Below are positions 1-64,000 of a stretch of 64,000 bases of DNA, in pieces. The translations under genes were made by a program, and so were the position numbers. Below the pieces are notes generated by a model. That model ran no database searches. It saw nothing but the letters and a program-made list of their open reading frames with translations, and had not been told where the DNA came from. Numbering within the stretch: position 1 is the first letter of the stretch; each line of letters opens with the position of its first letter. The stretch is from Lampris incognitus (lineage: Eukaryota; Chordata; Actinopteri; Lampriformes; Lampridae), in NCBI RefSeq assembly GCF_029633865.1, contig NC_079216.1:60869732-60933731 (forward strand). The letters are read 5' to 3'.

Positions 1-90
1 GCTGATGCTGCCACGAAGTTGAACTCTTATCTTAACCACATGCTGCGGAGGACCAAAAAAAAGCGTTATCCAGCCAATGCGGGTGATGTG

Positions 91-105
91 AGCGCGCGCG
101 CGCAC

Positions 106-146
<41 letters not shown>
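91..146. repeat. (CG)n/(CA)n microsatellite
   Basis: GCGCGC passing into CACACA. Confidence 0.95.
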
Positions 147-147
<1 letters not shown>

Positions 148-399
148 CACCCCTATTTTCCCCGGATCATGACATTCCCTACACGGTGTCTCTTTTGGGA
201 ACATTACAGGTTGTTGCGTTGCCCACTTTCCTTCCTCGGTTTCCTGCGACTCTTCCTCCCTCACATGACTGTTTAGGCTTTGCGTCTGGTCGTTTGCCAA
301 CGGCTTTTCTACATTCCCCCCAACCCCCCCCCCCCCAAAAAAAACCCTCCCCGCAGCCCGGAGGCAGCGCTGCTCTCCGCTGCAGTCTCAAATAAAACT

Positions 400-545
400 G
401 CTGAGGCGTGACGGGCGACGCCACCGCCACGCACGCCGCGCACTCGCACGCCACGCACGCGCAGCCGGCGGAGACGCTTCCGTGTGGCGGTGACGTCACC
501 GGCCAAGCCTCGGGCTGGTGGTGCCTGCGACTCGCCTGCTGCAGG
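400..545. promoter_or_regulatory. Short CpG-rich block with CRE palindrome
   Basis: CpG-dense stretch with TGACGTCA at 491-498. No gene start is evident next to it, so its function is unknown. Confidence 0.3.
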
Positions 546-553
546 GGAACGAA

Positions 554-600
554 CGCACACACACACATACATATACACACACATACATACACACACACTC
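554..600. repeat. (CA)n/(ACAT)n microsatellite
   Basis: Alternating CACA and CATA units. Confidence 0.9.
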
Positions 601-796
601 TCAACACCTGTTTTTTGTTATGTGCGGCACATGTTTTTGTTTTTTTTGTTTTTTTTGCAAATTAGTTTTGGAGCAGTGAGATCAGAGAGCACAGCTTATT
701 GTCTAATAAACAATTGAACTGAACATTGTTGTTTATTTGTTTATTTTTGCCTGCCTATCTGACAGTTTTATTGATCACTAAGATTGCATTGACTTG

Positions 797-1166
797 TGTG
801 GCGAATTCGGGGTGGGGGGGGGGCAACCACAGGAACCGCCGCAGCCGGGACGCGAACCCGTATCGCCCGCGCCACGGGAGACGTCGCTAACCGCTCGACT
901 AAAGGGTCCGACCTGTTAGCCAACGTGCCTACTTATCCATGCACGTTATACTACCTACCCACCCACCCCCCTTTGGGTAAGCGCGTCCGCGCGTATCCCA
1001 CTTCTGACACCAATGCAGCGAATTCGGGGGGGGGGGGTAGCGTAGATCGGGACGCCGCAACCGGGACGCGAACCCGTGGCTCCCACACCGCAAGCGACAA
1101 CGTTAACCAGTCGATTAAAGGGTCCGACATCGTCTTTTGTTTCTTTCCGCCATCTTTTCCGTTACA
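797..1166 (-). mobile_element. TRIM-like element, reverse orientation, short interior
   Basis: LTRs are 797-950 and 1014-1166, reading TGTGGCGAATTC and TGCAGCGAATTC at their plus-strand left ends. Between them are a polypyrimidine stretch (951-976, the reversed polypurine tract) and a reversed primer-binding site ATCCCACTTCTGACACCA (995-1012). Most of the interior is deleted. The 5' LTR (1014-1166) keeps the tRNA-like part, but its outer 50 bases differ from other copies. No clear target duplication was found. Confidence 0.75.
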
Positions 1167-1224
1167 AGGGTTGAAGCGGATAAACTAGTTGGCTATCTGA
1201 TCAAATTGATTTCTTCACCTTTAC

Positions 1225-1475
1225 ACTGACCCGGACATGCTCGCGAGCCATTGGTTCCCGACCCGACCCACGGGTGACCCGTGACCCGTGACATTTATCT
1301 TCAAAACTAATTTCTGTTTACTTTAAAATGACACGGTATTATTAAGAAATATCACAAGTATTTTAAAATCAGTTCCAAACTGATTTTTTTTTCCAACTCA
1401 ACATTGTCTGGGAGCCATATGCCGTCACCGGAAGAGCCATATATGGCTCGCGAGCCATAGGTTCCCGACGGCTGG
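1225..1475. mobile_element. Fragment of a hAT-type element
   Basis: GGCTCGCGAGCCATAGGTTC (near 1444-1463) followed by CCCGACGGCTG resembles a hAT terminal repeat. A close relative of the same motif occurs in the same orientation near 1239-1265. No target duplication was found; this is a degenerate copy. Confidence 0.4.
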
Positions 1476-1729
1476 GCCATGGGGCATTTCTCTGGGGGTT
1501 AGTGGCTTCAGTGTAGCGAGGCTTGGTTTAATGTGCTGTAGCCGCTAGCTTGGCTCCCTACACTCTCCAGGTGGCTCACCCAACGCTGGGGTCAGCCGTT
1601 GTAATGTAGTTTTATAAAGCTTCGACGTGCTGTGAAAGAAGGGAAATAAACGACGGGACGACGACGCCGTCATGATGCGGCGCAGTGCATCTAGAGAAGG
1701 TTCGTATCGGGATTATATTTTGAAAAATG

Positions 1730-2299
1730 CATTGGGAACTATTTTCACTGGCGGCGCGAATTGGCGTTCGCAGCGGCCTCCCCCAGTGACTTCGTCCACG
1801 TCCGCGTCCTAAATTTTGTCTTCGTCCGTTGGCTGGGAGAGCTGGCGCCGGGTCAGCTGGGAGGGCTTGGTCTGCGCTGGGATGTGTTGTAGGCCCGGGG
1901 ACCACGACCTTGCCTGGAGCTGCGACCGAGGAAGTAGCGACGAGGGCGGTCTGACAGGACGCAGAAGCGGGGCAGGCTAAGCTAACCGCTAACCCATGTA
2001 GACCGACAGTCATCCTGGTTAGTGTTCGTTCCCTTGGACAGTGAGTTTTTGTGTGTGTGTGTTTAGTTTGGATAGATGTGTTAGTTCAGATGTGTGTGTT
2101 AGTTAGTTAGTATGTGTGTTCTTGTAGTTTTTTGGATACGCGTTTTTGTCTTTGTTGTTGCACTGCTGTGGATTCGTTTGAAATGGCAAAGTGCTCCTGA
2201 TTCCTGATTCCTAATTCCTGATTCCTGATTCCTAATTCCTGATTCTTGATTCCTAATTCCTGATTCCTAATTCCTGATTCCGAATTCCTGATTCCTGAC
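1730..2299 (+). repeat. Dispersed repeat with LINE-like 3' tail and (TGATTCC)n, copy 1
   Basis: It shares long blocks with 17300-18095, for example GGAGAGCTGGCGC, GAGGGCGGTCTGACAGGACG, and GACAGTCATCCTGGTT with TTCCCTTGGACAGTGA. The end is a tail of about 15 heptamers (TGATTCC/TAATTCC, 2191-2298), as seen behind CR1/L2-type elements. No ORF is present. The element is probably non-autonomous. Confidence 0.55.
2191..2298 (+). repeat. (TGATTCC)n heptamer repeat
   Basis: About 15 units of TGATTCC or TAATTCC, forming the tail of the repeat at 1730-2299. Confidence 0.9.
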
Positions 2300-2399
2300 A
2301 CTTAGCAAACAAGGTGCCTGGTAGGAGGCTACTGAAGCGGCAAAAGTTCAGAACGTCGATGGCTCACGTCTGCCCATCAAACGCACGTCTATTGCGCTG

Positions 2400-3220
2400 T
2401 TGTAAATGCCACGAATAGGGCCCCTGGCCTCCATAAAACCTTTCCACAGCTGCATTTTTGATCTCTAGTCTGTAATTAAATCACATTTGGCTTTCCAGGA
2501 GGGTTTATTCCGAACAGTTACATTAACATGCCATCCATCCAGCTAAGTCGGATACACATTTATAATTTACGAGGCCATTATGGCAAATTTACTTTCCTGA
2601 CTACCAGCTCGATTGCACCGTTTTTGCAACTTCCTCCAAACCACTTCTTCAAGCCACAGTTTAGACAGAGAGGGCATTTCTCCGCGCAGAGGAACGGCCG
2701 GCCCGGCTTTTCGGCAGCTTTAAATAAAACGTACCGTAAACCCCCGTCAAGTCGATGTAATATAGCTCAACCTGACCGTGCTGCATCAAATGTTGAACTA
2801 TTAGTAGGAACAAAAAAAAAAAAATTACAGACACTGTGACCTTTGAAGAGGACTGTGTTTGTCTCCTGAAACAATGTGTGCATAATTACTAACTTGGAAC
2901 CTTTGCTGAGGGGGGGATTCACGCCGTCTGAAGGTTCTGCATTAGTGCTAGTCCTCCCCTCGTGTGAAATATGAGACGAGAAAGGCAGGATGTCGGCGGC
3001 ATAAAGGGAGTGCTGAACTGACGCAATGAAAGGTGAAAGGGAAGGGGGCAGCTATTTGAGCCCCGAAACCTGAAATCATCTATTTCCTGGCTGCCTTATA
3101 AGGTCAGCCATGGGCGACAATTCCAGTATCCACCCACTTATTACTCACCCACAGAGGGAGGCCAGAGGTATGAGCAGGAGAATGGGGAAGGATGGGGGGA
3201 GGGGTTGGCCTTTTTTTTGG

Positions 3221-3261
<41 letters not shown>

Positions 3262-4053
3262 CAGGGCCCACGGCAGGGCGGGGCTCCGTTGATCTGCGTC
3301 TTATTCACTGCTGAGGATAAAGAGACGACATCTGAGCCTCAGTGTGATATCAGATATGCCGCCAGTTGGCCCCGGGGACTAACGCATCAATAGCTGTGCT
3401 ACTTTTCACAACCCCAACCTTTATGTTGCAAGAGTCTGGGGCAGGTCATTATCTGAGGACCCCCCCCCCACCCCCGCTTTCAAGAATTAACACTCCGCAA
3501 TGCGATGTTCAACACAGTCTAGACAGCAGGCGCATGTGTCAACATCCATTGTGCGTACGACTGACGCACAAGGAGAGTATAAACGTTTTCAGCCCTGCAT
3601 CTATGGCCTCCTGTATACTGTGTATGCAAGTAACATGATAATCTTGTTTGATCTGCCTCAAAGCCCGATGAACATCTCCCCCCCCCCTCTGCCTTTATCT
3701 GATCGACGTTCCGCTGCAGCGGTTGCTGAACTTCCCCCGCTCACATGCGTTGACTTGCACCTGCTCACATAGGTGGGAGCCTGTCCTCAGGTCCCCTCTG
3801 CAGACGGAGAAACCATTCTGAAGGATGTAGCGCTGCACGCTTTGAGCCCCCCCCCCCTCTCTCCCGTCTCATGCTAGCATACTTTATTCACTGCATTTCC
3901 CTCCCAGAGGCTCCGGGCCCGAGGCGTGCCCACTCGGGTAGCATTCTGGACCGTGCGCGCCCTGTGGCGGGAACCGGTGTGAATTATTTGGTCTTTGCGA
4001 GGTATGCGGAAAAAGCTACAGTTCTTTTTATACGCGGTAGCCGGAATCTGGTA
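2400..4053. other. Intergenic; AT-rich candidate regulatory island at 2400-2620, otherwise no feature
   Basis: CAGCTGCATTTTTGATCTC and CTGTAATTAAATCACATTTG have the look of vertebrate non-coding conserved DNA. The rest holds G/C homopolymers and no coding signal. Confidence 0.25.
3223..3259. repeat. (GT)n microsatellite
   Basis: About 18 GT units. Confidence 0.95.
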
Positions 4054-4061
4054 GATACAAC

Positions 4062-5340
4062 CAGGGGCGTCTCCAGGATTTGAGGACATTTGGGGCTTAG
4101 CCCAGACTTCAGTAGAGGGGTCCGGGGGGGGGGGGGGCTACTCCATCCGCCCGTTATCCAAACCGCTTATCCTGCTCTCAGGGTCGCGGGGATGCTGGAG
4201 CCTATCCCAGCAGGCATTGGGCGGCCATCACAGGGCCCCTGAATAATAATAATAATAAAAAATAGCCGTAATCCATTCATCCATTATCGGAACCGCTTAT
4301 CCTGCTCTCAGGGTCGCGGGTTCTCAGTAAAAAAAACAAAAAAATGCAAATAAAAAGACCCCGGGAAAATGTTTTTGATAAACAAGCTCTATTTTGATGC
4401 TTTTTTATACACTCTGGCACCTAATTCACATTCAAAGTACACGTCTTATCACTGAAAAAATTGAAATGTGTACCTCAAAAACTGTTGTTTACTCTCCATA
4501 TGAATTATGAATTGTGACGTTAAAAGTATTCGTAGTTGTTAGTAACGAGGATTAGTATTGAGTAGAAGCAGAATACTTCACAACTGCTGTCATTAAACAT
4601 TTACTGACATGCTGCAGTACCAGACTAGAGAAAAAAAGAAGTTAAATGTACTTATGTTAATGTTAGTTTACCGGACATATTGTAGCGAATTCGGGGGGCA
4701 GCCACAGGAACCGCCGCAGCCGGGACGCGAACCCGCATCTCCCGCACCGCGAGAGACATCGCTAACCGCTCGACTAAAGGGTCCGACCCGTTAGCCAAGG
4801 GCTACCGAGCCTATTCATCCGTGATCGTTACATTGCCCCCTTCCTTTGGGATTGGCGTCCCCGCGAATCGCCACAGCCAGGACGCGAACCTGGGGCTCCC
4901 GCTCCGCAAGCCACAACGTTAACCAGTCGACTAAAGGGTCCGACCCGTTAGCCAAGGGCTACCGAGCCTACTCATCCGTGATCGTTACATTACCCCCCTC
5001 CTTTGGGAAGACCATCCGATGGAGGGGACCGCCACACTCGGGGCGCGAACTCGTGTCTCCTGCAGCCCGGGCGACTACGTTAACCAGTCAACTAAAGGGT
5101 CTGACCCGTTAGCCAAGGGCTACCGAGCCTACTCATCCGTGATCGTTACAATATTACATTTTCTTTCACACACACACACATGCGGAGTTAGTTTCGAGAT
5201 CTGCATTTACTTTGACAGGCTGTTGTTTTGGTCGGGCTTCACATAGGCGGCTTACATTTAAAATTACATTCCGGGCCACGCTCAAAACGTTCGGGGGGGG
5301 GGGGCTTAAGCCCCGGCAAAACGACCTGGCGACGCCGATG
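4062..5340. mobile_element. Non-autonomous hAT-type DNA transposon with 8-bp target duplication
   Basis: The left end CAGGGGCGTCTCCAGG is the imperfect inverse of the right end (CCTGGCGACGCCGATG on the plus strand). GGGGCTTAGCCC and GGGCTTAAGCCCC lie just inside. Both sides carry GATACAAC (4054-4061 and 5341-5348), an 8-bp target duplication typical of hAT. The interior holds two SINE 3' fragments (about 4141-4243 and 4268-4322), the three-LTR TRIM element and no transposase. Confidence 0.8.
4681..5150 (-). mobile_element. TRIM-like element with three tandem LTRs, flanked by ATAT duplication
   Basis: There are three LTR units in reverse orientation: 4681-4832 (complete), about 4851-4989 and about 5008-5150. 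They are separated only by reversed polypurine tracts (CCCCCTTCCTTTGGG and CCCCCCTCCTTTGGG) and scraps of interior. Primer-binding sites are lost. The whole tandem is flanked by ATAT (4677-4680 and 5151-5154), so it sits at a single insertion site. It lies inside the hAT-type element 4062-5340. Confidence 0.75.
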
Positions 5341-5348
5341 GATACAAC

Positions 5349-8300
5349 ACATCATGGCCCCAACAGAAGTGGGAATGACAAAATCAACAGAAATCCACCA
5401 ACAGTTAATACGGAGAAGCAGGGCGTTACAACAACGTGGACTCAACGCCGCCGGGGTTTTGAAGGCTTTGCTTGAGAAAGACATTGCTGGACCAAAGTGT
5501 GTATCCCTTTTTATAGGTATTGCGTGGGGGTGCTGAATGTCACGGCCCAGCCGGGAGACGGAGCAGGCAGCCACGGCTCAACGGCGGCTCAACGGCACGG
5601 CTGCCGTGGAGAAGGCATGACTGCAATTGCCACAGCACAACTTGGCATATTAAAAAAAAGAAAAAGAAGAAGAAGAAGAAGAAAAGAAAAGGAAAATGGA
5701 GCAGGAGGGGCATCACAGACGGAGGGCTGACTCATATGTTGGCAGTCTCTCACCTCCCACTTGGGGAACATAAAAGAAACATACAGAGGAAACTGTACGT
5801 TAACAGCCTTGCCGTGTGAACCCACCCGACTCAGTCAGGCTGAACTCGGAACGTTTGCCGAGTGACTATTTTAAGTTACTTTCAACCCCGATTTGACTTT
5901 TTTTCTTTTTGATATCAAAATTGGTTTTTTTTTTTCCTGATTACAATACCATCGTCCTCGCTCATACACACATACCTCGCTTTCTCTTTTCCATATGCTG
6001 GTACATATTCGTTCCTGTGGGAGCACCAATGCCCCATCAGCATCATCATCATCAGCAGCACCACCATCATCATCATCATCACCCATACACCAACATGTGA
6101 GATGTTACTGACCGACACCTTGAGTCATGCAATTGCTGCGTAACTGCCACCCTACAGCTAGAAGGCTCCACTTATTATTTCATTATATATTTTTGGGTAT
6201 CGTCTGTGTCTCATAGCCTTAAAACAGCATAGGATAGCTCCCACTTATGGACTATTGCAACACTGCCTCCATGTCTGGTGTGACCGGCACTTAAGCCATC
6301 GTTGCTATATGGCCGTGATATCACGCTACCATTTCAATATGAAACAACGTTAGCTTGTACGCTGCCTGTTGACGGACTGTAGAAAGTTCCAGAAACCAAC
6401 CTATTTTCATGACAATACGTATTTATGCATGCATCTCTCTCCCCCCCCCCCTCTTTTTTTTTTGGGCCTGGCCACTCTCGATATGATCTAATAATTCCAA
6501 ATCTGATTTCCCTGTGGTTCTTAGCTAACTTGTTTTGGCCCGAGGCGCACACGAAATAGGAGGCAAGAGCGCGCAGAAGTGGGGCTACCGCTCCCCTGTG
6601 GGCCGTGGGATGGGTCTATTTGTGGAGCTATTTCGGTTTCCGTCTGTCACAGCATCCATAAAGGCTGCGCTTCCGCCACAGCACATGCGAGGGTGTAACT
6701 GGGGCACCGAGGGGGTAGAAAAGTGAAGCGACACGACGGACACAGACAGTCGCGCCTCGTCCCTGGCTTCGGGCAAGGACCAAAATCAATCAATGTAATG
6801 CAGCGTGTAGCGTTAGGAAGTGGAGCGGGCACCTAGCTGATTACACACCTGCCCCTCCCCCACCCCCACCCGCCCCACCCCCGTGCATTTGCATGGCCCT
6901 GGCGTGGCTTGGTAATTAGACGTGAATATGAGAGCCCTCCGTGGCTGCTCTCGGTCAGAGGTTCGGCAGAGAGGCGGGCTACTCGAAAGAGGCCGACTTT
7001 CCAAGCGGCCGCGCTCACCAGGGGATGGGAGAGGAGAGCCAGCCCCTCCTGAAGCGAGCGCGGATGGAGGACAGAGGAGCAGATGCCATGTGTAAAAGGA
7101 GTGGGAGGCGGATCAAGGAGCGTGCTAGTTAAGTCACAGCATGAGCACATGGAAGCCATGCTTATAATGACCGGCTTTCATCTATAGTCCACGCTGCACT
7201 CCATGTATTGTTCACGGTGCTGAAATTTCGGGGGAAACAATGCCTTATCAGGAGCGCCAACACTGCACATTGTGTAAAATGGAAGGTGTAGAACAATGAC
7301 TCACCCCCCCTCGCCTTGTTTTATTATTATTCACAAAGTCAAGCTGGCAAGGCTTCTGGCCCCGGTGAACAGGAAAAAAGAACAACGGGCTAACGTTGAT
7401 GTACAGCCAAGCTTGACCTCTCACACATATCCAGCGAGTGGGGGGGGGGGGGGTCACACTTTAACATATGTTCACCGTGTTTAGTGGGGGAGGTCAGTCC
7501 CCTCACTTGCCGGAGAACAAGACGGACCACCGGGGTAAGGAAAATAGGAAAAGCGGAGTCAAAAATCCAGACGCGGTAGACCCTCAGACAGGCAGAAGCA
7601 GTTCAAGCAAGGACGCCAGCTTTTACAACTGGATGCATAGCCGGGAGACTGTCTTCATAAATCTCCACCCTAGCATGGTGGTTTTTTTCGAAGTATGTGT
7701 GAATATGGTGTCAGCACAGTAAAAGGCCCGGGCAGCTGGAGACTGGCCTTGCCATGAACAAGTACAGCTGATTGACCAATCATGAGTAACCAGCCGGTTC
7801 ACTGTGGTCCAGCTGCCCTGAAAATAGTCCTGATAGGTCACTTTTCTGTATCGGCGATGTCCCCACGGAGCCATTACGGTTATCGTCCCTACACCAGCGT
7901 CATTCTAATCAGCGTGTCACATTTCATAGTGAACCCGGCGACCTCTGACCTCTTTCAGATGACCCCCCCCCCCCCCCAACGCTATTTGGTTCTGCAGTGA
8001 CATTTCAGCTGACCGTCCGTGGACGTTTAAGAAAACGAATTCCCCAGGAGGTCATGTCAAGACCTCACATTTCAGGATCCTCTTACGTCGTCGCAAAAAG
8101 CACCGTCGGAAGGTCAGGTCAGGTGCGGTAAGATTAGCTACGAGAGGCTCTCGTCAATACCGCCCCATAGAAAGTCAAGAGAATAAGAGGAGGCCTACTT
8201 TCCGCCCCGATGCTATGGCCTCCTGTTGTGCTCGCACGTTCCGAAATCGGTTTCACTCGTGGCAAAAATGGCAAATGAAGTCATGTACTCGATCCCTGTC

Positions 8301-8640
8301 CGGCGCGGCCAGACTAAATAGAAAAATAGCCTTGCAGAATTTGGAAAGAGGACCCGAGCTCGTGATTTTATGAAAACAAAACAAAAAAACAACCAAAAAA
8401 CAAAAAAAAACATTGGAAAATGCTGGTGAGGCCAAACACAATTATCACAGAATTCCCCCAGTGTTGCGCACAACCGAGTGACCTATCACTTACTTCTGGC
8501 TCCTCCGTGTTTCTCTGCAGAAGAGAAACGGTCGAGCTACAAGGGCGTTGTCATTTTTGACGAAGCTTCTTAATTTGAGTGTAGGTTGACTGCACACCTC
8601 ACTGGGGTGTTGGAGCGTGTTACATATAAACTATTATTCT
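5349..8640. other. Intergenic; no gene seen
   Basis: Contents are a purine-rich tract (5650-5695), an (ATC)n stretch (6040-6081), several poly-C/G tracts and an octamer ATTTGCAT (6887-6894) followed by GGTAATTAGACG, a possible regulatory spot. Confidence 0.3.
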
Positions 8641-8689
8641 CAGGGCAGGGACAATAGAATAGAATAGAATAGAATACTCTTTATCACTG

Positions 8690-8960
8690 AGGCAGCGTGG
8701 CTCAGGAGGTAGAGCGGGTCGTCCAGTAATCGGAAGGTCGCTGGTTCGATCCCCGGCTCCTGCGGAGAGCGTGTCCAAGTGTCCTTGGACAAGACACTGA
8801 ACCCTTAAGTGCTCCTGATGAGCAGGTTGGTGCCTTGCATGGCAGCCTCCAGCATCAGCGTATGGACGTGTGTGAATGGCTGAATGTGAGGCGCACACTG
8901 TAAAGCGCTTTTGAGTGGTCGGTAGACTAGAAAAGCGCCGTATAAATGAAGTCCATTTAC
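8690..8960 (+). repeat. tRNA-headed SINE
   Basis: The A-box TGGCTCAGGAGG (8698-8709) and B-box GGTTCGATCCC (8743-8753) are correctly spaced. A body with CCTTGCATGGCAGCCTCCAG and the tail region AAAGCGCC plus ATAAATGAAGTCCATTTACC matches a common teleost SINE layout. A (GAATA)n tract at 8656-8675 lies just before it. Confidence 0.75.
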
Positions 8961-8979
8961 CGTTCCCGTCGCGTAAACG

Positions 8980-11900
8980 TCCATTTACCATTCCCGTCGT
9001 GTAAACGAGACAACCCGTCTCTTAAATTTAGCATTTCTACATCTCATTCTGCCGCAGTTCTGCGTTGTACATGCCACCCCCACAAGATCAGACGTAAATC
9101 ATCTGCCTTATTTCCAAGTGAAAAAAAATAAATAAAAAAAAACTACTAAAGCCCTAAAGCGAAATTGCACCACCCCATTTTTTCCTTTTTTTTTTTTTTG
9201 CAGTTTCTTCTGGAAGGGGGGCGGGCGGGGGGGGGGGGGGGGAAGGCATAAATTTTACACCGATGATACAGATCGGCTTGCTTTTAAAACAGCGCTTTGC
9301 TGAGGCAAACCCACTAGTACATGTGACTCTTCACACATGTTCACATGCAAACACCAACGCACACGCATGCACATACACGCAAAGTGCACCACCTCGTTGA
9401 CCTGCTGAACGGCCCGTCCCCCCTCTCGCCCCCTCTCGAAGAAATGCAGGCTATCGGCTCCTGGGTTCAGCCATCTGCGACACGGTGAACCTCCCGACCC
9501 CGTCGAGAAGCAGGCCTCCGCAATTAGCCCGAAATATTTGGACGAAACCTGTCCGTCGGAGGATCAGCTGTCACAGTCACTGGGACTTAATTTAAGTTTT
9601 GAGAGTATTTCCCCCGCCGCCCCCCACCCCCCATTCCAACACCCGCGCCACCATACCTGCTTATTTTAGGCGTGCGTGTGTGTTTGGTCTTTTCGTTGCT
9701 CGGGGTGCAAAATCTGTTTAAGATTCCACTGCCTCACATATGCCGCTTACGCAATATCGTGACTGCTTTTACAACCTATTAATCTTTTAGTGCACCATTT
9801 AACTGTAACATACAGCTGGTGTCCATTGGATATGTGGTCGAGTGGGTTTTGTTTTGGTTTTGTTTTTTTTTACATCGAAAAAGTTTTGTAATTTTGCAGA
9901 CTTTTGCAATAAGCGCAAAGGAAATTCGTCTGGGAACGAAGGCCCCACGAGGGTCCAAGGGGGGGGGGAACTTCGTCCGGTCCATTGACTGGCCCTCGGT
10001 CAACGTAAAAACAAATAAAAAAACCCCCAAAAAAACCCTACAATCTCACGAAACGGTCACATTTCGTGGACTGAAATGAAAACACCGACGGAGGGACGGA
10101 CTTAGCCGGGGTGAACCGCGTCCAAGGCGCGGTGACGTCATGCAGCGAAACGGGACGGCATCCACAGGCTTCGGCCTAAGCAAAATTACAGATCTGGACG
10201 TTTATGAGAGCGGAAAATGTATGGGGGGGGGAAAGGCGAGGGAGCTGACGGAGAAGCCAGATTTAACGCTGAACAAATGCTTATAACGCCGGGTGTCTTT
10301 GGCCGGCTCGGTTTGTGGCTGCATAATTAGCTGTGTGGCCATTTAAGGGTTTTAACCAGGATCCCGCTGAGCTGGGCTTCTCTCGCTGCTGCTGGAATTC
10401 AGACCTCCTTGAGAAGTTAATGGGCCAAAATTAGTGAAAGGGCAACCCACCCCCCCACCCCCTACCATCTACATCCCCGCCCCCACCCAGCTCATCCACT
10501 GGACCCCCCCACCCCCAACCCTGTCCTCACTGGTCTTGAGACCGGTGGCAAACTCCTCGGCGCTTGACCTAGTTGTAGTGTCTCGGGAGGAAAGGGAGCT
10601 GTAAACACGCACAACCGCTCCTCTCCGGAGAACCTGGAATTTTCCACACTTTGCACGCCCCCGTGCACAAACCAGGCTGGTGTCCATGCAAAGGTGAACA
10701 GGAGGAGCTTTTTTTGGCATGCGATATATTATACAGGAAAATCCCCCCCCCCCGCCTCAGGCCTCCGACCGAGTCGGTACCGGACAGACCCGCGAGCCCA
10801 TCGCGAACGTAAGCGCGAAAGAGGAGTCGCACTTCTCGGCTCTGGTTTGACTTGAGATGGCCGATCCCCTCGTTTATTTCACGATGTCGAGCGATTCAAA
10901 TCAAACGCTTTCGTGTCAACCCCAAGAGAAAGTAAAAAAAAAAACAAAAAAAAAAAAACAAAGCGGTAAAATATAATGGGATTCACGGACGGGTCACGTG
11001 CAGGGTTTTGCAGCGAACGGTTCTGAATTTGTGGCCGAAGCGCCGTATTTAAAAGATCATAAGCTCGGGTTTGTTTTCTTTCTTTCTTCCTTTCTTTCTT
11101 TTTTAACTCGTCCTGAAGACTTAACACGAGAAAGATGCTAGCGGCTTTCACATGCACAGGCTCTGCGGCCATGTGGGGGATTCGCAAGGGATGGGGGCTG
11201 TGCGAGGGAGAGAGCAGGGCTAAGAAATGGTATATGGTTGTGCATGTGGGGGGGGGGGGGGGAGGCGCGGGGAGGGCTGGGCGAGCGACTGATGAAAAGA
11301 TGGTGAAAGGAGGAGCGGTGCGCAATGAGAGGAGAGCAATAGAAACGGAGAGAGAACGAGAGAGGAAGGGAGGGGGGGGGGAGCGAGAGAGAGAGAGAGA
11401 GGATTTACAGTCGGCGTGTTGGCGGGGGAGGGTCGTGACAGAGTCTCACGTGTATCCAAGAATAAGTGCGAAGCTCCGCCAGGGCGATCTCTGGACACGG
11501 CGATGGCGGCGAAGACCCCCGCGTCCCTCGGGACCCTCATGTTCCCTCCACATGTACTCCTCCGGCAACCACGCGCACACTCCTCTGACACCTGCCCCCC
11601 CCACCGCCGCCTCCTCGCCTTATCTAACCCCCCCCCCCCACCCCAGGCAGGCTCGCTCTCTCCCTCTCTCCGTCCCCCCCCCCCCCCTCTCTGGAGACTA
11701 ACCCACCCCGTGTAGACGTGCTATAAATCAGAGTCATCTTGTTCTAATCCATTAGCGCTATTCCCACGGCAGCACTCCGGCTTCTTCCCATACTGACAAG
11801 TGGATTCCTGTATCCCGACGTTCCCGCACATGGCCTCGCACAGGGACGGCTTTACTGTAATACGCGTGTCGATATCCCAGCACGAGCTATACATGCGCCG

Positions 11901-13589
11901 TGTCATTTACTCGAGCCCGCTGCAGCAGCGTGCAGTCCGTGACTAAGTAGAGGGCACGCTTAGCCGGTCATCACCCGGAGCGGCGCGTTAGGGCGGTTTC
12001 GGTTAGCGCTGCGGCGGGTAAGCGCTGTCCCCCGAGCCTCAGCCCATCCCGGAGAGGAGGACTGGAGGGTTGCCAGCTTCTTTTTCCCTTTTTTTTTTTT
12101 TTTGTTTTTTTGTAAAGGTTTGGGACGAGTTCCAGACAAACGAGTTAAAGTCCTAATGTGGACTTTCCAATGTTATGCAATTGTGCGAGCGCAGCGGCCC
12201 AATAAAGAAAAAAAAAAAAGGGCTTACGTAAAGCCCACGTTTCTGCTTATGATCCGGTTGCCGAGGGAAGGAGAGGCTTCCCACCTGGGCCGGGGCCGAG
12301 GACATGTGCTAGCCACCGCGAGCCCTCGGTGAAACCCCGCGGCCTGGGAGAGACACTGGTGTTTCCCTCAGACAAGACGGAACGTGCCGGGGGTCTTTGG
12401 TCTTTCGAGGGTCTTTGTGCACTGATCTGTATCTCGGCTCTGAACTGAGTGGGTGGGGGGGTGGGGGGTGGGTGGGGCTAGAAGGTGTCTGCTAACTCCG
12501 CCGCAGTGGAGGTGAGGCGCGCGTGACTCGCGTAATCTGGGGGGGGTTGGATTTCCACCGCCGCATCCTACCAGTCCCGCTGGGTAAGGATGCTGCAACC
12601 GAGGTCAGGTCTGATGTGGGATGCACCTCCGGCTTTTTGCAAAGCAACGCTGCACAACAACACGATAAATAAAGTCTGCCGTTTATCACGTGGCTGCTCC
12701 GACAGGGAGGAACAGGCTGCTGAGGAGAAAAACGTTTCGCATGCCCCCCGGTCAGTTGCTGCAAAGCGCAGACGCTTGCACAGGGCAGCAAACAAAGGCC
12801 GATGTCTCCGGCCACACCTAAAAACATGCACGCCACTCGCCCCGGTGCCCCGGTGTCACGTAAGAAATACGAGCCCAGCCGATTCTGCTTAACACCACGA
12901 AACCGACTTAATGCGTCCGATTCATTCTGCAGCTTTGAACCCCCCCAGCCTGCAGTTTTAAGTCTGATGGGATGTGCCCGTTCACCGGCTCCGGGTCTTC
13001 TCCACTGCACTGCCCCCCCCCCCCCCCGTCTGACAAGCCTTCGTTATCTTTACAGGCATGCACACCGTAGAGGAGCGGCTCCTCCCTGCAGTTGCGAGAT
13101 GACATGGAAGGTCACGCGGGCCTTCCTGAAGAAGGAAGAGAAAAAGAATGTTTTGCGCTCAGATGAATGACGTTTTTATAATAATAATAATAATAACGAT
13201 AACAGAAAAGACAAAAAAGTGAGGAGGACGAGAACCCCCCACCCCCGCGCTCTCTGTGGAACACTGATCCTCCCACGGATATGCATCATTTTGACAGCTG
13301 CAAATAAAACTGTAACCCTCTGTAGTTAGTAGCTATGCACGCTGTAAAAAAAAGCTGCTCTTTATTGGGGGGGGAAAAAAATCAACACACAAATCACAAG
13401 TTTATATTGTGAATGGAGGGTTTCGACGCGGCAGATATCGTTACCTCCAGGCTGGCACCGCTCTGCCGTCTAAGCGGTAAACACCGCGGCGAATAGTGTC
13501 CGAGCGATGTACGCTATAGAGCACTGTGTAGTCCAACGGGGGGGGGGGGATCACTTAGATTGATGCATTTTAATTTTGGAGAACGTTGC
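8980..13589. other. Intergenic; no gene seen
   Basis: Long G/C and T tracts, a (GA)-rich stretch (11340-11402) and the AT-rich TGCATAATTAGCTGTG (10320-10335) near an otherwise unique stretch. Open frames here follow the low-complexity tracts. Confidence 0.3.
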
Positions 13590-13740
13590 CCATATTTGGT
13601 TGCGAGACACCCTGTGTCGGCCTGGCGGCCTGTCCGGGGGCGTCTCCCCGCCTGCCGCCCAGTCACTGCTGGGATAGGCTCCGGCATCCCCGCCGCCCTG
13701 GGTAAGGATAAGCGGTTCGGACGCGCGGACGATGATCACT
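13590..13740 (+). repeat. 3' fragment of SINE family 2
   Basis: GGCCTGGCGGCCTGTCC, GGGATAGGCTCCGGCATCCC and AAGGATAAGCGGTTCGGA are recognisable; there is no GGAT tail. Confidence 0.65.
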
Positions 13741-14909
13741 GACTGACTGAAGATCCCAGTTCGCCCACCTTTTTCCTTTTTACCACCGCATCACCGCTGG
13801 TACCGCCATTCAAACCCTGAGCCCCCTTCTGGGTTTCCATGTCGATCCGTCCATGATTTGATGTGCTTTGACAGGAAACCTGTGCGTCACGCCGTGACAG
13901 CCCCCCCTCCCCCTCCCCAAAGTTGAAAAACAACACTGCAGGGGACGCTGCGACAGCGGGGCCGTGATATATAGTCCCCCCCCCCCCCCATGTGTTGCTG
14001 GGAGTCCGTATGTGGCGGTAAGAATTCATCGGTCCCCGGCACATCGCATCCAGATAGGAGCTCACACCAGGATGCCCACGTAGCGGCTCCGTGAACGTGA
14101 TGGCAGAGGGAGCGTGGGCGGGCGGCTCTACGTTGGGACGCGGACTTGGCAGACGTGCTGATGCGCCGACTCATCGTCTCTCAGCGGGGGGGGGAGGAGG
14201 GCCGAAGTTAAGAGATCAGCACCAAAGCAAGACTCGCCCGTGTTGTGTTTTCCACGGCCGCACCGCCACCGACCCGCCTACCGGCGACGCACTCATTCCG
14301 TATTGTGCGGTCAACATGGGCCAAACGACCCCCGCTCTTCGTACCGTAGCCGCCACGCTGTTCCCCTACACTCAGCACAACTTATCAGGACGATGTGGAG
14401 GCCACGTTACGCCGCCACACCGACTAATACTGTTCCCGGTGCACAGCCGAACGACAGGCTTACTGATGTCCAGCTGTAACAACACAAGAACGGTGATTGA
14501 ACAGTGCCGCTTGTTGTGGTAATGGTAAAAAAAAAAAGGGGGGGGAGGGGGGGAAAGGTCCACGTAAGGTGAAACAGCCCCGCTGGAAAGTCAAGTTTTA
14601 TGTTTGTGTGCGTTGGCTGGCCGAAGGTTCCAGCCCGAGTGAGGGAGGGAGGGAGGGAGGGGGTTATTCAGTGTGCTGTGAAGGTATTAGTTGTGGTGAG
14701 CTCACGGCTCTCTCATCATGCGTAGCCTCCTCATCCGTGCGTGGCGCGCAGGCTGGAGCGCTTACATAACCCGGTTAAAACATACCCACAGTCACATGTT
14801 GTGTTCAGCCCTGCAGATAGATATCCCACTGTCGCCTGAGCCGCCCTGGCAGCCGTTCAGACAGACGTCGGTGAAAGTTTAAACAAGCGCACATGCGCAA
14901 GCATGCATG

Positions 14910-14950
<41 letters not shown>

Positions 14951-17299
14951 CCCATTAAAGATTCGATCGTGGTTTTGCTGCCAGACGTTTTGAAACGCCT
15001 GCATGTGAACCGTCTGTGGAAAACGGTCAGGGAGTGTACTCCCCGAGTGAAGCTGCATGTGACTGACTGGAGCTGGACGGGGGAGAAGCCACAAAAAAGA
15101 GGGGGCGGGCGGCTGAACAACGACGGCGTTCCAGAGGACCGGCCCTTTAAAGTCACAGCGCAGGCTTCTCACAAGGCAGCCCGGTATCACTTCCTCCGTG
15201 GCTCCGCGACCAATAAGACTACACCCGAACGCTTATTGGCTCAGCATCACGCTGCACAACTGGCACCCTTTCCTCCCACCCCGCCCCCCTCCCCCGCCCC
15301 CACCCCCACACAGTGCAGCAGCGTGCCCCGCACTACGTGCAGTCACATTTCTTTTGTGTGGGTGGGGCTAACGCAAAGAAACTAGCGTTACCAGTAACAG
15401 GGTGACGTCATATCTGGGGGGTGGGGGGGGGTGTGTGGGCACACACTGGTGAGAAATGCCTGAACTCCGTGGAAGAGGTTTAGGGTCACAGCGTCCAAAC
15501 TCACCGGAGCCTCGCTCGCTTATGTAAGACACGCGCCCGTTCGGCTTTCGGAGGTTAATAAAGCGACGTTCCGCTTTATCTGCAACCGCGTCTACGAGAA
15601 ACATGTGCGGAGACCTTTGTGAAATATTACGGGATAATTAGCGGTCTTATTTGCGTCGACGCAAATCCCCCCCACCCACCACCACCACCACCACCCGCAG
15701 TGCAGTGTGGGAGAGGTCCGAGGGTTGCTGTAAACCGCGGTGCGCGGGGTTGCAAAGTATGACAAAATGTGCTCTGGCAGGAGCGTCAGCGCGGGGAAAA
15801 CCGCAAAGATGTTTAAACAAAAAGCCGATATCCTCGTCGTTCGTTTAAAAAAAATGAATCAAAAATAAACGAGGGCGGTATCACGCAGTTGAAGTGCAGT
15901 GACCTCCGGGCCCTGTGGAAAACTGTCGATTTTGCGAAAGAAAAAAACGAAATCGGCGTCACTCTTGTGAGGACGGAGGACTTTGGCGTCCCCGGAGGAG
16001 CGTGACGTCGTTTCCTCCGTCGCCGAGCGCGTAGTGACCGTCCTCGCTCCCCACGTGTCACGAAGGCCCGGACGCCGTTTTTCACAGCTCACAGTTGTGT
16101 TTATGTTTATGTTCCCCCCCCCGCGGCCGTCTCTCGCTTTTCCGTTATCACAGCTACGAAGATTCCAGTCGCTCCTCCCTCCCCCTTCCTCTTCCACCGA
16201 GCGAAGCGTGCGTTGTGAACTAGTGTTGGGCGGCTGCAATATGGACAAGGCTCCTGAACGGCTCCTTGTCGGTGGTCCCGATTCAGAGACACGCCGCAGA
16301 TGGGTAGCGCACACATGCGCGTGGACGTAAGCCCCTCGCTTGTTTGCACAGACAAGTGTGGGTCCAGCGACGCAAGCTACGTGGACCGGAGCCAGCTTTA
16401 ATAGAGCTGAGTCATTTACACAGCTCGCAGCAGGGAAAACAGCAACCGAGGCTGGACACACAAACCGTGCCCAACATGCGAACGTCCTCTCATAGCCAAA
16501 CAAATACGCACAAAGCCATACATACAATGCAGGCGGAGTCATGTTCACTGTCTGTAACCTATACCTGTGAAACAGGGGTCAGCTAAGGCTGCCGGTGGTG
16601 CACATTACACCCGGGCTGCCCGCACAGAGCCAGCCAGCATCGGCGACATCCTGACCGCCGTCTGTTTTGGTATCACATTAAACATGTCACACTTTACGAA
16701 GAGGAGAAACAAATTGTGCGAACTCATAATTAATTGTTCGGACATGCACACAAACATCACAAGGCAGCAGCCCTGCCAAATTCTCAGGTCTTTGGGGGGA
16801 GGGGGTGTGACGCTCATTATCCTGGTGCACACGCTGTACTTTTTGGGGAGGATGAGGAAGGGTTGGGACAAGTGCTTATTGTATAGCCCTGCGATATAAT
16901 GGGGTTTGGGCTTTCGACATGGCTTTCATCTGCCTTTGTGAATGAGGATGGAAGCCATCCAGTCCCCGTCAGGCACTGAATCAGCCAGCTGCTCTGACAA
17001 TGCATAAATCACAGCGTCCGTTCTTGTGTCTGACTCATCTCGGCCCTGACAGAGGAATGCACGGACGAGCGCTGGAAGTGCGTGCTTGTGTATTCATTTG
17101 CGATTTCAAAGAGGGTCGAAAATTGCCGCTGATCTTCATACGAATGCCAGCTCTGAAAGACGAGCAGAAGCATTGTATCAAGAGCACTGCAGCTCGAGTC
17201 TCGTGCGACTTGTTAATTATATTCACGGTGGATCTGCGCATGTGCTCTTCAGTGTTTAACACTCAAAATGGTGTGAAACAAATTTGGGGGGGGGAAAGC
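13741..17299. other. Intergenic; GC-rich, no gene assigned
   Basis: CpG-rich around 15,900-16,330, with an E-box CACGTG (16052-16057). AT-rich islands TAATTAATTGTTCGG (16729-16743) and TTGTTAATTATATTCACGG (17210-17228) lie in unique sequence that resembles conserved non-coding elements. No splice-linked ORF was found. Confidence 0.3.
14912..14947. repeat. (CA)n microsatellite
   Basis: About 18 CA units. Confidence 0.95.
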
Positions 17300-18095
17300 A
17301 ACATATTGAAGACGGCGGCACGAATTCACACTTGCGGCGGCCTCGCCCAGTACCGTCGACGCAGTGTCTTTGTCGGCGTCTGAATTTTTGTCTTCGTTCA
17401 TTGGCCGGGAGAGCTGGCGCAGGATCGGCTGCGAGAGCTTGGTCCGCTGCGCTGTGGGCCCGCGGACCGCGGCCTTGCCCGGGGCGGCACCCGAGGAGGT
17501 AATACCGAGGGCGGTCTGACAGGACGCAGAAGCGGGGCAGGCTAAGCTAACGGCTAGCCCAGGCAGACGGGCAGTTCGGATAACACCGAGGGTGGTCTGG
17601 CGGCGGCCTCACCTGGCGTTGACTGGGGTGTTTTTGATGCCGTCGTGTGGAGTGCGGGGAGGTGTGGCGAGGGTGTCTGGCTGGGAGGGCTGGCGCTGGA
17701 TCGGCTGGGAGGGCTTGGTCTGCTTCGTCCGGTTGCCACAGGGGCCATGGCCCCTGCCTGGAGCTGCGGCCGAGGAGGAAACACACAGGGCGGTCTGACA
17801 CGACACGTAATCAGGGCAGGCTAGGCTAACTGCTAGCTCATGCATACTGGTGGTTCTGACAGTCATCCTGGTTGGCGCTTGTTCCCTTGGACAGTGATTA
17901 TTTTTTTCGCGTTGTTGTTTAGTTTGGATATATGTGTTAGTTTGGCAATGTGTGTTCTTGTAGTTTTTGGATGCGTTTTTGTCTTTGTGTTGCACTGCTG
18001 CGGGCTGGGGGAAAACGGCATTTCGTTTCACTTCATGTGCTAAAGTACATGAGGTGAAATGACAAAGTGTTCCTGATACTGCACTGCCATTAAAG
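17300..18095 (+). repeat. Dispersed repeat with LINE-like 3' tail, copy 2 with two upstream monomers
   Basis: This is the same family as 1730-2299. The GC-rich unit containing GAGGGCGGTCTGACAGGACG occurs twice here (about 17372-17590 and 17670-17860), like the tandem 5' promoter monomers of some LINEs. The 3' end has a small inverted repeat (TTTCACTTCATGTGCTAAAG with its complement) and ATGACAAAGTGTTCCTGATA. Confidence 0.5.
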
Positions 18096-19758
18096 CTGTT
18101 CGAATGGACACCTACAAATCAAACAGATCAACGGTCAAAAGGCATGTAAGATATTAGATGTTTTTCAGAGAACGGGTTAAAAATATAGCTGCAATTTTTT
18201 TAAACTTTCTCCAGATATTTACCACACAGGGGCAACTAGTACGCAGAAATCCGTGTCAACTTTGATTGCATTTTGCGTTAATATCTGTGCTGTGTTTTGC
18301 TGCTATTCTGAGCACTGTGTGTTCCTGAAAGATCCCTTTGATGGAAGAAAATATAGATGTTGGTTTCCTGTCCTTTCATGTGATGTACTACACAGTGACA
18401 GGGATGCTTTCAGCACACACACACAAAAAAAAGGAAATGAGCGTTGGAAGTGCATTGTCGTCACCAAGTCTGGGGTCAAAGAGGATAAGGGGCCGGGAAC
18501 TGAGACGCCCCTCCGAGACTGCTTATTGGGCGCTAAAAGAATTACCATGGATGTTAAAGGATTGTAGCGCCGTGGTAATTCTACGTGAGCTGCTCCTTCG
18601 CACAGCAGGTGTGTCACCTCCACGAGCTTTTAGGTCTATGCTTTGGTCTGTACTGAGCCTTCTACACAGCAGGATGTGATTAAATACCAGCGGCGAGACG
18701 CAACCCCGTCATTCTCTGGGTCGTGGACACTAGGCCACTCTTGCCCTTCTCTTGGCTGTTCGTAAACTGCAACGGCAGAGCATAAACCAAAGCGGCTGCA
18801 TATGCGCCTCTGTGATGGCTTGACCACAGAATGCCCTTCGAATCTGCTTGACGATTTACCAGCCTGCAATTAAGTAAGGCCTCTATAAATTGGATGGAAC
18901 ATGCTCATTACAGCGAGCAAAAGGACCGCTCCGAAAAGCGCTTCTACATATAAAGGCAGACAGATTTTTGCACCCGGTTGTTAAACCGTCTGGGCGGTGT
19001 TGTTGGCTCTCCAGACATCCCACTGTGCTTTTTCACATACAACCTATCAATTCTAAAGACAGCTGCTCTGCGAAGAGAGGGGAGAACAGGGGGGGAGAGG
19101 ACCGAGGGTTAAAATGAGGCAAACCGGACGGGGAAATACGGCGTTTATGATCCTCTTTGGCTTGGCTAATGGTGTTTGTCAACTGGGGGGGGGGGGGGGG
19201 AGAAGAAGAGGCCCGATGTTTTCGAGCGGGTGTCTCCGAAACGCACGTGATCACGTTTGCTGTTAAGGGGTTTGTGACTCACTGGCTCCAGGGCTAAAAA
19301 TCCTTGTCTGGCTTCCTACCAGTGTATTTTCTTTACTAACCCTCTCAAGCAGCCAAACATGGGTCCTGTGAGTCATACCTTTGCCGTCACTTGCACTCCG
19401 TGTCCACATTGAGGAGACGCGTATGCAGCATGCACATGACTGTGTTGTATGACTAACGTGTTTTTATTGATCGGCTTCATGTGGCCACGGCTTACACTCG
19501 CTCAGGCGCGAAGCAGCTCGTGGAAACCTGGAAAGGCTCTCTCACACTCACTCCCTTAATCACCCCGAATACCCACGGTTGGCTAGAGTTGTCTATGTCT
19601 TTGTACGGGAGGGCTGTGTCTGTCCTCGCTTTAAGATGAACGTGTACTACCGGCCGCTGAGAACAGATGCTTCGGAATTCAACTGCGTCAGTCCGGGTGG
19701 GCAGTCTGAGGCGAACACATTGTAGCTCGTCATTTCATCAATTAGATGAGGCCACTTA

Positions 19759-19807
<49 letters not shown>

Positions 19808-20010
19808 CAAAACAAAACGATGGGCTCCGTCAGGCCCTGTCCAGACAAGCGAATTCGCTGACTGCGCCTGTACTAAGACAGGCCCGCTCTCTGACATGCC
19901 ACAAGCCAGGCATCATGCGGATGATACAATGAGGAAGAATGCCTCCACAATGACCAAAACCAGTCCTAAATTGACCGCTCTCCCAGCTGTTCAAATGAAA
20001 CCGAGCCGCG
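18096..20010. other. Intergenic upstream of ciart
   Basis: No coding signal. Holds a poly-G tract (19184-19200), the E-box pair at 19244-19257 and the (GA)n at 19760. Confidence 0.35.
19760..19805. repeat. (GA)n microsatellite
   Basis: About 23 AG units, 240 bases upstream of the ciart promoter block. Confidence 0.95.
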
Positions 20011-20545
20011 TGTCCACGTGTTTGCGTAATTTCCATCTCATTTGAATATGCGGGCGGCGCCGCGCCTATCGGCCGGGGCGCACACGCGGGGGCCGACTCC
20101 ATTCGTCCGACGGCGGCGCCGCGCCGGCCAATGGGAGAGCCCGTGGGCCTTGAGCCCGCCCACCCAGACACGTTGCCTTGGGAGAAGCAACACGGGGTCG
20201 CTCAATCGCAAGCGCCACTTCTCGCTCAGGCGCTCCGAGAGCCCGACGAGCGTCCCGGATTTTTTTTACCCAACAGCGAACAAAGGGAGCAAGCGGCGCG
20301 ATTCGACCCGTCCTGGTCAGGTAGGGCATGACGGATCTCCCCCCCCACTCCCCCACACTCCCCCTCCCCGGCCGCCCCGGGTAACACCGATAGGTCGGAC
20401 ACGCCATCTTGGCCGGGGGGGGGATGGAAAAAGGCGATTATTTGTCGCACTTTCTGACGCGATTTTCTAAAGCGACGATAGAGGAACGTCTGGGATGGCG
20501 ACCCGCGCGCGCGCCGGCTGATTGACGTGTTGGGCTTTTAAAAGG
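20011..20545 (+). promoter_or_regulatory. ciart: ciart CpG-island promoter with E-box, adjoining D-box-like site, CCAAT and TATA-like boxes
   Basis: The stretch 20040-20835 is visibly CpG-dense. A canonical E-box CACGTG lies at 20015-20020 and is directly followed by TTTGCGTAAT (20021-20030), close to the PAR-bZIP/E4BP4 D-box consensus. A CCAAT box is at 20128-20132 and a TATA-like TTTTAAAAG at about 20537-20545. Farther upstream, 19244-19257 has CACGTG, two bases, then CACGTT. E-boxes and D-boxes drive circadian genes, and ciart is a known CLOCK-BMAL1 target, so the combination fits. Site function is inference. Confidence 0.5.
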
Positions 20546-20569
20546 AGAGACGTGTCGGACGTCGGGACA

Positions 20570-20835
20570 CGGCTGCGCCGACTAGATAATAACCGCGCTG
20601 CCCGCTCCGCTCCGCTCGGCTGATAAGGAGGCGTCCGTTGCGCGTCTGCCTCGACCGCTCTTAAACGGACGTGGACGGACGTGCCGCGTCGGATCCGTCG
20701 CTCCGCTTCGGCCTTTCCGCGCGAATGGGGAAGGGGGTATCGGAGCGCCCCCCCCCCCGGTCCGCCCGTCTTCGTTTGAATGAAGGCTTTTAGGCTCGGA
20801 CGACCGTGCTCGTTTGCCCCCCACCACCTACACAG
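20570..20835 (+). other. ciart: Probable non-coding first exon of ciart (5' UTR)
   Basis: A strong donor (CAG|GTAAGC, GT at 20836) ends a CpG-rich stretch. The only acceptor just upstream of the ciart start codon is TTGTCAG ending at 22483, so intron 1 would run 20836-22483 and the coding exon would carry a 40-nt leader. The 5' end is inferred from a TATA-like TTTTAAAAG at about 20537-20545. No transcript data are available to fix it. Confidence 0.5.
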
Positions 20836-22523
20836 GTAAGCGAAGCCCCCACGTTTGGAACGAATAGGCGGTCACGTCAGGAGACGAAAGGGAATAGCGA
20901 ACTGGACGCTTTAGAAAGGATGCGATCGCCACCCCCACCACCACCCCTGTAATAGTGGATGTATAACACGAATCTATGATGGCCGGGTCAGACGCCCAGA
21001 GCCGTCATTTGGGCCGTCGCGGGTAGATTTGGAGGAGTGTTAACAGGTATCCTCGAATCCTTGGGAGGTATCGGCACACTGTTATTAGCTAGAAAGGAAA
21101 TCGATTGGCTGCGTTTTTCAAATGCCACAATTCCCCATTCAGTTTTATTTGCAGGGCCCAGTATCACACGTTTGCCTCAGTGGGCAAAAAGAGCAGTCAG
21201 AATAATGGGAGAGATGAACACGTTTGTATTCAGTTCCGAGTTGTGTGATTGGTCTTTTTTTTCCCATTGGAGCCGACTGATGTTGGTTAGGGTACCCTCC
21301 ACTCTTTCTTTAACTGCATAAAGGAATATACAGACTTGGGACATTGTTTGGGACTCTGATTTAAGCTAGGTAAGATCTGCTAAAGGCCCGCCACCCGTCC
21401 AGCAACAAGGTCAGCAGCTCAAACAAAGGACTGGGGAACAGTTAATTGCCCTTAGAGGTAGGCCACTGAGGACATGGCAGGCATTTACAGTTCAAATAAC
21501 AAGCCCTGATAATTTGCCGAAAAGGGTGTCATTCGTTATGCGATTGTTCAGAATACATAGGACCAGATAAAAGATCCTCCAAGCGGGTGGGTAAATGGAG
21601 GCAATGAAACATTTTATACTGCTCGGAGTTTGCCATTGTTTTTGTCATGGACCGTCGGTACTGTCTCATTAAATAAAATACGTTTTTTTTTTCCCCTCAT
21701 AAGTGTTACTGGTGTGGAGGTGAGGTCTCCGGTTACAGTTTGTGGTGGTCGTCAGGGTGCCAGACTCCTGGCCACTTTGAATAAACAGGCCGACAGTGTT
21801 TATGGACATGCGTGTTGGTGGCAGCTGTCGGGCCACCTAGGAGGGATGGGTTGGGTTTTGGAAAACATCTCGAGTTTTGTGACGCTTACTAGCAGCAGAA
21901 TCAATATATTTGTTCCAAGTAAAACCACATTTCTGAGCATGTTATTTTCAATCGAAAGTCCTAGATAATAACAGTTGATATTTCCCGCTTGACAAAGCGC
22001 TGTTGAACGTTTCACCCGGAGATACATAGGATTGCTGTCGGCGTGAGGCTGTTCAGTGTTTGCGTTTGATGACTGGCTGCCAGTCTGTTTACTGGCTGAG
22101 GTGTTGTGACTGGAAATTCAGGCAGGTCAGTGGTTATCCCAACAATTGGGTTTCACTGCCACCACCTGCTCAGTAAACCCTCCTTTGCTTTGCCGTTTGT
22201 CCCCCTTTGGAGATGGCACTGTACTATCAGGCTATCTTGAGTGCAAAATAGTAAGTCAGTAAGAGTACTTTACATGTTGGTCTTTCACCTAACACTCTTA
22301 TCCAGAGCAACATACAGCATCTCACTCAAGGACACTTGGTCAGGATACATGCTGCTGATTGACATACATTGGCCTTAGTGGACTCAAGTAACTTATTACT
22401 CTTTGGTTGGTCTCATTCAATCCCCAGGCAGTTTTGGTATCCTTTGTATTGTTGATCGTAACCACTGGATTCTCTCTTGTCAGGTCAGTGATGGTCAGAG
22501 CTGGTTAGAGCCTGCGGCTGAGG

Positions 22524-25500
22524 ATGTCTGCTACAGATTCGGACAACTCCATTGACTGGTTGGCGAGTGACAATGAGGTGGAGGAAAGCGAGCAGGAGCC
22601 TGACTGCCCCGGAAGACCCAGCCAGACACGCATCTCGCCTTGTCCGAGTTCCCCCTCGCAACTATGTGCATCTGAGAGTGTCTGCTACAGAAGTGACGAT
22701 GTGAAGGGCGATGATAGCAACTGGAGCAAGGTCAGCAAGGACTCTAACTACAGGTCTCCCTTTGGCTGCACAGAGACATACAACGGCGATGACAGTGGGC
22801 CGTGTCAGGCACAGCGAGGAGAAAAGTCCTGCAGTAAAAACAGTCATAAAGCACTGAAGAGACCTCACAGCTCCGTGGTGGAGGAGTGTAAGAGACGGCA
22901 GCTCATTCTGAACCAGTCGGAGAAAGATCGCATTTTCACCAATAAGGTGAGGACCTCTGTGACTCATGTTTGTCTACCACAGCGAGGTTGACAATGTCAG
23001 CAAAACTAGAGCATGCCCTATCGCACAGATCAGCTTCCCTTAGGTTCTAGAGAATGCTTTATGCGTAACATTTCCAGTTAGAGAAACCCCCCCCCCCACG
23101 TTTTGTAAGAGTGCAAAGTTGTCCTACTTTACATTGTTTTTAGAGAATCTTAACTTTAGGAGTGACCTTAAGCATGTTGGAACAACTTTTTTATGATTGT
23201 AAAAAGAAAAAGTTTGTCAAAGCCAGTTTGATGTTAGTAATTTGCAATAAGCAGATGTAGAAATTTTGACAGCTATATAATCTAAAGTAAATCAATTTTC
23301 TCTTTCTAGTGCATCGAATTACAATGCTATATTCATCCATTGTCATCAATCTTGAACGGACTTCGTTCGGGGAGATACAGACAACGTAAGTCTGCCATGG
23401 CATGTCTTTTCTCTTAACCTTCATAAACCTTTGAATGTCTTAATCTAGCTCCCTCTCACCCCGTCTGTCTCGCCCCTCATGTCTTTGCCTGCCTTAACGC
23501 CTCTTCCTGTCTCTCTTTCCCCTCTTCCCTCTTTCTTGTAGTCCAGAGAAAAACAATAGTCTGTACAGACAGAGGCAGCATGCCACTCTGAGTAATATGT
23601 GTCTCTGAGATTTTAAAGAGAGCTGTCTGAAAGGCGTATTGTCATGTGTGGGACTATCAAGTTTCTACAGGCATTTCCTGTGTGTGGTGTCGATATTTAA
23701 TAATGGAGCCCATCATGTGTGCTGATGGTGCAGAGCCTTGTATCAAAATGGCCCTTGTGCCTCTGATCAGTGAACTTACTGTGAAACATGCATTGCAAAA
23801 ATATGTAAAAAAAAAATAAATATTACTCTTAAGATTTTTGAAATATATGTTTGAGGTATATTTCATGGCAAAGAGAGGTAAGAACATACCAGGGCTCATC
23901 ACAGAATGTACACAGTGTAAGGTAGCTGCCATGACGAAGTTAGTTGATATGTGTGATACAGTCTCTCAACGTGCTCTCTCGAAGTGAGTAGCGCCGTGTT
24001 CAGGCAGGCTCTGAAAGTGCTTTATCTGGGATCCCTGTGAAAACCTCAAGGCCTTGTGCGACCCCACACTTCCTGCCCAAAGAGACCGGGAGTCTACTCC
24101 CTCACATGCACACATCACAACAGCCCATCTGCTCCACAGACCCGCTGTCAGGACAATATGTGCGGTTCACAGTAAAACTCCCCCTCTTCCTTTCACAGGA
24201 CTCAGCAGTTTCCAAGAGAGTGTGGCCATGGACAGAATACAGAGGATCATGGGTGTTCTGCAGAACCCCTGCATGGGGTAAGTGTCCTCATGTTACCTGC
24301 ATGTCATGGTGACTGCAGTCTGATGGATGTTGTTTGTTTGTGTGTGTATGTACAATGAGATACATCCCTGCGTGTCTGGTGCCATCTATGTTATTTGCAA
24401 GTACTTCCCTTTTAGGGAAATAGAAAGCTAATGCTCCCTGCCCTCTCTTTCAACTGTGATCCTTGTCACCCCCACAAAAAGCAACAACAAAACACTGAAT
24501 CAAAGGCATTTTACAAGTGGTAGAAATTGTGCTGGGGCTGGAAATGGACTAATGAGTAATAGAAATCTGTGGTACACAGCATGTAGTCCACCAAGAGGCA
24601 ACCAAGCCCACACACTCTGAATATATTGACTGTGTAATTCACTGAGTCCCACTAATTCGGGGCATGTATCAAGCTCAGCTCCGACAACAGTCCGTTTGAG
24701 TCTGATTTATTAGCTCTCTTTCAGCCAGCAGAATTACAGGCTATCATTTCACTCCTCCAAACGGAAGGTCTCGGTCCCATTTAAAATGATGCTTTTTGAT
24801 AATGCCTCGGATTTTTTACTCGAGTCACTAGATGGCAAACGGCTCTCGTTCTGTGACTCTTTGACTCTTACTTTCGTTATGTGTCACTATGGGTAGCAAT
24901 TTGCCTCCACCATTTAGCTGATTGTTAAAAAAAACAAAAAACCCACAACCAATGTTAGTGGAGGACCTGCAGTGTTGTGAGAGGGCATCCAGTTACTCAG
25001 GGAGTTTGCATCAAGGTACACCAATGTTGGATACAACTGCTGAGTTTGGCATAGTCTTATCTGACTCCTCACCAACCAGCTGCTCCTTTCATATGTCAGA
25101 CAAAGAGTGGGTGCGGCTGGCTCCTGCAAACAGCCAGGGCAGGGAAGGTGGACTAACCCCCTCCTTCCATCCCTCACAGTGCCTGGCCCATGCTGCCAGC
25201 TGGCAGCCCCTGCAGCAACACAATGGTAGATAGGATCAAAGTGACTTCTTTAGCAGTCACTGTTGCAGATAATCTATCACATGAATTTAACATGCTCCAA
25301 ATGGGGTTTAGCAGGAGGGTCATATGACATGGGCTTATCCCTGCCAGCCATCTGGTTTGGACGAGTGGGAGTTAATGGGCACTGTTCTCTGCCCACCTCT
25401 AATGAAAGCTGCGTCACCGCTGGTAGTTTATTTTTGCTATGACGCGGTTGGAGATCACCTCGACTTAGGTGTTTATTTTTAGAGATGTGGAAAGCTATTG

Positions 25501-26798
25501 CACACCAGGCCACGTTTGAGCACAAAACATGAGTGAAATTTAAAAAATATTCTCCAAACACGGCTGGAGCTGAATGAATTCAAAGTGTCCGAGTGTGTTT
25601 TATTTATTCAAGACCGCGAAGATTTCCTGTGTTGGGTTCATCGAGAAGATAAGTTACTGGGTAAAAAAAAAGTCAACAGGATGTGTGTTGAATTTGACTG
25701 ACTTTTTTTGAATGGGTGGCAAAACTAGGGGCTCCAAAAAATATTCCAAATCCCTCCGTTTACTGTCTTCCAGGGAGAAATACATCAATATCATTCTGAA
25801 AATGGAGGAAATGCTGAAGAGCTGGTTCCCCAATGTAAAACCCCGAGACCAACACACTGCCACCCAGACAGAGGAAGCTGTTCCTTCCAAGAAACTGAAG
25901 GTAAGATTTTGCACAACGACTTGGGAATAAGGCTGGCAGGCTGCCAAAAACATAGGCCATATGGGGACCACAGGCAGAATTCTTGAGACGGGGACCGAAA
26001 TATCTATTATTCTGTACTCACAGGGACACAGTGTCTCTGAGACAGAGGAGAGAGGATTAAAATCTATTTTTACAGTTGTGAGGTATTACTGTAGTCTCAG
26101 GTTTACCAAGAACAACAGTGGGGGATAAAAGATAATTTTGGAGGAGTGTCCTTTAGGGGATAAGAAAGGTCAGAAGAGACGGGGAACATTCCACTGCATT
26201 CAGTTGGTGAGGATTTACTCCTGTGGCTAATCCCGTCACACCCTCTTCCTGTTGACAGGTTTTTAGTTTTGATGACTTAAGTAAAATTATTTGGTCCTCA
26301 TAATTGCTCGTTACCAGTAAATGTAAAGGATAGGGCTATGACACAAGCAAAGGTAAAAAATTATAATATTGTTGTTTTTTTTCTCCCCTCCAATAGCTAT
26401 CTCCAGTGACCACAGCTCTAGCCAGTGAGGCAGAGAGCCCTGTCACCATCGGTGCACCTCCAACGGTCACCAAAACCCTGAGAGTCACTGACCTCACTCC
26501 TCCCGGAGCCTATTCGGCCAGCAACCTAAAGTGGCTCCACACTTCGCCCATCTGCTCCCCCATGGCAGAACAGGCCCCCACTGGCCCCAAGCACGTGCTG
26601 CCCCCCAGAGATGGGGAGCTAATGCAGGACAATGTTGTGTCCTCCAGCACAGACAGCCACACTAAGACAGACTTCATACCCAGAGGCCCCCCACTGGGCA
26701 AAATCAATGCGCCCTGCCTAGAGAGGCTTCTCAAGTCTACAGAGAGCATCATCACCCGCAAGGGGACGGGCAGTATGATAGGCAGCAGCTGGTCCTAG
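22524..26798 (+). CDS. ciart: Circadian associated repressor of transcription (CIART/CHRONO), five coding exons
   Basis: Coding exons are 22524-22946, 23310-23385, 24199-24277, 25774-25900 and 26397-26798. All introns are GT-AG and phases join cleanly (0, 1, 2, 0), giving 1107 nt, 368 residues plus stop. I recognise the family from the block spread over exons 2-4: ELQCYIHPLSSILNGLRSGR, then LSSFQESVAMDRIQRIMGVL, then EKYINIILKMEEMLKSWFP. This is the conserved core of CIART, a nuclear repressor that binds BMAL1 and damps CLOCK-BMAL1 transcription. Exon 1 codes for a low-complexity acidic and serine-rich N-terminus with a basic KRPHSSVVEECKRR stretch. The last exon is proline/serine-rich, with the CIART-like segment LKWLHTSPICSP. 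A very short upstream ORF (ATG at 22491, stop at 22506-22508) precedes the start in the leader. Family assignment is from the motif core; the termini are poorly conserved, as is usual for this protein. Confidence 0.93.
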
Positions 26799-27780
26799 TC
26801 CAGATAAACGGCTGGGTGGCCGGCTGTGTGCACAGCATTGCCCAGCTTAGACTAGCCTAGCCTAGCCTTTCCTATCCTGCCGGGAGCCAGTAAGCTCTCC
26901 TAGTCCATTCCAGCCTTCAAGGACAGACAGAAGCTTTCAGACCCTTGGATTCTGTATAGATACGGGAGGTGTGTCAGTGAACGTGTGCTCAGTATGAAAA
27001 TATGCCCTCTCTGGTATGGCAAGTGTCTGCTTCAGTTCCCTTTGTTGACTTTTTTTTGTTTTGTTTTTTTTGTTTGCACTCTTGAATTGTGTTTGTGAGA
27101 GTGGGAAGGACAAAATTCACATGCTGGGATCTACGAAGCTATGCTTTGTTAATGATTTCACAAATGAGTTGTTCCCCCCCCCTGGCTTGTAGACGCAATA
27201 GCATAGTTTGAATATCTGTGAAACGGCCATTTTGCCTGAAAGGGGAAAAAAAAAAGAAAAGATTGCAAGACTAATTTTGTTTGGGAACATTTCAGATGTT
27301 CAGACATGTAAGAGGTCTCCATACTTGTGATAAATATTTGGGTGGAATGTGATTTTTTTTTTTTCTCTCTCTCTCTCCTCATGAGTCCACTCTTACGTTT
27401 ATCGATGTGACTGTTATTCATTTGTATACTTATAAATAAGTCTTTTGGTACAACTGTTCTACCTCAGTGGGCACCACGTCAAGCTTAGTAGGTAGGAATG
27501 TGAACGCTTCAATCAAAGTCTGGACACCTCACAAGATCTGCAGTGAGCCAAACAGCCTGTGATGGCAAGGTCGAGAATGCAAGCTACTCTGCGTGTACAA
27601 ACAGAGGATGCTCTCTCCTTGGACGAGGGCGTCTGTGGCCTGACTGGTGCCATTGTAAAGAATGTGAACTGCAGATTTTTTTTCTTTTTTTTCCTCGAGT
27701 CTCCCAGTCGAAGGCAATCAGTGCCTGTAAAGTCAAGCTGTGCCTGTAAACTGGTTTTAATAAAGAGAGAAACCGTTCAC
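26799..27780 (+). other. ciart: ciart 3' UTR with polyadenylation signal
   Basis: AATAAA at 27759-27764 lies about 960 bases after the stop and is the first good polyadenylation signal. A second AATAAA occurs near 28036. The interval has T-rich tracts and no other coding signal. Confidence 0.6.
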
Positions 27781-28060
27781 AATACCTGATCCTCTTGGGG
27801 ATGTACAAAAATCAGGAATTCTCAGACTCCTGCCATTTTCTGTATCAAGTAAATTATTCAAATCTTGCCAATGACTTTCTGTGGTCAGGTAGGACAACTC
27901 CTTCCTTTTCGCCGCAGAACTGGACAGCGTGTTAGACCAGCAGAGAGGGACAAGGTATTTCTCTGTGTAAATGTTTTAAAAAGGTAAATTTACCCTGAAA
28001 AGTGGCCTTTACAGTGTGATATTTTATACTTTCAAAATAAATGTGGTTATATTTGTTTGA

Positions 28061-30372
28061 CACAAACTGACTGCAGATTATTTATGCACATTTTTATTTC
28101 CTGAAATCAAATAGTATTTACTTATTTCGAGACAGTTACTTCCTTATGACAAAATGTACTCAACAATTGTGATACTAGTCAAATAAAAGGCGTCATTTTC
28201 ATATTGTGAATTTGCATGAATTTGCAGATGCTGCACGGGGCTTTTTTTATTGTCTGCTAAGTAGGGAAGAACGGGGTTGGTAATCACACTTTTCACTTTC
28301 ATTTGAATCCCCCCCCCCCCCGAAACTACTCTATTTAATAGATTCCCTGACAATGTGCAATGGAAAATAGATTCCCTGACAATGTGCAATGGAAGCCTAA
28401 AGTGTCAGGTGGGAATGCAGTGACTCTACTCTCCTTCAGCTTATTCTGTTCAAAAGATGTGGACTGTCAAATACGTCTTGTGCACTTGTGACTACCAACC
28501 CCATCGTGGGGTTGGTAGTCACACACTACGGCAGGAGTGGGCAAGCTTATCCAGACAGGGCAGGTGGGGGTGCAGGTCTTTGTTCCAACCAAGCGGTTAC
28601 ACACCTGTGTCTCCTAATCAAGTTCCTCAGCAAAGACTCTACTGGTTGATTAGTAGGATCAGGTGTGTGACTGCTTGGTTGGAACAAAAACCTGCACCCA
28701 CATCGGCCCTTTCTGGATAAGACTGCCCACCCCTGCATTACGGGGTTGATTGTCCCTGTTATTTCAATGGAGGGGTGGGGGTAGAGGCAATCTTAAAAAA
28801 TGAATTTAAAAAGTCTTAATTTCACTGAAATTCAACAACCTATCACATCTGCATCGAGAGAGCATAAACGAGAAAAACCATTCCTACAAGTTCATTTGTA
28901 TCACTATATAACAATATAAATAACGACACGTGACTCACCCTTTTGTCAGTCGCCATCACGTCCAGAGGCCCGGTTCTGACAGATGCAGTCCAGGGGTGCA
29001 GTGCTGGTGTGCCCGGCGCTTGCACAGGATGCACTGCAGCTACGTCTCCTCGGGGGGCGGCTGTTTGACAAGGACTCCACACACACCAAGCAGAGACCTT
29101 CATCTGAGGATGACTATCTCCTGTCTCTCCTCTTCTTCTTCTATCTGAAAAGAAAGGACTAGAAGATAGATCACGCCACGCGTGTAAATGCCACGTGACA
29201 ACCAACCCTGAAGAGAACGTGACAAGAACCCCAAACTGGACTTTTTGCTACCGGCAAGGCTAACAACCACATGTAGCCTAGCTAGGAAAAACACTACAGC
29301 TCTCCCTCGTACTCATAAAAGTTGTATTAGTATAAACCCATTGTGTAAAAGCCTACAGGAGAAACACCAAAGTGCTGGATATTTACATTCAGGCACGAAA
29401 AACTCTGCAGGTCCTCTCACCTCATTGTCAAGTGGCTTTCTCCTGAGATGACCTTGTTGGTGACCTCTGACCCCAATTCGGAAAATTTCAGCGTCAACAT
29501 TTTTTTTAACAGCGCCCTCTAGGGAGCGACATCTCACGAACGTTACCAACCAACCCATCATGTGACGGCCAACATTGTTCTCCCCTGCAGAAACACAGAG
29601 CAGTGTGACACTGGGAGTTATTGAAACAGCGTGAAAAATGCTCTCTCACAAAAAAAACACACAAATATCAAGTTGCTCATTATAAATCACAGCTACGATC
29701 TAATATATTTCAATTAACCAATTCTGTAGAAAGGGTCCGTGGGTCGAGCTGATTTATATCAGAGATTTAAGTCAATTATGGGGTGAAAGGAGGGCAAGAG
29801 TCAAACGAAAACCACGTGGTGCCTGGAAGGAAAACGTGTTGTGCTATTTTGGAGGACAGGATGTGATTCGAAATACCTCAGAATCTCTTTTGTTTTATGT
29901 AAAAAAAAATAAAAATAAAATGCTGAACTTCCCCTTCACCAGGGCATCCCAAAATATATCGGTATCGTTTCACGTTTCTTAATAAAGGGAGACTCTGGGG
30001 GATTTTCGACTTTCGCAAAACTTGACACCTGCTTTCTCGTGCCCTGTCGACGACAAGCTATTTGCATAATGATCATGTGACTGTAGGCTTTAGCCGCGCG
30101 GCTCAAATGAATAGCGTCCTTTTTCAGCGCGGCACATCTTTCAGGTATTCCTGCAAACTGTTGAGGGACGACGGAGGCTGACAGAGAAAACCGCGCAGAC
30201 TACTGGATTTCACCAGTACCAATATAGCTGCACCTTAAAATGAAGTCCCTTACGCAGCTCTAAGTAATATTTCTAGGATGAGGCACCCAGACTGGCCATA
30301 GAGGTAGCCTGGGAGCTAAGGGCAGGACTTGTGTAACCCAGTCTGAAACTGAATACTGCCCCCTGTAGAAGA
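28061..30372. other. Intergenic; no gene seen apart from the MITE at 28532
   Basis: A 38-bp direct duplication (ATAGATTCCCTGACAATGTG...) lies at 28337-28392. The rest is unique sequence without a coding signal. Confidence 0.35.
28532..28735. mobile_element. hAT-type MITE with 8-bp target duplication
   Basis: A 204-bp element starts CAGGAGTGGGCAAGCTTATC and ends TGCCCACCCCTG. The arms are extensive inverted repeats (GTGCAGGTCTTTGTTCCAAC against GTTGGAACAAAAACCTGCAC). Target duplications CACTACGG (28524-28531) and CATTACGG (28736-28743) match at 7 of 8 and have TA at the centre. Confidence 0.85.
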
Positions 30373-30734
30373 ATGCTGAGACCCAGGAAATAAAATGTTT
30401 TTTAATACCTATTTTTTGACATAAATTCAAGTGTTGGAGTGGTAAAAACACATTGCAAAGAAAAAAAATGTTAAAACTTAATTTTATTCAAATTTTACAA
30501 CATGTCCACTGGAGTGGACAACCGGATTTTATTGTTCTCAAACGTGAAACATTTTAAAAGCTGAGTATGTACGCGGAAAGATCCACTGGAATCATCCGGT
30601 AAAATACAACAGTAAAACGCCACATACAAAACAAATGGAAAATGTAGATTTTCCATTCTTTTGTATTAACGTCACCGTTTCACCTGAACCTTTTCTGATT
30701 TCTTCATTAGATGTTTGACTCTAGATGTATTTCA

Positions 30735-32290
30735 TGAAGTATTCTGACTTTTTGGAGACACAGAGGAACATGTTGCACTTTATGCATCTCATAAAGGTTT
30801 TGCTTTTGCATCCTGGCATTCTGCATCTGGAAGCATTGGAATGTTGAGCATTTGGGGCAAATATGTTGCACCGTATTTCCTTAAGCTGCCATCTGAGTGG
30901 GGATTCCTTTTATTGATGTCTGGAGAGAGTTCTTCGTCACTTGAGTCAGTTTCATCTCGTTGACATACCTGTGCCTGGGATATCAGTTCTCAGCCAAGAA
31001 GAGTTTGAACTCCAGGTATTGGGAGGTTTTCTTTGCAGGTCATTGCAAGGCCTGGCTTTCTTGTCGGTATTGAATCCATGAGTTGGTGATGGCTACAGTG
31101 AAGTGGACCATGGTATGAACAGTCCACTTCTTGGTGCAGCTGGACATTCTGTAGTAGCTGAGCATGTGATCGCACCTATCACCCCCCCCCCCCCAATGTT
31201 GCTGTTATATTCCACTACCACTGCAGGTCAGGTCTTGGACTTGCTTGTTGACCTTTTTTGACCATCTGGAACAGGTGTCCTGGGGCTCAATCTCATGGAC
31301 GGTCGATACCATAACAACAGGCTTGTTGTCCACCCACTTGGTGAGTACGATTTCATGAGGTCTCCATGCAATCATTGGACATTGTCAGCAGTGAAGTGGC
31401 ACTCTTTTGGAATTCAATTCTTCTGAATTGTTCCCGTAGCAGGAAGGACCCTTTCCAGAAGAGCCTCCAGAAGCTTGATGGCAGTAAAATACCAGTCAAA
31501 GTACAGCAGTGTTCCACTGGGAATCGTCTCAGTCAAATGCAGGACTGCATTTGGACCTATTCCCATTTGCTGGTCTGGAATGAAGGTGTTCTTTCCCTGG
31601 TAGGTCTCAAAGTCCAACACAAGGCCACTTGAAGTTGCGAGAACAAACACCCTTAATCCTGTTGGATTTGGTTTGCCGGGAACATATTGACCAACTGGAC
31701 ACAGGCCTGTGAAGGGAACCATTTGTTCATCAATGCAGACCTTTGCTGGCCTTGGTAGGCTGAGGCAACCTTGGAGCACTGTCTTGAGGAGCGGTCTTAC
31801 TTTCCAAAGCAGATCCTTTTCCTTCTCATCTTCTGGCACATCCAGATCATTGACCACTTTCAGTGAAGATCTGATCTTGAAAAAACAATTTCGTGTCATG
31901 GAGTCACTTATAATCGGGATTCTTGTTTTGGCAACCCAATACATTTTCTTGGGTATCCAAGGCATGCCATGTACACTGAGAGTCCTAAAAAGGTCTTGAT
32001 CTCTTCTTGCGTTGTGTTCAAGCTGCAGCCTGAATCCTGTACCATGCGCTGGTTGGTAAAGACAGACAGATCCTGAATTAGTTGCTCATCAATGTACTGC
32101 TGGAAGTACTGCAGTGGGCTCCAGTCTCTACGGCTTAGGACAGCATCATCTGGTGTAATTCTAACATAGGCATGAACCTTAGGAGATCATCTGGTTCCGG
32201 CTCACCTGAACTTACGCCTTCTTCTGTCTCATCCTCTGATAGAGCTAAGTCTGAATCTCCCTCAGTGACTCTGTTAAGAATCCTCTGCCT
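30735..32290 (-). pseudogene. piggyBac transposase (PGBD-like) pseudogene
   Basis: The longest open piece, 31965-31414, has [20 protein letters not shown] (DEQ carries the first catalytic Asp), [20 protein letters not shown] and [12 protein letters not shown] (second Asp region). Farther on, in other frames, are [32 protein letters not shown] and a C-terminal Cys-rich finger, [20 protein letters not shown] (near 30830-30770). The N-terminal part includes [13 protein letters not shown]. Several frameshifts and stops make it non-functional. This is a DDE transposase of cut-and-paste type, related to vertebrate PGBD proteins. Confidence 0.85.
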
Positions 32291-32355
32291 CCGTCATAGA
32301 GCTGTCTACTAAAAAAATGCAAAACAAACATAATGAATCGATTTCAAGGGCACCT

Positions 32356-32749
32356 GAGAACCGCCTCCTCCGTAACGTGAACCCGGGTCTCCCGCACCAC
32401 GGGCGACTATGTTAACCAGGTGACTAAAGGGTCTGACCCGTTAGCCAACCGGCTAACGAGTCTAGTCCTTTGTGATCTTACACTACCCCCCCCTTTGATA
32501 AGTGCATCCCCACGCTTCAGCATACCAGCTCCCTCAAGCCTTTGGGCGCATGCACTTCTGATGGCCTCACGGTCTCACAATCACACTTCTGACACCAATG
32601 TAGCGAATTCAGGGGGCAGCCGGGAACCGCCGCAGCCGGGACTCGAACATGGATCTCCCGCACCACAGGCGACTACGTTAACCAGTCAACTAAAAGGTCT
32701 GACCCGTTAGCCAACCGGCTAGCGAGTCTAGTAATTCGTGATCGTTACA
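32356..32749 (-). mobile_element. TRIM-like element, one LTR truncated, inside the piggyBac relic
   Basis: The plus-strand order is a truncated LTR (about 32356-32480), a reversed polypurine tract CTACCCCCCCCTTT, a 118-bp interior, a reversed primer-binding site ending TTCTGACACCA (to 32597), then a complete LTR (32599-32749). Interior length agrees with the copy at 40070. The outer end of the left LTR (the TGTAGCGAATTC part) is missing. Confidence 0.75.
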
Positions 32750-34068
32750 AAAAGTACAGAGTCCTGATGTCCACTACAGAGTACATTTATGAATTAGTTG
32801 TTTTTCAAATGAAAATACATAAACTCAGGTCTGAAAACTCACTCAAATATCCCTGAGATGTTTACTTACTAAAAAAATCAACATATAAGATTAAAAATGT
32901 TTTTTCATTATGAATATCATGCTTACCTTTTGTTCCATAAAATGTGCTTGTTGTGATGGCAACCATTTTGAAAAGGCAGGCACAGGCAAGTTGGCAAGGT
33001 CACGCCCCCCCACACACACACGTGATGTAATTTTAAAGCCTCAGTTGTCCTCTTTAAGGAATAACAGGGCTTAATAGAGTGACATGTATAGTAGGCAGGG
33101 TTGCCAACTGTCCCATATTAGCCGGGATGCAGGGGCGAAAATCTGATATCAACTTTGGAGGGGACAATTACATGAAATTTTCTAAAGCGCAATTCCTGAG
33201 GGGGACACCAAAAGTAGTGCTGTAACACATACCCTACGTTGTAATATGTTAAATGTATATTGAGGAACCATAATTACTACTACTGGATAATTGATAGGTA
33301 GTTAACTAAAGGGTTGTCCCAACTTGTTCAAATGTTTAAATCATTATACTACTACTACTTCTATGACTACTACTACTAATAGCGATAGCAGTGTTCCTTA
33401 TCGGTCCAGTATGTATGCAGGTATTTGTATTTACAACCAGCAATACCAAGAACGGCCATTAGGTGGCAATGATACTGTACACTGTATGGGCGCAGTTTTC
33501 GTAAATACAAGAAGCATGTTGTGAGCTCATCTAAAAGAATCTCCATTGAGAAACGTCCCAAAGTTGGTCTCAGTATTGGGGGGGGATATATCATATTTTT
33601 CTCGGGATGCCGGGATGTCCCTTATATTGGGGCCACATTGATTTGTCCCATACGTGACCTCCCTTGTCCCGTTTATTGACTGCTACCCTACTCTAACCAC
33701 TAGAGGGCACTCTCACAGTTGCATCAAATTTGATACGACTTAGCAGCAGTGGTGATCACGACGGGTGAGAATGATCACCTGTCATCATCCAATCACAGCC
33801 CCCCTCGCGCGCATCAATTATACATGTACAGTAAATGCGCCAATTCCTTCAAAAACAGAAAACGTTCCGGCAATGTCTGGTGCTGTTCGGTCGGTTTGGC
33901 ATGTGGGAATATGGACTAACCTGCAAATATGGATAAACCTGTCATGGGTGTGTGATGTGGGTCATCGGGGCTCGCCCGTCCCCATCCCGATTGGTGTTTC
34001 ACTTCACCTGCGCCCGTGTGCGTGAGTGACCCTGATTGCCCGGCTTCACGCACCTGTCCCCTTCTCCC

Positions 34069-34325
34069 ATTGGCTGTGCGGTTCCTGCGCGCCTGCGCCC
34101 AATCTACCTCTCCTTTCTCCGATTGGCTGTCCGGCTCCTGCCCCGCCCTACGCACTATGCCCAATCTCACTCCCCTTTCTCCGATTGGCTGTCCGGTTCC
34201 TGCCGCGCTCTACGCACCTGTGTCTAATCTCACTCCCCTTTCTCCGATTGGCTGTCCGGTTCCTACCCGGGGCATCTATACCAAGGGGGGCCCCAAAATC
34301 GCCCCCCTTGGTATATATATGCCCC
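34069..34325 (+). promoter_or_regulatory. Promoter-like array: four ATTGG (inverted CCAAT) repeats and TATATATA in a hairpin
   Basis: TCTCCGATTGGCTGTCCGG-type units repeat at 53-63 bp spacing, with ATTGG at 34069, 34122, 34184 and 34247. Then GGGGCATCTATACCAAGGGG (34270-34289) and its inverse, CCCCCCTTGGTATATATATG (34303-34322), form a hairpin that contains TATATATA (34313-34320). This lies upstream of the hAT transposase relic and is probably its promoter. Confidence 0.5.
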
Positions 34326-34663
34326 GTGGTTGCTCAGAATCCCTGTCGGTTCGTCTTACACACTCGCTGAGACGCTCCCAGAGACTCTTGGTCGTCAGAT
34401 CGCACGCCATTTTGTGAGCTTTCCCGCCGAAGTGTTTGCGTTAGTAAAGTTTTATTCAAGCCCAGCCTGTACTTGCTGTCCTGCTCTCGCCGTGTCAAAA
34501 CCTGCAAAGAAAGAAAGAAAAGACTGTGCACTGGGAAGTAAAAAAAGACGTGGGTTAAGCCCGTCAGCGGTGACTCAGCGAAAGCCTCCTGTACTTCAAG
34601 TGGCACGGAACCTTCAGTTGGCCACGGAGGTGAGAATGACCTGACTCACCCTGCTTCCACAGA

Positions 34664-36412
34664 AATGCGCAAGAAGGCCACACCAGCTAAAGGTGCACGC
34701 AGTATCGGTGCACTCCTGGTGGTGTCTACTGTGGAAAAGGACAGAATTGCGGCAAGTGAAGCCTCGTACGTGCATCATACTGTAACGTGCATGGACAAGA
34801 AGACACGCTGGCCGCTGGTTGGCGGGTCTGACCCTTTAGTCTAGCGGTTAGCGATGCCTCCTGCGGTGCGGGCGATACGGGTTCGCTTCCCGGCCGCGGC
34901 AGTTACGGTGGTTGCGTTGTCCCCCGAATTCGCAACAATACTGTTAAACACGGACTCGGCTACAACAGCACCGACTGTCTTGTTAGACTCAGCGGTGCGT
35001 TGTTTCATGCCGTGAACCGAGATGATCACGAATGTGTTGGGACCAGAGACTGTGCGGGATCATCTGGATGGTCTGTCCCCAAATGAAGGCGAGTCTGGGG
35101 TTTATTCGGTTGCCACTGATGCCTCAAACGAGGGAGGGGGGGGGGCTGTTTCCAGTGTGCGTGAGGTATTTTTCTGTGTCTGACAGGGCGCAGTGCAAGT
35201 TACTTATGAAGACGGCGATGAAACTGCAAATGGCAGTGTACACCCAGCTCTGATGACCTGTGTGGAAAAGTGTGAACTGGATATTAAACACCTCACAACC
35301 TATGCAGCAGGTAATGCCAATGTCAACTTTGGAAAACGCCACTCCGTTTACCAGTTACTGAGCAGTGCCAACAGTCGCATTCTGCGAGCTAATTACCTGG
35401 CTCACATCTCCTAACACCTGCAGGCACGTCAGTGGATACTGAGTCACTCGTTTGAAAGATCTCCAGCCACTTCTCAGTATCTGCTCCAGAAGAGGAGCTG
35501 CGTGCATCTTGTGCCTTTGTTGACGTTGAATGGCGTGAAATTCCGCGTCACGTTTGCGCGCCGCGGTTGTCTCTTCATCCAGCTGTTGATCGTCTCCTGC
35601 ACAGCTGGCCAGCTCGCACCTCATACTTCAGGTCCCTTGGGGAGACCTGTCCCGTGGCACTGAAGAGGATTTTTGAGGACAAAGAAAGAAAAACAAAACA
35701 AAACTGGAGATGCTGAGATTTATCTGTGCTGTTTCCACAACGTGTGGCGTGTTTTTTGACACACTCGTCGGAGAGCTGGAGGAAACGACGCTCTGCATCA
35801 CAGATGTTTACGAGGAGGTAGGAAAATTCGAAGCAAAGATGCCTCAGCGGAAACCAGACAGCTTTTTGGATACCCGACCAAGCAGCTGATGGACAAACAA
35901 GTGTCCGCACAAAGATCAAAACAGCAAAAGGACTTTCTGAGGTTCTGACTCTGTCATTGCATACATTGGCAGGTGGTTTGAGCTCTCCTTCCTTGACCTG
36001 GAGCAGGTGGTGGCTGCCCTCAGAATGACAGACAGTCAGTATGGCCCAACTCTATGAAGAGTGTTGTGCTAGCAGGGAGGAAATACAGAAACCAAGACAG
36101 GATACCACAGAATCCACCAATGAGAAGTGGGTGGCAGTTTTCCAAAACATGGGGAAAGCCAACTTGATCAACATTTTCAGGATTGTCTCATTTGTCCTCG
36201 GTTGTGCCGGGCTCAGATGCCTTTTGTAGAGGGGATTTTCTCTCTGATGACCATTAAAGGGTCCGACTCAAGAAACAGATGCAGCGCAGATGATCCGAAA
36301 TGAACTTCAGATATCTGTGACTTGTCTTGTAAGGACTTTTCTCTGGCTGCACAGACGGACAAAAGACTGCTTGAATCGGTCAAGAGCAGCAAAAAATATC
36401 CATGGAAAAAGT
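34664..36412 (+). pseudogene. hAT-like transposase pseudogene
   Basis: Read across frameshifts, the order is HTVKHGLGYNSTDC (just after the solo LTR), ITNVLGPETVRDHLDGLSPN, SVATDASNEG then LFPVCVRYFSVSDR (RNase H-like fold), LTTYAAGNANVNFGKRHSVY, DVEWREIPRHVC, AVDRLLHSWPA, FRSLGETCPVALKRIFED, DSVIAYIGRWFELS and a C-terminal SDSRNRCSADD...KSSKKYPWKK resembling the hAT dimerisation region. I count at least four frame breaks plus the solo LTR (34781-34937). Family assignment is from overall motif order. It resembles fish BED/hAT-type transposases. Confidence 0.7.
34781..34937 (+). mobile_element. Solo LTR of the TRIM-like family inside the hAT relic
   Basis: A 157-bp LTR starts TGTAACGTGCATGGACAAG and ends CGAATTCGCAACA. 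It is flanked by ATAC (34777-34780 and 34938-34941). It interrupts the transposase reading frame of the surrounding hAT-like relic. The A-box TAGTCTAGCGG and B-box-like GGTTCGCTTCC are present. Confidence 0.8.
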
Positions 36413-37034
36413 AGACTCGGTGAGCAGAGGCACACCCCTCTTTCCCTCTTCTGCGTTTAAATGTTTTGTTGTTGTTATTTCCAACTTATATATACTTTTA
36501 GTGAATAAGAATATGAAGCATTCATTCCCCACTGTTTGTGTACACAGAGGGTGCATCGTCTGTGAGTCTCGGCTGTTTGATTCCTCTGCAAAACTACAGC
36601 ACACAGAGGCGTTGTTACTTGTAGTTTGTCACTTGAAGGATTAACAAGAAGGGGATAACTTTCTCTAACCTACAGTGCAAGAGGCACAGGTGTTTTGACT
36701 TGGACTAATAGTAAAGGTGATGGTTCAAATAAAGGGCTGTGTTAAAGGTACCTGCTGTAAGTTAACAAACTGTTATTAAACCTACCGTATGTTGCCAAGG
36801 CATGGGAGTTGTGTATTGATCTTTAATTTGATTGTAAGCGATTAGCTATGATTATGACCGATGGCTTAAATCAATACACTATATTCACACAACACCATAC
36901 CCACACCGCTGCAGCACGCCACCTCTTGTCCCTTATTTTGTCGTGAAAAAGTTGGCAACCCTAAGAGTAGGAGAGGTATGAGCAAAAACATAATGTCCAC
37001 TAGGGTGGACAACAATGAATTGCTGGGTCTCAGG

Positions 37035-40000
37035 AGGATGGTTCATCATTGATGAAACATTTACAAGTACCTGGAGTTTGTTTTTATGGACGACAGTGAG
37101 TTATGGATGATCTGGATCGGCATCATTCCTACTTGTGAACTCATCTGCGCACCGTTTTTTTCCTCTTTCCATTTCTGAGGATATATGTATGAGTTGGGGG
37201 AGGGGGGATGCTACATTAGAATCCTTGTCTTTTTTTGTCAGCATGTCTTAAGTTCAGTTTGAATATTTTTTCTGGGACCCTGAAATATCCCTGGGTCATA
37301 GCTGACTTTGACTCCTACTGATATTCCTTGCCGCGATGTCACACCATGACAACAGGCAAATTTAGCGAAAGGAAAAATCAAGACTGTGCCATTTTGCATC
37401 TCCTGTCAAGCAATCTGACTAAAAGCCCAAGTTATTTGAATGGGATCACAATTTCAGAGGCCTGTCGTTTTGAAACGTGCTCCACTTGGTATCACAAGAT
37501 GGTCATGCATTCCTGTCTCAGATTAGAGGAAGTGATTGGTGGGAGGTGCGGGGGGGGGGCTCCTTTTACCCAGACTGCATTGTTTCAGCGTTGCCGTCCC
37601 AGATTCCATCTCCCACGGCAAAGCTAATGGTCTGGACTCACGTGCACAGAGGACCTGGGCCCTGATACCATCCATGTCCAAAGGCAGTTGGCACGGCTAC
37701 TGCCTTCTGCTCGCTCTCAAAGGGGAAGTTCTTATGAATGATAGGAAGACCTGCGTCAACAGAGAGGCACCCCCTCGTAGGACTGTCTATGCAATCTGGA
37801 ACAAATTTGCACAGCAATGCGGTGATAATGGTGCTGTTTGCGAGCACGAGATGTTCAGTATAGACAGTGGCAGTATATATGCAAACTGATAGTATAATGG
37901 CATGGAAATGGATGATGGTACTGATAGTTTATGGGTTAGCAGCATTGGCATTACTTTGTCCACACATTCTGGCACAAATGTGCTGGGCCTCATCTCCACT
38001 GTACTGCTCAAATGTGATGTCAGACCTGATGGCAACAGTTACTAAAGCCATTAAGCCTGAACACTTTGATTTTTTAAAGGCTAATCCTGGTTCAATGGAG
38101 GTTGCGCTTTTGTGCAAATCACTGATGTCAGAGTTCTTTGTCTGGGCCATGTGTGGGCAAAGCTACAAAGACTAATAATCTCTGGAGGAGCAGAGATGGG
38201 AGCCTTTGTTGAGAGCGCTCAAAGGAAGGGAGGAAGAGAAAGCGGGACGAGGGAGAGAGAGAGAGAACAGGTCCATCGTTCCAGTGGCGAAGAGCCGGAA
38301 GGAATAACAAATGGAGCCTCATTCTCTCCAGCTACCCTTTCATTATAAATTGCTGTTGATTTGAGCTCCAGCTGAGTCTGAAACAACAAGGCGATGTGAT
38401 TCTGGATTAGTGTGGCGCTGCCGGTTTGCTCTGCAGCAGCAGCTAAATGTAATGTGGGTAATTTATTTCCCCTGATCAGGAGGGAGAAAAGCTCCTCTGT
38501 AATCAGAACACACGACTGAAAGGAAGCAGATTTGAGTGGAGAGGGGGGGGGGGAAACACTGCAGAAATGGACGGACACCAAAGCATATGAAGGACGGACT
38601 TGTTCCATCAAACCCGGGGAAGAACAGAATGCTTCTGATAACCACGTCACAGGTGGAGAATAAAGAGCGAATCGTGGTGCCTTCGTCCCTTCAGACCCTC
38701 TAAATCAGCTTCTGCTCTTTGGGTCAACCTTCCTCTTTGCTCTTTTGTGAGTGACAATGGAAAGTAATTTGCTCTTACCGACCCCCCCCCCTTTTAAAAA
38801 AATGTTTTGTCCACCAATTGCCAGGGCTGCTGTCATGTCAGCTGTGATATGTAGTGCAGCACCTCCATAGGAGAGTGTTAATAAGACAATCCCCGCCACA
38901 CGCTGTCATCCCAGGAAGTCGTATTAAATCTGCTTCTCTGTTGCTAAAAAGGCCGCCTCTCAATTATGCTGCAAGTTCGTTACGAGAGACGCGGGGGGAA
39001 ATTCTGTGCACGCATCGAGGGCCAGCCTGCTGCAAGACGAGGCTGCCATACATATTTTGAGCCGATGCCCGCCGAGCTAGAAACGTGCCCATTGCGTTAA
39101 TAAGATTTCTACAGTTGATCCGTTCCCATCCTAGAGAGAGTTTGGTCTCATTCGTCAGCGGGACCAGGCACTTCTAATAGACAGACCTGTGAACTCAAAA
39201 TAACCGCTGCTCATTAACGGGCGGTACGGCTGATCAGACCACCTCTGCAGGAGCAGGTAGAATCAATACTGCTGGTCAGCAGGGGGGGGGGGGTTTGCTT
39301 GTCATCCCAGCGTACAGCCGCTCGAGTCATCAATATGCCGTGGAAAGATGGACTTCTGTAGGGCGTGATACATGACTATATTTACACAACTTATCGTGTA
39401 TCAATCCCGGCCTTATTTTGTATGGATATGGAGCAATTGGTACGAGGGAAGCCTGTATCTCTTTCTGATACACTGGTCTGCAGGCTCAGGGCTCCTGTGA
39501 TGATGCCACTTAGGACATTGATCCTTCATGAACTAGTGGCCTCCGTGAAGCCTTCTGTCTCCGGCCACGTCACCATTTCCAACACGTTGTCCTCGGCTTT
39601 TTCAGGGAGGAGGGCCGTGTTCAAAGAACGCTTTTGCTTTTCTGGATTTGTATTTATTTTTTGGTAACGATATTGATTTCGAATACTTCTGCAGACCCTA
39701 TCTGAATATTTCAGATAGTGCAGGGGATTGATTGGAGAAAAGGGGCACGTATGTAGTGCACGAAAAGTCCAGCGACTTGGGTTGAATGGCCCTCCACGGA
39801 GCGCAGACGTGAATAGAGAGCGTGGGCACGACGCAGCAGCGAGAGACGGGCTAAGTGCCGCTACAGAGCAGCCTACCATGAGGCGCACGTATGGAGGCGG
39901 TGATCATTGGACGGCGCCTCACAAAAGGGAAATCATCGGGGTCAAGGAAACAGAGCAAGAGATTAAATATGTATTCTGTACCGAATGAGACGAGCTATGA

Positions 40001-40069
40001 ATAAATGAAGTAATCTGCTCAAAATGATAACAGCTGTTCAGCGCTATATCGGTACACGCTGTTAAATAG
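37035..40069. other. Intergenic; no gene seen
   Basis: Mostly unique sequence. The stretch 38400-38540, with GGTAATTTATTTCCCCTGAT and CTCCTCTGTAATCAGAAC, is AT/homeodomain-site rich and may be regulatory. No coding family was recognised. Confidence 0.3.
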
Positions 40070-40491
40070 TGTAACGTGCATGGATAAGGAGACACGCTGG
40101 CCGCTGGCTGAGGGTCTGACCCCTTTAGTCGAGCGGTTAGCGATGCTTCCTGCGGTGCGGGCGATACGGGTTCGCGTCCCGGCCGCGGCACTTTCTGTGG
40201 TTGCGTTGTCCCTCGAATTCGCTACATTGGTGTCAGAAGTGGGATGGAGCGACCGTACGGCCATCGGAAGCGCATGCGCCCTGAGGCGTGAAGGAGCTGA
40301 TATGCTTAAGCGCGGGGACGCGCTTCCCGAAGGAGGGGGGTAGTGTAACGTGCATGGATAAGAAGACACGCTGGCAGCTGGCACGCGGGCCTGACCCTGT
40401 AGTCGCGCGGTTAGCGATGTCTCCTGCGGTGCGGGTTCGCTTCCCGGCCGCGGCAGTTCCTGTGGTTGCGTCGTCCCCCGAATTCGCTACA
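40070..40491 (+). mobile_element. Miniature LTR retroelement (TRIM-like) with tRNA-like LTRs, complete copy
   Basis: LTR1 is 40070-40226 (157 bp) and LTR2 is 40344-40491 (148 bp). Both begin TGTAACGTGCATGGATAAG and end AATTCGCTACA. One base after LTR1, TGGTGTCAGAAGTGGGAT (40228-40245) fits a primer-binding site complementary to the 3' end of tRNA-Leu (one mismatch by my recall of that tRNA). The interior is 117 bp and non-coding. GAAGGAGGGGGG plus TAG (40329-40343) is a polypurine tract directly before LTR2. The flanks carry the same ATAG (40066-40069 and 40492-40495). Each LTR contains a tRNA-like stretch: in LTR1 the A-box is TAGTCGAGCGG (40126-40136) and the B-box-like sequence is GGTTCGCGTCC (40169-40179), 32 bases apart. 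The element has no ORF and must rely on an autonomous partner. Confidence 0.85.
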
Positions 40492-42013
40492 ATAGTAAAA
40501 ACTAGATGTTTAGAAACGCTTCGGTGGCAAAAGCATTTACGCATAGTGTGCATATGAACTGAAAATGCACAACTGTAGAATATCTTGCGTGAGCTTCATT
40601 TTCTATGTGTTGATATATGCCGAGATGTAGACTGAAGGTTGGTACCGTTGAGACCAATTATGCGAGCAGGGCATCGAGCCCACCCTTGTCTCACAACCAC
40701 GCACATACATCACCCGCTAATTACCTAAAAGTGTTGCTGTAACGCAGGAGTAGGACTGATACCCTTGGGCTTAATATCCCCTTGCACCAGGCACACCAGA
40801 GTTGGAAAAGGACCAACAGGGAACATTTCTGTTCATTGCGTTTGGGGACTTTCCAACTCGTGTGTGTGTGCTGGGTATGCACATCAGTGTGTTTCACACC
40901 ATAGCCCCCCCCCCCTCTGATGGGGTAGAAGAGCTCAAAAATCGTTGTCCTCACAACAGTATTTGGATGCTACATGTGTACCACTTTCAGCTATACACTT
41001 CTTTACAAAGGGGAATAATCTTGCCCCACAGACATAATGCCCCTTGCTCATAGGCGCCATGAAAATAGAAAATGCCCAAGATTTCCGGTAAGACTGGAAA
41101 ATGGGCCAATCAGGTCAAATGGAGTCTAATTTGTATAACGTGGGTGGTATGTGGCGTGCGTCCCCGTCCGTATTGAGCTGTAGTGATGTGACTCCTCCTT
41201 AAAAGACACGACCCAGGTTTTTGCTGCGTCGCACCAGAATCTGAAAACGCGTTGACTTGGAAGGCGTGACGTATCAAAAGAAGCGCGGGCGAATTTCGGC
41301 GTGAGCCTATCCTGACGGGCAACTCCCGGCAACCCCCCCCCCTTAGGCCTCTATCTCAAAGCGTGGGTCCGCAGATGTGGGGGGGGGGGGGAACAGCGGG
41401 TGGAGGGGACACCGTCGCTCAGTGACAAGTCAAGATCACAGCGGCCTAAATACGAGACCCGTCCTTCATCACGTCGCTTTTCTAAGAATAGGGGCACACT
41501 GCGCCCATGTAGGTATGAATAATGGAAGTAGCCCCCAGGAGCTCATATCTAGAGAGTGATCATCACGCTAAAGTAAGCCCTGGTGATCACACAGATAAAG
41601 TGGGCGGCTGCCATGCATGATTAATGCCCCCCCCACCCCCCACCCCCCGGTCTGTCGCCTGAGCAACACGACCTCCTGTTGTTGTCCCGCGCGCGGGGAA
41701 AGGGAGCGCTTGATATCTGCAGATATTCACGGAATATGAACTGACACCATCGGGGTCTGCGCGGTGTTATTGGAGACGCTATCTACAGCAAGAGGGTTGC
41801 CATGCTCGCTGGAACAGTGACAATACCCGTGCAGAGCACAGGGGGACGAATTCTTACAGATTGTTGCCTAGGGTACCAATGCGGGGAGCCAACTGTGCAG
41901 AAAATAATGATAAATAACTAAACACAGTTTTGTATTCCTCTCGCAGTGGCAGACGGACTCTAAACTTGCTGAAAGGAAACCCATGTCAGAACGTTTGCAC
42001 CGTGGCATGGCTG
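40492..42013. other. Intergenic; nothing recognised
   Basis: Unique sequence with poly-G/C tracts (40906-40914, 41379-41390). Confidence 0.35.
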
Positions 42014-42021
42014 CTCTAAGT

Positions 42022-42995
42022 CAGTGGTTCTCCACCTTTTTGGGGTCCTGGACCCCCTGCGTATTTTTTGATCTACCCTGAGGACCCCTCCACCTGATCT
42101 TGGGGGAGGGGGGTTGCGATTTGATAGAAACAGCAGAAACGGCATTTTAAATTGCATTATAGCATTTATTCACTCTTTGGGGCAAAAATAAGAGCTTTCA
42201 GTTGTAACTTAGATATAGTTAACAAAACAGAATTCTTATGCAGTAACTTTCAGATACATGTAACAAAACAGAATATGTATTCAGTAACTTTCAGATATAT
42301 GTAACAAAACAGAATATGTATTCAGTAACTTTCAGATATATGTAACAAAACAGAATATGTATTCAGTAACTTTCAGATATATGTAACAACACAGAATATG
42401 TATGCAGTAACTTTCAGATATATGTAACAACACAGAATATGTATTCAGTAACTTTCAGATATATGTAACAAAACAGAATTATTATGCAGTAACTTTCAGA
42501 TATATGTAACAAAACAGAATATGTATTCAGTAACGTTCAGATATATGTAACAAAACAGAATTCTTATGCAGTAACTTTCAGATATATGTAACAAAACAAT
42601 ATGTATTCAGTAACTTTCAGATATATGTAACAACACAGAATATGTATTCAGTAACTTTCAGATATATGTAACAATACGGAACATGTATTCAGTAACTTTC
42701 AGATATATGTAACAACAAAATCTTTATGCAGTAACTTTTAACAATGCAAACGGGAGCGAGATCTCTTATTAAAATACAATAAATTACACTTGTGAAACAT
42801 GTAATTAGAGAAAAAAGTCCTGTTACCCTTTATAGTTTAGGTAGGTAAAGGTCTCAGTCACATTTGAGTAAAATAATCCTATTTCTCTAAATGTCATAGG
42901 ATCTTTTTTTTTAAAGATATTTTATTTTCACGGACCCCTTTGCAATTACACCACGGACCACTAGGGGTCCGCGGACCCCCGGTTGAGAAACACTG
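42022..42995. mobile_element. hAT (Charlie-like) MITE carrying a 41-bp minisatellite, copy 1
   Basis: It starts CAGTGGTTCTCCACC and ends GGTTGAGAAACACTG, like the Charlie-type hAT termini known in vertebrates. The perfect 8-bp target duplication CTCTAAGT is at 42014-42021 and 42996-43003. It contains about 13 tandem units of 41 bp (42241-42740) with the core AACTTTCAGATATATGTAAC. Confidence 0.9.
42241..42740 (+). repeat. 41-bp minisatellite, about 13 units
   Basis: Units read CAGTAACTTTCAGATATATG then TAACAAAACAGAATATGTAT plus T, with small variants (GTATGCAG, TTCTTATGCAG). Confidence 0.9.
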
Positions 42996-43003
42996 CTCTA
43001 AGT

Positions 43004-43640
43004 GACCCTGGAGGCGGCGGTGTTACTTCTCCTAACGCGTCCACTAGATGGCACTACAACGCAAGAAACCTGCCACCCTTCAGGAACCCACACTCGCTTT
43101 CAGAACAACTGCTGAAAACAGAGCACAAACATTCTGGAAATAACGACGGCGCGTGGAGAAATACACACCATGTGCAGAAGCATCACCCTAAATCTCCTTA
43201 TCATTGGTTGTTATTAGAAGTTCACCGGTGGCTTTGCTCCGACAGCCACCGGTTATTTGCTGCATAAGCCTGTGGATGGCGAGTACGGAAGAGAAGAGAA
43301 GAAGAAAGCCGCTTCATTTTGTCGTTGTAGGTTACAATGACCTGTGTTCTCTGCATTCAACCCGTCCTATTGTATTGGAGCAGTGGGCAGTGGGCAACTC
43401 CCGTTCTTCTTTCCATTGCGTTGCTCAGGGGCACAGGCAGGAGCATCAACCCTACAAGGCCTGGAAGCGACAAAGCGTCACTGTTCTCATAGTCTTGAGA
43501 TGCTGCGGGTGGATTTGCCGTGGACCGAAATGCTAAACTGACACTCGTTCTGTCTAATCTTAGCCGCCGAATCGGTCCGTTATGGGACCTGTCAGATTCC
43601 TTATGGGGTGAGTCATTTACAGGGCCCCCAGTAGCTGCAT
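43004..43640. other. Spacer between the two inverted MITEs; nothing recognised
   Basis: About 640 bp without a coding family or repeat I know. Confidence 0.35.
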
Positions 43641-43650
43641 CTCTAGAGCA

Positions 43651-44994
43651 CAGTGTTTCTCAACCGGGGGTCCGCGGACCCCTAGTGGTCCGTGGTGTAA
43701 TTGCAAAGGGGTCCGTGAAAATAAAACATCTTTAAAACAAAGATCCTATGACATTTATAGAAATAGGATTATTTTACTCAAATGTGACTGAGACCTTTAT
43801 CTACCTAAACTGTAAAGGGTAACAGGACTTTTTTCTCTAATTACATCTGTTTCACAAGTGTAATTTATTGTATTTTAATGAGATCTCGCTCCCGTTTGCA
43901 TTGTTAAAAGTTACTGCATAAAAATTCTGTTGTTACATATATCTGAAAGTTACTGAATACATATTCTGTTTTGTTACATATATCTGAAAGTTACTGAATA
44001 CATATTCTGTTTTGTTACATATATCTGAAAGTTACTGAATACATATTCTGTTTTGTTACATATATCTGAAAGTTACTGAATACATATTCTGTTTTGTTAC
44101 ATATATCTGAAAGTTACTGAATACATATTCTGTTTTGTTACACATATCTGAAAGTTACTGAATACATATTCTGTTTTGTTACATATATCTGAAAGTAACT
44201 GAATACATATTCTGTTTTGTTACATATATCTGAAAGTAACTGAATACACATTCTGTTTTGTTACATATATCTGAAAGTTACTGAATACATATTCTGTTTT
44301 GTTACATATATCTGAAAGTTACTGAATACATATTCTGTTTTGTTACATATATCTGAAAGTAACTGAATACATATTCTGTTTTGTTACATATATCTGAAAG
44401 TTACTGAATACATATTCTGTTTTGTTACATATATCTGAAAGTTACTGAATACATATTCTGTTTTGTTACATATATCTGAAAGTTACTGAATACATATTCT
44501 GTTTTGTTACACATATCTGAAAGTTACTGAATACATATTCTGTTTTGTTACATATATCTGAAAGTAACTGAATACATATTCTGTTTTGTTACATATATCT
44601 GAAAGTTACTGAATACATATTCTGTTTTGTTACATATATCTGAAAGTTACTGAATACATATTCTGTTTTGTTACATATATCTGAAAGTTACTGAATACAT
44701 ATTCTGTTTTGTTACACATATCTAAAAGTTACTGAATACATATTCTGTTCTGTTACATATATCTGAAAGTTACTGCATAAGAATTCTGTTTTGTTAACTA
44801 TATCTAAGTCACAACTGAAAGCTCTTATTTTTGCCCCAAAGAGTGAATAAATGCTATAATGCAATTTAAAATGCAGTTTCTACTGTTTCTACCAAATTGC
44901 AACCCCCCTCCCCCAAGATCAGGTGGAGGGGTCCTCAGGGTAGATCAAAAAATACGCAGGGGGTCCAGGACCCCAAAAAGGTGGAGAACCACTG
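43651..44994. mobile_element. hAT (Charlie-like) MITE carrying a 41-bp minisatellite, copy 2, inverted
   Basis: The same element in the opposite orientation: it starts CAGTGTTTCTCAACC and ends GGTGGAGAACCACTG. The flanks CTCTAGAG (43641-43648) and CTCTAGGA (44995-45002) are probably a diverged duplication. The minisatellite has about 21 units (43905-44790), against 13 in copy 1. Confidence 0.88.
43905..44790 (-). repeat. 41-bp minisatellite, about 21 units, inverted
   Basis: Reverse complement of the array at 42241. Variants such as GAAAGTAAC and TACACATATC recur at regular distance, pointing to higher-order duplication of several-unit blocks. Confidence 0.9.
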
Positions 44995-45002
44995 CTCTAG
45001 GA

Positions 45003-45935
45003 GATGGGCTCGGCCTTGGGTTACACGGCGGTGTACCCTAAATGCTTAAGGTGATCTTAACATTACATATGCAGCGTGGAAAATCATGGCAGGAGGCCTT
45101 ATTTGTCCATAGGATTGCTGTGGCCGCGGCAGGCTGTCGTGTCCTCATCAAACCCAGGCACTGAGCAGCCCCCCCCCCTTTTTTTTAAGTCCACTGTAAT
45201 TTCACGATGCCTGTCATCCCGCCGCTGGTCGACCACAGTGGTGGGTCCAGCATCGGCGCACGCTCTGACATCTGTTACACAAGACGCATCAGAACTATTA
45301 ACTGCCACGGATGACTGGAAGGCATGCCGCTTCACACTCGCAACAAAGCCGAAAAGACGGGCCCGGATCATGTGTCGCTGATGCATGGCTGAAATATTTA
45401 CAGTCATCCGGCTGGAGACGGATTCACCGAGGCATTCAGGGAACACCAATGGGCGACCTGGGCGTACTGGACCATCATTACCTCACCTGCCAGTAAATCA
45501 CAGGCCTTCAGTAAGGGCGGCCGCTGACGAAGATGTGCAAGCGGTTGTCATACTGCCTTCCCTGGGGGAGGCAAGTCGCATTTGAGGGCTTATAAGGGTG
45601 CCGAATCTAAGTGTAAACTTGACAAGGGGGGGGGGGGTCCACCACTCCTCTTCTTCGTTCTTCTGAACCGTATGTCTATATGTGTGAAGGGTCGGTGGAT
45701 TTCATATAGCCTTTTATGATGCTGATGGAAGAACTGACAAGTAGGACGCTTTCAACGGTACAGACAGCCGTGCCCTTCGTTTACCTATTGGAGACGGGGG
45801 GGGGGGGTGCTTCTTCATAGCAAGTGATACATTTTAACTATTTTTGTTACTGTTTAAAGCTGTTCGATTGGGTTAAGATGCTCACGGAGAACAAATACGT
45901 GAATCATATATTGATCAATCTGAGCGAAACCAACT
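45003..45935. other. Intergenic; nothing recognised
   Basis: Poly-C/G tracts at 45170, 45627 and 45797; no coding signal. Confidence 0.35.
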
Positions 45936-45945
45936 ACAATGGAAA

Positions 45946-46357
45946 AATATATCCCCCCCCACTCCCCCACCCACTCCTTTTCTCCTTAATTGTATCCGGC
46001 CAATTAACCCCCGCTCTTCTGAGCCGTCCCGGTCGCGGCTCCACCCCCTCTGCTGATCCGGGGAGGGCTGCAGACCACCACATGCCTCCTCCCATACACG
46101 TGGAGTCGCCAGCCGCTTCTTGTCACCTGACAGTGAGGAGTTTCGCCAGGGGGGGGGGGGGGGGCGTAGCGCGTGGGAGGACCACGTCATTCCCCGAACA
46201 GGTGCCCCGACCAACCAGAGGAGGGGCTAGTGCAGCAACCAGGACACATACCCACCTCCGGCCTCCCACCCGACCGAGCCGGAGGTAACACGGGGATTCG
46301 AACCGCCGATCCCCGTGTTGGTAGGCAACGGAATAGACCGCTACGCTACCGGACGCC
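45946..46357 (-). repeat. tRNA-headed SINE (family 1), copy a
   Basis: In minus orientation the head reads GGCGTCCGGTAGCGTAGCGG, with B-box GGTTCGAATCC (46304-46294). The target duplication ACAATGGAAA is at 45936-45945 and 46358-46367. The body has ATACACGTGGAGTCGCCAG on the plus strand. Confidence 0.8.
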
Positions 46358-46367
46358 ACAATGGAAA

Positions 46368-47237
46368 CATAATTTGATTTGCTGGGAATGACCTTGCTGT
46401 AATTTCCATTACAGAGGAATCATGAAACGTAGGGTATCCGAACGAAGGCCGCTTGCCAAATTTTAGCAAATTATTGCAAATAAAAAGCAACAGTCATAGT
46501 CGTTCACGTTCAGCTGCAGTAGTTTAGTACTGCACAGCAGGAGCTCAGCTACAGGGTGCAACCTGCTGCCAATGTGCCAGTGGGGAAAAGGAAGTTCAGG
46601 AGCCTTGGAAATGTCGGTCAGAATCTGGGTACACAGCGGGTCGACACACTGGGATCCTCTCCTGTGACCGGGCTCACGAAGGGGAAACCTGTTTACCGTG
46701 TCTCTGTTCCTCCATTGTGTCTTTAGGACAAGCACCTGTGGTTTGATGACGTCACATCTATAAGGTGGCTTGTGCTGGATGGGCAGTCGTCGAGAAGGAC
46801 ATCCTCTGATGCCAAAGTCCGAGTTAGCATACAAACAAGGCAAACAAGCGTGCAGATTCTAGACCGACCCGATGGTCAATTAGGATACGTTGGGCAGCTT
46901 CTTTGTGGAGCTGGCCTACATTTTCTCACTGCCAGCAATGTATTTAAATCAGGTCAGATTTCCCCTAAATTCTCCTCCAGCTCAGCTGAGCCCAGGCACC
47001 ACTACCGTTGTGAAACTGCCTCACCCGACAGTTTTAGTCTGAAAAATCTCCCTCAGAAAATAATAGCTCTGTGCATTATAATTAGTGCCGGTTTGTGTTC
47101 AGACGGCACATAGGACGTATTTATCTTACAGAAAGGGATGCGATTTACAACTCCTACATTTACTTTTTGTTTTAACAGGGGGAAGAGTTCATCGTAATAG
47201 TGGAAATGGAAGGACTGGGATCAGCTCTCTCTCGCAC
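46368..47237. other. Intergenic; nothing recognised
   Basis: Unique sequence, short open frames only. Confidence 0.35.
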
Positions 47238-47257
47238 TCTATATATATATATATATT

Positions 47258-47315
<58 letters not shown>

Positions 47316-47556
47316 TACATACATACATATATACATACGTACGTACGTACGTACGTACATACATACATACATACATACATACATACATACATACATACAT
47401 ACACATATACATATGTACACATATATACATACATATATATACACATATACACACACACATATATATATATATATATACATACATACACACACACATATAC
47501 ACATATATACATACATACACAAATATACATACACAAATATACATACATACACATAT

Positions 47557-47652
<96 letters not shown>

Positions 47653-47758
47653 GACTGCTGGCTGCTGGGGTAGGCTCCAGCCTCCTCCCGACCCTGAGAG
47701 CAGGATAACTGGTTTGGATAATGGATGGATGGATGGATGGATGGATGGATGGATGGAT

Positions 47759-47839
<81 letters not shown>

Positions 47840-47875
47840 ATATATAGAGCATATAAATATATATAGAGAGAGCGC

Positions 47876-47923
<48 letters not shown>

Positions 47924-48040
47924 CGAGCATATATATATATATATATATATAGCACATATATAGCATATATATAGCATATATAGTATATATATAGGGTATA
48001 TAGCATATATATAGCATATATATAGCATATATAACATGTC
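47238..48040. repeat. Compound microsatellite: (AT)n, (CA)n, (ACAT)n, (GGAT)n, (GA)n
   Basis: About 800 bp of nearly pure simple repeats, interrupted only by a SINE fragment at 47655-47720. The long open frames here are artefacts of the repeats. Confidence 0.95.
47655..47760 (+). repeat. 3' fragment of SINE family 2 with (GGAT)n tail inside microsatellite
   Basis: GGGTAGGCTCCAGCCTCC and GAGAGCAGGATAACTGGTTT are followed by about ten GGAT units. It is embedded in the compound microsatellite 47238-48040. Confidence 0.7.
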
Positions 48041-49025
48041 TGTGGGCAAGTTGGACTGGTGTGCAATGCAATGTAAGCAGATTTATCTCAGAAAATATTT
48101 GCATTTGCACAGAAATGCTGAGATTTCCTGCAGGGCTGCTGTGTGGATGGAATTCTTCTGGTAATTGGCTCTATTCCTGCCTCAGCCAGAAGCAAGTCTC
48201 CCTCCTGCAGCTCATGTACAAAGCTGCTTCACTTCCGATGGGTGTGAAGAAACGGAAGCATATGACCCTTATGCTGGTCTCATTGCAACGGGTGCCCTTA
48301 CACGTAAGAATCGGTTTTAGAGTTTCATCGGTCACGTTTGAACGTCCCACTGGTCCAGGTCATTTTCGTGTCCCAGGGGATTTTTACCTCTGCGTTCTCT
48401 GTCAAAGTTTCCGGCTTACGCCATCGTGGCTTTCGGTGCACTGGGATCTGATGGCGCTTGCGGGTGTTCGTATGTAAAAGTGTCCCAATGTTGTTCTGTC
48501 TCTTCGTGTTGGCAAGCGTCTGGCCTCCGGTCAGGAGACGGGTGACCGTCTCATCCTGTTCTTTGTAGTCTGCACTTCAGGTCACTGGTGATATTCAATA
48601 TTATTGCCGTATGGCTCTTCAGCGTACGATCTTGTGCTGCGAGGATGAGCGCTTCCATCGATGCCCCGAGACCATCCTCCATCTGCAGGCCTTGTCCACA
48701 GCTGTCCGATAGGCTCTCTGGCATGGTCACTTTCCACCAAGGTCTTCTCTTTCCAAGTCTTGACGTCTTTCATTTGATCTTTCTTCCAGGACTTTAATTT
48801 TTGTCTGGTCTCTTGTACACCCTCCCTTGTCCTTCGGTCCAATCTCTGCGTTTATTCCACCGTCCGGCCTTCCAGTGTAGGTTATTCCTGGGGTGGCGTA
48901 GCTGATAATCACCCGGCTCTTGTTCCGTCCATTGAGATGTTGACAAAGACGTCCTGATGGGACAGCAGGGATGTCTGGTGATGAGTAAAAACAGTCTACA
49001 ACTAGAAGATTGCGATTGATCTTTG
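48041..49025. other. Intergenic; nothing recognised
   Basis: Unique sequence, short open frames only. Confidence 0.35.
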
Positions 49026-49140
49026 ATATTGCCCTGAGATGGCCTGGCGGCCTGTCCAGGGTGTCTCCCCGCCTGCCACCCAACGACCGCTGGGATAGGC
49101 TGCAGCATCCCCCCCCCGACCCTGAGAGCAGGATGAGTGC
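49026..49140 (+). repeat. 3' fragment of SINE family 2
   Basis: GGCCTGGCGGCCTGTCCAGG and CCTGAGAGCAGGATGAG abut the foldback element that starts at 49141. Confidence 0.65.
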
Positions 49141-49364
49141 TGGTAAGGGTGCTCAACAAATGAGGACCAGAGTATTAAGACAGATGTAGGAAAAACCTTT
49201 AATTCATAGCAGAACGAGCCTGTTTCATGCGCCACGCACTCATCAGCTGCTAATGTGATGAGTGCGTGGCGCATGAAACAGGCTCGTACTGAAATGTATT
49301 AACGTTTTTTTTTCCCCTACATCTGTTTTAGTATTCTGCTCCTCATTTGTTGAGCACTCTTACC
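49141..49364. mobile_element. Foldback (long inverted repeat) element
   Basis: The inner arms 49214-49245 and 49256-49287 are perfect 32-bp inverses (with CATGCGCCACGCACTCATCA) around a 10-base loop. The arms continue imperfectly to TGGTAAGGGTGCTCAACAAA on the left and its inverse TTTGTTGAGCACTCTTACCA on the right. No ORF is present and no target duplication was confirmed. Confidence 0.75.
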
Positions 49365-49394
49365 AACGCCATTGATGGGCTCCGGAAAAACCCC

Positions 49395-49432
49395 ACTATA
49401 TACGTATATATACACGTGTATATACGTGTGTG

Positions 49433-49490
<58 letters not shown>

Positions 49491-49570
49491 CACACACACA
49501 CATATATATATATATACACATATATATATATATATTTACACAAACACACACATATATATTTATATATGGA
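49395..49570. repeat. (TA)n/(CA)n microsatellite
   Basis: Alternating TATA and CACA tracts only. Confidence 0.9.
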
Positions 49571-49599
49571 ATGAACATTTGATAGATAATGATCTTTGA

Positions 49600-49940
49600 T
49601 AGGGCTGTGCAATATATCGATATATCTGTAGCATAATATGAAACTAGATATCGTCTGGGATTTTGGATATCATAATATAAGTGTGGCCTTTTCCTGGTTT
49701 TAAAGGCTGCATTACAGTAAAAGTGATGTAATTTCCTGAACTTACCAGACTGTTGTAGCTGTTATTATTTGCCTTTATCCACTTAGTTATTATATAGACA
49801 TTACTGATGATTATTTATCAAATATCTGATGGTGTAAATGTTCTGTGAAAGCACCAGTGGTCATCCCCACAGTACCGATATCGAGGCATTTGGTTCAAAA
49901 ATATCAAGATATATGATTTTGTCCATATTGCCCAGCCCTA
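49600..49940. mobile_element. hAT-type MITE whose right flank is split by a SINE
   Basis: It starts TAGGGCTGTGCAATATATCG and ends ATATTGCCCAGCCCTA. The left target copy ATCTTTGA is at 49592-49599. The right copy is found intact only beyond the SINE (50379-50386), because the SINE duplicated CAGCCCTAATCT when it landed. Confidence 0.8.
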
Positions 49941-49944
49941 ATCT

Positions 49945-50370
49945 CCCCCCCCACCCCCCGTTTCTCCCCAATTGTATCTGGCCAATTAAATGACCCTACT
50001 CTTCTGAGTCGCTGCTCCACCCCCATGCCGATCCGGGGAGGGCTGCAGACTACCACATGCTTCCTCCAATACAGGTGGCGTCACCAGCCACTTCTTTTCA
50101 CCTGACAGTGAGGAGTTTCACCAGGGGGACGTAGTGCGTGAGAAGGTCACGCTATTCCCCCCAGCCCCCCCCCCCAAACAAGTGCCCAGAACGACCAAAG
50201 GAGGTGCTAGTGCAGCGACCAGGACACATACCCACATCTGGCTTCCCTGAGACACGGCCAGTTGTGTCTGTAGGGATGTCCGGCCAAGCTGGAGGCAACA
50301 CAGGGATTTGAAGCGGCGATCTCCACATTGGCAGGCAACGGAAAAGACCGCCACACCACCCAGATGCCCC
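49945..50370 (-). repeat. tRNA-headed SINE (family 1), copy b, inserted in a MITE end
   Basis: Same family as 45946-46357. The 12-bp target duplication CAGCCCTAATCT (49933-49944 and 50371-50382) includes the last bases of the MITE 49600-49940. Confidence 0.85.
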
Positions 50371-50523
50371 CAGCCCTAATCTTTGATATATGTGATGCAT
50401 GATTTATAATGGCTGGGTTAATGGATTATATATAGACAGCGAATGCATAAAAATATTTACATTGAAAAAGATTTATATACTGAGAATTTAAAGATATTGA
50501 ATGAAAAAAAGTATATATATATG

Positions 50524-50525
<2 letters not shown>

Positions 50526-50580
<55 letters not shown>
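50526..50580. repeat. (CA)n microsatellite
   Basis: About 27 CA units directly before the LINE fragment at 50581. Confidence 0.95.
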
Positions 50581-50582
<2 letters not shown>

Positions 50583-51066
50583 TGTGGTGGTTGACAAAGT
50601 GTACAGGAATATTTGTACTGAATACAGACTGGAAGTCCCCAAGTCCAAATGGGAGACACTGCTGAAGGTGGTTGAGAATGACAGAGCTAAGATCCGGTGG
50701 GACTTCAAGTTTCAGACGGACAAGCAGGTGCTGGCTAACCAACCAGGCATTGTGGTGGTCGACAAGGAACAGAAGACGGCAGCGGTGATCACTGTAGCGA
50801 TCCTGAGTGACGGCAACTTCGGGAAGAAAGAGCACGAGGAGCTAGAGAGATACCAAGAGCTGAGGGAAGAACTAGATTGGATGTGGAAGGTGAAATCCTC
50901 AGTAGTCCCAGTGGTCATAGGAGCACTAGGGGCTGTGACCCCCAAACTGGGGGAGTGGCTCCAGCAGATTCCAGGAACAACATCTGAGGTCTCTGTCCAG
51001 AAGAGTGTAGTCCTAGGACCAGCTAAGATACTGAGCAGAACCCTCAAACACCCAGGCCTCTGGTAG
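50581..51066 (+). pseudogene. C-terminal fragment of a non-LTR retrotransposon polyprotein
   Basis: An open 161-codon stretch follows a (CA)n tract (50526-50580) and ends in TAG. It has YRLEVPKSKWETLLKVVEND, DIxFQTDKQV-like sequence, IVVVDKEQKTAAVITVAI, SDGNFGKKEHEELERYQELR, VVPVVIGALGAVTPKLGEWL and a closing AKILSRTLKHPGLW. I associate this pattern with the C-terminal region, after the reverse transcriptase, of a LINE group common in fish genomes. The DKEQK...VAI segment looks like a restriction-enzyme-like nuclease core, but the expected acidic residue before VAI reads T. The reverse transcriptase itself is absent. Confidence 0.55.
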
Positions 51067-52164
51067 AGGACCCGAGCTTGAGGAAGACACACACCACCTA
51101 AAAAGGGTTGAGAGGGAAATTTATATATTTAATATGTCTCACAGATTCAATGACTGCGGTGTAGAACTGAGTCAACAGCTCCTGTGGCAGGCCAAATTTC
51201 CTCAATTGCACAGAAAGAACATCCTCTGCTGGGCCTTTTTGAGGATGGAGTTGATGTTGGTCTCCCACTTCAGGTCTTTGGAAATGGTAGTTACCAGAAA
51301 CTTGAAGGCCTCCACATTTGACAAATGGCTGTTGGATATTGTGAGGGGGGCAGTGCTGAGGGGTGTCTCCTAAAGTCCACTGTCGTCTCCAAGTCTTGAG
51401 CATGTTCAGCTCCAAGTTGTTTTGACTACACCAGAGCACCAGCCACTCAACTTCCCACCGATATGAAGACTCGTCACCATCCTGGATGAGTCTGATGACC
51501 GTAGTGTTGTCTGCAAACTTCAGTTGGGTCCTTGGAGGTGCAGTCATTGGTGTAGAGGGAGAAGAGCAGTGGGGAGAGGACACATCCCTGGGAAGTTCCA
51601 CTGCTGACTGTCCATATACCAGAAGTGACTTCCCCCAGCCTCACTTGCTGTTTGCTGCCTGTCAGGAAGCTGGTGATCCACTGACAGGTGGCAGGGGAAT
51701 ACAGTGAGCTGGGAGAGTTTGGAGGGGAGGATTTCTGGAATGATGGTGTTGAACGCCAAGCTTAAGTCCACAAACACGATCCTTGCGTATGTCGCTGGGC
51801 AGTCAAGGTGCTGCAGGATGTAGTGCAGTCCCAAGTTGACTGCATCATCCACTGACCTGTTTGCCCGGTAGGCAAACTGCAGGGGGCCCAGAGGGTGTCC
51901 TGTGACATTCTTCAGGTGGGCCAACACCAGTCGTTCGAAAGTCCTCCTGACGACAGACGTCAGAGCGACAGGCCTTTGGTCCTGTGATGGAGGGTTTCTT
52001 TGGCACCACGATGACGGTGGAGTGTTTGAAGCAGGAGGGGACTTCACACAGCTCCAGGGATCTGTTGAAGATCTGCGTAATGATTGGAGCCAATTGGTAA
52101 ACAAAGGCTTTAAGACAGGATGGGGAGACAACATCTGGACCCGGTACTTTCCTGGTCTTTTACC

Positions 52165-52203
52165 CAATTTCCCCTCAGGGATTAATAAAGTGATTCTGAT
52201 TCT
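52165..52203 (+). repeat. LINE-type 3' tail fragment
   Basis: CAATTTCCCCTCAGGGATTA followed by AATAAAGTGATTCTGATTCTG is a typical teleost LINE tail, lying antisense within the LINE relic. Confidence 0.5.
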
Positions 52204-52369
52204 GTCTCTGGAAAAGCCAGCTGACATCCTCTACACGTGTCTTGAGTTCAGCCTAAGTATCAGGGGGAGGGTAAGGGAGTTGCCAGATGTGTGATGGGGG
52301 CTGTTGTCATTGGGCTGGGGTGGGTGAGGGGTGTGAATTTGTCTCTCTCAAACCTCCAATAGAAGACAT

Positions 52370-52550
52370 TCAGGTCAAGTCAAGTCAAAACAAGTCAAAA
52401 CAAGTCAATTTTATTTGTACAGCCCAATATTACAAATTTGCCCCGGGATGCTTTACAGCAACGTAACATCCTGTTCTTAGACCCTCGCATCAGATAAGGA
52501 GCAACTCCCTAAAAAAAACCTTTAACAGGGAGGGGAAAAAAATTAGTCAC
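52370..52550. repeat. Interspersed repeat with AAGTCAATTTTATTTGTACA start
   Basis: The CAAGTCAAAA repeats, AGTCAATTTTATTTGTACAG, TTAGACCCTCGCATC and ACTCCCTAAAAAAAACC make up a widespread teleost repeat. It interrupts the L2 relic. Confidence 0.5.
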
Positions 52551-53011
52551 ACGTCTGAGTGAGAGAAGGATGTGTCAGCCAGGTCTTTGTTTGCCCATGG
52601 GGGGACGGTCTTCTGTAGTTTGTGCTGTCTTTCAGGCCTCTCCACACTGACACAGGGTCGTTGGCTGAAAACCTGTTTTTCAGTTTTCCAGTGTAGCTTC
52701 TTTTAGCCACTCTGATCTCCTTTGTCAGTGCATTTCCAGCCTGCTTGTACAGGCTCTATCCCCACTGCTGTAGGCATCCTGCATAGCCTGTCTAAGTTGT
52801 CTTAGTTTGGTTGTGAACCATGGCTTGTTATTGATGTATGTGCAAAAGGTCTTGGTTGGTACACGTCTTCCCAAAAGCTGATGTAAGATGTCACAGTGTC
52901 AGTTAGTTCATCCAGGTTGCAAGCTCCAGCTTCAAATACACCCCAATTGGTGCAGTTAAAACAGTCATGCAGTTCCTGCTTTGCTTAGCTGGGCCATTTT
53001 TTTTCACTGTT

Positions 53012-55580
53012 TTAACCATGGGCTTTGCAGATTTTAGTTTCTGCCTGTAGATTTGAATAAAATGAACCAAGCAGTGATCGGAGTGCCTTGTGTGCCATAT
53101 TAAGTGTCATATTACCAATGGCTCGATTCTTGGCTAGTGATTTCTTGAGATTTTGCACTAATCGTTCAGCTAGACCATTACTTGCAGGATGGTAAGCAGG
53201 TGATTTGATGTGTTTCACTCAATTTTTGGTTAGAAATGACCCATATTCTTGTGATACAAATTGAGGTCCATTGTCTTACTACTTCTTTTGGTAACCCATA
53301 AGCAGTGAACAAATGTCTCAGTACTTCTATTGCTTTAGCTGAGGTGGTAGTGTGCATGTAAATGATCTCTGGCCATCTAGCATAAGCATCCATCACTACC
53401 AAGAACATCTGCTTGTTGTCTTCAGCAAAATCTAGATGTATTCTTTCCCAGGGACTTCCAGCCCATTTCCATGTATGTACTGGTGCGGTAAGACATACTA
53501 CGCTGCTGTTGGCAAATAGTACACTCACTCACTGAAACAGGGGTGAGAAACCCTGTACAAACCTCCTGTAGCATGAGGCCAGGCCTAAGAAGCTCTTCGG
53601 CTATTTCTGGTTGGTAGGGTGGGCCAGCTTGTGACGGCCTCCACCTTCTCCTCCATGGTGAAAATGCCATTCACCAGCCTGCAGTCTGAGCAGAGCCACC
53701 AGCCGCCTTTCTTCTTGGGGGACCATGACGACTGCTGGTGCCCAGAGGCTGTCAGAAGGCTCGATGATGTCTGCCTGCAGCATGGTAAATACACCTTCAT
53801 CACAAGCCTGTTGACGAGCCAGAGGGAGGCAGCGGGGGTACACTTGATAGGCCGTGGGTCCCCCGTATCAATCTTGTGCTGTACTAGGTGGTTCCTCCCC
53901 ATTTCCTCCTCATTCATGGCAAAACTGCCGTGGAACTCCAGTAGCAGCTGCCACAGCTGTGCTGTTGCTGGGGCTCTAGGCTACTACAGTTCTTCCTCCA
54001 TACCTCCCTTACTGCAGACACCGCTCCCTCCTCCCCCAACTGAGGCCTCAGGGAAGGGGCTAGAGCTGAGTGGCTAATGCTGGGGGTGATGGAGGGGGGC
54101 TCGCGCTGGGAGGGTGTCACAGGAGAACAAGACAAGGAAGAGGGGTCGCTGAAAATCTCCACTGCACTACTGGCTGGTGTAAAACGTCCGTCAGGGAGGC
54201 ATGGTAGGGATGTCAATGGGGGCATAGTGACAGCAGGCCCCCCTTTGAAGCTCACTGGGCCTCCTTCTAGGTCCAGCTGGCAGCCCGTAGCCCTAAAAAA
54301 AATCCAAACCCAGAATACGTGGGTCCTGCATCGCAGCTATCCACACCGGGTGACACACCGCCCTACCCCCTACAGTCACAGTCAACGTGTCTTTGCCTTT
54401 CAGAGGTGCTAGATCGACCGTGCGCAGTCGCACAGTGATGGGCTCAAACTGAGCCCAGCCCGGCACCACATCTGACCTCACCAAGGTCACGGTCAACTCT
54501 GTGTCCACTGGGGCAGAGAAGGACACCTCCTCCATGGTGACTAAGACATAACACAGGCATGCCCTACTGTGACGACAAGCTCCAGACATGTGCTATCATC
54601 TGCTTCTGGGGGGAGTGGAGCCCTGCTCCCCGGGCTGTGCTACTGGGCCCCTCCTGTTGACAGCGCGGCTTGAGAAAACAGGGTTGGAGTTGGGGTTGGG
54701 GTCAGCATATCCCCCTCTACACAGGCTCTAGCCAGTTCCCTGAGCCCTTGGTGACTCGGGGCACTCTCTGACCAAATGCCCAGGCTGACCACACCACACC
54801 CCCAGCAGACCCTGAGGCCCGGGCGTGGCCTGCGTGCTGTCTGTAGTGATACAGCCCTTATCAGTTCAGTCACTTCAGCCACCCATGCCAGCCTCTCTCC
54901 ATCCGAGGAGTACTCTGCTGCAGCCCTCACAGCAGGTGGGCTCTCCTTGTGATAGTTCCCGGTAGCCATACCCCACACACTCTCCCTCTCTCCACAGCCA
55001 TCTCCAAGGCTGCCTGCAAAGACTGTGGATGCTGCAGCTGCAACTGAATGCATAAGTCAGTGGGGAAGAGGGTTCTGATGAACTGATCTCGTGCCAGCTA
55101 GCTCTGTACATATGCCCACCACGTCAGGCTCTCTATGTTTTTGGTTAACACTCGCAGTGGCCCCCCAGATTTTTGGCATCGATTACACAGTTCATTACGC
55201 AGGAGCTCAGGCTGTAAACACTGTGCAAATCGCCTCTGCAGGGCCCCCACTCAAGCCCCGTAACTACATCTGCTCTCCGGGCTAAGCAGTAGCAGACAGG
55301 GCAGAGCATCGTCCATGAGGCACAAAACCAGCTGTAGTGCTTTAGTCTCTATCGACCACCCCTCTGCCTGGGCTAAAAGTTCAAATTGGGCGTGAAATCC
55401 CTGCCAGTCTGCCCTACCGGAGTACTTGGGCATTTTCACTGCTGTGGAAGCGACTGGGTGATGGGCACTGCCATGTTTATTTACATCCTGAGCCTTGGCC
55501 TTTGTCCCACATCCGGTGGAAGAAGAAACGGTGCGAAACGCCGATGACGGAGTCATGTCCGCGTTGACAGCCATCCTCAC
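53012..55580 (-). pseudogene. Ty3/Gypsy retrotransposon relic, internally deleted
   Basis: Minus-strand order: gag-like HPVASTAVKMPKYSGRADWQ (55580-55251); a zinc-knuckle remnant CWGCGVVSLGIW (near 54800-54770); protease-like region with VDTELTVTLV (54589-54293); the start of reverse transcriptase HKIDTGDPRPIKC and WWLCSDCRLVNGI (53917-53620); then directly integrase-like PWERIHLDFAEDNKQMFLVV (53528-53280) and IKSPAYHPASNGLAERLVQN (53218-53012). The catalytic part of the reverse transcriptase and RNase H are missing, and frameshifts are frequent. I could not find LTRs. It is inactive. Confidence 0.85.
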
Positions 55581-55866
55581 AGCAGACTCCCTCAGCTGAT
55601 TCTTCGCCTCACGTTAAGCTCTTCTGAGCTCCCTGGCCATGTCATCCGACCACCCGCATGCTCCTTCCTCCTCTCTCTCCCCTCTCCTCCTTCTTCACTC
55701 CCATCCCACCATAGCAATTCATGACAGGCAGCTAGCTAACTATCCCTCTCACTGACACAGAAACGTCCTTCCCACAGCAACTGGGGGCCATCTGGAGGGG
55801 ATATCACCTATCACCATGGGCCTCACAAACAATCCAAACAACAACAAAAAAAATTGAGCAATGGCA

Positions 55867-56606
55867 CAGAGCCAACGTTGGGAATCTCGATATGAGGAAG
55901 CTCTTTGATGCTGACAAGGACAGATTCAACAAATTCGGTACAACCTTCAAAACAGACGATGGAGACGTTCTGTTGGACAACTCCCAAGAATCTCATCGAT
56001 GAGGAAGTCATGGCCATGTTGCTCGCCATGGCCAAGTCAAGGGGAGTGGAGGAAGCCAGACAGATGTTCTCCAGCAAAAAGATCAAGTTCACTGAGGGCC
56101 ATGCTGTGCTTCACATCGCTCTTCATAACCGTTCCAACACACCTATCCATGTCGATGGCAATGATGTCATGCCAGAGGTCAACAGGGTTCTGGACAAGAT
56201 GAAGGCCTTCTGTCATAAAGTGCGCAGTGGTGAGTGGAAGAGCTTCAGTGGAAAGGCCATCACCGATGTCATCAACATCGGAGGTATCGGAGGTTCTGAC
56301 CTAGGCTCATTGATGGTGACAGGGGCCCTTAAGCCCTACTTGGAAGACAGACCCAACGTGTTGGTCGTGTCCAATATCAACGGCATTCACCTGGCTAAGA
56401 CCCTGGTTCAACTGAGCCCCGAGACAACCTTATTTATCATTGCCTCCAAGACATTCACCACTCAAGAGACCGTCACCAACGCCGAGTCCGCCAAGGATTG
56501 GTTCCTCCAGATTGCCAAAGACCAAACATTTTGTGGCGCTGTCTACCAATACACCCAAGGTGAAAGACTTTGGCCATTGACATGGACAACATGTTTGAGT
56601 TCTGAG
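55867..56606 (+). pseudogene. gpi: Glucose-6-phosphate isomerase retrocopy fragment
   Basis: An uninterrupted stretch corresponds to about residues 22-270 of glucose-6-phosphate isomerase: [84 protein letters not shown]. In vertebrates this span comes from many exons, and here it has no introns, so it is a processed copy. It is broken. A 1-nt shift near 55990 separates DVLLDNS from NLIDEEV. An extra glycine codon disrupts the [11 protein letters not shown] sugar-phosphate loop. A frame change near 56521 replaces the KHFVALSTN region. Homology stops at the MFEF equivalent with a TGA, so the C-terminal half, with its catalytic residues, is missing. It is not expected to encode an active enzyme. 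Confidence 0.9.
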
Positions 56607-57004
56607 CCCAAAACTTTATATTCGGGACAGCCCTAAATATACACACATATTATATATGATGGTTTACAATTCTTACACAATGACTAATTAAATTAATTTA
56701 CCTAATAATACTACTCATATAGACAACCAATTGCATTTACTGATTGATTTATTTAACAAAATTTCAGTTGGACATACATACATGTAACATGTAAACAGAA
56801 AATTTTGCCTTCTTGCTTTCAACAGTGCATGTTTCAATAAGCTAAGACACAAGTCGAGCTGGAATTAAGACATTGGCTGACGTCTATTTACACCATAAAT
56901 ATATCAAAATATATCCAGATCTATTATTTGCACAAAAATATTCAACGGTCCAATTTTCAAAAAGACTATGTATATCCTTGAAAGCAGGACACGTGTTGCA
57001 AGTA

Positions 57005-58008
57005 TTTTCTTTATTATTTTTAGCCCGGACCAAAAAAAGTGGCCTCTGAAAATGAGCAAGTTTAATAATAATAATTAAAAAAAAAGAAAAGAAACATGGC
57101 TGTATATCCAGTAACCAGGAGATAACGCTGAAGAGTGTGCAAGCTTCAGGTTATTTCTGACGAGGCAAATGGAGATGTTAACAGTAAACGGCGTTGTTGA
57201 CACAAGATCTCCGCACGTTAGCAAAGTAAGCAGAAGAACGTGTAAAAAAAAATAAAAATACAGCAGGTTATGAAGATCTGCTTCATCCTTTTCTCCTTTC
57301 GGTTGTCTTTGTTTGCAACCATCAGTTTGTTTGATATCCATAGGGCAATTTTCATCCAAATGGCCTTCACATACTGTAGTGTATGCAGCAAGCACAATGA
57401 GAAGAAAACTCGCTTTGAACAATCTGCAGCCCAATCCCAAGTGGGAGACTTCCAAGGCCAAAGTTGAGAGGGAACGTTTCTTTTTTCTGCCCTCCGCTCT
57501 CGGCTATAGGCCCTGTGTGATGGCCCGGCGGCCTGTCCAGGGTGCCTCCCCGCCTGCCACCCAATGATTGCTGGTATAGGCTCCAGCATCCCTGCGACCC
57601 CGAGTAAGGATGAGCGATTTGGATAATGGATGGATGGATGGACTCTCGGCTATATTATAAATTCATACAGTCAAGCCGTCACGATGCAGAAAATACTCGC
57701 TGTATTTTTGGAAAGGCAAATTTGATAAATGTGAATGTATATATCAAGAAATACTTCTCCTGAGGGCTACTAAGTGTGCAGCATGGCCTGAGGGAGTCAA
57801 AGGTCACCATGCAAGACAGGTTGGCTAGACCACACCTACTGGAGACCGCTGCATTCGCGGCATTCCCAAATAGCTAGCTTGTTCCTTCCCGTAAGCACAA
57901 GCTGGTGTTTAAAATATGTCTTAAGTGCAATTTTACAATTTCAGAACGGCCCAAATCCTCAAAACCAACACTCTTTTGACACTGGTGACTAAAGAAAAAC
58001 AAAAACTT
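57005..58008 (-). other. dapk2: Probable dapk2 3' UTR (classical isoform)
   Basis: Minus-strand AATAAA at 57015-57010 lies about 1 kb after the stop. Within this UTR, 57510-57645 is a 3' fragment of a tRNA-headed SINE with a (GGAT)n tail, antisense to the gene. Confidence 0.45.
57510..57645 (+). repeat. 3' fragment of SINE family 2 in dapk2 3' UTR
   Basis: GATGGCCCGGCGGCCTGTCC, ATAGGCTCCAGCATCCC and three to four GGAT units, antisense to dapk2. Confidence 0.7.
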
Positions 58009-63896
<5,888 letters not shown>

Positions 63897-64000
63897 CTGA
63901 AAATAGACACGGCAGCGTACTGCATCACACACACAACAGCGAGCCAAGGAAAAACAGTCCTCTCAAAATGTTCTGCATTGCGCACAGTTGTGTCACTGGC

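Follow-up and report, generated by a model that had tools for sequence, protein, structure and literature searches.

The locus at positions 40070..40491 (+ strand) of the window, the 64-kb stretch of Lampris incognitus DNA analysed here, raises the question of whether two similar units with a short spacer between them are the long terminal repeats (LTRs) of a miniature retroelement carrying an RNA polymerase III (Pol III) type promoter, as originally predicted, or a chance tandem of tRNA-derived SINEs. The layout is that of a 422-bp LTR-interior-LTR element. A 5' LTR of 157 bp (TGTAAC...GCTACA; 40070..40226, + strand) and a 3' LTR of 148 bp (TG...CA; 40344..40491, + strand) are the two direct repeats that had been seen; the 3' LTR is about 9 bp shorter, with the deficit between the anticodon-like arm and the B-box, and the pair shows 84% identity by blastn, or 90.5% over ungapped columns with three gaps. 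Because its LTRs have diverged, this copy is probably dead. The 117-bp interior (40227..40343, + strand) is non-coding, as claimed: a Pfam search of the two antisense frames that span the element found no match and no coding domain. It opens with a one-base spacer, T (40227, + strand), and an 18-nt primer-binding site (PBS) of tRNA-Leu type, TGGTGTCAGAAGTGGGAT (40228..40245, + strand), which we take to correspond to the 3' end of tRNA-Leu (CAA); the predicted position of the PBS, one base after the first repeat, is thus exact. The polypurine tract (PPT), GAAGGAGGGGGG (40329..40340, + strand), is also present but does not directly adjoin the second repeat, since TAG lies between them, as it does in 23 of the 28 sampled pairs when family B (below) is excluded. 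An exact target-site duplication (TSD), ATAG, flanks the element at 40066..40069 and 40492..40495.

The genome (1.48 Gb, 537 contigs) contains relatives of the element in the hundreds at least. A 25-mer covering the PBS and the start of the interior has 839 exact genome copies and a 27-mer from the LTR start has 2325, while backward-pattern controls of both have none; with the entire element as query, a DNA search in which the best 40 of 4097 candidates were scored gave at least 45 matches at 90-100% identity. Sixty-eight loci, chosen through the conserved 25-mer, the PBS or likeness to the window element, were fetched (2 dropped as overlapping duplicates) and yielded 92 complete LTRs and 31 LTR-interior-LTR pairs; L069 and L070, in the same sequence set, contributed neither. 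Exact 4-bp flanking duplications occur in 19 of the 31 pairs, five of which are inner array junctions (L002 twice, L025, L038 twice), against 97 of 930 mismatched left and right flanks. With family B excluded, 16 of 28 pairs have an exact TSD and all 16 read RTAN (ATAT 6, ATAC 4, GTAC 2, and ATAG, GTAG, ATAA and GTAT 1 each). Structure, copy counts and TSDs together uphold the original prediction of a gene-less miniature LTR element (TRIM).

Several LTR types occur among these relatives. Type A is that of the window, at 157 bp; A2 has an LTR of about 155 bp and an interior as in A; a further type starts with TGTAACAATCAC or TGTAACGATCAC. A short-interior sub-family has only 45-60 bp between its LTRs, little beyond the PBS and PPT. 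A 37-mer of this sub-family has 50 exact copies, and of 14 listed distances below 70 bp from PBS to LTR start, 10 are of the short-interior type and 4 belong to broken elements or to the usual type. L052, for example, pairs a 54-bp interior with an exact ATAT duplication. Family B has a 135-bp LTR, a 104-bp interior and the PBS TGGTGGCAGCGGTGGGAT, presumably that of another tRNA-Leu; a 26-mer of its PBS and interior start has 1754 exact genome matches. Families A and B have a common LTR core around the tRNA-like module and differ in LTR ends and PBS, and the score of their interior alignment is reached by 8 of 500 shuffles. All three family B pairs (L031 1789-2152, L014 2276-2652 and L061 1960-2344) have exact TSDs, AAAG, CTGG and AAAC, none of them RTAN, hinting that family B may use another integrase partner.

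These copies decide the matter of the SINE. An ordinary tRNA-derived SINE (SINE2) would share the A- and B-box module and could stand in chance tandem, as some copies here do stand in arrays; such SINEs are without LTRs, PBS or PPT and depend on LINE machinery (PMC10886601). The sampled copies are instead LTR-interior-LTR units with PBS and PPT between the repeats in copy after copy and with 4-bp duplications, and they include no A-tailed single units, LINE-like tails or longer TSDs. Together with the 839 and 1754 exact interior-start matches, this refutes the chance tandem, to which we attach virtually no probability.

A second alternative is a satellite-like tandem repeat spread by recombination, not retrotransposition. 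Arrays of the form LTR-interior-LTR-interior-LTR do occur in L002 and L038, and L039 (1527-2932) has LTR-like units at a 142-bp period. Among copies selected through the conserved 25-mer or through resemblance to the window element, moreover, LTR-LTR identity within type A elements (mean 0.957, 20 pairs) is hardly above that between copies (0.943-0.949 for LTRs; 0.966 for interiors), and L024 and L052 have exact TSDs but LTRs of different sub-families within one element. Most sampled copies are nevertheless single and dispersed, with the exact TSDs in 19 of 31 pairs, and near-equal identities within and between elements would be expected after an old burst from one or a few source copies; the mixed LTRs of L024 and L052 suggest gene conversion or recombination after insertion. 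The satellite reading is therefore very improbable. Dating by LTR-LTR divergence was dropped because within-element and between-element identities are so close. Only 1 of 32 unpaired full LTRs has its own 4-bp repeats, a count from loci picked by their interiors and so not a solo-LTR rate.

What the LTRs carry is the promoter part of a tRNA gene and not its fold. Scored against the A-box and B-box consensus, the 5' LTR has the A-box TAGTCGAGCGG (40126..40136, + strand; 8/8 informative positions) and the B-box-like GGTTCGCGTCC (40169..40179, + strand; 8/9, with C for A58), and the 3' LTR has TAGTCGCGCGG (40400..40410, + strand; 7/8) and GGTTCGCTTCC (40434..40444, + strand; 8/9), so that both boxes are in each repeat, as had been noticed. 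The joint score exceeds that of dinucleotide shuffles: it is reached by 0 of 2000 for the 5' LTR of the window, 3 of 2000 for A2, 0 of 2000 for B, 7 of 2000 for M40 (from a short-interior copy) and, more weakly, 38 of 2000 for the degraded 3' LTR of the window. Box scores are 14-16 of 17 in 88 of 91 distinct LTRs, and at most 14 in reverse complements. With equal weight on each of the four LTR types, one of which is represented by a single LTR, conservation over 11-base stretches is highest at the A-box and at the bases that surround or immediately precede it. The noted departure of the B-box from consensus is no accident of this copy: of the 25 rows of the window type and its sub-families in alignment A1, 23 have C and 2 have T at the A58 position, and 7 of 7 family B rows have A; C there is a family trait.

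Searches for a complete tRNA, by contrast with the box scores, are negative. ARAGORN finds no tRNA gene in the window; no Rfam family reaches its gathering score in the window, and with E values up to 10 there is no match from any family in 40000-40600, nor from the Rfam tRNA model in eight sampled loci. The named D, anticodon and T arms are paired in 75.2% of cells, compared to 36-58% for slid versions and a mean of 79.0 for shuffled ones. No double change occurs in these arms in the LTR alignment; in the RNAalifold consensus fold 7 of 23 pairs have double changes, six of these seven lying elsewhere than in the three arms, with a small covariation term. A functional tRNA gene is accordingly rejected, given the absence of ARAGORN and Rfam matches and of arm covariation. 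The LTR looks tRNA-derived by sequence, with promoter boxes kept and fold not kept; of the predicted tRNA-like domain the boxes and decayed D- and T-arm sequence stand, and a folding tRNA does not.

The original prediction knew of no described vertebrate family of this kind. One was described in 2024: the element is a Helenus, the tRNA-type class TRIMp3 (PMC10886601), an assignment made by described features. A literature search for Helenus with TRIM and LTR retrotransposon returned this one paper (Kojima 2024, PMC10886601) alone. According to its main text, the vertebrate range covers coelacanth, sterlet, paddlefish, Cypriniformes, Siluriformes (a catfish) and Gonorynchiformes (milkfish), with families LTR1_LCh and LTR2_LCh in coelacanth, LTR-11_DR in zebrafish, and others in sterlet and paddlefish (PMC10886601). 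Like these, the window element is a TRIM without coding capacity, its 422 bp within the Helenus range of 311-1263 bp; it has a PBS for a tRNA 3' end (Leu being among the vertebrate ones), a PPT and the 4-bp TSD of animal Helenus; and its PBS region is common to Gypsy elements (here L069 and L084), PBS similarity to Gypsy being the published link of animal Helenus to a partner (PMC10886601). A and B boxes are in both LTRs. Box B keeps GGTTC. Where box A usually reads TRGCY (PMC10886601), the window 5' LTR has TAGTC, as do 22 of the 25 rows of the window type, and 4 of 7 family B rows have TAGCC. Helenus elements too are mostly predicted to hold no functional tRNA, and high copy number and tandem arrays recur in zebrafish LTR-11_DR, with 5575 LTRs (PMC10886601). 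The short-interior sub-family differs: against its 45-60 bp, the shortest interior in the text of that paper is 85 bp (Selaginella), and no interior size is given there for the shortest element (311 bp; PMC10886601). Neither an interior of 45-60 bp nor the swapped ends described below is reported in text passages of PMC10886601, PMC7215508 and PMC3532108.

Two other TRIMs invite comparison. PbTRIM of the harvester ant likewise has a tRNA-Leu PBS and a 4-bp TSD, most often ATAT, and passages of its description mention no tRNA-like LTR module (PMC3532108). Cassandra of plants likewise combines a Pol III promoter module in a TRIM LTR with LTR-interior-LTR arrays (PMC7215508). Its promoter, however, is of 5S type, and its transcripts end within the 5S portion of the 3' LTR (PMC10886601), whereas here the module is of tRNA type and the element has hardly any T4 run. 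Rfam gives no match to the Cassandra 5S rRNA here, whether the window is searched at gathering score or 40000-40600 with E values allowed up to 10. Cassandra TSDs are of 5 bp.

We consider it likely that the window element is a Helenus-type TRIM whose transcription is started by Pol III, as its promoter boxes suggest, and that it was copied by the enzymes of a tRNA-Leu-primed Gypsy element and inserted at RTAN. Transcription by Pol III would begin in the 5' LTR, not far upstream of its A-box, and, with no T4 run in the element, would continue through the PBS, interior, PPT and whole 3' LTR into host DNA. Since the resulting RNA would hold the PBS, the PPT and a full 3' LTR, first-strand transfer of the strong-stop DNA made by the Gypsy reverse transcriptase to that 3' LTR could rebuild the short LTR segment upstream of the start site; the Gypsy integrase would then insert the copy preferentially at RTAN sites, ATAT most often. 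Runs of four or more T are in fact absent from 29 of 31 elements, as against 46% of shuffles, but this scarcity is weak evidence because the rows are related and count as one or two observations, and runs of four or more A are also scarce (absent from 27 of 31). The chief competitor is a Helenus-like TRIM transcribed by Pol II, in which the boxes, left over from a SINE that inserted into the LTR, are not used. It would suit the B-box departure at A58 in the window type and a cloverleaf decayed without compensation, and canonical TRIMs (Kojima's "TRIMp2") are taken to use Pol II (PMC10886601). It leaves unexplained why the A-box region should be the best conserved over four LTR types and why box pairs should exceed shuffles, and T4 runs are scarce, though A4 runs are scarce too; we judge it unlikely, if far from negligible. 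Pol III transcription of Helenus is stated to be unvalidated, Cassandra being the only validated Pol III TRIM (PMC10886601). The Pol III reading predicts a read-through RNA from the 5' LTR, and its confirmation would be the first for a tRNA-type TRIM as far as that paper goes (PMC10886601).

The idea that a tRNA-Leu-primed Gypsy machinery copies the element gains from two coding Gypsy elements in the same genome, L069 and L084, that share the 18-nt PBS of the window element and similar PPT/LTR junctions. The L069 Gypsy (3160-7237) has its PBS at 3692, a frame with CCHC, protease and RVT_1 domains, and the PPT junction GGGGGGGTAG followed by TGT (in longer form AAAGGGGGGGTAG followed by TGTTG); it is a recent insertion, to judge from its two 530-bp LTR copies, which are 100% identical. 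The L084 Gypsy came from a search giving 118 places, 100 of them listed, of which four of its type were fetched. Its LTRs (403-781 and 5385-5764) are 97.6% identical, and it encodes RVT_1, RNase H, integrase and SH3_Tf2-1 domains. Spacer, PBS and the next three bases are identical to those of Helenus (22 nt), and its PPT junction is AAGGAAGGGGGCAG followed by TGTGG. ATAT, the site Helenus prefers, precedes the 5' LTR in both L084 and L085; on its right flank L084 has TTAT and hence lacks an exact TSD.

The termini of L084 agree with those of Helenus A better in swapped than in straight order. Its left end matches the reverse complement of the Helenus A right end, TGTRGCGAATTC, at 11 of 12 terminal bases (L085, with TGTGACGAATTC, has one extra mismatch), and the Helenus A left end matches the Gypsy right end at 8 of 12 in the L084 5' LTR, 9 of 12 in its 3' LTR, L085 and L086, and 7 of 12 in L087. 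The swapped-order alignment scores 18 against 7 for the straight order, and 3 of 5000 end shuffles reach 18, an uncorrected p for a match noticed post hoc among two Gypsy families and two orders, with one family matching. No such match occurs in the ends of L069 or of family B. The swapped ends are a lead. They might mean that the LTR underlying the window Helenus carries its att sites the other way round from the LTR of its Gypsy partner, with the Pol III promoter core between them and PBS and PPT in their normal places, a tentative reading with the balance of probability against it. The promoter core would then occur with different sets of ends and PBS, as in families A and B. If true, the integrase would be indifferent to which end bears which att site, and swapped ends would provide an anchor for finding the partners of other TRIMp3 elements.

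Among the places read from genome searches, none is a coding element whose LTR body resembles that of Helenus. A search for a Helenus-like LTR end with the PBS gave 62 places, five of which (L071-L075) were read, four with the repeated end ATTCTCGCTACA and one with TCGTTCGCTACA; as coding partners they are rejected, since all five resemble Helenus or fragments of it, L071 weakly so (a 36-bp match). One of them, L073 (483-1149), has a Helenus-type LTR and PBS, then about 280 bp of unrelated sequence before another LTR end. For the PBS with other following bases, the first 30 of 425 places, read around the PBS, comprise short-interior Helenus, an element ERV-like by eye (with an integrase piece in L069), the L069 Gypsy and pieces. 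In L070, an LTR element with the window PBS seems to have been interrupted by another Gypsy in opposite orientation. Among 101 places from a partner search for family B, the commonest listed type (L088, L091) shares 8 terminal bases, CGGTTACA; L088 has no frame of at least 200 aa, and no partner of family B is put forward. L089 and L090, examined around the PBS, represent two further types with the family B PBS.

Helenus as a kind is already known in fishes. The analysis adds an animal genome rich in this recently described element, with several LTR types and an extremely short interior, and offers a specific element as candidate autonomous Gypsy partner of an animal Helenus; the short-interior sub-family, family B and the swapped-end Gypsy are the parts worth noting.

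The window itself contains five Helenus loci, compared with none in its shuffled and reversed versions. Besides the element at 40070..40491, these are a solo LTR of the same family (34781..34937, + strand; 91%) with ATAC on both flanks; an older LTR-interior-LTR copy (32358..32749, - strand) whose interior is 82% identical; a short-interior copy (797..1128, - strand) with PBS, few bases and PPT, its two LTRs differing much; and a three-unit tandem array of LTR core and PPT (4681..5150, - strand) with ATAT at both outer sides. The unit of this array is roughly the first 120 LTR bases plus PPT, without U5 and PBS, and its LTR starts are spaced 157-161 bp apart. Eight arbitrary 2.5-kb stretches hold one Helenus locus in total, and L069 and L070 have no Helenus sequence besides the PBS. 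If the window is typical, these counts suggest tens of thousands of Helenus loci genome-wide, with a wide error.

One region of contig C1, at about 57-87 Mb, is different. Among the listed matches the 25-mer stops at 57.1 Mb and resumes at 87.0 Mb, and the LTR 27-mer is found at two places inside (60.1 and 64.6 Mb); other PBS-bearing elements lie in the same block at 66.8, 82.4 and 83.8 Mb. Helenus seems depleted in this large, perhaps heterochromatic, block.

Three features of other kinds also stand out in the window. A transposase remnant at 31414-32085 (- strand) matches DDE_Tnp_1_7 (E 4.9e-26) and is presumably piggyBac-like. A reverse-transcriptase fragment at 51544-52230 (- strand; RVT_1, E 3.5e-8) is LINE-like by eye. 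An unbroken frame at 55953-56561 (+ strand) matches residues 55-236 of glucose-6-phosphate isomerase and has the look of a single exon or of a processed, intronless copy.
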